DNA of 64,000 nt from Acanthosoma haemorrhoidale (Eukaryota; Arthropoda; Insecta; Hemiptera; Acanthosomatidae): NCBI GenBank assembly GCA_930367205.1, contig OV884014.1, forward strand, positions 111,117,138 to 111,181,137, given 5' to 3'. Both the position numbers and the translations under genes were made by a program. Of this stretch, positions 1 to 64,000 are shown in pieces (the stretch's first letter is position 1; each line of letters begins with the position of its first letter). The notes under the pieces were generated by a model that did no database searches, had not been told where the DNA came from, and saw nothing but the letters and a program-made list of their open reading frames with translations.

Positions 1-225
1 TTTACACTCATAATCTTTATTAAACATGTGGAAACAGTGATAGATATGATCTGATCTAGAGGAGGGGAACTTATAATTATCTATAATTAAGAGGTGGCCA
101 CAACACCTGTATATAATGTAGCGATGCTACAGGAAATTAAAAAAAAAATTTGTAAATAGATTCGCCTGAGGATCTATAATTGTATATAATTATCTGTGAA
201 TTTAAAGGGGCTATGAAAAAGGGGG
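1..225. repeat. Fragments of a dispersed repeat
   Basis: Bases 1-110 resemble 50401-50495 in the same orientation; both end in an AAGAGGTGGCCACAA block. Bases 155-220 resemble 54205-54270 in inverted orientation. The two pieces therefore recur separately elsewhere in the window. The first piece may be the 3' end of the LTR-like block described at 49646-50493. No coding sequence is visible. A G-run follows at about 219-229. Confidence 0.5.
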
Positions 226-364
226 GGGGGAACCCATCTTATAAACAATAAAATAATTTGGTTTTTAAATTCTTTGATTGTTTATTTTCATGTTATCGTT
301 AACATTTGTTGTTTGTTTCGTTTTCCAACTTATATTCGTTTAACGCACACCAAAACCTTTAGGA

Positions 365-1795
365 TGTAACTAATGACACTTTTTTGATGTTCTGTTCTGT
401 CATCGCAAGCTTAAATTCATTCGAAGATATTCCATGACAGTAGGTAGTCATCGGAGATTACAATTAGCTTGGTCCACCATGTTCAAAAACCATCTACTCA
501 CTGAATCCAGTGAAATTTGCATCAATTTAATTTTAAAGCTTTTGATGAATTATTTAGCTCGTAAGTTAAAATGGACTAGAGGGAATTATCATTAGTGAGT
601 TAGTCGCAGTAGTGGCTAATAGATGGCGCAGCAATGCCGACATGGCCGGAAGTATCACCGCCAATATGACGAGGTTTGAATTGTTTTATTACAGTTTAAG
701 CTATTTCTCTCTTTAGGGGTCTCTAAGCATGCATTTATAATTGCTATAGACAAACGTGTGGTTGTTTATGGCTAATTTAAAACATAAAATCAATAATATT
801 AATTGCATTAATAAATATGATAATAATGATTATTACTCTCCTTCAGCCTCGTATGCTAAAATGGGTTGCTACTACCGCTTTAAAGCTACGAACACGGTGT
901 TAATGAAATGTCTAATGACTTTTCGCAAATACAGTTTATAGAAAGAACAAAACAGAAATTGAATGCAAAAAACCACAAAAGCTTATTAATTAATGTTTTA
1001 TGGAGACATCTTCAATATTTTACATTATTCTCCAATGTCAAGTGAGGTCTTCTTGTAAAATTACATCGTTTTATCTAGCATGGCTTCACAACGACTAGGC
1101 AGGCGGAAATTAAAAAAAAAAAATCAAGGAACCACTAGAAAGGTATGTAGTGAGTGATAGGTAATCCCTAGGGCTGGGATTTATATGTAATGGAAAAAGT
1201 AAAGTTGGATAAAAAAATAACGAGAATTTTATAATCACTGTTTGCTTTTTTTTTATTTCAATGGTGTAGTGCATCATGAGTTGCTGTTATCATGAGTTTT
1301 TCAGCAATAACAACACTGTTGTGTTACCTCAGCCACCGTATTTGACAGACATGGGTTCCTGCAACTTATTTTTGCTCCTGAAGATGAAAAGAACCTTGAA
1401 AAGACGACGTTTTGACACCATTGATGAGATAAAACAAGATTCGCTGAAGGAGCTAAGAGCTATATCGAAAAGTGAGTTTGACAAGTGGTTCGAAATTTGA
1501 AAAAAGCGCTGGCACAAGTGTATTATTATGTAGTATGAAATTGCTGTCGATAAATGGATAAAAAATTTTTAATATGATCAAAAATTCTCGTTACTTTCTG
1601 ATCGAATGAATATAACATATATGAACGAATATTAATTAACAGATGAAAATATGCATGAGGATATTTTCACAGAAATGTGAAACTAAAAATGAGAAACATG
1701 TGAAAACCAAAATGCAAAAACTGTAAGACCAGTTGTGAAAATCTTATAAACACAACAAATATGTTTAAACCTTAGGATGAAACAAATGTTAAAAA
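365..1795. repeat. Block A, left copy of a segmental duplication
   Basis: This block matches 17605-19349 in the same orientation, and its central and 3' part matches about 16330-17340 in inverted orientation. The left copy lacks about 175 bases that are present at 18236-18410 and has a shorter mariner insert. It joins directly to block R at about 1796. On the right the same two blocks are separated by about 2.4 kb, so this copy looks like a deletion derivative. Confidence 0.75.
1220..1591 (+). mobile_element. Mariner remnant, copy 1 (372 bp)
   Basis: The ends carry inverted ACGAGAATTTT-type termini with flanking TA dinucleotides, as expected for mariner. The surviving plus-strand coding sequence (about 1276-1540) gives the C-terminal part of a mariner transposase, with a shortened PPYL region followed by LKRTLKRRRFDTIDEIK and then a KRW tail. 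In the related copy at 18644-19147 the intervening catalytic-region sequence survives; here it is deleted after the HHELL-like start. It is inactive. Because its flanks are shared with copies 2 and 3, it was duplicated with block A rather than inserted independently. Confidence 0.8.
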
Positions 1796-2685
1796 GGCGG
1801 CTTCACGCTGGCTGTATTCTTCTTCAATCAATAGTTTTATAATGCTAAGAAAAACTAAAAGGGTCTTGAGCAGAAGTGTATACCTGCCTCGTCACTTCAT
1901 ACAAGTCACTGATGGTTCCCTGTTATTTTTAAGTAAGCGACCGCATCCCTCCAAGACCTCCCCACTTCCCAGAATCTTATCCTTTTCTTATACATACATG
2001 TCTCAGTTTTAGCCCCAGACCCCACTTGTGCCTAGAGCTTCCACCCAGTATGTAGTAACGTAACTCTTAATATTTGTATATACCAGTGTTTTGATTGTAC
2101 TTCATAATAAAGCTTTTCATTCTTTTCTTTTAAAAGACTCTCCTCTACAAAGATTATTTAACTAACAACTATCAATTCACTCTCGGGCATTATATGATGG
2201 ACTCAAAAATATTTATTGCTCTCTCGGCAAGGTCTTGATCGCTTCTAAACAGTCGCAAGTTATTGCCCCACGTTCATTGTTGTCTGGGTCTCTTCTGGAA
2301 GGATTTGAGGCAGACTGACACAGAAAATAGAAGAGGTTGCGTTTAATTGCAAACGGGCCTGTCTCAATTTGAATATCTATTTTCTAAATCTCATGTAGGG
2401 GGGGGGGGGGTGTCATTTCTTTCCCTGCCTCGAGCAAATAAGATGCCCAGCGACTGAAACCGCCGAGATCGGAAGTTGAACCTGACTGCACTGTTGGGTC
2501 CCATCTTACCCTGGACAGTGCAGAATCAGTCACAGTACTTACCACGGCTTTGTTTTGACTTCTACACGCTCAGACAATTTACTATTTACTAATTTACTAT
2601 CCAAAGTTGCTTTGATTAAAAGTAAGGACGTTTCTCGATTCATAGGGCATCAAATTGTAATCTTTTGTTTTAACTGTAATTGCAG
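1796..2685. repeat. Block R, copy 1
   Basis: It matches about 21718-22650, and its middle part matches 29405-29700. It begins inside what is, at 21.7 kb, the N-terminal coding part of a Tc1-like transposase on the minus strand (GCGGCTTCACGCTGG), and continues into flanking sequence with AATAAAGCTTTTC. A G-run lies at about 2399-2410. A 5S-like motif (ATCGGAAGTTGAAC) lies at about 2467-2480. Confidence 0.7.
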
Positions 2686-3442
2686 TGAATATGCAAGATG
2701 AGGGAACTTCATATTGATGATGACGGCGTCAGTTTGCTTCAGATAAGATGGCTTTCAGGCTGATCCAAGTAAATTTATTCGAAATGCCTATAAAATGACA
2801 AGACTCTGATTTCACTTAGTAAAAAAGTAGTCAGAACCGGGAATATGTCTGACTTCCATTTGATTGTAAGTCACCATTTAGTAGTTTGGTTATATTTGCC
2901 ATTGTTTTTGTTTTAGTAGTGGAGATGTACTTGAATGCTAAGTTTAAAGCAAGGCCCTGATCTGACTTCAGTAAGATTTTTCAGCAGAAACAGTTCAACC
3001 AGCAAACCTCCGAAGTGATGAAGATGTAATTTTGGATGTTGAGGTGTTTTTGAAGCTTAAGTGGCAATGCAAGTGAAACTTTAGGCGAAGAGTTTTGAAT
3101 TTTAATATTGACATTTCAGCTTCAGAAGGGATTGTTGAAACTTTAGTTTTAAATGCAGTCATTGCTGCAGAATTCTGTGAATTATCCCCTTTGTTCTAAA
3201 ATGGCAGATTCTCGGAAGTTGATAGTAATAGCAGTTTTAGATGAAAGCAGTTGGATGTATTATTTTATATTATATTGTATGTATGAATATAAAATATGAA
3301 ATATTTATAAAATATAAAATGAAATTTGTATTGTTTTATTACTGCTTCATAGAAATAACAATTGCTTAATAGAGGGAAAGTAATTATGAACTTGATTGAG
3401 ATAGGATTTAAGAATATTTAACAGCAATTAAAAATAAATTAT

Positions 3443-3448
3443 TTTATT
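3443..3448 (-). terminator. Poly(A) signal of left gene copy
   Basis: AATAAA on the minus strand, about 130 bases past the stop codon at 3577. It is matched by the signal at the equivalent place in the right copy. Confidence 0.55.
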
Positions 3449-3576
3449 TGAATAGGTTATGTACAAAGTAGCTTAACAACTTAAAATCAATAATTATACA
3501 AAATTTACATATATAAAATTTTTACAAGAAGGTTATTCATAAGAATTTCGATAAAAACATTACTTGAACAAAAGTC

Positions 3577-6192
3577 TTAACAATAGCAGGTCATGGAGCC
3601 ATAATTATTTTCACCTGTAAACATAAAAAAAAGTAATTAAAGAAATGAAATGTAGTGGTCAATTTAAATTTTTAAACATTTTGCAAGTTTAATAATAATT
3701 ATTCTTACGTTATCAAGGATAATTAAAAAGGGTTAGTATAATACTTGCCCGCTAACTCATAATACAGAAGAGAAAATTGATAAATATCATTTGATAAAAT
3801 AAATATGTAATTTTATTTTTTGGTGGACTGGATTCGAAAGGAGATATAGAGTTTAAGAGATTTGAAACTAGGAAGAGTGTGTGATACGGAAAGGAATATA
3901 GTTCCAAAGAGACGATGATTCTAATCAGAAAAATATTGTCAAATATTCAAATAAAAGAAATTTGAAAATGTGCGCTGAATTGTGAGATTGAATAACACAG
4001 TAGAAGAAGGAGTTACTGAGCAGGTTAACGATAGTCATTTCAACTCAGAAGTGGAAAAAGGTAGCATGGTTCCGAAGATAAATCATTGGGAACAATTTAT
4101 CTAAAGTAACAAAACTAATTATTAGGAATTGTTTTTGATGCAGAGATTGGATCTTCGTTCTTGATGGTAAGTGATCTGACCCTCTCAGCTGTCATCATTT
4201 GAGAGTTCTTTATTAAACAGAAGATTATTTGACCAAGACAAATATAAAATAAATGACATTTGTTTCAACGTAATTTATCATTGTTGTCAAATAGCCTATG
4301 AATGTTTTCGTCATGAGAAAGCATTTGAATTCACAAAAGTGAAGTTGAATTCATGAAACATGATTTATGACATAAATATGGATTGAGGGAAAAACTTTAT
4401 CTGAGTGGTCAAGTTGGCCAATAATTGTTTCACCTTCCTATTGAATTTGTGGTAGATGGGCCTATACAATTATATTGCCCTGAAGTATTTAAGAACATTG
4501 AGTGAACAGTTGAACAAGTCAATATTAAATTTTAAAAAATCTCTAAATGGAACTTCCACAAAATCGTTTGGGTGCTCCATCAATTGCAGATCCAAACCAG
4601 ATTAAAAAAATGTCCTTTTTAATAACTTCAGTGCGATTTCACTGTTGAATTACTTTAACATCGAGAATTTATTTATTTTTTTCATTAGTGATATCAAACT
4701 AATGGTAAAGGGTTGTAGGGGCTATTGTTTATAGGCGGGGCCGAAAATAAGCCAAATTAGGCATAGACATTTAAACGGTAAATATAATTTCTGAATGAGA
4801 CTACATCTCTTGAAAACATTGACACGCCTACTTAAGGGGGTCGAGTCAAAATATCAGGTGCAAATGTGGGCGGAGTTAAAAAAATTACACCGTATAAGCC
4901 CCGCCCATTTTATATCGTAACACTTCCTAGAACTAACAATCACCGCCGGTTACAAACTGAGTGAGATTGTCACTTGTAATGAACTTAAAATAATTGAATT
5001 AAATAATTAATTTAAAATTACCTGTTAAAAACTCAGGGGCTTCATCTACCTCCCAGATAATGGGCAAGTCGACAGTCTTAGCTCTTTTCCTTCTTGTCGC
5101 TGGCAACGAGGGCTCTTCTTCGACCTCCCAGATGATGGGTAATCTTTCCTTAAATCCTTTCCATGGTATGTACTCTATTCGAAAAAGAAAAATACATGAA
5201 CAGTCAGACTAAAGAAATTAAATAATTGTTAGCCAAAGAAACAAAACTTCCTACTCCTCGGTCAACGACACAATCGTAAGTTTGCGACATTTTTTCCCAA
5301 TATACTACAATGCAAAAAGTATGTTTGTATTTGTTAATAGTTTGTCTGCATTTAAGGCCATCATTAATTATTTAGGACCGGAGATCATGAGGTCCAGGGT
5401 TTGAACCTGTCACTGCATTTTATTCTTTAGCTATTAATTAATAAATTACATATAACCATCAATAATAACTAATAAAAATGTAATAAAATGATTTAAAATA
5501 CGCTCAGATTGTAGTAAATCATTATTTACCTGTCGTTGGCATTGCGGGGGGCCCTTCTTTTACCTCCCAGATCGTGGGCAATCTGTCCTTTTTCACACTT
5601 TTCCCTCGAGCGTACTCTGTTAAACAAGGAAAAATACATGAAAAATTTGATTTAAAATAAATAAATATAATAATAAAATGAATGAAACTTATTTTATAAT
5701 AAAAGAAAAATGACTTTTCGCCAGATATCACGAAATAAATATGCTATCTCATCATGCGAATTGGTGGGAATCTTAAACTTGCAAGTAACCAATTGAAAGT
5801 GTGATAATGTTCACAACAGACACTTTAAAGAATAAAACATTAAAATCCTCCCTCCCCTCCATTTCCACGTCCCGTCATTAAATGTGTTCAATACTTGCTA
5901 TGACAAACAAATAAATAGTACGTATCTATTTAGAATATTTCATAAATAAAACTATCCAACAAGTATTTTTATAAAAATAAATCCTATCAACAACCGGCAA
6001 GAGACTAGGGAGACATATCCACCCCTCTCCAATTCCGACATGCGCATTGAAAGGTTCACTCTTGCTTGGGTCACCTACGGACTCAGTGTAAATAGTGTAT
6101 TTGATCAAATAAGAACAATACATACCTTCAGCTATGGCGATGAACTCCTTCACCGACATCCCTTGGAAGTAATGTACTTTGCACCACCACAT
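3577..6192 (-). CDS. Unrecognised four-exon gene with repeated IWEV motif, left copy
   Basis: I do not recognise this protein. Exons on the minus strand are 6192-6126, 5616-5530, 5174-5022 and 3614-3577. They total 345 nt and give 114 residues plus stop. Every intron starts GT and ends AG, and all three junctions are phase 1. The start is the ATG that opens with MWWCKVHYFQG. Exons 2 and 3 share an E-Y start and together hold three copies of L-P-x-I-W-E-V-x-E, in order near residues 35, 63 and 89. A basic stretch (RRKRAK) lies at about 79-84. The last exon ends ...MTCYC, a C-x-C terminus. There is no signal peptide or membrane segment. Six residues differ from the right copy (V18I, M50T, T54I, S100F, K105N, D107Y, right to left). 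Function is unknown. Confidence 0.6.
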
Positions 6193-6360
6193 CTTGAAAG
6201 AGAAGAGCGACTGTCTGCTGGCACTGCTGGGCACGGTATGCCAAAAACCCTAAACCTTCCTCCTGTTGTCAACTCTCATTGAATAGATGTCGCCACTGTC
6301 GCACACAGTGCTGCCAACACTCTTGCAAATGGCGGCCATTTTATTAAACTTTTTTTTGTT
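6193..6360 (-). promoter_or_regulatory. Putative 5' region of left gene copy
   Basis: The sequence upstream of the left ATG is conserved in the right copy (11470-11640). It contains a YY1-like core, AAATGGCGGCCATTTT, at about 6329-6344. No TATA box is evident. The placement upstream of both genes supports a promoter or 5' UTR, but this is inference. Confidence 0.35.
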
Positions 6361-7084
6361 TCAATCTTGTTTTTTTTTTTAGAGGGGACATCTCAGAAAA
6401 TAAACCATGATAAGAATTGAGTAAAGAAATTACTAAAATCGTTTACTTTATTTAGACCTAATTTGGAGGGTAAAGAGTAATCACAATCTCAATTGGAATA
6501 GTAATTAATTGAAAATGGATAAAACAAATATTACTCCAATTTATTGACTATTGATTATAGGGTAGAAAATTATTTATTTATTATATAACTTCATAATACA
6601 TCCCAATAACAACAAATATCCATTTTCCCCTAGTATTGCAGCACACTTTATGGATTTCTGTGATATTAATTATAGTTTGATAATAAGTAGCCAAGACGTC
6701 CTCAATTGGAAGATTAACCTGATGAATAAGTGGGGTGAGATAATCTATGTGATTGGAGGTCACTATGTTATATGTTAGTCTAAGTATACTAATGTTAGCA
6801 AAGTATTAGTGTAGACGATCAGTTGATACTCCAGTATTACTTAAGTATGTCTACTTTATTAAGCCTATCAGCAAATGATTCAGAGGTTACATAAAACAAA
6901 ATGAATTTGTCATCGGAATGTAAACAATCTGATGTTTAAATATCCCTTCACTATCATTTTTTATTTTGTGTTGGACAACTTAATCAGCTAGGTCAAAATA
7001 GTGGGCTGGTGATTTGTTTTTCGCCTGTCATATTGGGAATAATAATAATTAGTATGTGTAAATAAATTATTACTATAAGTTACT

Positions 7085-7235
7085 AAAGTAAACAGTCTCT
7101 CAGCTGTCATGGCTGACGTCATGACTCATCGATGACGTAGTCTAGTTACCTGCTCGGGGTCTCCCTTATCTTTATATCTGGGCTGGCAAATATTCCAAAA
7201 TTAATTACACCCACTTGGCGATCGTATTTTCAATC
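7085..7235 (+). promoter_or_regulatory. CRE/AP-1-like unit, copy 1
   Basis: A 150-bp unit containing TGACGTCA (7114-7121), TGACTCA (7122-7128) and a second ATGACGTAG, all within about 27 bases, followed by a CTCGGGGTCTCCC block and a TTGGCGATCGTATT edge. The unit recurs at 7850-7995 (inverted), 9855-10005 (direct) and partly at 10965-11015 (inverted). The motifs match CREB/ATF and AP-1 consensus sites; binding is not shown. Confidence 0.5.
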
Positions 7236-7239
7236 CTTC

Positions 7240-7620
7240 TTCAACTTGAAAAGAAAACTTGGGAGGCCTTCGGCCCTTTTACATTCACAAAGGTGAACTG
7301 TTCCAGAGCTGATATCCCATCGCCTAAGAGGCCTCCCTAATTTCCTCGACTAAATGTTGTAAAATCAGTTTGATCCATATAAAATAAACACTTTGAGGGA
7401 AGGTATTCTGTTTTACTATTTATTTCAAAATGCACAGTGCAGTGCAGCTATTGTGGGTTTTACTGTAGACTTTAGAGCATGAAGCCAATATTCTAGTCAA
7501 CCACATGGCATTTTGGTTGGTCTAAACAGCACCAAACTTGGTCATGAACCAAAGCCCTAGAGGTGGTATACCTAAAGTAACTTAATGTCTGGCTATAGTA
7601 TTAAAAAAAAAAAAATTAGT
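7240..7620. repeat. Block E, left copy
   Basis: It matches about 10570-10920 in inverted orientation, including a GGGAGGCCTTCGGCCC block, a short internal inverted GGGAGGCC/GGCCTCCC pair and a GTGCAGTGCAGCTATTGTG segment. In the right copy an open frame of about 100 codons runs through it (10802-11107), but it is not preserved on the left, so I do not call a gene. Confidence 0.6.
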
Positions 7621-7649
7621 CAATTTTCAAGTCATTTTGTTATTATTAT

Positions 7650-7700
7650 ACAAAATTAGACACTGTCTTGGAGGTAGATGAAGTCACTGAGTTCTTTTTT
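7650..7700 (+). pseudogene. Fragment of a third gene copy (plus strand)
   Basis: The stretch encodes DTVLEVDEVTEF, related to the last motif of exon 3 in the intact gene (IIWEVDEAPE). It is the mirror image of the longer fragment at 10140-10290. No splice acceptor or other exons are recognisable here. Confidence 0.5.
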
Positions 7701-7849
7701 TAAAATTAAAAATTATACAATAACTTACAACTTTATGAACAAAAAAAACAATTCTTTTTTACAAACATTTTTTCTGTATTATTAGCAATTATCATTGATG
7801 ATGATATTTATATGTATATTTCATTTGACCAATTCATTTTATTTCTTTA

Positions 7850-7995
7850 ATACGATCGCCAAGTGAGTGTAATTAATTTTGGAATATTTGCCAGCCCAGC
7901 TATAGAAATAAGGGAGACCCCGAGCAGGTAAATTGACTACGTCATCGATGAGTCATGACGTCAGCCATGACAGCTGAGAGACTGTTTACTTTATA
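7850..7995 (-). promoter_or_regulatory. CRE/AP-1-like unit, copy 2 (inverted)
   Basis: Reverse complement of the unit at 7085-7235, keeping TGAGTCA and TGACGTCA side by side. With copy 1 it flanks block E in inverted orientation, making each arm internally symmetrical. Confidence 0.5.
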
Positions 7996-7999
7996 GACT

Positions 8000-8640
8000 G
8001 TTTACTTTAGTAACATATAGTAATAATTTATTTACACAAACTAATTAATATTATTCCCAATATGACAGGCGAAAAACTAATCACAAGCCAGCTATTTTGA
8101 CCTAGCTGATTAAGTTGTCCAACACAGAATAAAACAAGATAGTGCAGGGATATTTAAACATCGGCAAAGACTAACATCGTTTTCCTATTAGCTGAGATGA
8201 AGGACTTAAATAGCAATACTCCACCATTGTAGAATATAGTCAATTAGAATATAGAAAAAACAATATTGCTGCATACAATGGTGCAGGACTTGAAAGTGCA
8301 CATAACGATAAATTGCAAATACTGTGTTTAATTCATTGACTGTCTGAAATTCCAGTCCAAAATGATATTTTGAAAAACTGTAATATATTAGGCAGCGAAA
8401 ATAGCAGAATATCCCCACCAATCTTCGTGTCATTCAATACTTATTTGGCTAAGCAAAAGACAATTCAAGAAAACAACTGGCATTATGAAACTACTTGCAG
8501 AATTAATATCACTGAAATCCATAAAGTGTGCTGCAATACTCGGCAAAATGGAGATTTATTGTTATTGGGATTGATTATGATGTTATATAATAAATAAATA
8601 ATTTGCCACCCTATAATAAATAGTCAATAAATTTGAAAAT
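8000..8640. repeat. Block D, left inner arm of P1
   Basis: It matches about 9305-9850 in inverted orientation and 11020-11300 in direct orientation. It starts after the CRE unit with a CCTAGCTGATTAAGTTGTCC segment. Small open frames on both strands are mirror products of the repeat and are not called. Confidence 0.65.
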
Positions 8641-9304
8641 ATTTGTTTTATCCATTTTCAAATAATTACTATTCCAATTGAAATTGTCCCTGCAAATTTG
8701 GCTACTTGTAAAAATTGTTTAGTTGTAAATGTTGTTTAGTTATTGATTGTAAGCCGTACTGTCCTATTTAAATGAAATATTTTGTTTTCAAGTGCTGTTA
8801 AATATTCTTACCTCTAACACACTGCGACCATACAGCAGTTCATAATTACCTTTCCTTTATTAAGCATTTATAAAAAAGTTAATCATTTATTTTAGTTTTC
8901 AAAACTCTACATGGTTAAAGATGAAAAATATTTTTCACTTTTGCCCTAATAGTCCCTCCCCACTAGCTCTCGTAGTCCTAAAAAGTGGTGATTTGTTTTT
9001 GTCTTACAGATATTGACATAACATGATTACTTGTTACTCATAGACAGTGCGCAGAAGTGTCTGCAATATGACTCAGCAGACCTTCCTTTAGAAGATAGGG
9101 TTTGTAGCCTATATCAATTTATCAATTTGAGTTTATGCTAAATAATATGTGCGCCTATAAATTTGAAACGCAATGAAATAAAAAAAAACACACATTATTT
9201 TAGGACATTAACCCTTAACAATAACAAATAAGTATGTCTATGTGACAAAAAAGGCAATATCGTTGGAACCTACTGAATTTGTTAGTGATTTCGTAAAAAT
9301 ATTT
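8641..9304. other. Unpaired core of P1
   Basis: This is the spacer between the inner inverted arms. About 8690-8880 resembles the sequence after the stop codon in the right gene copy (14570-14730, sharing AAGTGCTGTTAAATATTCTTA), so the centre seems to hold a gene 3' end remnant. I see no gene in the rest. Confidence 0.5.
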
Positions 9305-9850
9305 AACAGCACTTGAAAATCTCAATTTTGCCGAGTATTGCAGCACACTTTATGGATTTCAGTGATATTAATTCTGCAAGTAGTTTCATAATGCCAGTTG
9401 TTTTCTTGAATTGTCTTTTGCTTAGCCAAATAAGTATTGAATGACACGAAGATTGGTGGGGATATTCTACTATTGCCTCTGCCTAATATGTTAAAGTTTT
9501 TCTAAATATCATTTTGGACTGGAATTTCATACAGAAAATGAATTAAACACAGCATTTGCAATTTATCGTTATGTGCACTTTCAAGTCCTGCACCATTGTA
9601 TTCAGCAATATTGTTTTTTCTATATTCTAAGTGACTATATTCTACAATGGTGGAGTATTGCTATTTAAGTCCTTCATCTCAGCTAATACGGAAACGATGT
9701 TAGTCTTTTCCGATGTTTAAATATCCCTGCACTATCTTGTTTTATTTTGTGTTGGACAACTTAATCAGCTAGGTCAAAACAGCTGTGATTTCTTTTTCGC
9801 CTGTCATATTGGGAAGAATAGTAATTAGTTTGTGTAAATAAATTATTACT
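9305..9850. repeat. Block D, right inner arm of P1
   Basis: Inverted partner of 8000-8640, including the mirrored TGCAGCACACTTTATGG segment. That segment also occurs near 6650. Confidence 0.65.
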
Positions 9851-9854
9851 ATAT

Positions 9855-10005
9855 GTTCCTAAAGTAAACAGTCTCTCAGCTGTCATGGCAGACGTCATGA
9901 CTCATCGATGACGTAGTCAATTTACCTGCTCGGGGTCTCCCTTATCTTTATACCTGGGCTGGCAAATATTCCAAAATTAAAAACACCCACTTGGCGATCG
10001 TATTA
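9855..10005 (+). promoter_or_regulatory. CRE/AP-1-like unit, copy 3
   Basis: Direct copy of the 7085 unit. The first CRE is altered (AGACGTCA), while TGACTCA and ATGACGTAG are kept. A partial inverted copy lies at 10965-11015. Confidence 0.45.
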
Positions 10006-10139
10006 AAGAAATAAAATGAATTGGTCAAATGAAATATACATATAAATATCATCATCAATGATAATTGATAATAATACAGAACAAATGGATTTTTTTGTGT
10101 TTGATTTGAAGAATTGTTTTTTTTTTGTTCATAAAGTTG

Positions 10140-10560
10140 TAGGTTATTGTATAATTTTTAACTTAAAAAAAATTAACCTATTTTTAGGAACTCAGTGACT
10201 TCATCTACCTCCAAGACAGTGTCTAATTTGTCCATCTTAGCTGTTTTCCTTGGTGCACACTATTTGAAAAATAAAACTCACATGAACAGAATATTGAAGG
10301 AAAGTGAATAATTTTATTCAAAGAAAAAAAAAGGCACATTTGTCAATTTGCGATATTTTTTCAGAATGTCCGGGCGATGACCGGAGATCATAAGGCCAGG
10401 ATTTGAACCCTAGTCCTGAAACTGCATTTTATTACCTAGCTAATAATTAATAAATTACATTTCACAATCATTAATAACTAATACAAATGTAAGAAAGTAT
10501 GTCACAAAATAACCTAAAAATTAAACTTTATGAATAATTTTTTTTTTTAATACTATAGCT
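10140..10560 (-). pseudogene. Decayed third copy of the IWEV gene
   Basis: On the minus strand a stretch at about 10255-10185 encodes CAPRKTAKMDKLDTVLEVDE, aligning with the second half of exon 3 in the intact copies. The splice acceptor has changed: the AG before the exon is lost, so the surviving AG belongs to the old exon. About 10370-10500 matches intron 2 of the intact genes, including a tRNA-like B-box region. Exons 1, 2 and 4 are not seen. Confidence 0.55.
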
Positions 10561-11469
10561 AGGCATTAAGTTACTTTAGGTATACCACCTCCAGGGCTTT
10601 GGTTCATGACCAAGTTTGGTGCTGTTTAGACCAACCAAAATGCCATGTGGTTGACTAGAATGTTGGCTTCATGATCTAAAGTCTACGGTAAAACCCACAA
10701 TAGCTGCACTGCACTGTGCATTTTGAAATAAATAGTAAAACAGAATACCTTCCCTCAGAGTGTTTATTTTACATAGATCAAACTGATTTAACAATATTTA
10801 GTTGAGGAAACTAGGGAGGCCTCTCAGGCGATGGGATATCAGCTCTGAAACAGTTCACCTTTGTGAATGTAAAAAGGGCCGAAGGCCTCCCAAGTTTTCT
10901 TTTCAAGTTGAAGTTAACTTCAGGTTTAAACCTGAATTGTTGTTGTGTGAGACAGGATTGAAAATACGAGTGATGACGTCAGCCATGACAGCTGAGAGAC
11001 TGTTTACTTTAGTAACTTATAGTAATAATTTATTTACACAAACTAATTACTATTGTTCTCAATATGACAGGCGAAAAACAAATCACAAGGCAGCTATTTT
11101 GACCTAGCTGATTAAGTTGTCCAACACAGAATAAAACAAGATAGTGCAGGGATATTTAAACATCGGAAAAGACTAACATCGTTTTCGTATTAGCTGAGAT
11201 GAAGAACTTAAATAGCAATACTCCACCATTGTAGAATATAGTCACTTAGAATATGGAAAAAACAATATTGCTGCATACAATGGTGCAGGAGGAACTGGAA
11301 TAATATTTGTTTTATCCATTTTCAATTAATTACTATTACAATTGAAATTCTAATTACTCTTCACCCTCCAAATTAGGTCTAAAGAAAGCAAACGATTTTA
11401 GTAAATTCTTTACTCAATTCTTATCATGGTTTATTTTCTGAGATGTCCCCTCTAAAAAAAAAACAAGAT

Positions 11470-11640
11470 TGAAACAGAAAAAAGTTTAATAAAATGGCCG
11501 CCGTTTGCAAGAGTGTTGGTAACACTGTGTGCGACAGTGGCGACATCTATTCAATGAGAGTTGACAACAGGAGGAAGGTTTAGGGTTTTTGGCATACCGT
11601 GCCCAGCAGTGCCAGCAGACAGTCGCTCTTCTCTTTCAAG
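11470..11640 (+). promoter_or_regulatory. Putative 5' region of right gene copy
   Basis: Conserved counterpart of 6193-6360, with AAAATGGCCGCCGTTTGC at about 11491-11508 (YY1-like core, one change from the left copy). An upstream in-frame GTG at 11599 is open to the ATG at 11641 but is not a plausible start. Confidence 0.35.
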
Positions 11641-14514
11641 ATGTGGTGGTGCAAAGTACATTACTTCCAAGGGATGTCGGTGAAGGAGTTCGTCGCCATA
11701 GCTGAAGGTATGTATTGTTCTTATTTGCTCAAATACACTATTTACACTTTGTCTGTAGGTGACCCGAGCAAGAGTGAACCTTTCAATGCGCATGTCGGAA
11801 TTGGAGAGGGGTGGATTTTTCTCCCTAGTCTCTTGCCGGTTGTTGATAGGATTTATTTTTATAAAAATACTTGTTGAATAGTTTTTTATTTAAGAAATAT
11901 TCTAAAAATATATGCACTATTGCATGATGGTAGCAAACATTATTAAATTAGAATTATGACACTCTAACATTAGTTAGTGCTCTGTGGGACTATTTATTTG
12001 TTTGTCATACCAAGTAGTGAAATTATCTAGTATTGAACACATTTAATGAAGGGACGTGGGAAGGGAGGGGAGGGAGGATTTTAAAGTTTTAATAACTTTT
12101 TGTATTAATATTACACCGTAGCACCAAAACGTAAAACATAATTAAATTGTTCATCGTGAACTTTAATTTATTAATTTGTTACTTGTTTCGATAGGAAAAT
12201 ATTTAGTTTTTAAAGAAATTGATTAATTACTAATTGTTTGTTTTATTCTAAGTGTCTGTTGTGGAAATTATCACACTTTCAATTGGTTACTTGCAAGTTT
12301 AAGATTCCCACCAATTCGCATGATGATGTAGCATATTTATTTCGTGATATCTGGCGAAAAGTCATTCTTCTTTTATTATAAAATAAGTTTCATTCATTTT
12401 ATTATTATATTTATTTATTTTAAATCAAATTTTTCAAGTATTTTTCATTGTTTAACAGAGTACGCTCGAGGGAAAAGTGTGAAAAAGGACAGATTGCCCA
12501 CGATCTGGGAGGTAAAAGAAGGCCCCCCCGCAATGCCAATGACAGGTAAATAATTATTTACTACAATCTGAGCGTGTTTTAAATCGTTTTATTACATTTT
12601 TCATTTTTATTAGTTATTATTGATGGTTACATGTAATTTAGTAATTAATAGCTAAAGAATAAAATGCAGTGACAGGTTCAAATCCCGGACCTCATGATCT
12701 CCGGTCCTAAATAATTATTGATGGCCTTAAATGCAGACAAACTATCAACCAATACAAATATACTTTTTCTGTTGTAGTATACTGAAAAAAAAATGTCGCA
12801 AACTTACGATTGTGTCGTTGACCGGAGAGAAGGAATTTTTGGTTCTTTGGCTAACAATTATTTATTTTCCTTAGTCTGACTGATCATGTATTTTTCTTTT
12901 TCAAATAGAGTACACACCATGGAAAGGATTTAAGGAAAGACTACCCATCATCTGGGAGGTCGAAGAAGAGCCCTCGTTGCCAGCGACAAGAAGGAAAAGA
13001 GCTAAGACTGTCGACTTGCCCATTATCTGGGAGGTAGATGAAGCCCCTGAGTCGTTAACAGGTAATTTTGTATTAATTAATTAATTCAATTATTTTAAGT
13101 TCATTACAAGTGACAATCTCACTCAGTTTGTACCCGGCGGTGATAGTTAGTTCTAGGAAGTGTTATGATTGAAAATGGGAGGGGCTTATACGGTGTAATT
13201 TTTTAACTCCGCCCACATTTATGCACCTGATATTTTGGCTCCGCCCCCTTAAGTAGGCGTGTCAATGTTTTCAAGAGATGTAGTCTCATTCAGAAATTAT
13301 ATTTACCGTTTAAATGTCTATGCCAAATTTTGGTTATTTTCGGCCCCGCCTATAAACAATAGCCCCTACAACCCTTCACCATTAGTTTGATATCACTAAT
13401 GAAAAAACAAATAAATTCTCGACGTTAAAGTAAGTAAACAGCGAAATCGCACTGAAGTTATTAAAAAGGACAATTTTTTGATGTGGTTTGGATCTGCAAT
13501 TGATGGAGCACCCAAAAGATTTTGTGGAAGTTCCCATTTAGAGATTTGTTTTTAAATTTAACATGGACTTGTTCAACTGTTCGCTCAATGTTTTTTAATA
13601 ATTCAGCGCAATATAATTGTATGGGCCCATCTACCACAAATTCAATAGGAAGGTGAAACAATTATTGGCCAACTTGACCACTCAGATAAAGTTTTTCCCT
13701 CAATCCATATTTATGTCATAAATCATGGTTCATGAATTCAACTTAACTGTTGTGAATTCAAATGCTTTCTCATGACGAAAACATTCATAGGCTATTTGAC
13801 AACAATGATAAATTACGTTGAAACAAATGTCATTTATTTTGTATTTGTCTTGGTCAATTCATCAATTCTCTGTTTAATGAAGAACTCTCAAATGATGACA
13901 GCTGAGAGGGTTAGATTACTTACCATCAAGAACGAAGATCCAATCTCTGCATCAAAAACAATTCCTAATAATTAGCTTTGTTACTTTAGATAAATTGTTC
14001 CCAATGATTTATCTTCGGAACCATGCTACCTTTTTCCAGTTCTGAGTTGAAATGACTATCGTTAACCTGCTCAGTAACTCCTTCTTCTACTGTGTTATTC
14101 AATCTCACAATTCAGCGCACATTTTCAAATTTCTTTTATTTGAATATTTGACAATATTTTTCTGATTAGAATCATCGTCTCTTTGGAACTATATTCCTTT
14201 CGGTATCACACACTCTTCCCAGTTTCAAATCACTTAAACTCTATATCTCCTTTCGAATCCAGTCCACCAAAAAATAAAATTACATATTTATTTTATCAAA
14301 TGATATTTATCAATTTTCTCTTCTGTATTATGAGTTAGCGGGCAAGTATTATACTAACCCTTCTTAATTATCTTTGATTTCGTAAGAATAATTATTATTA
14401 AACTTGCAAAATGTTTAAAAATTTAAATTGACTACTACATTTCATTTCTTTAATTACGTTTTCTTTTTGTTGACAGGTGAAAAAAATGATGGCTCGATGA
14501 CCTGCTATTGTTAA
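11641..14514 (+). CDS. Unrecognised four-exon gene with repeated IWEV motif, right copy
   Basis: Exons are 11641-11707, 12459-12545, 12909-13061 and 14477-14514. They total 345 nt, 114 residues plus a TAA stop. Donors read GTATGT, GTAAAT and GTAATT; acceptors end TTTAACAG, CAAATAG and TTGACAG. All junctions are phase 1, so internal exons could be duplicated or dropped without breaking the frame. Exon 1 gives MWWCKVHYFQGMSVKEF. Exon 2 holds one L-P-x-I-W-E-V-K-E motif; exon 3 holds two, around a basic RRKRAK segment. Exon 4 ends TCYC. Acidic and proline residues follow each motif. I know of no family with this layout. The C-x-C end resembles the geranylgeranylation signal of Rab proteins, but with so little else that is only a suggestion. 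Its mirror copy is at 3577-6192. Confidence 0.62.
13461..13790 (-). pseudogene. Possible decayed coding segment inside intron 3
   Basis: An antisense open frame (13661-13461) begins MFHLPIEFVVDGPIQLYC and ends at a stop near 13461. Upstream sequence on the same strand keeps open segments in other frames, suggesting frameshifts. The left-arm counterpart (about 4430-4620) has a stop and frameshifts. Composition looks protein-like, but I cannot name a family; it may be a decayed transposon protein. Confidence 0.25.
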
Positions 14515-14642
14515 GACTTTTGTTCAAGTAATGTTTTTATCGAAATTCTTATGAATAAGCTTCTTGTAAACATTTTATATATGTAAATGTTGTATAATTA
14601 TTGATTTTAAGTTGTTAAGCTACTTTGTACATAACCTATTCA

Positions 14643-14648
14643 AATAAA
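14643..14648 (+). terminator. Poly(A) signal of right gene copy
   Basis: AATAAA 129 bases after the stop codon, at the same relative position as in the left copy. Confidence 0.55.
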
Positions 14649-15836
14649 ATAATTTATTTTTAAGTGCTGTTAAATATTCTTAAATCCTATCTCAATCAAG
14701 TTCATGATTACTTTTCCTCTATTAAGCAATTGTTATTTCTATGAAGCAGTAATTAAACAATACAAATAACAACTCATACATACAATATAATATAAAATAA
14801 TGCATCCAACTGCTTTCTTCTAAAACTGGTATTACTATCAACTTTCGAGAAACTGCCATTTTAGAACAAAGGGGATAATTCACAGAATTCTGCAGCAATG
14901 ACTGCAATTCAAAACTAAAGTTTCAACAATCCCTTCTGAAGCTGAAACGTCAATATTAAAATTCAAAACTCTTCGCCTAAAGTTTCACTTGCATTAGCTC
15001 TTAAGCTTCAAAAACACCTCAACGTCCAAAATTACATCTTCATCACTTCGGAGGTTTGCTAGTTGAACTGTTTCTGCTGAAAAACCTTACTGAAGTTTAC
15101 CAACTTGAGCTGGTTCATTAATCTTTCATTCACTAAGTTAAGTTGTCAGATCAGGGCATTGCTTTAAACTTGAAGAAGTGATATTTTGTGCGTTGGATTC
15201 TTGGGCTTATTTATTTGGGTAAGTAGATCACCCAATTGGTAATTACATAATTGGGTGATTGTCTACCTTAAAAGATATATTTCTGGATAAATGATAAACA
15301 TAAATAAAGTTGGATTTTCGTAACCAGTCGGATTATTGATTTTCTAGGATAACTATATTGAGAATTGTTTACTTTTCTAAATTTACGGAAGCCCTCACCT
15401 ACACATAATTTTATTTATCTGTATCTTCAATTCAAGCTGTGATTTTATACAACAAACGTTAAAAAGAGTTTGGCGAACAAAGGCGATCACAAGTTACCTA
15501 GTTGCATAATTCATTCGTCAATTTCCTAACGATACATTCAACGGTTTAACAGCGATGCGGGATTTAAAAATGTTATGCTGTGATAAACCAGTTTCGACTG
15601 TCTTAAAAATAAAATTTTAAAGACGTTTTAGTGTCTGCAGCCCGACTGATTATTTTTTAATGCAGAATATTTTGGAAATTATGTATGGTTTATATGTTAT
15701 CGTGATGTCATTATTAGACGAAATATATACTTAAGTGTATACAAATAAATATTACGTGTAATGCAAAAATACAATTTTCACTCGATAACATGCTAATCAA
15801 AAACACATAAACATCTAAATAATAAGATTCACTTAC

Positions 15837-15865
15837 ATTTCGTTGCTTTTTGTGAACAGCTCCAT
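15837..15865 (-). other. Exon-like start with consensus donor, left P2 arm
   Basis: On the minus strand an ATG opens nine codons (MELFTKSNE) and runs into a perfect GTAAGT donor. The identical 29 bases lie in the other arm at 19801-19829. A related mini-exon (ATGCTAAAGACAACAAAAG then GTTAGT) is at 17197-17179, minus strand. I could not find the next exon. Confidence 0.25.
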
Positions 15866-16423
15866 TCTCAAGTGACTAGCTGGATAAATGACCAAGATTC
15901 CGAGTTAATTATTATCAGGATGTAAACCACATTGATGTTACAGTGATTTAATAACACGTTATAAGACATCTGCACGAAAGTAAACTTATTTCACGAACAA
16001 AAGTACATAAAACTAATAACATCCGTCCCGCAAGAAGTAGAATTTGGAACTAGCGAGCACTGAGCACCTTGGCCGGGGGTACAAAGATCAAATGCAAGAA
16101 CCTGTGCGAACATGTAGCCCAGCTGTTTCCAATAGTACGCAATACTTCAGAAATTGTTTAAAATATCCCAATAATATTATTATTATTAGTTGATATTTAT
16201 GTATTTATTAATTAATTTTACAACAAATTCTAAAATTTGAAAATGCAAGTAGTACAGCTTTTGTTCTGTTGTTTTCTTTCTTTATGCGTGTTTAATCATA
16301 CCATATATTTGTTTTGAACATTTGTTTTATCCGAAGATATGAAAACATTTGTTGTGTTATACATATTTTCATCTGTTAATTTATATTCGTTCATATCTGT
16401 TGTATTCATTTGATCGAAAAGTA

Positions 16424-16780
16424 ACAAGAATTTTTGTTCATATTAAAAAGTTTTTAAATTCATCGACAGCAATTTAATACTACATAATAATACACTTGTG
16501 CCAGTGCTGCTGGCCAAATACGGTGGCTGAGCTAACACAACAGTGTTGCTTTTTGCAAAAAAATTACGAACAATCAGTGAGATGTGAGCGGGAGCGTTAT
16601 CGTGATGCGATTTCCACGAATTGTTTTGCGACAATTCCTGTCGTTTTCGTCGGATCGCTTCACGTAAACGGCGCATTACTTCCAAGTAATATACTTTATT
16701 GACATTACGACCTTCTGGCAGCAACTCATGATGCACTATGCCATTGAAATCGAAAATAAGACCGTGATTATAATTCTCGT
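16424..16780 (-). mobile_element. Mariner remnant, copy 3 (357 bp)
   Basis: It is TA-flanked with ACGAGAATT-like termini. Minus-strand coding sequence keeps HHELLPEGRNVNKVYYLEVM, a DDNAPAH-type catalytic block (here HHDNAPAH), and stops at PPYL; the SPDLAPCDF to KRW segment is deleted. The deletion differs from those in copies 1 and 2, so the three copies decayed separately after duplication. Confidence 0.8.
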
Positions 16781-17345
16781 TATTTTTTTATCCAACTTTA
16801 CTTTTTCCATTACATATAAATCCTTTTATCCGGATTACCTATCACTCACTACATACCTTTCTAGTGGTTCCTTGATTTTGATTTTTTTTTAAATTTCCAC
16901 CTGCCTAGTCGTTGTGAAGCCATGCTAGATAAAGCCATGTAATTTTACAAGAAGACCTCACTTGACATTGCAGAGAAATGTAAAATATTTCAGGTATCTC
17001 CATAAAACATTAATTAATTAATAATCAACAATTAATTTCAGTATCGTATCAAATTAGGCATCGGACCGTCATGAATGGCAATATTTAAGTATATAAAAAT
17101 ATATGTCAGAATTGTTTTCACTCGATAACTTGCTGCAATTAAAAACTATTAATGTCTTAATAATACAGATCCACTAACCTTTTGTTGTCTTTAGCATTCA
17201 ATTTCTGTTTGGTTCTTTCTATAAACTATATTTGCAAAAAGTCATTAAACATTTCATTAACACCGTGTTCGAGTTTTCATTCAATTTCATTAATACTGTA
17301 AAGCAGTATTAGCAACTCGTTTTAGCATACGAGGTCGAAGGAGTT

Positions 17346-18104
17346 TTATCATTCCAACACAACATCCACTAATGACCAAGGCTAGATAATTGTGTTCAGA
17401 TTTGTCAAGTTTATTAGATGTAGCGCGCGCTGCTCATTCAGAAAAATAAAATGAAATTTATCTGCTTAACTAAACGGTTTTACTAAGATACTTGACTAAA
17501 CTGTACGTAAACCATTACTGGACCAAATATTAAACAAATGTGATCGAGCTTTAATTTAATTTATTTCACTTAAAAGTTCCATAATACCAAATTATTATTG
17601 TATTATACTAATGACACTTTTTTTGATGTTCTGGGCTGTCATCGCAAGGTTCTGTAAGCTTAAATTCATTCGAAGATATTCCATGAAAGTAGGTAGTCAT
17701 GGAAGATTACAATTAGCTTGGTCCACCATGTTCAAAAACCTTACACTCACTGAATCCAGTGAAATTTGCATCAATTTAGTTCTAAAGCTTTTGATGAACA
17801 TGAAACCGCAAATGGAATTATTTAACTCGTAAGTTAAATTGGACTAGAGGGAATTATCATTAGTGAGCTAGTTGCAGTAGTGGCTCATAGATGGCGCAGC
17901 AATGCCGACATGGCCGGAAGTAACACCGCCAATATGACGAGGTTTGAATTGTTTTATTACAGTTTAAGCTATTTCTCTCTTTAGGGGTCTCTAAGCATGC
18001 ATTTATAATTGCAATAGACAAACGTGTGGTTGTTTACGGCTAAATAAAAACATAAAATCAATAATATTAATTGCATTAATACATATGATAATAATGATTA
18101 TTAC
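17346..18104. repeat. Spacer of P2, mostly block A sequence
   Basis: About 17605-18104 is the start of the second block A copy (compare 365-860). It includes an ATGGCGCAGCAATGCCGACA segment also found at 623. Bases 17346-17600 hold nothing I recognise. Confidence 0.6.
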
Positions 18105-18643
18105 TCTCCTTCAGCCTCGTATGCTAAAATGGGCTGCTACTACTGCCTTAAAGCTTCGAACACGGTGTTAATGAAATGTCTAATGACGTTTTGCAAATAC
18201 AGTTTATAGAAAGAACAAAACAGAAATTGAATGCAAACAGCACTTAGTGGATCTGTATTATTAAGACATTAATGAGTTTTTAATTGTAGCAAGTTATCGA
18301 GTGAAAACAATTTTGACATATATTTGTATATACTTAAATATTGCCATTCTTGAAGGTCAGATGCCTAATTTAATACGATACTGAAATTAATTGTTGATTA
18401 TTAATTAATTAATGTTTTATGGAGATACCTGAAATATTTTACATTTCTCTCCAATGTCAAGTGAGGTCTTCTTGTAAAATTACATCGTTTTATCTAGCAT
18501 GGCTTCACAACGACTAGGCAGTTGGAAATTTAACAAAAAAAAAAAATCAAGGAACCACTAGAAAGGTATGTAGTGAGTAATAGGTAATCCCGAGGGCAGG
18601 GATTTATAAGTAATGGAAAAAGTAAAGTTGGATAAAAAAAATC

Positions 18644-19147
18644 ACGAGAATTTTATAATCACTGTTTGCTTTGTTTTTATTTCGATGGTGAATCATGAGT
18701 TGCTGCCAGAAGGTCGTAGGTCAATAAAGCATATTACTTGGAAGTAATGCGCCGTTTACGTGAAGTGATCCGACGAAAACGACAGGAATTGTGGCAAAAA
18801 AATTCGTGGAAATTGCATGACGATAATGCTCCCGTTCATACCTCACTGATTGTTTGTAATTTTTTTGCAAAAAACAACTGTTGTGTTACTTCAGCCACCG
18901 TAACCACCGGACATGGCTCCCTGTGAATTCTTATTTGAGTTGGTAAACACCTTGAAAAGACGACGTTTTGACACCATTGATGAGATAAAAGAAGATTCGC
19001 TGAAGGAGCTAAGAGCTATATCGAAAAGTGAGTTTGAAAAATGCTTCGAAGATTGGAAAAAGCGCTGGCACCAGTGTATTATTATGTATTATTAAATTGC
19101 TGTCGATGAATAAATAAAAAAAAATTAAGATGAACAAAAATTCTCGT
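18644..19147 (+). mobile_element. Mariner remnant, copy 2 (504 bp)
   Basis: The longest of the three related copies. Left end ACGAGAATTTT at 18644, right end AAAATTCTCGT before TA at 19148. Two overlapping plus-strand frames (18738-18926 and 18913-19095) give EVMRRLREVIRRKRQELWQK, HDDNAPVHTSLIV, then LKRRRFDTIDEIKEDSLKEL and EDWKKRWHQCI. A frameshift separates them near the C-terminal catalytic region, and the first catalytic aspartate region is missing. This fits a mariner transposase C-terminal half. Confidence 0.85.
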
Positions 19148-19800
19148 TACTTTTTGATCAAATGAATATAAGATATATGAATGAATATTAATTAACAGAT
19201 AAAATATGCATGAGGATATTTTCACAGAAATGTGTAACTAAAAATGAGAAACATGTGAAAACCAAAATGCAAAAACTGTAAGACCAGTTCTCAAAATTTT
19301 ATATACACAACAAATATTTTTAATACCTTAGGATGAAACAAATGTTAAAAAGAAATATACGATATGAATAAACAGGCATAAAGAAAGAAAACAAGGAAAC
19401 AAAAGCTGTTTGTACTTCATGCATTTTCAAATTTTAGAATTTGTTGTGGTTGTTGTAAAACCAATTAATAAATACATTAATGTCAGCTAATAATAATATT
19501 ACTGGGATATTTTAAACAATTTCCGAAATATTCCGTAGTATTGGAAACAGCTGGGCTACATGTTCGCACAGGTTCTTGCATTTGATCTTTGTACCCCCGG
19601 CCAAGGTGCTTGCTAGTTCCAAATTCTACTTCTTGCGAAACGGATATTATTAGTTTTATGTACTTTTGTTCGTGAAATAAGTTTACTTTCGTGCAGATGT
19701 CTTATAACGTGTTATTAAATCACTGTAACATCAATGTGGTTTACATCCTGATAATAATTAACTCGGAATCTTGGTCATTTATCCAGCTAGTCACTTGAGA

Positions 19801-19829
19801 ATGGAGCTGTTCACAAAAAGCAACGAAAT
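19801..19829 (+). other. Exon-like start with consensus donor, right P2 arm
   Basis: Same 29 bases as 15865-15837: ATG plus nine codons and two bases, then GTAAGT. Preservation in both arms may only reflect recent arm identity. No downstream exon was identified. Confidence 0.25.
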
Positions 19830-20759
19830 GTAAGTGAATCTTATTATTTAGATGTTTATGTGTTTTTGATTAGCATGTTATCGAGTGAAAATTGTATTTT
19901 TGCATTACACGTAATATTTATTTGTATACACTTAAGTATATATTTCGTCTAATAATGACATCACGATAACATATAAACCATACATAATTTCCAAAATATT
20001 CTGCATTAAAAAATAATCAGTCGGGCTGCAGACACTAAAACGTCTTTAAAATTTTATTTTTAAGACAGTCGAAACTGGTTTATCACAGCATAACATTTTT
20101 AAATCCCGCATCGCTGTTAAACCGTTGAATGTATCGTTAGGAAATTGACGAATGTATTATGCAACTAGGTAACTTGTGATCGCCTTTGTTCGCCAAACTC
20201 TTTTTAACGTTTGTTGTATAAAATCACAGCTTGAATTGAAGATACAGATAAATAAAATTATGTGTAGGTGAGGGCTTCCGTAAATTTAGAAAAGTAGACA
20301 ATTCTCTATATAGTTATCCTAGAAAATCAATAATCCGACCTGTTACGAAAATCCGACGTGCAGTTTATCATTTATCCAGAAATATATCTTTTAACGTACA
20401 CAATTCTCTAATTACCCAAATAAATAAGCCCAAAAATCCAACGCACAGATTATCTCTTTTCCGAACCGAATAAATTTTAATTCAAAACAGAGTATATTGT
20501 TATATATTGTAGCATGTATATTGCATAGCTCCCAAAGAAATATGTAACAATAAGGAAGAATATGTTATACATGTAAAATAAAATTAACCTAAATTCACAT
20601 GAATGATACAGCAAATTAACCCACCGCTCTTTCCAAGAAGAAGAAAGATTTCCAATTTGTGGATATTTTAGCTTTCAAAAATATTTTTAGCTGAAAAAAC
20701 ATTGGTCATTTTAAAACGAAATTGTATTTTACACAGATTATTGAAGGTATATAATGAGT

Positions 20760-21840
20760 AAAAAAACAAAATATTGAAAAAAAGATAAACTTGGAATATT
20801 TAAAGTAAACGTACTCAATAACGGGCATTTCCGCCTCTAACAAGAATCACGTCTCTTAAACGCCTTGGCATTGATTGTTAGAGGTTTTCAATGAAGTCCT
20901 GAGGAATATTGTCCTAGTCTTTGACTACAGCCTTTCCGATTCTTCAAGGGTGCTAGGACATGGATTCTGACATCGCACTCTTCGCTTCAGTTGGTCCTAG
21001 AAGTGTTCAATAGGATTTAAGCCTGGACTCCGTGGTGGCCACACCAAGCACTCAATCCCAACCTCAATGAGGTAATCATCAACCATTGGTGCTCTGTGGG
21101 GTCTGGCATTATCATCCATTAAGAAGAATCTCTCATCGATGTAGGCAGGAAATGGCAATAAAAATTCTTCGATTATGTCTCCTAAGTACCTCTGAGATGT
21201 TAAGGACCTTCCCTGCACAACAACCCCCCAGAACATCCGTGAGCCACCTCGAAATGCCACCTGAGGAACCATACAACAGTATGGCGCGTACCTCTCGCCT
21301 GGCTATTATCTCCATGTAAAATTACAACCATGTGAAGACTTGATACCAACTGTTCCCTTATCTTTAAAGAGTACTCTCTTCCAGTTTACTAAAGTCCAAT
21401 TCACATCCAAACTGAAGTCAGGCCATTTTGTGAGCTGTGGTATGGAGAGACTACGGGGAGGATGTAGAGCACTAAGGTTATTTCCATTAAGTCTTCTTCT
21501 TAAAGTCCTGCTGGAAATGGAAACATTTCGGACTTGCCTTATGAGACTTTTATCGTATTTCCGGTCATGCTCCGGTTTACCAAAGTCAGGTGCCGGATGC
21601 ACCTATGGTCTATTTCTGGAGGACATCTTGGCCCACCCTGCCACTTTCTTCTTCGCTGACGCTCTGTTTTCCTAAATCGCTTTAGATCACTGCCTATGGA
21701 CAGTAAACCCCCCAATATCCTGGCGGCTTCACGCTGGCTGTATTCTTCTTCAATCAATAATTTTATAATGGTAAGAAAAATTGAAAGGAGCTTAAGCAGA
21801 ACTGTATACGTGCCTCGTGACTTCATGGAAGTCACTGATG
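20760..21840 (-). pseudogene. Broken Tc1-like transposase
   Basis: Four minus-strand frames chain into one Tc1-family transposase. About 21730-21560 gives SQREAARILGG and a basic RRRKW segment (DNA-binding part). About 21560-21310 gives SSRTLRRRLNGNNLSAL and a DVNWTLVNWKRVLF block (first catalytic region, with FKDKGTV in place of the usual FTDES). About 21272-20997 gives SRMFWGVVVQGRSL, DDNARPHRAP and WPPRSPGLNPIEHF (second and third catalytic regions). The frames are joined only by frameshifts, so it is inactive. The nearest equivalent is an insect or crustacean Tc1 element of about 340 codons. Confidence 0.85.
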
Positions 21841-22650
21841 GTTCCCTGTTATTTTTAAGTAAGCAACCGCATCTTTTCCTACTTCCCAGAATCTTATCCT
21901 TTTCTTATACATATATGTCTCAGCTTTAGCCCCAGACTCCACTCATCCCTAGACATTCTACCCAGTATGTAGCAACGTACCTCTTAATATACCAGTGTTA
22001 TGCTTGTACTTCATAATAAAGCTTTTCTTTCTTTTCTTTTAAAATACTTTCCTCTACAAAGATTATTTATCCCCATCATTTAACAACCATCAATTCACCC
22101 TCGGACATTATATGATGAACTCAAAAATATTAATTGCTCTCTCGGCAAGGTCTTGATTGCTTCTAAACAGTCGTAAGTTATTGCCCCACGTTCATTGTTG
22201 TCTGGGCCTGTTCTAGAAGGATTTGAGGCAGACTGACACAAAAAATAGAACAGTTTTCCTTTAATCGCAAATGGGCCTGTCTCAATATGAATATCTATTT
22301 TCTAAATCTCATGTAGGGGGGGCGCCTAGCCTACTTTAGTACAGGCCGTTTCATTCCCTGCCTTAAGGGAATAAGATGCCCAGCGACTGAAACCGCCGTG
22401 ATCGGAAGTTGGACAGCGTGGCTATAATCGTTTAGACGGTCGCATAAGAATACCTTTAGGCCAGCTGGACCAGACTGCAGTGTTGGGTGATGGGTCCCAT
22501 CTTACCCTGGGTAGCGCAGAATCATTCACAGTTCGCTCCTACAATTCTATATTTCCCGTCCCAAGTTGCTTTTATTAGAAGTAAGGATGTTTTCGATTCA
22601 TAGAGCATCAAATTGTTATTTTTTTTTTTTTTTAAGTGTAATTGCTATAA
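21718..22650. repeat. Block R, copy 2
   Basis: It matches 1796-2685 and is longer by a segment at about 22415-22490. It starts inside the Tc1 coding region and runs beyond it. AATAAAGC at about 22014 is shared by all copies. A stretch at about 22390-22445 (CTGAAACCGCC, GATCGGAAGTT, CAGCGT) faintly resembles the internal promoter part of 5S rRNA; this could be chance or a 5S-derived SINE. Confidence 0.65.
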
Positions 22651-25015
22651 TTCATTTTTGAATTTTTCCAGAGGTATGAAACTTTAATATTTGGTGTATT
22701 ATGCTTACAAGTTAAAACTATCAATATTCATCACTCAGACTTTTGGACAAATGTATAGACTGCTTAATAAAAACATAAAAAAATCATGAAGTTTGAGGTA
22801 CAGACCAAACCTTTCAACATCAAACTAATTCAAACATTAAATGTCCTCAAAACTTATCCTGTCTTATCCTGAGCGTCTGCGGCTCTCTTGCCTTGTTACT
22901 GGGAACCTCGTGGCTAGATTTTGTATCATCGTTGGTATTAGGGTGAACTTTACATATTCAGTGAGCGGAATTGTGTACAAAGTAGTAATTAGCTCTTAAA
23001 AACTACAGTTAGTAATACTGGATAGTAAAATTTGGCATACTATTTTATACAATAAATACTGTGTGTATTTTTCGGAACGGACAGAGAAATAGGATGAGAT
23101 AGAAAGAGAAAGATGAGACGAGAGTTCTGCAAGGACAGAATAGACCGTTGCGCAGCCACTACCGCGCATGTAACCTACTCCACTCTGCGACCTGCTCAGT
23201 CGGCTGCCTGCCCAACAGGTGGATGGTTTAACCAGTGTTTGTGCTTCACAATACCTTGCTGTTGTTTTATACAGACGTGTTCGCTACTGTCTGACTATCC
23301 GTTCCTTTAGTTAAATATATATATCCGAATCTATTCGAGTCAGTGTGCTTCAGTTTGTTTGCTGTGAAACGGAACACTTTTGGATCAATTTATAGGCAAG
23401 TATATACCATACTTACCATAGTAGTTATTAAGGTTTTTCTTTGTGTTCGAAGTGTTAGTTTTCCATGATGTCAATTTTCTCAATAGCAAACTGAAATTAC
23501 TGCGTGGAAAATTCAATTTTCGAACGTTCGTTTATTGCTTTTTTATTCCTCTAGTATAATTAAAATTATTTGTGTCATAATACATCACTTAAAAACTCTG
23601 GATCAAGTCTTAAAGGCTTATATAGATTAAATAAACAAGAATAAATGCTAAAAGTAACTTGTCAAAAAATTATTTCCCCATCAGGGCAATTCTTAGATCG
23701 AATACTTTTTTATTTTTTCATGTCTGGACCTACATTTTTTGTCTTTGCCAAAAAAAATTTCCTATACTTAAGTCTATTGTGATTAATACTGATACTATGA
23801 GGAACTACTTTTAATAAGAAGAAAGTGTTATTTCAATGCGAACTCTTCAGAAGGTTTTCGGTAAACATATATTTAAGTTCTATTAATTCACAATATTGCA
23901 TAATTTTATTGTCTCAGGTGACACATCAGACATCAATGGGTTAGATATAGTTAGAATTAATACAATTATTCCATATAATCATTGTTCTTCAATTGTCCAG
24001 GTGAAACATTTTTAAATATTTGTATGAATTATGCATTATATATAGTATTTTGATTTAATTATTATAAAATACACAGGTACGGTTTAGAAAAAACAATGGG
24101 AAACGTTCAATTTGTAGCTAGCTAAACTTAAGGTGAATATTATTATAATGTTTTTTAACAGTTCAAGTTCTGGGTTCGGCCATATTGCTCCTCGTTAGTC
24201 GGCTAATGTAATCAGTACAGTCAACTCAATTAAACGTCAAAGCCTTCTAGATATGATTTTAACCAAATTTTCCATGGAGGTTTATAAAAAAATTTTAAAA
24301 AAAATAAGAGAAAGTATTATTCTTAACAATTTATTTTTCCCAAAAAATATAAAAATAAGAAGAATGTTGGTTATCTACTACTACTTAATATTAATATACA
24401 AATTATTAAATCGATTATCTTTATCGATCTGTCTATCCAGAATCGTTTTATTCTGCTAAAAATTAACACGCAGAAAGCGCATATGACCTTAGGATGTTTA
24501 GCTCCTTAAAATATTGTATGGCTTGTGTCTTTACCTATTCCTATAAAAGTAAATTTTAAACTCTGAAGATATTTTAATTACGGTTACTTTTAATTTGATT
24601 AGCAAGCTTTTGCAATTTAAACAATTCTACTATTGGGGGGGGGGGCAATACTGTCAATGAATTTATTGGCCTTATATTTATTTACCCGTAGGCTTTTGTC
24701 CCTTGTGTAACTTTATTTAGGTATGTCGTTGAAAACATGATTATTCCTCCACAAATTCAACTTAAACCATTGAGTTCAATATATTGAATGATGATTTCAT
24801 TTTTTTTTTTTTTTACATTGACTTATTTTAGAAATAATGTTTTATTATTATCATTTTTATTATAATTCGCGTTTTATTGCGATATTATTGCTTGCTAATT
24901 TTATTTATGTTTGATATGTTTAATATACTCCAGAGAGGTATATTTTTAATAACCATTTTTAGCGACATTCAAAATTGAGGTTTTTATAGGTGTAAGAGGT
25001 TTTTTTTAAATAGTC
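22651..25015. other. AT-rich sequence without recognised genes
   Basis: A GC-richer patch with short open frames lies at 23113-23310. The frame is rich in Cys and Thr, has no homology I recognise and no good splice context. A short G-run lies at about 24637-24645. Otherwise I see nothing. Confidence 0.4.
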
Positions 25016-25145
25016 CTCCATGCATGAAAAAGACTCTGGCATGAGGAGGACTCGAACCCGGGAACTCCTCAATACCTACCCTGCTTCGAGAATTCTCTTT
25101 GGCCGACCAAATTGTCGCAAAGTCTATACGCTATAACATACCCGA
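25015..25145 (-). repeat. tRNA-like sequence, probable SINE head
   Basis: The minus strand carries an exact B-box, GGTTCGAGTCC, in a T-arm-like context, with an A-box-like TTTGGTCGGCCAAAGAG upstream of it (about 25110-25094). The spacing is longer than in a normal tRNA and the anticodon arm does not fold well by eye, so a tRNA-derived SINE or tRNA pseudogene is likelier than a functional tRNA. Confidence 0.35.
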
Positions 25146-25779
25146 TCGGCGCAATGGGCTGGGAACTGACTGTGTTGTTACCCCAAGAGCTAATTAGCCA
25201 GTGTTAACGCATTACAAGAAAATATTCGATATATTTTAATATATAGAACTTAAATAAGATATTGTAATAAAGAAGGCTAGATATTTTTTCGAGTCTTGTC
25301 TTGCTAGTATTCCTTTTTTAGACTGTTTATTGTTAATAATCATAAACAATAATGACGATCAATAAAAAGTAAAATCTGACAATTTTTCTCTCATCCAGCT
25401 CTCATAGAAATTTAACCTATTATTTTTTTTATCGTCTATTTAAATGGAAGGATTTTGTGTTGTCTGTATGATTGCGACTAAGCATGATGTAACAGGTTTA
25501 CTTTTTGGAAATTGCTTAAGCCTGGCTCAGGTAGTGTGCAACAACAGAACCAAGTTGAAAGCAATGGCTTTTATTGTTGTAGTTATCACACATGTCTGCG
25601 TGAAAAATAATGTCAGGAAGGCAATTAATCAATTCATAATTGATTCAATATTTCAGGGAATATATTTTATTCTATTACATTTATATTTATTCGTTTTTTC
25701 ATCATCACTGGCAAGTTATATTTCGTCCTCAGAATGGAAACTTTTATCGAAACTTTTTTTAAATTCCAAATCTATCGTT

Positions 25780-26470
25780 TGTCGAGTTTTTGTTAAATGT
25801 TCTCATTCATACCATATTTACAATTTTCGTACAAATCATACAAACAGCCCAGAGGCCTCCCAAATCCGTCATGTCATCTCTCTCGCATGCGAAAGAGGAA
25901 GCGGAGTCTTGGGAAGTCCCCCACGCTCCTCCATCAGCCGGATACGAGCCAGCAGAGGCTGACCAAGAGCGCGAGAGATGATTGGAGAAACTGGCCATTG
26001 CCAGGACTGTCACGCGATTATAGCAGGTCACGAGGCCACTGCCGTTTTAGTCTCCGAGGAGGATTATAGGGATGAGTGGCGCAGTGCAATGACTGTGCTA
26101 GGGAATTAAGGTGGTTGGATAGGTTACTATGAAATTTCATAAACTTGGAAGGGATGAGTTCGAGAATGTAGGGTATATTAAGATCGTTATGAAGGGTTTT
26201 GTTGCTGACGTAATAAGGGGCATTTACTATTGTTCTCAGGACCTTTGATTGAAAGGATTGGATACGGTTGATGTTCGACTTTTTTGCTGTCCCCCATAGC
26301 TCTATTCCGTATGTCCAGATTGGCTTAAGTATAACTTTGTGAATTAGTAATTTGTTTTCTATTGAGAGATGGGATGTCCTTCCAAGTAGTCTGTACAGTT
26401 GTACAGTCGGGTTCCAGGTCAGCCGATTGTCGAGATGGAAGCCTAAGTACCGTACTAACTCTGTACGTAT
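25780..26470 (-). mobile_element. Jockey-like non-LTR retrotransposon, 3' end (family J, copy 1)
   Basis: Minus-strand translation from about 26460 gives RYLGFHLDNRLTWNP, then after a short deletion LLGRTSHLSIENKLLI, KPIWTYGIELWGTAKKSNI, NAPYYVSNKTLHNDLNIP and RRLKRQWPRDLL. This is the region after the reverse transcriptase domain in Jockey-clade ORF2. The 3' UTR, with its conserved CCTCCCTCGCATG-type block, runs to about 25780. It is 5'-truncated. The same tail recurs at 28137, 33770, 34370, 44660 and 53450. Confidence 0.8.
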
Positions 26471-28130
26471 TTATATATATCCTTCGATTAATATTTTATT
26501 CATAGTCATGAGAAATGTTGTTAGTCTTTTCTTTTTATCTTAGATGCATTGCATATGTTAGTATACCAAATAAATTTATTTCAATAATTTTAATCTTCTA
26601 TATCACATTTACGATTTAGGATTTAAAAGCTATTTGCGAGTTTTGTCACGCCGACCATATCATCGCATTTGGCAAACCCCGGCTATTTCTGTATCTACAC
26701 AGGTGCATCGCTTAATAACTGCAAAGTTTTGCAACTTGGCAGCAACAGGAAAGGGTCCATGCGTCACAAACAGTTACCGCTGCCGACTTAATAAGTAGCT
26801 TACAACACTAACATGCAGAAGGTCGTTGACACAACATGTTACTTGTCTTCAGGATCGATGGATAGGAAGTGCTTAACCCATCATTTCTGGACCGGAGCTA
26901 TAAAGTCACGGACAATAGACAGATAAATAAATATATATTTTTTATTATACGATTTTGTAACGCATAGAAATACATATACAAATTCTAGAACTATCGTGGT
27001 CTATAATAAGGAACGATCTGATTCTCAAAACAATTATAATTATGATTATCACAGCACATCTAGGTACTGTCATGCGAAATTAAATACATGTTTTTCATAC
27101 TGCAATAAGGTTCAACCATACTTATGCATCAGATTGATTATAACTAAACACATACAAAAAATATTCATGCTTATGAAGACAATATCAATTCTACCAAAAC
27201 ATATGCAAGAAATGGACGTTTGGGACGACTTTACATGCTGCTTAAACTGTAATTTATTTTTTTTAAAGCAAGCTTCATAAATACTAACATTTTTAAAACC
27301 TATCAGGGTGGTTTAGAAGTGTGAGTGCCTAATTTTCAAACATTCAAATTTCTATACAGGCAACGCTCCCTGTCTTTTTTGGTCTTGTATTCTCAAAATT
27401 TAGCGAATCCCGTCAAAAATAATCAGCACGTCCTCAAATGTTATAGTCAACTCCTCCAGGTAAATAGGTAGAGTATGCCATGGGATTCTTGTAATGGGCT
27501 CATCATCACATAGCGAGAAACGGTCGGAGAGTGAGGTGGGGGGAACTTTTCCATCCAGCTAAATTTGTAGTTGTCCAGATTTCGTTGGTACATGTTGGTT
27601 ATATTAACGTGAACTGAACACATAGAGCGAGTGGGATTGTCTGAATCAGCTCTTAAAGACTACAATTATTTATTGTTGATAAGCATATTGTTATCCAACG
27701 TTCACCTGTCTTCATTATCACTGCCGTAAAATAGTGACAATACGGAGACGAATAAACTAAAAATATATATGTAAAGTATAAACTATTATAAAAGTTTGCG
27801 CCTACCTGCTTATCCGACGTAGCGAAATTGTAGCCGCTCAAATAGGTAAGAATTAAATCTGTTTTATTGTCGCCACATTAGATCGTTTTATTTTTTGTAA
27901 GTTCTTTATTTTTAAAATTACAATTTGCTTATCCAGCATTTACGATCATGACTTATTTGTTCGCAAGGCCACATCCACTGAAGAGGACTGTATGGTTGAT
28001 TGCTTCTCCATAAGGAGGATTTGGATTTGCGGATAATTTTTCATGGTATTAAGTAAATCTTGAAGATCAAAGGCAAGGATATTATTGTGAAGGGATGGGC
28101 TTGTGGTGTAAAAGGTAGGTAGTTCTGAGA
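26471..28130. other. Sequence without recognised genes
   Basis: Mixed AT-rich DNA. Short open frames (such as 26996-27280) have no recognisable motifs and no supporting splice or start context. I see nothing else. Confidence 0.35.
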
Positions 28131-28136
28131 ACTTTT

Positions 28137-28755
28137 GATTGGAATGTTTGAAGATTTGGTTGTACCTCACACTTCTAGTCCAAATTGGTTTGGACGTACG
28201 GAATAGAGCTACAAGGGACAGCAAAGAAGTCGAACATCAAGCGTATCCAATCCTTCCAATCAAAAGTCCTGAGAATAATAGTAAATGCCCCTTATTACGT
28301 CAGCAACAAAAACCTCCATAACAATCTTAATATACCCTACATTCTCGAACTCATCCCTTCCAAGCTCATGAAATTCCATTGTAACATATCCAACCACCCT
28401 AATCCCGTCATTACACTGCGCTACACATCCCTGTAATCCTCTTTGGAGACTAAAACGGTAGTGGCCTCGTGACCTGCTATAAATACGCGACAGTGGGAGT
28501 CCTGGCCAGTTTCTTCATGTCCTGAGCGTCTGTGGCTCTCGCCTTTTGGCCAGCCTTCACTGGCTCATATCCAGTGACACGGCTGATGGCGAGATTCGTG
28601 GGAGACTTACTAAGACTCCGCTTCCTCTTTCACATGCGAGGGAGGTGACAACGATATGGATTTGGGTGTAACTGGGCTGTTTGTGAATACTGTATGAATG
28701 AGAATATTTCTCATTGGCCAATAAGGCAGATTGTAATTTTACGACAATAAACATT
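28137..28755 (+). mobile_element. Jockey-like element, 3' end (family J, copy 2)
   Basis: Plus-strand frames give YGIELQGTAKKSNIKRIQSF, NAPYYVSNKNLHNNLNIPYI and HPNPVITLRYTSL, then the family 3' UTR ending near AAGGCAGATTGTAATTTTAC and an AATAAA. It has a frameshift near the 5' side and is truncated at about 28137. Confidence 0.8.
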
Positions 28756-29404
28756 TGTAAATTATTATCATTTACAAAACCGTAGCGATGTTGTGAAATG
28801 CGTCAAACGTATTGATCTATATCAGCTGTATTATTCGCTGTTGCACCATCGAACATTCATCAAATTTCACCGATACGAAATGCCTCTGTTACGTGAGTCG
28901 CTATTAATCAAATCTGCATAATTGCCACCGGCCGGGCTCGCTGCGAAAACAGCTCAAAAGGGTGCCATTAAAGACCGCAAACGCACGGACGGACCGGGCC
29001 GGGTTTACGTAAGCTGTAGGCGATGTCCCAGATACGGACTCAGCATTCCTGGGGGTGACCTTGCCGCCTCCCGAGGACCTGTTCCATCCACCTCTTCCGT
29101 GGACATTATTTCAACCGTGCTTTCTCGTCGGACGCTCTTGATTCGGACAGCTGTTCGGTCGGCTAAGGAGAGTCAGGTTGGGTTTAACGACAAAGAGGTG
29201 TTTGAGGTAAATCTTCAGATGTTAGTGTGAAGGGTTTAAGTTTAAGTGAGCTCAAGCGTTTATTCGGAGATCGGATTGGGTGTTTGATGAAAAAGAGATG
29301 TCAAGTTTTCATCAACTTTATTTATGAGCAATGTTAATTACATTTGCTAAAACTAAAAAAAAAAAAAAATTGCTTCGACAGAATAAAATAAATTCATGAA
29401 GAAG
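28756..29404. other. GC-rich open segment and flanks, unassigned
   Basis: About 28922-29230 is clearly GC-richer than its surroundings and open for 102 codons on the plus strand, but the first codon is not ATG. A possible donor (TTTGAG then GTAAAT) lies near 29208. It could be an exon or the 5' part of a retroelement. I recognise no domain. Confidence 0.25.
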
Positions 29405-29700
29405 CAAGCCCCTTCTACTGTATACCTGCCTCCTGACTTCATGGAAGTCACTGATGGTCCCTGTTATTTTTAAGTAAGCAACCGCATCCCTCCAAGACCT
29501 CCCTACTTCCCAGAATCTTATCCTTTTCATATACATTTATGTCTCAGCTCAGCCCCAGACCCCACTCGTCCCTAGACCTTCCACCCAGTATGTAGTAACA
29601 TAACTCTTAATATTTGTATATACCAGTGTTTTGATTGTACTTCATAATAAAGCTTTTCTTTCTTTTCTTTTAAAAGACTCACCTCTACACATATTATTAT
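29405..29700. repeat. Block R, partial copy 3
   Basis: It matches 1870-2160 and 21795-22070, starting at GTATACCTGCCTCCTGACTT and ending after AATAAAGCTTTTC. It lacks the Tc1-coding start present in the other two copies. Confidence 0.7.
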
Positions 29701-30209
29701 ACTTACTGTAGCTAAAAAAAAAAGGAATTAATTTAATTTTAGTATTTATCAATAAAACTTAGCATTTGAACTAAAAACAAGGAGAGTTTGTCCAAAGAGA
29801 ATCCATATTGACAAAACCATCACTCATGGAAGGGATCATTTGTTAGTGCCCTTGACTTGAGGGTATTGGGTAGGGATGACCCGGATTCGAGTTTCATTCG
29901 CTGTTTATTATTAATAAATTAAGTTTAGTTTTTCTTTGTATTAGGATCAGCCTCTCTTCTGGGGCCTAAATTGCTTGAGGTGTACTAGCGGCTTGAAGCA
30001 AGGGCCTTGATGTGGCTGCGCTAATTTCCGACAGGCGGAAAACAAGTTTTTACACGTTCGTTTTTGCTCATTCAAGGCAACAGCGGTTCGTAGCCATAGG
30101 TGTTAGGCCAAATGGCTCAGACGAGGAAGTGAAAGTTGTTGCCATTTTTAGCCTAGCATATTGTTATCAGCTCGTTTTAAATAAGCCATTACATAGCCAG
30201 GTGTAGAGA
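29701..30209. other. Unassigned sequence with a tRNA-like patch
   Basis: About 29840-29905 carries a GGATTCGAGTTTC B-box-like block preceded by a TTAGTGCCCTTGACTTGAGG segment, reminiscent of a tRNA-derived SINE. A 64-codon open frame at 30012-30206 lacks an ATG start and has no recognised domain. Confidence 0.25.
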
Positions 30210-30546
30210 GAAAAAAATATTTATTCATATTATTAACTTTGTAAAATATTAGCCAAATGTTTAGCACAAGTATAACAGTAATAATTCCTAGGTTTAACAA
30301 ACTATTGGCTCAATAGGAAAGTGTTGGAATAGGAGGGTTAAAAGTAAGTAAAGGTGAATCCCAGTGGATGTTAAGAGGAAGAGAATTCTAGAGAGCGATC
30401 AAAAGGATTGGTTGAATTGTGCAGTAAAGAACGGAAAGACTAGGCCATTTTAAATCCATTGTTAAGTGATTGAATAGTTTGTAAAAGTAACGAACCAAGG
30501 AAGTATTGTCCATGGAACGAGGAGAGGTGATGGGTTTTATTTTATT
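30210..30546 (-). mobile_element. Non-LTR 3' remnant (family K, copy)
   Basis: A GTTTGTAAAAG...GAACCAAGGAAGTATTGTC block matches the family K remnant at 55340-55390 (GTTTGTAAAAGGAATGAACC). The translated C-terminal part is badly decayed. The mariner at 30549 cuts its upstream end. Confidence 0.4.
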
Positions 30547-30548
30547 TA

Positions 30549-31462
30549 GGTCGAGTCATAAGTTACTTCCGTTTTTTTTTTTTATCAAACATTTACTTTT
30601 CTCTCATTAAATAACAAAATCATAATAATTTTGACGAGTGCAGGACGCTTTTCATGGAGTTTCTCTTGCACTCTTTGCAACTGCTGAACGTATCTATCCG
30701 CAGTAATCGTTAAATTTGTCTTCAACAACTCGTGGTGAATTATTCCTTGACAATCCCACCGTACACACAATAAAATCTTTTTGCCATGGATGTTTGCTTT
30801 CGGATCTGGTAGGGGTGGTTGATCCTTACCAAGTCACTGTCTTTTGCGGACTATATTGTCATAGGTAACCCATTTGTCATCGCCTGTTACAATCCTGTTT
30901 AAAAAAGGCTCAATTTTTACCCGTGAGGGCAGACTTGTGGCGATTGACTTGCGATCTTTATTCCGTTCACTGAGGTTGTGAGGTAACTACACTCCTAACT
31001 TGCTGACTTTCTGCTATACCTCTTGTTGATTGACGTGGATTTTGCTCCAATATCGCCTTTAAAAGGTTGTCGTCAAAGTTCGAAGGACGTCCCACCCTCG
31101 GTTCGTCTTTTAAGGTCGTATCCCCAGAACGGAATTTTATAAACTAATTTCTAACTGCCCGATCAGTTATTAGTCCTTCACCATATACACTGCATATTTT
31201 TTCAGCTGTCGCCCTAGCACTATTGCCTTGTTTAAATTCCTATAGCATTACATGACGAATATGTACTTTTTGACTCTCCATTTCAGAGAATAAAAAAAAA
31301 CAGTTTAACGTCACGTGTATCAGACAAAACAGTTGACAAAAGACTAGCTGAAGCCTCGTCTATATAGAGAAAACAAAAACTTGTTGTCATGGTAACTCAT
31401 AGCGGGTAGATACGAACAATAGATTCTACTTAGCTGCATCGGAAGTTACTTATGACTCGACC
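30549..31462 (-). mobile_element. Mariner element, decayed (914 bp)
   Basis: Terminal inverted repeats AGGTCGAGTCATAAGTTACT (left, one base in from the edge) and its near-copy at the right end are visible, with TA at the left and TG at the right. The minus-strand transposase starts at ATG 31281 (MESQKVHIRHVML) and shows the N-terminal helix-turn-helix region, DEPRVGRPSNFDDNLLKAIL, then FLNRIVTGDDKWVTYDN (first catalytic Asp) and VRWDCQGIIHHELL, TITADRYVQQLQ and EKRPALV. It stops there; the second and third catalytic regions are gone. At least two in-frame stops interrupt the N-terminal half. Confidence 0.9.
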
Positions 31463-31704
31463 TGATATTTTAATTTTACAAATTCAGAGTTTCCATGTTC
31501 TACAGCCGTTTCATTAAGTCCGGCTTCGACGCCATGCTTTTTAAACGCTAAACATTCAAAGCCGTTACTTAATTGTGCCTGATTCACACTTAAATAGGAT
31601 TTTATCTGCTTGTGGACGGGGTTTGAACCGTTCAGAGACAAAGCAATGTGTAGATTTCTGAAGGCTGTCGTTACATCGTCCATGAACTTTAACGCTGCTT
31701 CGGT
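31463..31704 (-). CDS. Possible host exon abutting the mariner
   Basis: The minus-strand frame from about 31703 (upstream AG at the GAAG/CAGCG junction) runs ...LKFMDDVTTAFRNLHIALSL, then QIKSYLSVNQAQLSNGFECL and FKKHGVEAGLNE, and continues into the mariner end. Composition is protein-like and balanced. A possible donor, GAATTT then GTAAAA, lies a few codons before the mariner. I do not recognise the family. It may be an exon of a host gene or part of another element. Nothing on the other side of the mariner continues it. Confidence 0.35.
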
Positions 31705-32329
31705 TAGGCAAGGTCACACTTGACTGGCCGTGCTCGTGCCTTGGTCTGAGTCGGTTGTCTGTTACATCCAGTTGGCAATAAATGGATAAGTATCACCGCT
31801 GAGATTATCAACAGGAAATAGTCACGGTGTATTTTCTAAATGTCTGTCAGCTTCCTGATTCGTTTAGAAACCGCCGTTTTGCCGATTCTAGAGAAGTCAA
31901 TCAATCTTTCATCAAAAGTGAAGTTTCTCGTCCGTTTTATTTTTTTTTTATTTTGTCGGTTTTAATCCACATCACACACAAGCACACACACCATTGAAAT
32001 CCACCGTGGGCTCACCGCAGCATTTCTACTAGAAAAGAGCGACTTGTTCGTATTCATCGTTCCGAACCCTCCAGTGTGGTTACGTTTTGTGGCGTTGATT
32101 TCGCGTATATCGTTTGACCTTATAGGAAAGAGTTTAGTCCTATGTGGCACTTTCCCTGGTGAGAGTTTACTTATTTCTCGGCAGATGTTCTACTCAACAA
32201 TAGAACTAACTATTTCAGAAAAGTATATTGCGATATCAGTGGATAACTAGGCTTGTCACCAACCAAACTTTTCTACTCATTAAATAAAATTTTAATGACA
32301 GATATAAAGATTTATTGTAAGTAACGTCC
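31705..32329. other. Sequence without recognised genes
   Basis: Open frames at 31962-32250 on both strands lack motifs I recognise. A short CACACACA run lies near 31973. Confidence 0.3.
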
Positions 32330-32766
32330 TCCGGACCTCCATTTTAGTAACCATTTTATGAAGAAGTTGAAACAGACGCACACGAAGTCTTACCGGCACG
32401 CATTTATTGACTTCCCCCAATCTATCACTGCGTCTCAAGCTACTGATCTACAAGAGTGTACTCAGGCCTACTCTGCTGTATGGTGCATCGCTTTTTCGTT
32501 ATCTGACGTATACGACAGCTCGGCGACTCCAACAATTTCAAAACGGTATACTGATGAAAGTGGTCAGAGGTACTTCATTCGAGCTGCGGGGTAACAGTGA
32601 GCTTCACGAGATCTTTGAGCTGCCTACGGTGGATGAATTCATCCAGCGTAGACATATCAAATTTCTCGACTCATTACAATATCTAACAAACCCGGTGTTT
32701 AACACTATAACCCCCGCTCCGTTCTCTTATCGATGGCAGGACGCTGTCGCGGCTGGAACACTTTAG
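32330..32766 (+). pseudogene. Non-LTR retrotransposon ORF2 C-terminus (distinct Jockey-like family)
   Basis: The plus frame ending at 32766 reads SPNLSLRLKLLIYKSVLRPT, LLYGASLFRYLTYTTARRLQ, QNGILMKVVRGTSFELRGN, HEIFELPTVDEFIQRR and ends FSYRWQDAVAAGTL. The K-LLIYKSVLRP-L-YG pattern marks the segment after the reverse transcriptase domain of Jockey/I-type elements. It differs from family J. It is truncated at the 5' side. Confidence 0.7.
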
Positions 32767-33769
32767 TCTTAGGTTCTAGGTTAGGTTTTAGTTTGTAAGT
32801 TTTTCTCCCACATTTTTAAACTGAAGGTAAATCCCATCACCTAGCATTGTATTCATGTTATTTTCCTAATAACTTCAATCTGATTTTATGTAACCCAACC
32901 TCCTTCAAATGCATTTGCGCATAGCAGAATGAGGAGAAAAATTTGTCAATTATTTTGTTCATATTTTTCACATTGTATAATTTACAGGGGTTTAGGGGGG
33001 GGGGGACGCTCCAGGACGCTCCTCCGCCTGACTGTCACCACTGTCCCTAGAGCACCCGCGCCTCAGAGGTCTCCTACACCCATCCTTCAAATAGGTCCTT
33101 CCATACCACTTCACTCATACCAAATAATTTCTATTTATTTTCCATTTATTCCTTCATTTTTCAAATCTATTAGGTTGAAAATCCTTTTTTGCGCTCTGCA
33201 ATAAGAAAACATTCATTTTTTAATAAGTTAGTAATTGGTTGTTGACACATAATAAGAAGACAAGGGTATTATTTTTAGCATTGTCTAGGAATCGAATGTA
33301 CAAGAACGTGGTGCACGCAAAAACCTGGAAAACTGTCTTAGTTGAAGTTGTGAACACGTTTTTAACGATGGTTTTAATTTATCTTTGCTATTCTGGTTTA
33401 AAAAAAAATTGTTGTGTACAGATTATTTTTTAAAACGATATGCAAATATATGTTTGATAGCGATTAATTGAAAAAAACATAATCGTGTTTTTTGTGGGGT
33501 TGAGGTGAATTTTTTGGTCTATGTATTGGGAAATGTGTATGGGAAATATCAAGATCATTACATCATATGCATATATTGTGAGATGTATGGAGATGACTGG
33601 CATGAGGAAGTGACACGCTCTTAACAATGACGCTGTGTAAAAACTCAACAAAAACCTAAAACGTAACAACTCAGTAGACCCCGTGGAGGATCGACTGGAA
33701 CTTGATGACAATCAAACACCGGGCTTCGGAGGCTTGTACATGAATGAGATCATTGATCACTTTCAAACG
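32767..33769. other. Mostly unassigned sequence
   Basis: A G-run is at about 32996-33004. About 33660-33769 may hold more of the family J copy that follows, in a shifted frame. Nothing else recognised. Confidence 0.3.
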
Positions 33770-34330
33770 CCTGACCTGGAACCCACATACGAGGCTAAAA
33801 AGACAAGAACTAAACAGACGCTTTGGACAACTGTACAGACTACTTCAAAGGACATCCTATCTCTCAATAGAAAATAAATTACTAATCTACAAAGTTATAC
33901 TTAAGCCAATCTAGACGTAAGGAATAGATCTATGGGGGACAGCAAAAAAGTCGAACATCAAGCGTATCCAAACCTTTCAATCAAAAGTCCTGAAAACCCT
34001 TGGCAATGAAAAGTCCTGGCAATGGCCAGTTTCTCCAATCATGTCCTGAGCGTATGTGGCTCTCGCGCTCTGGGTCAGCCTCCACTGGCTCGTATCCAGT
34101 TCGGTCAGGTTCGGCTGACGAAGGAGCGTGGGGGGTCTTCCCCAGACTCCGCTTCCTTTTCGCATGCGAGGGAGGTGACAACCATGTGGATTTTTGAGGT
34201 CTCTGGGCTGTTTGTAAATACTACATGAATGAGCGAGTGAATGAAAATTGTAAATATGATATGAATGAAAACATTTATCACAATCACTTATTTCCCAAAG
34301 AGGCAGATTGTAATTTTATCGTTATAAAGT
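33770..34330 (+). mobile_element. Jockey-like element, 3' end (family J, copy 3)
   Basis: Plus frames give LTWNPH near 33777, then FGQLYRLLQRTSYLSIENKL and LWGTAKKSNIKRIQTFQSKV. An internal deletion near 33995 jumps to the 3' UTR, which ends at about 34320 with the AGGCAGATTGTAATTTTATC tail. Two stops occur in the YG region. Confidence 0.75.
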
Positions 34331-34369
34331 TGTTTTTTTATGATCACTTATTGCCCATATAGCAAAGAT

Positions 34370-34575
34370 TCTAATTATTCGAATAAAAAAAATTCTGCCT
34401 TTTATTGTGCAATAAGTAATTGTGATAAATATTCTCATTCATAATATATTTTCAATTCTTCATTCACTCGCTCATTCATACAGTATTTAAAAACAGCCCA
34501 GATACCTCCCTAATCCACATGGTGTGTCACCTGCCTTGGATGCGAAAGAGGAAGCGGACTCTCGGGAAATCTCTA
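34370..34575 (-). mobile_element. Jockey-like element, 3' UTR fragment (family J, copy 4)
   Basis: Only the 3' UTR block is present, inverted relative to copy 3 and placed tail-to-tail with it about 50 bases away. Confidence 0.6.
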
Positions 34576-35984
34576 ATTGACATGATTTTCATTTTTGGAG
34601 AGTAACCATTATGAAATCAAATACTACAACACTCACGTTGAAAGAATGACTAGGAGAATGCCAATTATTATAGACTGGCGGTTCTATGAAAATATGAGTT
34701 TTTTTCATTAATATTATTTTACATGATATCGGTGATTAAAAAAAAGAAATTTACATGTTTTCATGTCATATTTGCTCGACTCGATTAAGTTTTAGCCTCT
34801 TCACAATTCTTCAACAATTTCACAATCAAGAACTATTTTAATAACACGATATATTTATACTTATTGGAATAATAAATACAAATTAAAATTAGTAAAATAA
34901 AAAACCTGAGAGTTTAGCCTATGATGACATGATTAACATTCATGTAGCTATAGTAACACATTTAAAATTATAATTATTTTTTTTCATATTTTTGCTATCT
35001 ATATAAGTGAGCCCTATCCTCCACAATTGTGGGTTCAACGCCCGAATCCCTGTTCTAACTGTTTCGGCTAATATTTTCGGAACACATCTCCGACACGGAA
35101 TGTTTTTTTGAAACGCGGTCGTTATGCAAATCAGGGCTGAGCAGGTAGTGTCTCTCTGGAGCAGGTTTTTTTTCAATCTACTTACAACAACTGTCTACAA
35201 CAGCTGAAGAAATTCGAAAATATGACATTTCATGGCATGACATGATTTTTTTTACTGTGGGTTCTTGTGTCGAAAGCACTGTTAAGTGGTAAAACTTGCC
35301 TTTGTATGACCCTACACAGTAGTAACGATTAAGCTATAAAAAGAAAACAGTCAAGATCATAATCTCCCTGCTAATTATTTGATTAATGATGAGCCTTGTT
35401 AGATTTAATCGCCAGCTTATCAAATGAAACTACGAACAAAGCTTTTTTGAAAACAAAAAAATAAATACATGTTTTGAGTCAAATTTGGCTACGGGGCAGT
35501 TTTAATGTATGTTTATAATCATAGTTTTTGAATAAAATAAAAAACAAATTATGCACTGTTAGTCAGGAAGTCGAGATATTTAATTTTATACTCTACCTAA
35601 TCTATGGAAAAGAATGTAGTTTTCATATCTTAAGACAGATTATCTATAAGTTCACATCTCTAGCTCCTATAGGGGTCTGAATAAGATCTGAACAGATGAG
35701 GTGAAGTTATCTACCAGCTTATAAAGTAAAAGTCACTTATAATTATTTAGCTCTGTATAATGAAATTAAATTAGAAAAAACAGTAGATTCTGGGGCACTG
35801 TCCTAAAAAAATAACAAAAAAACAAAATACTTGAAAAAATTACACATATTTGAAAACCCTATAAATAATGGTAACCCTATGTTCATATGTGATGTTTACA
35901 AACAACCAACAGCAAAATATTGAAACAAAAACCATAATCGAGTAGAGATGAAGGAAAGTGTGTGGAAGGTTGCTGGGATGAAGA
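34576..35984. other. AT-rich sequence without recognised genes
   Basis: An open frame at 34940-35176 (minus) has no recognised motif. I see nothing in the rest. Confidence 0.35.
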
Positions 35985-36260
35985 AAAATTAAATAACAAA
36001 AACAGAACCGTGATGATGAATTATTACAATAAGGAATCGGTCAAGTCTAGATTTAAAGATAAGGAGAGTTGATGAACGATGAATATCGATGGGAATAGAG
36101 TTGCTACGGTTTGTGGGACGGATAAGAAAAAAACGGTTAAAGGAAGCAGATTTGTGAGAAGTGAAATACAAGTCAGAAGGGTGGGATCTAGTATTGTGGG
36201 ATTTGAATCGTAGGAGGTTCTGAAGGTAAGGAGTCGTGATAGTAATAGTAAATTCAATTG
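35985..36260 (-). pseudogene. Non-LTR ORF2 C-terminal remnant (family K)
   Basis: Joining two minus frames gives SHNTRSHPSDLYFTSHKSAS, FNRFFLIRPTNRSNSIPID and FKSRLDRFL. The T-R-S...S-FF...R-N-P...FKSRLD-FL pattern is the common C-terminal end of several non-LTR retrotransposon ORF2 proteins. Related remnants are at 37960, 44385, 46590 and 55165. Confidence 0.5.
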
Positions 36261-37759
36261 ATTACTTTGTGGCTAGTTATTAATTAACTTTGAGCGATAC
36301 TAAATTCGTTGGGAACTATTCCAGACCCATATCCCAAGCCTCTGTCTGGTTCTACCAGGTGGAAATTGGCTTGTAATGACCGCTTTGCCGAATTCGCTAG
36401 TGAAGAACGGAGATATCACACCGAATGAGTTTCCTCCTCGACGAATGATGACCTGATTATGACCAAACACCTGCGGTATACATCGGCCTAGTGAACCTTC
36501 GCGAATGAATCATACGCATTCCTGTTTAGTTTGTAGAAAGATTCCGGCATATAAAGCAATTAAAATATATTCATTTTTGTTATATACTTATTATTTATTG
36601 TACATATAATCCTCAAGGTGGATTCTATGTATTATCTTAACGGGTGATTTGAATATTTGACACACTTAGGGCTTATACGCCCACCATTGCTAACAGTAAA
36701 ACCCTCGGACTTGGCCGACTAACGCCTCCTCAATTAGATATAGTTGTGCACCATTTATCCCATATATACTGAGCTAGTTAACAATTAGATGTGTGGTAGC
36801 AAAACTCCAGTGTAGTTATAAATAAGTTATGTTAATATAGTCATGTATTTTCTAAGGGATAGTTTCCATTTAATATTCATATTGAATGCTAGGAGGCATT
36901 TGTTGCTTCCGGAAACGGAAAACTCTACTCTTTTCTCCGGTGTTTCTGTCATGTTCTGGTGATTGTGAGTCCCCCGGCCGAGCTGGTGATCAATTACCAT
37001 CGCGCGACACCACGATAAATAATGAAGGGGAGGTAATAAATTAATCTTATTAATACAATATTTATTAATAATACCTATTATTCATGTCGGGGCTTTAGTA
37101 GACATTTATTTCAATAAGTCATTAAAACTTTCAATGAAATAGTTTATTTTAATTAAGCTCTAAAATGTGCGGTGTATCACAATCGTGACTTGTTTTTCGT
37201 CATGTTAGCAAATATGTTAGATGGAGTTAGTCTTGAACGACATAGCTAATCGGAGGCCCTGAGAAACCCACGACATAGTAACCACTAATTACCATAGTAA
37301 CCACTAATACTACCTAAAGCCTTCGTCCTTGGCGGTCAGAACGGCGGAGGGCTATCTTTGTCTCACTTTTGACATACGGACATTTTCGGACAGTGCAGTG
37401 TTTTATTTTATCTTTATCACTCCCATTTTGATTTTATAAAGATTTCTTTAAAAAAAAAAAAGGAAAAAAAAAAAGAAAAGTAATTTAACAAATAATGTGA
37501 TCTTTTGTTACTAAAACTAATTAATTTTATAGCGACCCGTCTTTACTTCCATTGGATTGTTTTTATTTGTAAAAGTCAACGGGGAATCAAATGGAAATGC
37601 CACGCTTCGAGAAAAACAACAACATTAGCTGTGTTAATGTTGTCAACAACATTTTATTGAAAGTTGTACTAATTACAGTTCGAATTAACCAAATACGAAT
37701 TGGATATATTTCTAATTAATCAGTTATTATATAATACCAACTTATTAATTAATTAACGA
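36261..37759. other. Sequence without recognised genes
   Basis: Contains several short GC-richer stretches (36300-36530, 37320-37380), a tandem pair of ACCATAGTAACCACTAAT at about 37280-37310, and A-rich runs at about 37450-37480. No gene could be supported. Confidence 0.3.
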
Positions 37760-37765
37760 TCCAGA

Positions 37766-37865
37766 ATGAAGTTGTGTTTTCCTCTTCTCCTGCTGGTACA
37801 ATCCATGCCCTCTGAAGTGATCCATCCGATGACGGACGCTCGGACCACAGAGGACACGATGGTTT
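37766..37865 (+). repeat. Exon-like repeat, copy 1
   Basis: It resembles 39085-39180, including a GACGGACGCTCGGA block. In copy 1 the apparent acceptor AG is changed (TACAA). A chance ATG at 37766 makes the pyrimidine tract read as MKLCFPLLLLVQS, which looks like a signal peptide but is better explained as a pyrimidine-rich acceptor. Confidence 0.4.
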
Positions 37866-37959
37866 TTTTTATAAAAGAGATCCTTATAACATTTCATGTG
37901 CTTGATCGATTGTCTCCTCAGATTTATTACTCGGGATCCCCAGAGATTGTCGCCTTCCG

Positions 37960-38225
37960 CGGTACTGTTCCTAGTTCTGACAACTGCACCATATTATTCC
38001 TGTTACCAATACTTTCTTATATCCCTCTTATTCAGTACTACCATGACTAAAAAGTCTCCTTACCTTCACAACCTCCTAGAATCCAAATCCCACAATACTA
38101 GACCCTACCCTCACCTTCTCACATATCTGGTTCCTTTGACCATTCTTTTCTTATCCGTCCCACAAACCTTTGAAAGTCTATTCAATTCAATTATCGCATA
38201 CATACATTCACCTTTCCTCTGGTAA
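37960..38225 (+). pseudogene. Non-LTR ORF2 C-terminal remnant (family K)
   Basis: The plus strand encodes PYLHNLLESKSHNTRPYPHL and FLSVPQTFESLFNSI-type segments in shifting frames, parallel to 36260-36010 on the minus strand. About 170 bases align by eye. Confidence 0.45.
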
Positions 38226-38306
38226 TAATTGCTATATTTTCTCTACGTTCTTAGTTACAATTGTTAGCCTATGTCGTTCGCCTCTCTTTACATATGTATA
38301 TACATA

Positions 38307-38970
38307 GAGAGGGGTCCAAAAAAATGTATCCACTGATTACAGTCCATAACTTGCAAACTAATTGACGGAGTTGTCTCATTTTTGGTGAAAGTGTAGCATA
38401 AAGTACAACTTAGAGATTGCTGTCTTCAAAATTCGCCGAACACTTGACCGACTCACTCCAGTTTCACGGGCACACTGTCTCACAGACTTCTGTGGTGAGC
38501 GAGTGAATTGTTGTAAGACAAGATGGGAGTTAAATGGACTTGTTACTGTTACAGGTCGTCCAGATCGTTGTTTGTGTACATCTTTAACACAGCCTTCGGC
38601 TTCAAATTTGTTTCGAATGCGACGAATCGTTAAACGTGTCGGTGGCTCTGTTTGATTTGACACATTTCGCCATTGCCGTTGAACCTCATTAATGTTTTCT
38701 TACTTAAAATACCACTTTAAAACATACTTCCTTCCATCAAATGTAAGCCTTACGCCAGCCATGTTTACTCGAGTAACAAGGTACAACTAACAATAAAACA
38801 CTAACTGTCTGGCGACTGTCATCTGACAAAACAAAACAACGCAATATAATGCTTGTATGGCGATTGCCGGAACTACAAACTATTATACTACTAAAAATGA
38901 GACAACTCCGTCAATTAGTTTGCAAGTTATGGACTTTTAAACAGTGGATACATTTTTTTGGACCCCTCTG
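38307..38970 (-). mobile_element. 664-bp TIR element with a DNA-binding-domain-only gene
   Basis: The ends are about 80-bp inverted repeats (starting near GAGGGGTCCAAAAAAATGTA; right copy at 38888-38970), flanked by TA on both sides. The interior encodes only the N-terminal part of a transposase. Size and structure fit a non-autonomous mariner-type element. Confidence 0.85.
38376..38762 (-). pseudogene. Transposase N-terminal helix-turn-helix region
   Basis: The minus frame starts at ATG 38762 (MAGVRLTFDGRKYVLKWYF), meets one stop, then is open from about 38700: EVQRQWRN, PTRLTIRRIRNKFEAEG, VHKQRSGRPVTV, FTRSPQKSVRQCARETGVSR and SSVRRILK, running into the terminal repeat. These are the two helix-turn-helix units and GRP linker of the mariner-related transposases often labelled DUF4817 in arthropods. 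No DDE catalytic domain remains. One stop apart, the DNA-binding part is intact. Confidence 0.8.
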
Positions 38971-39084
38971 TATATATATTATGCTTTGGTTCATTGAAGT
39001 CCCCACATAAGATAATTACATCAGCGTCATTTTATGTTATATTTAAATAAGACAATGACCTAGACTAAACTGTTTTTACCCTCT

Positions 39085-39215
39085 TCTCTTGCTGGTACAG
39101 TCCATTCCGTCTGATGCGATCCAGCCGAAGACGGACGCTCGGAAGAAGAACGGACCTCGGAGGACACAATGACTTAGGCCGTTCACCCGACGGTAGTTAG
39201 AGTCAGGGACACCAG
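39085..39215 (+). other. Exon-like repeat, copy 2, with good splice signals
   Basis: A pyrimidine tract (TTTTTACCCTCTTCTCTTGC) ends TACAG at about 39109, and a consensus donor CCAG/GTGAGT follows near 39212. No frame is open across the whole interval: the longest ends at TAG near 39200. It could be a terminal or non-coding exon or part of an element. Confidence 0.3.
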
Positions 39216-39607
39216 GTGAGTCGTCGCCCTGACCATTCTGCATAGCTCACTTCTGTCAGTGGTCAGTTGCCTCATCCATATCAGTGCATTGCCGGCCGTA
39301 CTACCTGCGCACAAGTACTTTTGTAGCGTGCGACTCATCACTCCATCACTAAGGAAGTCTTAAGAAAATGTCTGAAATATAAATGGGACAGATAGAAAAA
39401 AATTAATCTCGGATCACGTCCCCTATGATTAATAGTAAGAAACGTAGGGCAAAACAAAATGCCTCAAATTAGAAACCATTTCAGTAAATATCTACTTAAT
39501 TTATTTATGTATAATGTTATAAAAAAAAATGTTATAATATAATTATAACAAAACAATATTAGTTGTTACTCCTTTACAAGGTTGTAGTTAAAGGATTATA
39601 TATATAT
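39216..39607. other. Sequence without recognised genes
   Basis: AT-rich sequence leading to the (AT)n tract where the LTR element inserted. I see nothing else. Confidence 0.4.
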
Positions 39608-40261
39608 TGTAACATTCATGATATTTGAGAATATCATGGCCTGCAACCCTTCCAGCTGGTAAGCATCATCCCTTTGTGCTCTTAGGAGTGGGGATGAGCT
39701 GAAGGGCGAGTCTTAGTCAGTCTTAGCCTAACAGCCAGAGGGCGAACAAGAGCAAGACCCCGACTTGGCGGTATCCAACAGAAGAAGAGGAGAAGAAGAA
39801 GAAGAAGAAGAAGAAGAGGAGGAGATCAACAGTAACGTTGATTGGATTAAACGGAGATCATCGATTGGGTGATATAGATATTGTTTTTTTTCATTATTAT
39901 GGATCCATTAAAAAGAGATTGAGCTCAATTTTCATTTTTTTATATAACTAATTAGTAGTAACTATCCTTGTTCAAAAGGAATTGAATATTTTTTTATATA
40001 ATTAATGTCAGCACTATTTATAATTATAATTATTTGTTATAACCATTTTACTTGTATATATTTCACAATTCCCAGTTTCTCAATTTATTAATAAATATAA
40101 CATTAGCCTTGAGATCGGGCGATTCAATCGGGATAATTTCCTATGTCGAAGACATAAAAACAAGTTGAATTAAAGATCTCATGACGGACCTACCAAATTA
40201 GTTAAGGTCAATTGATCTAATAAATTAGAAAATAAAATGGTAAAAAATGAGGTAGGTTTCA
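39608..40261 (+). repeat. 5' LTR
   Basis: TG...CA ends. Contains a (GAA)n stretch at about 39783-39816 which is longer in the 3' LTR. Confidence 0.85.
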
Positions 40262-40262
40262 A

Positions 40263-40281
40263 TGGGGGCCGCTCCGGGATT
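40263..40281 (+). promoter_or_regulatory. Primer binding site, tRNA-Pro-like
   Basis: TGGGGGCCGCTCCGGGATT starts one base after the LTR. Its complement ends in CCA and matches the typical 3' end of tRNA-Pro except at three or four central positions. The primer assignment is from known tRNA patterns, not from a host tRNA sequence. Confidence 0.65.
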
Positions 40282-40409
40282 AACTTCAAAAATTCTAAAG
40301 AAACCAAAGGAATTGTGAGGTATTGCATGTTAGAATAATAACTAGAACTAACCAATAACGAATTATATTTTCCTATAATTTTACATTTGTTACACAAACA
40401 CAGACACAA

Positions 40410-41411
40410 ATGACGAACACAAACATGTTCTGGTCAGACTCAGGTACAGGGGTTGGGTCAAACCCAGCCTCTAAAGGAGACCCCCCAGCCCCCGACCCCG
40501 AACCCACGATAAATCATTCCAAGATGTTACAACTAATCCTTGCCCAGTTAAACAGTCAATCAAACGCGCTTAAAGAAAATAATGAAAAATTAAACAGTCA
40601 ATTTAACGCAATTAAAGAAAATAATAAAGAACAAAAAGAGTTGAGCGGGAAGTTTGATCAATTAAGGGAAGAAATAAAATCGGGAAGATCGGCTAAATTC
40701 GAACAAGGTTTCACGGATGTAAACGAAAAATTAGATAGACAATTACGAATTTGTGAGGAGAGAACACTCCAAGGAAATAATAATGTAAATTCAAAATTAA
40801 AAGAAGAAATCATTCTATTGAAAAATACAACAGATCATGAAAAAACAAATTTAACAAAGTCACAACTAGTTGATGCTGATTGTCAGACAGATCTTAGCTT
40901 ATATTCAACTAAGGATAATGAAGAGAAAATGACTTCATTGGAGGATGAACAGAAGATTGCAGATAACAATGATGAGTGTACCTCACGTCAACATGATCTA
41001 ATAAAGCTTGACTATGAGAATAATATGAGTTTGTTGGAGAATAAATTTTCAGAGTTAGAAGAAACAGCGAATATTAAGAAAGGAGAAGTGATTTCATTGA
41101 AAGATCAAATTACAGAGCATCAGCAGACAACCAGCGATAACGTGAAAAATTTAAAAATAATTCAAAATAAAGTTTTGGATATGAAGAAATTGGAATCTCA
41201 AATTCCAACTCATCTTGATGAAATTCCTTTTTGCGTGTTTGATTTGAAAAACATTAAAATTAATGAATGGAAGGCATTTAAAAATAATTACAGGGATGTT
41301 TTTTGTTCGATACAATATGACTTCAAAAAAAAGAAAAAAAATTATAGTTTTCTTTTATTATTTTTATTATTAAATGAAAATAATACTGATCGGATGACAC
41401 ATAAACTTTAG
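40410..41411 (+). CDS. gag: Gag-like protein of the LTR element (333 aa)
   Basis: A single open frame begins 148 bases after the primer binding site. The N-terminus (residues 1-35) is Pro/Gly-rich. From about residue 40 to 270 it is highly charged with heptad-like spacing, including the repeat LNSQSNALKENN / LNSQFNAIKENN, so a long coiled coil is likely. Near residues 265-300 a more compact segment, HLDEIPFCVFDLKNIKINEW, resembles the start of a gag capsid domain. Lysines then run into a low-complexity tail and the frame ends TDRMTHKL. No zinc knuckle is seen. It probably assembles particles or binds RNA; the C-terminal part of a normal gag and all of pol are missing. Confidence 0.6.
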   Translation: MTNTNMFWSDSGTGVGSNPASKGDPPAPDPEPTINHSKMLQLILAQLNSQSNALKENNEKLNSQFNAIKENNKEQKELSGKFDQLREEIKSGRSAKFEQGFTDVNEKLDRQLRICEERTLQGNNNVNSKLKEEIILLKNTTDHEKTNLTKSQLVDADCQTDLSLYSTKDNEEKMTSLEDEQKIADNNDECTSRQHDLIKLDYENNMSLLENKFSELEETANIKKGEVISLKDQITEHQQTTSDNVKNLKIIQNKVLDMKKLESQIPTHLDEIPFCVFDLKNIKINEWKAFKNNYRDVFCSIQYDFKKKKKNYSFLLLFLLLNENNTDRMTHKL

Positions 41412-42034
41412 AAGTTTATACAAACAAAAACAAAACTTTTATTAGAAATGCTGACCCTAGTAAAGTCTATGGAATTATCGGCAAGTGAAGCTTCTGACTT
41501 CATTATCACTTAATCTATAGAACAGATCGTAAATATTCCTTGAATGCTTAAGTCCATTTAATTGATTTATTTAATATTATTTTATACGCAACAACGATGT
41601 CCCTATCTTTTCACTCAGGTAAAATATTTAAATCACACACACACACACTCAACAATTTTCTCTATTGTTACTAATTACCAGTAGAATTGTCTAGTATTTT
41701 AATTAAAAACCAATATGTATTACTAATCACACTCAACCGTCTTTTCAACAAATGTTTTCCAAATCGCGTTATGATCCATAAAAACAATGTACCTTCGAAC
41801 TAATCCATACTAATTAGCATAATAATTTAGTTAAGTAAAAAAAAAAATTAAAACAACTTGTACGCTTTTCAAGCAATTTAAAACCTTGCAAAATTTGAAC
41901 TATTATTACTATAAACTTTGTAAAATTTCAACACCCGTTATAAACAACCAATTCAACAAACCGAACGCAGCAACATAATATTGTGGATCCACTTAAAAAA
42001 AAAAAAAAAAATTTCATAAATTTTTTTTATTTAT

Positions 42035-42047
42035 AAGGGAAGGCAAT
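42035..42047 (+). promoter_or_regulatory. Polypurine tract
   Basis: AAGGGAAGGCAAT lies directly before the 3' LTR, where plus-strand priming occurs in LTR elements. Confidence 0.6.
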
Positions 42048-42705
42048 TGTAACATTCATGATATTTGAGAATATCATGGCCTGCAACCCTTCCAGCTGGT
42101 AAGCATCATCCCTTTGTGCTCTTAGGAGTGGGGATGAGCTGAAGGGCGAGTCTTAGTCAGTCTTAGCCTAACAGCCAGAGGGCGAACAAGAGCAAGACCC
42201 CGACTTGGCGGTATCCAACAGAAGAAGAGGAGAAGAAGAAGAAGAAGAAGAAGAAGAAGAGGAGGAGATCAACAGTAACGTTGATTGGATTAAACGGAGA
42301 TCATCGATTGGGTGATATAGATATTGTTTTTTTTTATTATTATGGATCCATTAAAAAGAGATTGAGCTCAATTTTCATTTTTTTATATAACTAATTAGTA
42401 GTAACTATCCTTGTTCAAAAGGAATTGAATATTTTTTTATATAATTAATGTCAGCACTATTTATAATTATAATTATTTGTTATAACCATTTTACTTGTAT
42501 ATATTTCACAATTCCCAGTTTCTCAATTTATTAATAAATATAACATTAGCCTTGAGATCGGGCGATTCAATCGGGATAATTTCCTATGTCGAAGACATAA
42601 AAACAAGTTGAATTAAAGATCTCATGACGGACCTACCAAATTAGTTAAGGTCAATTGATCTAATAAATAGGACAAATAAAATGGTAGAAAATGAGGTAGG
42701 TTTCA
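42048..42705 (+). repeat. 3' LTR
   Basis: Almost identical to 39608-40261; differences near 42660-42690 and in the GAA run. Confidence 0.85.
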
Positions 42706-43373
42706 ATATATATATATAACTAATAAAGGTAGACTGAGTGGAGGACATTCAGAGCAGGTTATGAATGCTCCACTCATCAATAGTATCACCCCTGTTGTAG
42801 ACTCAAGGAAGCTCCATGTAACCTGCGACTCCTAACGGCATCAGAGAGAACAAGTTTGGAACGGACATATCGTTTCAAACTTAGATATATATATAAATAG
42901 TAAAAGATCACCATAAAAAATACAGCAAAGTTAAATGATATATGTTAGAACATATACATAAACATACAAATTAAAGAGTGGTTTATACTTTGGTTATAAA
43001 AATAAGATGGTCCTTCCTTGAGATATTGCTCAGTGAGACATGGATGTTGCATCTTACCGACTCGGATGTACGCACCATGAATACACGAAGACTTGGCGCA
43101 TACCTCGGTGTCTCGGACGTTGTCAACTTGTCAAGGGGACGTGGATTACGCGGAACTGGGTGCTATCTCCACTGTTCTAACGTTCACTAGTGGTTCAGCT
43201 GAGGACAAGAAGTGGTTAATTATAAACTATAATTTTGCAATACTTATATATGATTATAATATTAATTGTACAAAGTAAAGAACAAATATGCTGAGTTTCT
43301 CAAATACCTGATACATATTGGCCATTCAATAATGAACTTTGGATGTTATTATGGCGTTTCTAGGAACTCTTTA
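42706..43373. other. Sequence without recognised genes
   Basis: An open frame at 42978-43190 and an overlapping one lack ATG or domain support. I see nothing else. Confidence 0.3.
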
Positions 43374-43381
43374 TTCTAGGA

Positions 43382-44248
43382 CAGTGGTCGGCAAACTTAT
43401 TAGCCAAAGAGCCAAATTTGAACATTACAACAATTTAAAAAAAAATTGGGAGCCAAATCTGCTTGTTTAGTAATCTTTTATTACACTAAATAAGTAGTAC
43501 ACTAAATAAAACTAAATTTCATACTTAATAAATATTTATTAATGCGAACAATGTGCTTGCATCTCCTTGGAAAGTTTTAGTAAGTCAGGTTTTGTATGTT
43601 GTTGTTTTTAATTTTAGCAATGATTCCAAGTTTTCATCAATAATACGACTTCTCAGTTTACTCTTGATAATGTTCATGCTTGAAAAAGATTGTTGGCATA
43701 TATATGTAGAACCGAAAAGGGAAAGAACAGCAAAGGCGAGCTTTTTCAGCTGATCGTAAGAGTCAGGAATACTGTTCCAAGCGTTGAAAATGATCATGTC
43801 TTCCTTCTCCAGGTCATTCAAAGCAGACCACTTGTGTTGTGAACTAAGATCACATTTTTTCTTATCCAATATTTCCAATTCAACACAAAGACGTTCGAAT
43901 TTAGAGCGCCTTGTTTTTTAAATCAGGCAATTGTATTTCAAAGCTACCAATGTCAATTGCAAAAGGAGAAAATTTCAACTCGGCTATCGTAGCATTAAGA
44001 GGATTTTTGACAAATGCTAAAGTTGCTCTGCTGTTTTTAAATTCCTGAAACCTGCTGAGAAATACTTCCCTCATATTTAAAATTATAGAAGAATTTTAAT
44101 TTATCAAAATAAGATGTAATTTTTTTCTTACCAAGTTTTTTTTTAAATGAAAATATTATTGCGCCTTCCGTGGATATTTGTGCTAGAGCCACACTTAAGG
44201 AGCCAAAGAGCCACATGCGGCTCTGGAGCCGCACACTGCCGACCACTG
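43382..44248 (-). mobile_element. hAT element, internally deleted (867 bp)
   Basis: The ends are CAGTGGTCGGCAAAC and its inverted copy closing at 44248, with subterminal GAGCCACATGCGGCTC sequence. The 8-base flanks TTCTAGGA (43374-43381) and GGCTAGGA (44249-44256) match at 6 of 8 positions. These are hallmarks of hAT elements. An autonomous member would be about 2.5 kb or more, so most is missing. Confidence 0.85.
43585..44090 (-). pseudogene. hAT transposase C-terminal part
   Basis: The minus frames give REVFLSRFQEFKNSRATLAF, SPFAIDIGSFEIQLPDLKNK, then after a stop and frameshift ERLCVELEILDKKKCDLSSQ, FNAWNSIPDSYDQLKKLAFA and STYICQQSFSSMNIIKSKLR. This is the C-terminal hAT dimerisation region (the S-T-...C-Q-S-F-S-M-N-K motif is diagnostic), similar to transposases related to GTF2IRD2/ZBED5-type proteins. 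The zinc finger and most of the RNase H-like core are missing. Confidence 0.85.
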
Positions 44249-44384
44249 GGCTAGGATATTGTCTTCTAAGAATAAGGAAAAAAATAATAAAGGGGCTACG
44301 TTTGAAGCAAAAATCATAAAATAGTAGAGAAAACTCTGAGGCATTATTATTACAACGGGGAAATGGCTTAGACGATTGGTGGGA

Positions 44385-44545
44385 TAAACGAAAAATAAAT
44401 AAATAAACAGAATAATAACGATTAATTATGAATTGATAAATTAGAGGGAGATAAGTGGTAGAGTCTAGATTTAAAGATTGGGAGATTTGGCGAGTATCGA
44501 TGGGAGTGGAGCTACGATGTTTGTAGCACACATGAAAAAAAAAAC
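44385..44545 (-). pseudogene. Non-LTR ORF2 C-terminal remnant (family K)
   Basis: Minus-strand segments HRYSPNLPIFKSRLYHL parallel the FKSRLDRFL end at 36010-36080. Very short and decayed. Confidence 0.4.
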
Positions 44546-44659
44546 GAACGATGAAGGTGGCTTGGCATAAACTTCACTAATTACTGTCCAATGACTCATA
44601 ATAGCACATATTGTTATCCACGACTTATAGATATATATTTACATACAGTATATACATTT

Positions 44660-45315
44660 TTTTTCTTTATTGTGATAAAATTACAATCTACCTTATTATA
44701 CATTAAGCAATTTTCATTCACTCCCTTCATTCATACAGTATTTACAAACAGCCCGGAGGCCTCCCAAATACACATGGTTGTCACCTCCCTCGCATGTGAA
44801 AGAAAAAGCGGAGTCTTGGGAAGTCCCCCACGTTCCTCGATTAGCCGCGTCACTGGATACGAGGCAGTGGAGGCTTACGAAGAGCGCGAGAGCCACATAC
44901 GCTCAGGACATGATTGGAGAAACTGAACATTGCCAGGACTCCCACTGTCATGCATTTATAGCAGGTGACGAGGCCACTGCCGTTTTAGCCTCCGAGGAGG
45001 ATTATAGGGATGAGTGGTGCAGTGTAATGACTGTGCTAGGAAATTAGGTTGGTTGGATAGGTTACTACGGGATTTCATGAACTTGGAAGGGATGAGTTCA
45101 AGAATGTAAGGTATATTAAGATCGTTATGAAGGATTTTCTTGCTGACATAATAAGGGGCATTTACTATTGTTCTCAGGACTTTTGATTGAAAGGATTGGA
45201 TAAGTTAGATGTTCGACTTTTTTGCTGTACCCCATAGCTCTATTCCGCACGTACAGATTGGCTTAAGTATAACTTTGCAAATTAGTAATTGGTTTTCTAT
45301 TGAAGATGCATATTA
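44660..45315 (-). mobile_element. Jockey-like element, 3' end (family J, copy 5)
   Basis: Inverted relative to copy 2. The minus strand has the WGTAKKS region near 45230 and the 3' UTR ending about 44660 with a TTACAATCTACC edge. It is truncated upstream near 45310. Confidence 0.75.
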
Positions 45316-46589
45316 TATATATATACTTCTTCAACGTGATTAGGATAGTATTTATTATTTATTGTCAGTTAATCGATCGATTTACAGCCTGTGATTCTAA
45401 AAGCGTGAGTTTCTCTTGCGAACACGATTGTTATGAATGTATCATAACTGACTGACTGTTTGAAAGACAATTAATTTTATCTCTTATTTAACGGTTTGAG
45501 AATTTCCTTTTTCAAAATCATTACCACCCAACTGTATTTTATGGATTTTTCATCAAATGGAACCATCCTAATAAAATTCCATGCCTTTAACACACACGTG
45601 AAAACATTACCGTTCATTGTTTGGAAAAACAACGACTAGGTGTCCTAGTCAAGAATGAGATGTATCCATGTAATCTTTACAAAAATCGCTTGAAAGTTAA
45701 TATCTTCTACTATTAGGTCCTCATTAGGTACACATTAGGTCCTCGTGAGGACATTCTTGGTATGCCGGGTCATTGTCCATTAATAAATTTAATGAAAACA
45801 AAACAACAGTCATTAATCTCCGAACAAGTTCTCCTCGCCTAAAAGATAAATTATGCCTTAATAACTTTCTCTGGTTTATGTTTTTCAAAAATATATACCG
45901 CGGACAACCCCCCCCCCCAAACAAAGACATTTGTGCAAAAAAATTTCCTTTTTGTTCCTCCGAGCCCCCGAGCTAATTAATAACCCCCAGATGCAGAGCG
46001 CACAACAATCGTCGCTTTGATGACACAGTTATGTGACGTCCGCTTTCTCCGACTGGCCTCCGTATCCGGACCAGGTGAGCATTTCCGTTCCACAAATCCG
46101 TTAGCGGAGTGTCGAGAGTACTCGTACTGCACATCTTTGTCGGCGGAGGATCTGTTGTTATGTCTGAGGATGGGGATAACTTCCGGACCTTATAAAGGGT
46201 AAAGCCTCCACGTTCAAGGGTAATTGGTTACAACAAGACTTCTTGATCCACTGATGGTAAAGGGAAAATAGTTTTTATCGATCGAAGAGAGAAAATGCTG
46301 AGAAAAGACGACGGGGGGGGGGGGGGGGTTAGACCCAAGCCCTCATAGTTCTCCTCCATACATACATAGAATATAAAACAAATTTTTCCAGGACAAAGCC
46401 CCCTATGAATAACAATAATGTTTAATGTTTCGATGACAACTTCACATGACTGTGTAAAATAAAGTGTAAACATCTGTAAGGCTAAAATAATAATAATAAT
46501 TAGAAAATAAAAAGATTGCTAAGCTGCAACAAAAACAACAATATACAGAGGTCTACAACAAATGAAACGACATTAAATGAAAACCATTA
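45316..46589. other. Mostly unassigned; one possible exon and a TATA-like site
   Basis: A consensus donor CAG/GTGAGC at 46074/46075 follows a GC-richer open stretch (46017-46074, MTQLCDVRFLRLASV). A TATAAAG lies at about 46191. Neither is enough to call a gene. A C-run (about 45908-45917) and a G-run (about 46313-46328) are present. Confidence 0.25.
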
Positions 46590-46930
46590 AATTAAATAAA
46601 AAAAAGTAATTTGCAAGCTATATGTGGCAGCCAAAAATCTATAAATATACATACGAGTGTATAGTAAACAATTAAATAAAAATATAGAAGCAAAATATCA
46701 AAATATAATATAATAAATAAATCATTTTCTACGATGGTTTTAAAGGTTCGTAAGCATGAAGCATGTCGCAGTTTTGTGGACGGGAGTATAAAGGTCAGAG
46801 AGACGGGATTTTGCGTTCCTAGAGCAGGCTGAGGATTTGAACTGTAGGATATTGTATGTATATAAGGAGAATGATGAGAATTGATAGTTTGGAAAAGGAA
46901 TGAAAGCAATTGATCACTGTAGTGCACTTG
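46590..46930 (-). pseudogene. Non-LTR 3' remnant (family K)
   Basis: About 46735-46870 aligns with 55175-55330 (shared GTATAAAGGTCAGAGAGACG-like and GTAGGATATTGTA blocks). The coding frame is decayed. Confidence 0.45.
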
Positions 46931-46985
46931 GGAATATTCCTATAATATTTGGGAAGTTCTAATAGGCCGAAGACCCATTTAATAT

Positions 46986-47295
46986 GTTGTACTTGCGGGG
47001 TAACATGGCATATAGTGTTGTACTTGTGGGGTAACATGGCATATAGTGTTGTACTTGCGGGGTAACATGGCATATAGTGTTGTACTTGCGGGGTAACATG
47101 GCATATAGTGTTGTACTTGCGGGGTAACATGGCATATAGTGTTGTACTTGCGGGGTAACATGGCATATAGTGTTGTACTTGCGGGGTAACATGGCATATA
47201 GTGTTGTACTTGCGGGGTAACATGGCATATATTGTTGTACTTGCGGGGTAACATGGCATATAGTGTTGTACTTGCGGGGTAACATGGCATATAGT
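46986..47295. repeat. Minisatellite, 31-bp unit, ten copies
   Basis: The unit starts GTTGTACTTGCGGGGTAACA. Ten near-perfect copies occur; one has T for C in GCGGGG and one has ATTG in place of GTG. The unit length is not a multiple of three and the minus strand has no stop in any frame, so three overlapping long ORFs (46819-47386) appear. These are artefacts of the repeat. Confidence 0.95.
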
Positions 47296-47790
47296 GTTGA
47301 AATTTCGCTTGGTGATTGATGACAATGACAGCTCGTACCAAAGGGGTGAACGAACAATATAGTATAAAAGTAACTTTTAGGCGCAAAGTATCGAACTTGT
47401 TAAAAAAAAATCATCTTTTCTGATCTTATTTTTTTCTGGCTAATAGTTATCAAAACCGTTGCGAACACCATCAAATTCAAACTGCCCGAAACCAGTTGTA
47501 GTCAATTGTCACATTCCAAACGATTCAAAGAGCCTTCAAAATAGAAGAAAGAAGACCATCTAAAAAATAACAAAGTATTGTTTTTACAGACATACATAGG
47601 AAATAGAGATGTAGCAGTAATTAAATAAGAAAACTATGATTTGAGCTGAGCAGCAAGCAACAGTGCAGAGAGAGAGAGAGCGCGTATTCACTTCACGTGT
47701 CCGATTGTCTGAAAAGCTCAGAAGTTCTGCCTTGTATTGTGTATTCCTGCCTACAGCGAATGAGAGAGCTGTGTATTTCGGCCAGTCATA
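47296..47790. other. Sequence without recognised genes
   Basis: A (GA)n run lies at about 47671-47680. Nothing else recognised. Confidence 0.35.
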
Positions 47791-47850
47791 AGATCATTTA
47801 TTTTGGCCAATCAGGGGCTACTAGGATCGCGCCCCTAGTGAGCTCTTGCC

Positions 47851-47953
47851 ATGTCTCGGACTCGTGAACTAGTCCCCTCTCTCTATACTGTCGCCGAAGA
47901 TTTATTGATAAAATATGGAAAGGTAGGCGCGTGTTTTTTGGCCCGTGAAGAAG
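47851..47953 (+). CDS. Possible first coding exon, function unknown
   Basis: ATG 47851 opens MSRTRELVPSLYTVAEDLLI and stays open to GAAGAAG/GTAAAT at 47953/47954 (phase 1). An alternative donor AAG/GTAGGC lies upstream near 47922. A CCAAT-box-like GGCCAATCAGG sits about 45 bases before the ATG, in a GC-richer patch, as in many promoters. No second exon could be joined with confidence. Phase 1 at the donor is the same as in the P1 gene but the sequence is not related by eye. Confidence 0.3.
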
Positions 47954-47959
47954 GTAAAT

Positions 47960-49640
47960 TCTATCTATTGATTGTGGTGAAGTTGGCACAACACTGACAA
48001 AAGTAAAAGAACAGCTTTCATGGCTACCCAGATGCTGACACAAGGATTTATTTATATTTTAATATTTAGAACCTTGACTGTTTATTTTATTGTATTACTG
48101 TCATAGCACGAGGTCTATCGAAAGGGATATCTGTAATTAAAGAATTTATTTGAAGAGACGCCAAAAATTTAATTTAATTTCGACCTAAATATAAAATTCA
48201 AGATTGATTGAATCATTTCGAAGACCATGACACTCCAAGTCAAGAACCTCTCCCTTTAGTTTTGGCAAATATCAACTACCCTTGGATAGAATTAGACATA
48301 CGCAGATGAATTTATCGATTTCATAATCAAAACTGGTCACCAAACTCGATTGTATGTCTTATAAGGCTATCGATTAGTTTAAGACCAGTTCGGAGAATGG
48401 AGCGGTCCGGTCTTGCCAATCAGTATAGCTGCTCGATGACCACACGGGCCCACTTATCTAAATCTCTCCCTCAGATGATTAGGCCGTTATTTTAGTTTAT
48501 CTGAGCATTTTACATAATAAGTACATGATTATGTTGCATGATATTTAGCAGGGCTAGTGGAGAAATATTGCTTGCTACTAAGCACTTACGAGGTCGAAGA
48601 AGAGACCTGGCCAAGTACTCTACGATAAAGTCTCCCTCTGTGTTCTTTTCGTATTACTTCAATGTATATCTGATACAGCCATAAAATCACTTGGGCGGTG
48701 GTTCTAGAAATAATCAAATTTGGAAACACACTTTCCAAGAAAGAAACCTCTTTTTTTCCGAACTGGGCTAATGACGGTTTAGTAGAGGCATGTTAAATAA
48801 TCTTGTAGAGTTCTAGTCTTTTAAAAAACTTTATTATGAATAACAATGAGAATACTGGTATATATACAAATATTAATCAGTTACAGCGTTAAAACATACT
48901 TTAGTGAATGCTTAGGCACAAGTGAGGGTGTCTTGGCCCTAGCAGGTAGCAAAGGGTTAGGGTTAGGAAGGGGTTAAACGACAAAAAAAAAGGGACCACA
49001 AGTCTCAACTGAGGCACACGTTTCTACTGGAAATGTATGATCTAATGAACATTACATAGCTGGCAACGGAAATATGTTAAGTGGCGTGTTGAGTTTCATC
49101 GATAAACAACGACCAATTTTGTCTTGCAGTGCTTAGAATTTTTCTAATATTATCCCTATATCTTGTTATTTTGTAAAAATCTTTTTTGATGTTTTCGCAG
49201 TATCAGGAGAACAGAAGGTAACAGGAACTCTATCTACATATATTTCGGTTTATCTACATATAAATAAGTGGATGTTTTAGTTTATAAATGTTATAGCGTC
49301 TGGAAACTTTATGTAATAAAAAAAAAATCAAACAAATCGTCTAAGCTATAAAAAAAAGAAAATTATCTTTTGATGGTGTTGTTTGTTATCTTTAGATTAT
49401 TGCTAATAATCATGATTGCGTAATTAATTCAATCGTGTTGACTAGATTTATATTTGTTTTAAATAGCTGTTTAATTATTTCTTGAACCATAAAAAATTGT
49501 CTAGTTTTTTTTTTTCTCCCTCTAAAATCGGCCACAATTATCGATTACAACTTATCAAACAGATGGTTTATAATAATTATTTCGTGGAAATTCGTTACCG
49601 AAAAAACATTCGGAAGGCATTTAAATTATGATAATTATTT
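47960..49640. other. AT-rich sequence without recognised genes
   Basis: Contains a short GGGTTAGGGTTAGG at about 48955-48968, too short to be telomeric. Nothing else recognised. Confidence 0.35.
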
Positions 49641-49645
49641 AGAGC

Positions 49646-50493
49646 TGTTGGGTACAGATATGTGAGTCCCCAAGGTGGGGAGGAGACGCCCGCTGCGGGC
49701 TAGGGTCGCTACAACTTCTTAGCCACCGTCCGGCGAGCGCCAAGAAAGAGATAAGGCGGGTGGACCTGTGGTATTTTACCCTGGCTGCCGGCCTAGTCGG
49801 CGGGCAGCCTAATTCGTATTGCTCTGACTCCATAAGATCTTAGAAGGTGTGCCCCGAAAATGCACTATGTTCAGGAGAAGAGGAACAGGGTAGGTAGTGT
49901 AGGTAGTTTGTGTGGTCTTGGAATGACCACGTGTTCACACTCGGTGTCTGAGGGTAGGCGAAAACCGTCCGGATCCCAAAGGCGAGTGTGAACCCGAGAG
50001 AAGCAGACTGGATTGCCGTGGGAGACGCTATTAGGTACAGTTTGTAGGGCCACGGCAACCGTCGTCCGCGAGGGAGAAGTCTCTCCCAAGGAGGTGCTAG
50101 TTTTAGCGTGACAAAGGCAGAGATTCCCACTAGGAAGGTCTGGTGTCTGACAACGCCGGACTAGAACATAGCGAGGTTAGGAGAGAGAGATGCAGAGGTT
50201 GTTGAATGAGAAGACCATGGTTTAATTTAAGTGCCAGTGCAGACAGAGGGAGAGAAAAGTGTTCAAGGTGCCGGTTTGGTAAATTCTATTTTTTCGCTCT
50301 TAGACCCGTGGTTTATATAAGCAGGCCAGCTGTGGTGGGGATGGCTCCCCACCTGCGGCTGTTCCCCCACTAGCTTCTCTCCCCTCTCCGCCTGACGTAA
50401 TAAGGTTTATTAAACATATTGAAACATAGATAGATATTTTCTGATCCGGGAAGAGGGGAAATTTTAATTATTCTTAATTAAGAGGTGGCCACA
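49646..50493. repeat. Possible solo LTR or GC-rich repeat
   Basis: A GC-rich island in AT-rich DNA, opening TGTTGGGTAC and closing GTGGCCACA, with TTTATATAAGC (TATA-like, about 50310) followed by a poly(A)-like AATAAGGTTTATTAAAC near the end. This order fits an LTR promoter and terminator. The last 95 bases resemble the first 110 of the window. I could not find a convincing target duplication. Open frames inside are GC artefacts. Confidence 0.35.
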
Positions 50494-51822
50494 AGAAGAG
50501 CATTGATTGATAAGAAATCAATCAAATCAGTTTAGATAAATTTAAAAAAAAATTGTCTGATATTAATAAATGAATAGATGGAGTCATAATTCGGTAAGCG
50601 ACGATGTTGTCAGATATTGCAAGTTGTAATTTGTACTGAGATTTGGCAAAACTGTCTGTCTCTTGCTATGTGCCTTCGTTCTTGGGTGGCTAGCTTTTGG
50701 CTCTATCATTGTCTGCTAATAATTGAATAATATTCAACAACATTAAAATTGTAAATAATAATAATATTGAACAATATTACTTGCAGGTTATTTATTTGTT
50801 TATGTATTTTGTACTACTTAAAGATAAAGTGGATATTCTAAATTTACCTAGTTTTAGCCTAAAGGAATTTGGCGTCTAAAAGAATAGGTCCTTATAGCAT
50901 AAATTAAAATTAAATTCTCAAGAAATTCTCCCTCACTCTCAAATCATTCAAAATCATTATTATTATTATAGAGGGAGGGAAATGTTTTTTAAAAAATATC
51001 TCCCGTGTATATTTTGGAAACATATATAGAACTGATGAGTTGAAAAAAAATGCATATAAAATACATGATTCACTTTAATAGACAATCCGAACCCAATATC
51101 AGCTCAGAGCTTAGAAGGCAAAAGTGGAACGACCCAAGACAATGTGGTCCCTGCCCAATGCTAATTTGTCAGGAATAAAATTCGCAAGTAGGCGGATCGG
51201 AGAGAGCAAACAAGACAAATAAATTAATGAGAACAATAGAACGATTTCTTAACTTGACTATCGAACTGGTATAAGAGTACATATACTGTTTTATTACAAC
51301 CATTAATGAGCCAACCATGATTATTTCAGGATTGAATTTCATTTCTCGAGTGATGCCTTCTTGCGTCTATCTATTTTCTATTTAATAAGTAAAACAAACA
51401 TATCGGAGGAATTTCAATACTGACTCATACATAAAAATAATGGCACAATGGACAACTTATCTATGGATTATCTTTTGACATTTATACCATATCTAAATTA
51501 CTTAATTAATCACTCATCATTATTGTTAAACATATAATATATAATCTCGACTGTGTATTCATTTTATAGGTATTTCTTAAGTATTTATACTAAATAAAAT
51601 TTACGTTGGTATATACTTTTTGTGAATAAAAGTTTGGTGGTGTATGAAGAATTATAAAGGATGTGAAAGATTCCTAATATTTGTTGAACCATTTCATATT
51701 TGATGCATAATCTATTATTTATTTTTTGTTTCAGGTAATTCTGTCATGGTGCGTTTTTTTGGTCTGATTGTTAGGTGTGCGCTGGCCTATTCGTGAGTAA
51801 TAGCTTCTATGTTATGAAATAT
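50494..51822. other. AT-rich sequence without recognised genes
   Basis: I see nothing I can support here. Confidence 0.4.
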
Positions 51823-51824
51823 TA

Positions 51825-52723
51825 GGGGAACCGGAAAGTAATGTCGTTTTTTTTACATTAAATTCAAACAGTTAACAATTTATAACAAGTTTTTGTTTTT
51901 GATCAATGATGTAATCTCCCTCGTTATCAGCAACCTTTTGCCATCTAGTGTGCAAATTTTCAATGCCGAATCGATATAAATCAATTGGTTTCTGAGCAAA
52001 ATATCTGGCATTCAGGACATCATCAAAATTTTGAAATTTTTTGCCACTTAGAAAATGTAGCGATCGGAATAAACGGAAATCCGATATCTGGCGAGTATGG
52101 TGGTTGAGGCAATAACTTCAACCCCAATTCAATAATTTTTTCCAGGGTTCTTGCAGAAAAAAATAGGCGCAGTGGGGTCTTGCATTATCGTGTTGCAGAA
52201 TAACGCCTTTTTTATTGACAATCGCTGGGCGATTTTCAATCAAATATTGATTTACTCGATCCAATTGTTCACTGTAAAGATCTGCATTCACAGTTTTTCC
52301 AGGTATCAGCGATGAACCCGCGAATACTCCACCAAACACATAAAAGCGCCTTTTTGGAGTGTAAACCTGCCTTAGCTGTACTTCGTGTCGATTCATGCGG
52401 AGAGAGATTTTTGGGTTATCATAGAGGACCCATTTTTTATCCCCAGCCTCACCCACCATACTCGCCCGATATTGTGCCATCGGATTTCCATTGATTCCGA
52501 TCGCTAAAAATTTGAAAATTCGGATGGTGTCCAAAATACCTCCAGATCTCCAGATATTTTGCTCAAAAACCAATTGATTTTTATCGATATAATTGACCAC
52601 TGGATGGGAAAAGGTTGCTGATAACGATGTTGATTACATCATTGATTAATAACAAAACATTTTGAAAAATTTATTTTTTGAATTTAATGTAAAAAAAAAA
52701 TTACATAACTTTCCGGTGCTCCT
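51825..52723 (-). mobile_element. Fold-back mariner derivative (about 899 bp)
   Basis: TA-flanked ends GGGGAACCGGAAAGT and the inverse of AGGAGCACCGGAAAGT. The arms are unusually long: about 51840-52110 and 52440-52710 are inverted copies of each other, both from the transposase C-terminal region (LNARYFAQKPIDLYRFGIEN read on the minus strand of the left arm). The middle (about 52447-52118) has DKKWVLYDNPK, TVNADLYSEQL, ENRPAIVNKKGVILQHDNAR and PH, i.e. the first and second catalytic regions. The N-terminal DNA-binding part has been replaced by the inverted C-terminal copy, so the 160-codon frame at 52600-52118 is a chimera and not a functional transposase. Confidence 0.8.
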
Positions 52724-53449
52724 TATATTTTAAATTATTAGCCAAATAAATAATATACTTTCAAGGGCAGGTTTAGAATTAATTGCTCGTAGATTTAATA
52801 TTAATTACACACAATGTCAACACATTTTTTATACTCTACGCCTTGGTATAGGCGGGGAACTTGAAAAAGTATTCTGTTATTTTGGCTACTCCTACATAAA
52901 TTGTAATTGCAATTATGTGCGTTAACCATTTACAATTGAGGTTCTTCAATGTCACTCTATTTACGAAAGTATGCTGTCTGTGGGATTGTGCATTTGAGAT
53001 AAAAGTCGAAATCAGGCAAGCCTACACCATTAGTGGTAGGAATTGAACGGTGGTAGTCTTGCGTTAGCCAATTGCAATTTATAGTTTTAAGTGCAATTAA
53101 AGGCAAGTAGTAAGTATTTAAACACCATTCGTGGAATCTTGAAGAATTATCGGATGATTGCTAATCATTTTTTGTTTTGATCAGTTTACAAATGAATGTA
53201 TACTATTTTTGGCTATAGTTAGTCATTACAATAGTTGAAGGTGAAGTAATAATTGCACGCACCATCTCAACCAGAGCTGCAAAGTTCGTGGAACCAAAGT
53301 CGAAAATTTAATCATTACAAAATACAAAGTGTGGCCAACTTCAGTTTAATTTATTTAAAAAAAAAACAAGTTTGCTGCATTACACTATGATTTAGATACA
53401 ACGCCAAAAGTTGCTTACACGATTATATTTTTGTTTATTAATCAACAAC
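52724..53449. other. Sequence without recognised genes
   Basis: I see nothing I can support here. Confidence 0.4.
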
Positions 53450-53870
53450 TTTATTATGATGATATTACAATCTGCCTTTACTTAATAGGCAATAAATAAT
53501 TGAGATAAGTGTTTTCATTCATACCATATTTACAATTCATCATTCGCTCGCACATTCATACAATATTTACAAACAGCCCAGGGGCCCCCCAAGTCCACAC
53601 GGTTGTTGCCTCCCTCGCAAGCGAAAGAGGAAGCGGAGTCTTGGGAAGGCCCCCACGCTCCCCCACCAGCCATGTCGCCGGATACGAGCCAGCGGAGGCT
53701 GACGAAGAGCGCGAGAGCCACAGATGCTCAGGACATGATTGGAGAAACTGGCCATTGCCAGGACTCCCACTGTTGCGCATTTATAGCAGGTTACGAGGTC
53801 ACTGCCGTTTCAGTCTCCGGGGAGGATTATAGGGATGAGTGGAGCAGTGCAATGACTGTACACGATTATA
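53450..53870 (-). mobile_element. Jockey-like element, 3' UTR (family J, copy 6)
   Basis: Only the 3' UTR and the last coding bases near 53850 remain; the minus strand ends at about 53460 with GGCAGATTGTAATATCAT. Closely similar to copies 1 and 5. Several 60-100 codon frames inside are spurious. Confidence 0.75.
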
Positions 53871-54204
53871 ATGAAAGTTTTATTGCTATGTTATTTCTTT
53901 TTTTTTTGTGTTAATTTAATGGTTTTTATTGTATGCTTTATTGAATGGTTTCTGATAGCTATTCCATCTATGACTGTATTTATTAGATGCACTTATGCAA
54001 TATTTCATAATTAGTGTTATCTTTGCTATAGAATTTCCCGACATAATTCTCTGTAGATGGGAGAGGCTGTACTTTCAAAGAATTACGGATTATTGTCTTT
54101 TGTCTGACCCCTCGTGCGTTACAATAGCCTCAAACTATTCTTGTAAAATGAATTTTGTAATAATAGTCAACTAAAATTGTAAATAATATATATATATATT
54201 TTTT

Positions 54205-54270
54205 TTTTCCTCCATAGCCCCTTTAAATTTACAAATAATTATATACAATTGTAGATCTTCTGGCGACTTT
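54205..54270. repeat. Short inverted match to 155-220
   Basis: Shares TTTAAAGGGGCTATG and ATTGTATATAATTAT in reverse complement with the window start. Confidence 0.6.
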
Positions 54271-54317
54271 ATAAAAATTATATAATGTAATAAACAAGTA
54301 TAATGATACACATTATA

Positions 54318-54439
54318 CGAGGGTGGTCTGAAAAGTTTCCGACCTAACAAAGCTTTTATTTTAGCTTTTATTTCAATAGCTTTTATTTATTTTATTATCA
54401 TCTTTATGTTGAGGTCGGAAACTTTTCAGACCACCTGTG
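54318..54439. mobile_element. MITE, 122 bp
   Basis: About 30-bp inverted repeats, with GGTGGTCTGAAAAGTTTCCG at the left and its mirror at the right, flanked by TA on both sides. The ends match those of mariner-type elements with GGTCTGAAAAGTTTC termini. No coding capacity. Confidence 0.85.
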
Positions 54440-55164
54440 TACGGGACTGGACTGAAGTGACTCTAATAAAGGTGATGGGGCTCACCTTTTTGATAAATAA
54501 TATTAATCATGGCTTCAAATTCTTACATTTGAATTACCACTTAACTCGAGAGGAAAAGAATTATTACGAACTAATATATCAATGAACCTTCATCTTTTTT
54601 TGTAATGGTATTGCAATTCGTCAAGTACGTTATCAAGCTTCTAAAAAAAACACTTGTTGATATAAAACTAAGAGCTCTTAATGAACTACTACTGCCGTGG
54701 AACAGACGAATGACCTTCCCTATTTGAAAGTTGAACATTTCCCTTCTGGCTAGTAATTGTTATAGTAATTACTATAAAAAACAAATGGTACTATGTTAGA
54801 GTCGATGGAACAATTAAAGACGGATGGTAAAGACTGAAGAAGAGAGGACTGCCCTTGAAGACAAGGGTGAAATGGCAAAGCTTTCACAACTTGGTTGTCC
54901 AACTATTGTGCCTTTCAAAGCGACCCTAATGCGCCTTCTTTCTTGCCGATAGGGTTCAATAGCCGCGGCCTGCTCTATCTCTATACATGTGCCTTCAAGA
55001 TCTCAGCAGATAGGTAGAAAAAAAAAATTATGAATAACAATGAAGTACTGATAACAATAAACATTACAGGCAAACAAAAAGAACTATTAGATCATATACA
55101 AAGTGAAAAAAATAATAACATACTGTAGTAAATAGAACAGGAAAATATAATATAATCAATGAAT

Positions 55165-55620
55165 CGTTCCTAAACTAGTAACGTTCTTAGTTCGTAAGGA
55201 GTGAGCGAGGAAGGAACGATCGTATGCTTCAGTTCGTACGCAGGACTATAAAGCTCGGAGAGACGGGATCTTGGGTTCCGGGAGTTGAACCGAGGAATTG
55301 TAATGTAGAATATTGTAAATATATATGAGGGGGTCATTACAATGGGTGGTTTGTAAAAGGAATGAACCGAGGAAATATTGTCAAACTTACCAAGTAAGGT
55401 TGACAGGATGGGATGAGCCACCCTAACGTAGAAATTCATGATTCTCTTCAACTTGTGTTTGAGTCCCGCCTAGAGGAACCCGTACACCACACAGCCCTAG
55501 TCGGAGGAGAACGAAGGATACAAGGAGTTGACGTGCAGGCTGGAAGAGCGGATGGTGAGAGCGATGGAATAGTTTGAGGCTACTCATTGACCGACGGTAA
55601 ATTGGAGAGAAGGTTTCATA
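55165..55620 (-). pseudogene. Non-LTR ORF2 C-terminal remnant (family K, longest copy)
   Basis: Minus frames give PSFSSD then a stop, GCVVYGFL, LKHKLKRIMNFYVRVAHPIL, LGKFDNIS and further decayed segments ending near 55170. The G-C-V-V-Y-G pattern followed by K-L-K-I matches the region after the reverse transcriptase domain. Several stops and frameshifts are present. Confidence 0.5.
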
Positions 55621-55628
55621 TATAGTTT

Positions 55629-55823
55629 TCCTTAGGTTTGGTAAATGGTTATCCCTAGGTTTGGTAAAGAGTTATCCCTAGGTTTGGTAAAGGGTTATCC
55701 CTAGGTTTGGTAAATGGTTATCCCTAGGTTTGGTAAAGGGTTATCCCTAGGTTTGGTAAAGGGTTATCCCTAGGTTTGGGAAATGGTTATCCCTAGGTTT
55801 GGTAAATGGTTATCCCTAGGTTT
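55629..55823. repeat. Minisatellite, 23-bp unit, about nine copies
   Basis: The unit is CCCTAGGTTTGGTAAAGGG plus TTAT, with A/G changes between copies. Confidence 0.9.
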
Positions 55824-55829
55824 GTGAAT

Positions 55830-56780
55830 ATGGAGTAGAAAATTATTACGAATTAAAGCGGGAATATAGGTGGAGGGTCTGAGGAGAAGGTTTTTCATTT
55901 TCATTCAGGTTTTTGCAGGCACTGATAGGATCTAGGTCTCCCTGAATCTTGGCAACCACCACTAATTATTCCGGGAGGACGAGTAGATTTGGGAGTTGTA
56001 CACTTTATCCTGTTGGATTCTAGCTGCAAGGCCACTATCTGTCAAATAGTTTTTCACAAGTGTATCACTTGCTTCAGGATTCAACCCACCCAACTTAACC
56101 CCCTTAAGACGGGTGACATTTAACTGTGTTGGGCTAATGCGGCTGTACCCTTTTACCATATAGGAAGGAATATTTGTGGACCAATGACTTTTGAATCGTT
56201 CAAGTTATGAAAACCTAATAAGTTTTTATTTGCATGGCTTCTAAGGGCTAAGCTTAGTATCTTTCAGCCCAGCAGTTTATCGATTTTCTTAAAGTATTCA
56301 CTAGCCGTTGTTGGATTCTCCAAACCCTTAATTCTGACTGTAGGAACTAATATTGTCGGACTAAGCCAAGAGTAAGTTGTAGCCTTTCTTATCTGAAAAC
56401 AACAACAAAAATAAAATAAATTCTTCTACGTACCAAGAGGATCATTGCCAATTAAATTCTATCTGGGCGTAGATTTATTTCTGTCGCCAATCAAATTGAA
56501 GGGCTGATTAATTCTCGTCCATTGATGCCTGTGTCATCAGGGCCTAGTGATGGTAAAATTGCTCAGTGTCCATCTTGACTCTACCGCCGAAGACCTCAGT
56601 CTACCTCACACACCCCAGTGAATGGGCTTATTAGTGATTATGCACCACTTTTTGTATTTAAAAAAAAAAATTACAGAAAGCATAACCTGAGTTAATATTA
56701 CATAGGTCAGATATTGATTATAAACTAAATAAAACACTTAGAGTTAGGAAAATGAATAAATAACCAGCTTGTGAATAAGT
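55830..56780. other. Sequence without recognised genes
   Basis: An open frame at 56159-55962 (minus) begins MVKGYSRISPTQLNVTRLKG and may be part of an unrecognised protein or retroelement. Support is weak. Confidence 0.25.
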
Positions 56781-56782
56781 CG

Positions 56783-56788
56783 TTTATT
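56783..56788 (-). terminator. Poly(A) signal of the membrane protein gene
   Basis: AATAAA on the minus strand, about 20 bases past the stop codon. Confidence 0.6.
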
Positions 56789-56805
56789 GCGGTATATTAT
56801 TGTTA

Positions 56806-57282
56806 TTACATTGTCTGCTGCCAGCTATTGTAAACGAGGAGTGCGTAATACTCGTATCCCAAAAGCATGACTGAAATAATGAAGGAATAAAAAGACCTGG
56901 CAGTGTTGTGATTGTCCGCTAATGCTAAGATGAGAAAGATGATGATCAGCAAAGCTAAAACCAGAAGCAATATCAGATTGATGATGACCGCCACGATGAG
57001 TACGTTGGGTAAGTTGCCGTGTATGAAGCAGACGATGACGAGTATGCCAGAGACGAGGAAAGCTAGGCAGATGGCTATGATAAGGAAAAGCCACCAGTCC
57101 TCGTTGCAAGTGCTGTTGTATGAGCAGTCGTGTTTGTGGAAGTGCCAGCCAAACGCCAAGGCGACGGCGAAAAACACGATCTGCCACACGGCCGTAATTA
57201 ACGAACCCTTGTCCAGCTCGTCGATGCAAAATCCCAGGCAGCATAAGGTCTTGTCCAACTTCGGCAACCAGTCGAACTTCAT
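56806..57282 (-). CDS. Small four-pass membrane protein, probable host gene (158 aa)
   Basis: A clean open frame starts at ATG 57282 and ends TAA at 56806. A short cytosolic head has a C-C-x-x-G-F-C cluster (residues 14-19). Hydrophobic segments lie at about 28-46, 65-86, 93-121 and 132-151. The loop between the first two has two cysteines and an N-S-T glycosylation site (residue 56). The C-terminus is LVYNSWQQTM. This layout resembles small arthropod tetraspan proteins of the type labelled DUF4728 or MARVEL-like; I cannot assign one family firmly. Just upstream, TTATAG/GTGTG is a plausible splice acceptor (exon start 57294), so a non-coding first exon probably lies beyond the mariner insert. 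It is not a degraded element, having no stops, a natural composition and its own poly(A) signal. Confidence 0.75.
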   Translation of the reverse strand: MKFDWLPKLDKTLCCLGFCIDELDKGSLITAVWQIVFFAVALAFGWHFHKHDCSYNSTCNEDWWLFLIIAICLAFLVSGILVIVCFIHGNLPNVLIVAVIINLILLLVLALLIIIFLILALADNHNTARSFYSFIISVMLLGYEYYALLVYNSWQQTM

Positions 57283-57327
57283 TTTCCTTCACACCTATAA
57301 CAAACAATGTCACATTACTTGGAATTA

Positions 57328-58170
57328 AAGGGGGACCCAGAATTAACGCAAGATTTGAATTTGCCGCCATTTGTGCAGTAAAGTGCTGGCAACCCTAAAA
57401 ACAATTTGACAGCTGACAGTTTAGGGTTAGTAAAAATGGAGCGTTACGCGAATGAACAACGTGTCTTTATTGTTAAACATTATCTCAAAAATAATAAAAG
57501 TTTGGCGGCTGCAGTTGGAAAATTCCATACAAAATACCGTCGGAATAGTGTTTTGACTTCATCGACTGTGAAGAAATTAATTGAAAAATTTAGGGAGACT
57601 GGATCAGTTGGAGAATCTAAACACACTGGTCGTCCAAAAACAAGCCAAATGTCAATATCGAAGCAGTGCGTGAGAGTGTTGCTGAAAATCTAGGAACATC
57701 AATTCGGGGTCGTAAATACAGTCCGAAATTAGATGATAGTGATGTGGCCAATATGTGGTTTCAACAAGATGGTGACACATGCCATACAGCCCATGAAACT
57801 ATTCAAATACTGCATGGGACATTTCCAGGTCGTGTACTCTCTCGTTTCGGTGATCAGAATTGGCCTCCTAGATCGTGCGATTTAACACCTTTAGATTTCT
57901 TTTTATGGGGTTATTTGAAGTCAAAGGTGTATGTCAACAAGCCCACATCCACCCGTGCATTAAAAGATGAAATTCAACGCTCCATCAACTAAATTGAACC
58001 ACATTTATGCCGAATGGTCATGTATGTGCCAGCAAAGTCGTGGAGGCCATTTGCCCGATGTGTTATTCCATAAATAACCCTATCCTATTTACTTTATAAT
58101 TCAATAAAAAAATACTAAAGACTGTGTTTTCTATTTAAATCAAATCTTGCGTTAATTATGGGACACCCTT
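57328..58170 (+). mobile_element. Mariner-like element, internally deleted (843 bp)
   Basis: TA duplications flank both ends (57326-57327, 58171-58172). Terminal repeats begin AAGGGGGACCC and AAGGGTGTCCC and share AATTAACGCAAGATTTGA. Its left end is 33 bases upstream of the neighbouring gene's apparent acceptor. Confidence 0.9.
57436..57992 (+). pseudogene. Internally deleted mariner-like transposase
   Basis: ATG 57436 gives MERYANEQRVFIVKHYLKNN, STVKKLIEKFRETGSVGES and HTGRPKTS: helix-turn-helix part and GRP linker. A frameshift near 57655 leads to a second frame (57666-57992) with VRESVAENLGTSIRGR, then a deletion of the first catalytic region, then WFQQDGDTCHTA (second Asp) and PPRSCDLTPLDFFLWGYLKS (third Asp). 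The end of the protein (CRMVMYVPAKSWRP) lies beyond a stop at 57990. Spacing of the last two catalytic residues suits a DD34D-type or related DDE enzyme. Confidence 0.85.
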
Positions 58171-58224
58171 TATATATATTTTTTGGGCATTGGTTTAAAA
58201 GGCACAGATTCATATGGAGCTATA

Positions 58225-58345
58225 TAATAAACAAGGCAAAGGAAAAATATACAGTGAGGCTCGGGACATGAACCCTAGGACCTCTGTAATATCCAACTCT
58301 TATCAACTAAGCTCGAACCTGCACCAGTGGATCTATCTATATGCA
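58225..58345 (-). repeat. tRNA-like sequence, probable SINE head or tRNA pseudogene
   Basis: Read on the minus strand: an A-box-like GCTTAGTTGATAAGAG, an anticodon-arm-like TTGGATATTACAGAGG, and a B-box-like GGGTTCATGTCCC at tRNA-like spacing. The acceptor stem pairs poorly, so a functional tRNA is unlikely. Confidence 0.35.
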
Positions 58346-58349
58346 AGGC

Positions 58350-60235
58350 TTTTCCTCCCAATACAACTCCCATACGATAAAACCACTTCCTAACCTACTG
58401 TTTAATAACATATTTCATTTTTTAATACTTACAGTATTTGAACCTTTCTGAACGTTATTTTTCGAAAACTTGCTGCACAAAATGGTCTAATTAGGCTACT
58501 CTGTATATATAACTATGAATAACAACTGCAAATACAATTATAAATGAGTGAATCCCGAATATTACGACAACAATAATTCATTAGAAGTTAAAAATTTCAC
58601 TAACATATGTTCCATTGCTTAATAATAAGTGTGCTGCTTATTATGAAATTAATTAAATTATTTATAATATATGAGTGTATACCGACATATTTTTGTGAGG
58701 TTTTTATTATTGATGATTGTGATGAAATAAATGATATACGTCTTATAAATGAATTCGTTAATATTTAAGTTTTTCTTTGGTCATCGAGTGGGATAGATTT
58801 AATGGTAAAATATGCTTATCGGGGTGGGTAGTTGGTGATTTAGGTCTAAAGGTTTGTGTAGTTGTCAAGGTAGCCCAACTAACCCAAACAAGAACCCCTT
58901 GAACGCATTGATGTTTCTAAATTTTAATGCGACATATGCTTGAGAACAGATTCACTTCAAAATGAGGCGTGTGAAAAAATTCATTGACAACCTGTTGACG
59001 TCTGCTGTTAATATATTTCTTAACAATAAACTCTTATTCTACGTTAAAATCTGAAAGCTGTCCCCTCTTAGCCTCCTGCGGAGGAAGTGGTCAACCGTGG
59101 GTGGGGGATAGAGAACAAATCGTTACAAACCGTTAGGTTAATATCGATACATCGATATGAGGTGTTTTCTTCGACCCATATCGATCTTCGATGGCTCCGA
59201 GTCATGGCGGTTGAACTTGTAAATACCAGGCCAATGGTTGATAAGCTTTATAGACTGTATCGACTAGCCACACGCGAGACCATGACCCAGTTCTTTCAAC
59301 TCGAGTGTTAAAGTCCTATTGTGTATTTGCATTTGTATCTCAGCGAGCCATATATTTTTTGAAATGATGTTCATGCCGAAGGGAGAGGGATTTCAAACAG
59401 GTTAATTTGTATAGTGGTAAATATGCCCATATGATGTTTAATATTTAAAAAATTCAAAAAGGCCAATTTAGGAATTTACAATGGCGTCGTATACTATATG
59501 AAAATAAAATTCTGCTTAATGAATGCTATCTCTAAATTTAATATTAGTTTTAATATGCTTACAGCTCCCATTCTGGAAGAACTAAAATATTCAAAAATAA
59601 TAACAACATAAAGTACATAATATGCTAATATTATATTTACTAAACTGTTGAAAGGTGTAGACTACATTTCTCTACTTAAACTTAACAAACTTTTGCCAAG
59701 ATCGTAGTTACGTTCACACATTACAAATCGGTGTAAGGAGAACCCAAAAGTGCATTTCCTCTCTTACCTGCGATAAACCTGGGATTCTAGAATTCATAGG
59801 AAAAAAAAAATAATTAAAAAATGTTACAAGGACACTCGCCTCGTATTCTGAACATCAACTTAGCATAAAAAAAAATGTTTCAACCTTGCACATTATATAA
59901 ATGGTATCTACACTGCAGTATATATAATTAGCACGATGTGAATTTATGCGAACATTCCAGATTGTGGAACTTGTAACTCCTTGTGTATATACTGAAAAGG
60001 GTTTTGATACAAAAAAAAGTGGAACTGGATAAAAAAAAAAAATGGGTCTAATTCTTTATTAATGAAAAAATATTTCCTGCTCTCAAACATTTTAGGTTAG
60101 CAGCGGGTTATCTTTTGGTTCTAGGAGGTTACGATACCTTTTAAAAATTAGCTAGTAAGGATTGTACAAAGTAAATTTGTGTAAAAGTTTTATTTTATTT
60201 TGTTTTCTTTGGAATGTATTGACTTTGAAAAATAC
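58350..60235. other. AT-rich sequence without recognised genes
   Basis: A GC-richer patch at 59040-59310 has an open frame of 74 codons and an ATCGATACATCGATAT stretch, overlapping DRE-like TATCGATA, at about 59143-59158. Nothing firm. Confidence 0.3.
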
Positions 60236-60239
60236 AGAA

Positions 60240-60398
60240 CGAAAAACAGTATTACTCAAGGTGCGCTGACCGGTGCAACAATCCCATTGCACCGGAATAC
60301 GCGCACCACAGGCTACGTAACCCTATGAGCTCGCTTCACTTCACTTCGGGCTTGTGGGGTAAGCCCGTTTAAGGATCAGCCTCAGGGAGGGAAAGGGT

Positions 60399-60429
<31 letters not shown>

Positions 60430-60432
60430 GGG
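60240..60432 (+). repeat. Retroposed-looking segment with poly(A)-poly(G) tail
   Basis: A GC-rich segment with a strong hairpin (CCGGTGCAA / TTGCACCGG) and a second one (CGGGCTT / AAGCCCG) ends in about 22 A followed by about 11 G. The body looks like a copied structured RNA or SINE, but I do not recognise the source. Confidence 0.35.
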
Positions 60433-62600
60433 TACGATACCACGTTGAACCAACTTGTTCTTCCTGGAGGAACTGGGGATAAATATTGGTATTAAAATCG
60501 CATATAAAAGCTTAATGGGGATGAACCAAAGTTTATTATGTAACCAAAACTAAATTTCATTAATATCATTAATTAGTGATACCAAAGTCTATTATGTATT
60601 TGTCATGTGATCAGTCAGAGGAAAATATCAGAACTTTTAACAATAAATCTTACAAAAATACGCAAATAGCATTCAATCAACATGAACACTGGTTGTTGGT
60701 ATCACTAAATATTTACCATGACTACGCACCTATTACGACATTAATTCTAAACATTCGCGATCAATCTCTGCTTTGTAACTAACGGGTCTCTCGGCTATTT
60801 CCGTCTCTTCTGCTGGTACGAGCGAGGCACGGCGTGAAAATTAACATACACATTTATAATTATAATCTCTCACTCGAGATGGTGAGCATGCATGCCAATT
60901 TCGGCAGAAGATGTTTACGTTGATAATGTTGTTGACAAGTTGTTGTCTGACACTAACAACACCGCATCGAGGATTGTGAGCAGCCTAGCGGCGCTGGAAA
61001 GATGAGGTTCTCACGACGGTGTTGCAACAAGTTATGAGCCGAGTCGCAATAGTATGCGATGCGTGAGCAACCTTTTTTTTTGTTCTTGCAACTTGCAACA
61101 GATTAGAATATAGATTAGCAGATCAATGGACCAGTGGGCTTCTCATTTTTTTATGTTATAATTAAATATAACTTGTACCTATGTGGAGTTGATTGTTAAC
61201 CGTGTATTCGTAAATGAGACTTTGTGCTTGAGTGATGTAACAAGATGTCTCTGATGTTTAAGCATGTTATGGATCCAACAGGTCCTGTGAACAGTTGATT
61301 CCTTAAACATCTTCATAGTGTCTCAAATTGAGCTGCATTGGGTTCGTGAATGTGCTTTTTAAAATTCCAATTAGATTTATATCATCGTACTCTTCTAAAA
61401 TCCTTAGGAACCTACAAAACCTCTCCTATTGCAAAACTTCTTCACCGTTCAGGCAGTTGTTTGGTTGTTTGAGAACCGTTTATTAATTGTTTGATATAGA
61501 TGTTAACTGGTACCTTCACAGGTTTTATGTTGTTTTTTTTATTAATTTAATGTCGTTTTGTATTGAACAGACTTTTCCATTTTTTTTTCCACATCAACTG
61601 TAGGCACACTCTTTTGTTTTTGACTTAAAGTTACTTTCTTTTGGAAATATTCTAGATTTTCTACCTTCATTAAAAACTATAACAAGATTACTAAATGAGA
61701 AGAGGCAAAACAATAATATCAGTTATTACAATCCGAAAACGAAGATTTACAAAAAGATTTTAAAAAAGAACCGGATAAAATTGGGTTCAAATATGGGCCC
61801 TCTCCAAATAATTCCCCCTCAAAAAAATTAGTTTAAACGGTTGTTAAACGGGATAAAACATTACAAATCAAAAAGGGCAAGTTGTGTATTTGAGAATTTT
61901 AAATGAAGATCAAATCAAGAATTACTTACCGAAATCGCAAACATATATTGCTCTTTCAGCCCGAGCACGAACTAAGTGTGCGACATTTAAAGCCAAGTGT
62001 GTTGAGGGAACTTTTCAGTTGCCCACAAAGGGAGGAAGGAGTCTGATGAGCCCGATGATGAATCGGATCATTTTGTGGTATTTTTTTCTGAAGGCCTGCA
62101 CCCTTGGCGGTCTCTAACCCCTGGAAAAATCTCTTCTTGAGAGCACTTTTGTCTACTGATCCTTTTATGGCATTCCTGTAATGAGGCTGCCGTACGTCCC
62201 CCGAGTGTTTCTGTTCTTAATGTTGGGGACAGGAGGTATGCCAACCGGAGAAACTGCATTTGAAGTTTCCGAGGAACATCGCGGTTAATTATCAGCCACG
62301 TCAAATGGGGGTCCATATTTACACCAACCCCACCTAAGCAAGATGGTCACTATCTTATGCAACCTAAAGGTTTGCTTCTAAATGTTCCGGATATCACTTT
62401 GAAATCATGGAACGGTCAGGTTCTCAAGTGTTCGACCTTAAAAAATTATGTATGTTTTGTTAGCTAGACTTAATTTTTTTTATCTTTAAACTATTATAAT
62501 TCTTAGGGGACATAGACCCAGAATGAATACTTTTTTATATTTCTGTTTCTACTTTCTGCTCTAGCGTCAAGATGGTTATGTAGATAATTTAAAAACATAA
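60433..62600. other. AT-rich sequence without firm genes
   Basis: Open frames at 61884-62117 (plus) and 62068-62316 (minus) have no recognisable domain. The stretch 62030-62460 looks somewhat protein-like in several frames and may be a decayed element. Confidence 0.25.
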
Positions 62601-62624
62601 TTTCGGTATTGTTTTTCTCATTAC

Positions 62625-63115
62625 ATGTTTGCCTACTTGTCTTTATTCATGTTTGCCTATTTGTCTATTTTCATGTTTGCCTATTTGTCTATTTACATGT
62701 TTGTCTACTTGTCTTTATACATGTTTGTCTATTTGTCTATTTACATGTTTGCCTATTTGTCTATTTACAAGTTTGCCTATTTGTCTATTTACATGTTTGT
62801 CTATTTGTCTGTATATATGTTTGTCTATTTGTCTCTTTACATGTTTGTCTATTTCTCTGTATATATGTTTCTCTATTTGTCTCTTTACATGTTTGTCTGT
62901 ATATATATTTGTCTATTTGTCTCTTTACATGTTTGTCTATTTGTCTGTATATATGTTTGTCTACTTGTCTCTTTACATGTTTGTCTATTTGTCTCTTTAC
63001 ATGTTTGTCTATTTGTCTGTATATATGTTTGTCTATTTGTCTCTTTACATGTTTGTCTATATGTCAGTATACGTACATGTTTCTCTATTTGTCTCTTTAC
63101 ATGTTTGTCTATGTT
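62625..63115. repeat. Minisatellite, 24-bp unit, about 20 copies
   Basis: The unit is roughly TTTGTCTATTTGTCTCTTTA plus CATG, with variants (GTATATATG in place of TTTACATG). Because the unit is a multiple of three, every open frame is long and repetitive (patterns such as MFVYLSLY); these are not genes. Confidence 0.95.
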
Positions 63116-63558
63116 TGAAAGTCCCCCAGTTGAAGGAATGCCATTCCGAAGTGTAAATCTAGAAGGAAGGACACATAAGGGCGAGAGTACTCCTTGGAGT
63201 CGGGTGAATGTCATCGAATGCACCGGAGAAACTCGACTGCAGATCTCTTCTCTCGATCCGTAGAGAAACCATCAGATCCGCCGTGGACTCTTTGCCGGCG
63301 GTTAACTTTTTCACAGTCGACTGTGGATGGAGGCTTTGTCGAGTAGCAGGTCCTGCCTTTGGGGAAAAGTTTCTCCCTAAACACACCCCATTACCCCACG
63401 GGAGCCCTACTGACCCACAACCATCCCTGTCCCGGCTCATCCCCTATCGTATTTTATTATCTTTGTTGTGTGGGGGGGGGGTCACTTTCTACTTCGAATC
63501 ATTTTCTATATATAGCAGTATCTCTCTCTCTTATTGGCCGAGAGAAAGAAACCTACAG

Positions 63559-63684
63559 ATGAAGCCTACCAAGCGGTTGGTGAAACGTGGAGCACGTAAT
63601 ATCGCCGTCACTAGACCTGAACAAACCCGCGAAATTGCAGCTTTGAGGAAACTAGACTCAATGCTGCATTACTATAAGGGCTAA
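63559..63684 (+). CDS. Possible terminal exon or small gene (41 aa), unrecognised
   Basis: ATG 63559 follows an AAACCTACAG that could be an acceptor. The frame reads MKPTKRLVKRGARNIAVT, then RPEQTREIAALRKLDS and ends LHYYKG before TAA. It is strongly basic at the start and has balanced, GC-richer codon use compared with the flanking AT-rich DNA, which suggests real coding sequence. The upstream open frame (63208-63558) is interrupted in character by a G-run and has a poorly supported start. I cannot name a family. Confidence 0.3.
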   Translation: MKPTKRLVKRGARNIAVTRPEQTREIAALRKLDSMLHYYKG

Positions 63685-64000
63685 ACACTTTCACATTCCT
63701 TCCATCTTAAATTCAGATAAATGTATTTATGATATTATTTCCAGGGATATAGTTGTTTAAAAAGATACATTTAAATGTGTATTATTGCACAATGAGGTAT
63801 TCATCAAGCTTTAGGCTCTCTAAAATATTCTTTTAAAATATTAAACTTTTTTATGTGTTTATCTGATTGTATTACTGTAAAAGATTTATTTGTATTTTTA
63901 GTTTTTTTATATAAATGAACAATAGCTACAACAGAAAGTAGTTTATAATTTTGATTTATATAGACTTACTTGAAAAAGTCCAACTAGTCACACAAATAAA
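63685..64000. other. AT-rich end of window
   Basis: I see nothing I can support here. It could be the 3' UTR of the preceding frame. Confidence 0.35.

What the first reader, a model, noticed from the sequence alone, without database searches (positions are those of the whole stretch)
3577..14514. Two intact, mirror-image copies of an unknown four-exon gene
Both copies keep the same 114-codon frame, the same three phase-1 introns with GT-AG ends and the same poly(A) signal, although introns carry indels. Three copies of an L-P-x-I-W-E-V-x-E motif occur in the protein. Counting by eye, about six residue changes stand against about three silent ones, so the coding sequence itself does not yet show strong constraint. 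Such a short, modular, motif-repeating protein with phase-1 exons could be a lineage-specific gene or cargo of a mobile element.
Basis: partly seen in the sequence, partly recalled or inferred. Interest (0 to 1): 0.85.

Follow-up and report, generated by a model that had tools for sequence, protein, structure and literature searches.

The report
Three-copy orphan gene with repeated motif
A small four-exon gene with no relatives found so far sits in three intact copies, two side by side and one flipped, at a single place in what is probably an arthropod genome; differences between the copies suggest that selection keeps its protein, whose job is not known.

Summary
Copies A (minus, 6192-3577) and B (plus, 11641-14514) each encode 114 residues in four exons with three phase-1 GT-AG introns and AATAAA 128 nt after the stop. 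A whole-genome search found a third intact copy, C, 9.7 kb left of A in the same orientation; all ten protein matches in 866 Mb belong to this one cluster. So it is a local cluster (C minus, A minus, B plus), not only a mirror pair. Units A and B also hold decayed remnants of an older copy. Nine of ten genome-wide motif hits are these copies' own. Mobile cargo is not supported: two tested stretches of unit DNA matched only this cluster, bar one weak hit. Best reading: a lineage-restricted host gene beside a TraB-family gene. Its action (flexible multivalent binding peptide) is inference. Ordinary in kind, unmatched in sequence.

The parts
6126..6192 (-). copy A exon 1 (start codon at 6192)
5530..5616 (-). 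copy A exon 2 (first LPxIWEVxE, 5555-5581)
5022..5174 (-). copy A exon 3 (second and third motif, 5116-5142 and 5041-5067)
3577..3614 (-). copy A exon 4 with stop codon
3443..3448 (-). copy A AATAAA, 128 nt after the stop
11641..11707 (+). copy B exon 1
12459..12545 (+). copy B exon 2 (motif 12494-12520)
12909..13061 (+). copy B exon 3 (motifs 12941-12967 and 13016-13042)
14477..14514 (+). copy B exon 4 with stop codon
14643..14648 (+). copy B AATAAA, 128 nt after the stop
2940..8557 (.). unit A, left arm of the inverted duplication (main matches 2965-8557, plus a 27-nt match at 2940-2966)
9293..15171 (.). unit B, right arm, inverted (main matches 9317-15096, plus 27-nt matches at 9293-9319 and 15145-15171)
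10178..10261 (-). remnant T' of an older copy: exon-3-like, 84 nt, open, one repeat unit deleted, I-W of the motif lost
   Evidence: dN 0.29 and dS 0.31 against copy A, 0.33 and 0.25 against copy B
10379..10496 (-). remnant of intron 2 of the older copy, 81-82% identical to A and B
7653..7694 (+). stub T, mirror counterpart of T' in unit A
8701..8869 (+). 3' end and flank of the older copy, 71-72% identical to those of A and B
6928..8162 (.). inner inverted repeat inside unit A (arms 6928-7228 and 7849-8162); part of what it holds lies in the other orientation in unit C

Best explanation
A small host protein-coding gene, lineage-restricted as far as could be tested, that duplicated locally: first an older copy that has since decayed (T), then a roughly 6-kb unit to three copies (C and A in tandem, B inverted). 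SHOWN from sequence: three intact four-exon copies at one locus; fewer exon than intron differences; fewer residue changes than the intron rate predicts; no exon indels; a decayed older copy that evolved without detectable constraint. INFERRED: that the copies are transcribed and spliced as modelled; that the 114-residue product is a soluble, largely unstructured peptide; that it works through three spaced LPxIWEVxE motifs binding a partner several times over, perhaps in the nucleus (a basic RRKRAK stretch; recalled as signal-like, not tested); that extra copies raise dose. My odds: real gene under purifying selection 0.85; multivalent-motif action 0.3; nuclear site 0.2.
For: All three copies are open over 345 nt with every splice dinucleotide kept. 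Variable sites among the three: exons 11 of 345, introns 187 of 2257, Fisher P = 4.3e-4; exons 1-3 alone 7 of 307, P = 4.4e-5. Residue-changing variable sites 8 against 22.7 expected at the intron rate, P = 2.3e-4. Indel events: exons 0, introns 18, 2.75 expected in exons. The three internal repeats differ mostly at third codon positions (4, 7, 15 at positions 1, 2, 3). Exon GC far above intron GC. All 10 protein matches in the genome fall in this cluster; 9 of 10 motif-pattern hits are the copies' own. Remnant T shows dN about equal to dS. Soluble, acidic: pI 5.5, best 19-residue hydropathy 0.5, for A and B. Neighbour: TraB-family gene 1.3 kb from unit C.
Against: No transcript data. A against B alone is weak (circular shifts: 0.17 on substitutions, 0.19 on indels, 0.046 on both), and the indel deficit alone is not significant (P = 0.063). 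Silent sites are low too (3 against 5.7, P = 0.17) and C-B has dS = 0, so gene conversion or constraint on the RNA may share in the deficit; against silent sites dN/dS is 0.46 (A-B) and 0.25 (C-A) and undefined for C-B. Given nine changed codons in A-B, six residue changes is unremarkable (P = 0.28). Exon 4 varies freely (4 of 38) and GC-rich non-exon windows also vary less than average (5.1 per 87 against 8-9; exon windows 0-2). The internal-repeat test (P = 0.009) counts three non-independent comparisons. The binding mechanism rests on motif repetition alone; the exon 3 model is poor (one sequence, mean pLDDT 65, pTM 0.13).
Confidence: 0.75

Rival explanations
1. Non-functional duplicates: a gene, or a chance open frame, carried along in young segmental duplications and intact only because little time has passed.
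For: Arms differ by only about 5%; A-B alone gives P = 0.17 for the exon deficit; silent sites are low as well; the older copy T decayed at dN about equal to dS.
Against: Residue-changing sites among three copies are 8 against 22.7 expected (P = 2e-4); both A and B intact under neutrality in 3.3% of trials, before counting C; internal repeats differ mainly at third positions.
Confidence: 0.12
2. The inverted units act as a source of hairpin RNA and small interfering RNAs, as at D. simulans hairpin loci; the coding look is inherited from the target gene.
For: Long inverted arms; 400 of 622 21-mers of the modelled A mRNA recur in the B mRNA; a D. simulans cluster holds hairpins together with full-length copies of a short gene (passages of PMC10317233).
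Against: A and B are transcribed outward from the centre, so their own promoters make no hairpin; the inward-facing remnants share at most 14 nt with the A or B mRNA; residue-level constraint is not expected of a hairpin arm. No small-RNA data.
Confidence: 0.06
3. Cargo or accessory gene of a mobile element, the palindrome being a composite element.
For: Inner inverted repeats of about 300 nt; mariner-type transposase fragment in the neighbouring palindrome.
Against: Two tested stretches of unit DNA match only this cluster in 866 Mb apart from one weak hit (the tool skips very common words); no coding match to a transposase in the units was found among the frames scanned; by eye no target-site duplication at the outer ends.
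Confidence: 0.03
4. A secreted effector of the aphid bicycle type.
For: Small gene, internal exons beginning at codon position 2 as in bicycle genes (2 of 2 here), a literal C-Y-C at the C-terminus, no sequence relatives.
Against: Four exons against a minimum of five; the published structural classifier gives 0.0015-0.014 for all three copies against a cut-off of 0.72; one C-Y-C, not two; no hydrophobic N-terminal stretch seen (best 19-residue hydropathy 0.5).
Confidence: 0.02

Closest known systems
Taxonomically restricted (orphan) genes expanded by local duplication
   Same: No detectable relatives, small product, copies side by side at one locus.
   Different: Internal motif repeats and uniform phase-1 introns. 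Lineage depth could not be measured because no related eukaryote genome is held.
Gene-bearing palindromes of Folsomia candida (PMC5490193, passages seen)
   Same: Arthropod gene copies arranged as inverted duplications: 11 of 15 within-scaffold collinear blocks were palindromes.
   Different: Those blocks hold known genes (e.g. Dscam2); here the units are about 6 kb, with one unknown gene and an added tandem unit.
D. simulans tHMG hairpin cluster (PMC10317233, passages seen)
   Same: A short gene amplified locally in both orientations, full-length copies beside degenerate ones.
   Different: There hairpins make Dcr-2-dependent siRNAs; here gene orientation is outward, inner remnants share at most 14 nt with the mRNA, and no small-RNA data exist.
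Aphid bicycle genes (PMC9168663, passages seen)
   Same: Fast-evolving small genes without relatives; internal exons begin at codon position 2.
   Different: Exon number, classifier score, number of C-Y-C motifs and N-terminus do not fit.

Membership tests
Lineage-restricted protein-coding gene | intact frame with splice sites in all copies | tested here: met
   3 of 3 copies
Lineage-restricted protein-coding gene | residue changes rarer than neutral | tested here: met
   8 against 22.7 expected at the intron rate, P = 2e-4; weaker against silent sites
Lineage-restricted protein-coding gene | transcribed and spliced | not testable with these tools
   no RNA data held
Lineage-restricted protein-coding gene | absent from other lineages | tested here: inconclusive
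   no match; no arthropod proteome searched
Mobile-element cargo | dispersed copies of the unit | tested here: not met
   cluster only, apart from short weak non-exon matches (3, 1)
Mobile-element cargo | terminal repeats with target-site duplication | tested here: not met
   read by eye at about 2940 and 15171; no duplication seen
Hairpin RNA locus | one transcript through both arms | not testable with these tools
   gene orientation argues against it
Hairpin RNA locus | siRNAs from the arms | not testable with these tools
   no small-RNA data
Bicycle genes | internal exons start at codon position 2 | tested here: met
   2 of 2 internal exons (definition)
Bicycle genes | structural classifier score above 0.72; at least five exons | tested here: not met
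   0.0015-0.014 for three copies; four exons
Bicycle genes | two C-Y-C motifs | tested here: not met
   one literal C-Y-C; three cysteines in all

The most novel reading that the evidence does not exclude
A protein family new to science that works by three tandem LPxIWEVxE linear motifs, whose locus is being amplified in both orientations under genetic conflict (for example germline drive and suppression), with decayed inward-facing copies and intact outward-facing ones.
Probability: 0.07. Interest if true: 0.65.

Novelty: new member of a known kind. Interest (0 to 1): 0.33.

Why it matters
It is a compact case of an unplaced gene caught with its duplication history legible: exon-level repeat growth, an old decayed copy, then recent tandem and inverted copies whose coding exons resist change while introns drift. 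It also shows that two copies can be too few to detect constraint and three enough. If the motif protein is expressed it would found a new family; if not, it is a well-marked example of segmental duplication.

Tried and rejected
Protein relatives: Pfam, PDB sequences, the protein collection with the full product and with exon 3: nothing. The third and last protein search went to an intronless frame at 56806-57288 in the hope of placing the organism: 697 candidates, none at E <= 0.001. Viral and prokaryote contigs: 75 and 595 pattern stretches, no relative. Full-text search for 'IWEV': 53 papers, the 20 listed unrelated. Rfam over the window: no match. Exon 3 peptide folded without an alignment: no structure, so no fold search was made.

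Rejected: assembly artefact from fold-back reads (inferred: about 5% divergence, long indels, unequal arms and a spacer do not fit); mobile cargo; bicycle membership. I first took the bicycle 'phase 2' as a difference; it is the same thing as intron phase 1 here, since the next exon begins at codon position 2, and the report says so.

Not answered: DNA search of the genome with the second palindrome and the TTAGG telomere pattern meant to support an arthropod origin. The host is therefore placed by guess only.
Full report
OBSERVATION. The finding is exact. Copy A on the minus strand and copy B on the plus strand each join four exons (67, 87, 153 and 38 nt) into a 345-nt frame of 114 residues plus stop, through three phase-1 GT-AG introns, with AATAAA 128 nt after the stop. 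Nine codons differ: six residue changes, three silent. Exons 1-3 are 46-54% GC in introns of 29-32%. The two copies lie in inverted arms, 2965-8557 and 15096-9317, with interruptions; introns differ by 4.1-7.3% and 13 indel events, exons by 2.9% and no indel.

A THIRD COPY. A DNA query across exons 1-3 found a third full-length match left of the window, and three short matches elsewhere that fall in intron sequence of the query, not in exons. The protein query, at E <= 10, gave ten matches, all in this cluster (the tool warns that counts are lower bounds). Copy C (G000:C4:111110971-111113590, minus strand, window -6166 to -3547) has all four exons, the same length and the same splice sites. 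A poly(A) signal follows its stop by 139 nt (that script reported the distance correctly but printed the wrong letters for it). Unit C repeats unit A in direct orientation, so the cluster reads C minus, A minus, B plus, over 20.7 kb from stop to stop.

CONSTRAINT. Among the three copies 11 of 345 exon sites vary against 187 of 2257 intron sites (Fisher P = 4.3e-4); for exons 1-3 it is 7 of 307 (P = 4.4e-5). Eight residue-changing sites vary against 22.7 expected at the intron rate (P = 2.3e-4); three silent sites against 5.7 (P = 0.17). Exons have no indel event where 2.75 are expected (P = 0.063). Against this: A and B alone give only P = 0.17; silent sites are low too and C-B has none, so conversion between copies or constraint on the RNA may contribute; exon 4 is unconstrained (4 of 38); GC-rich non-exon windows also vary less than average, though more than exon windows. 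I read this as probable purifying selection on exons 1-3.

HISTORY. Exon 2 and the first part of exon 3 are related, including the ends of the introns before them (5110-5224 against 5549-5667, 72%), so the repeated motif grew by duplication inside the gene; the three repeats differ 4, 7 and 15 times at codon positions 1, 2 and 3. An older gene copy, T, faces the other way inside units A and B: an 84-nt exon-3-like piece at 10178-10261, intron 2 at 10379-10496, a mirror stub at 7653-7694 and a 3' end at 8701-8869. Exons 1, 2 and 4 of T were not found between 6500 and 11300 beyond short chance-level matches; exon 2's best match there is to T's own exon 3. Its dN and dS against A are 0.29 and 0.31: no constraint. 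Unit C keeps the 3' end of T (93% identical, -1492 to -1357) but no exon-3 piece was found. Part of the segment between the inner inverted repeats lies in the other orientation in C, as a flip between the repeats would produce (inference).

NOT A MOBILE ELEMENT, AS FAR AS TESTED. The inner unit DNA 6900-8560 gave 14 matches, all in the cluster. The outer stretch 2900-3600 gave nine, eight in the cluster and one of 77 bases at 76% on another contig. A 27-place pattern for LPxIWEVxE gave ten hits: nine from the three copies and one on another contig whose frame stops four residues after the motif; the backward control pattern gave two. By eye no target-site duplication flanks the palindrome. To the left, six exon-like segments stitched by eye match the TraB family (PF01963, E = 4.9e-20; three single-segment queries did not), ending 1.3 kb before unit C. 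So the cluster lies beside an ordinary host gene.

WHAT IT DOES. No family or fold was found. The product is acidic (pI 5.5) without a hydrophobic segment (A and B only). Three spaced copies of one short motif, with a basic stretch between the second and third, suggest a flexible peptide that grips a partner at several points; this is inference from layout alone and I give it 0.3. Gene copies point outward from the palindrome centre, so their own transcripts would not fold on each other; inward-facing remnants share at most 14 nt with the mRNA. A hairpin-RNA role is thus unlikely but untested.

KNOWN THINGS. Gene palindromes are on record in the springtail Folsomia candida (PMC5490193, passages), and local two-way amplification of a short gene with hairpins in D. 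simulans (PMC10317233, passages). Bicycle genes share the exon phase but fail the published classifier (0.0015-0.014 against 0.72; PMC9168663, passages; arithmetic). Papers otherwise were seen only as listings. I conclude: a new, unplaced gene of an ordinary kind, real with good probability, function open.

Noticed in passing
15176-20458, and 369-1796: A second palindrome begins where the first ends; its left arm holds a Transposase_1 (mariner-type) frame at 16443-16787 (E = 5.2e-7), and 369-1796 repeats 17607-19352 in direct orientation.
   Followed up: partly
11494-11583 (+), 6250-6339 (-), and the same place in copy C: An upstream frame of 29 codons (MAA...RRKV) precedes exon 1 in all three copies, in frame with the main start and separated from it by one TAG.
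   Followed up: partly
about 860 and 18127 (+): Read by eye: a short frame starting MGCYY is shared by the two direct copies 369-969 and 17607-18237; possibly another small gene.
   Followed up: no
window -16497 to -8869 (L024-L025): Exons of a TraB-family host gene (PF01963) on the plus strand, just left of unit C.
   Followed up: partly
56806-57288 (-): Intronless 160-codon frame rich in hydrophobic segments; weak DUF6962 match below the curated cut-off, no homologue at E <= 0.001.
   Followed up: partly
46985-47307 and 62612-63112: Tandem repeats open in several frames.
   Followed up: no
43585-43917 (-): hAT dimerisation-region match, E = 1.8e-5.
   Followed up: no
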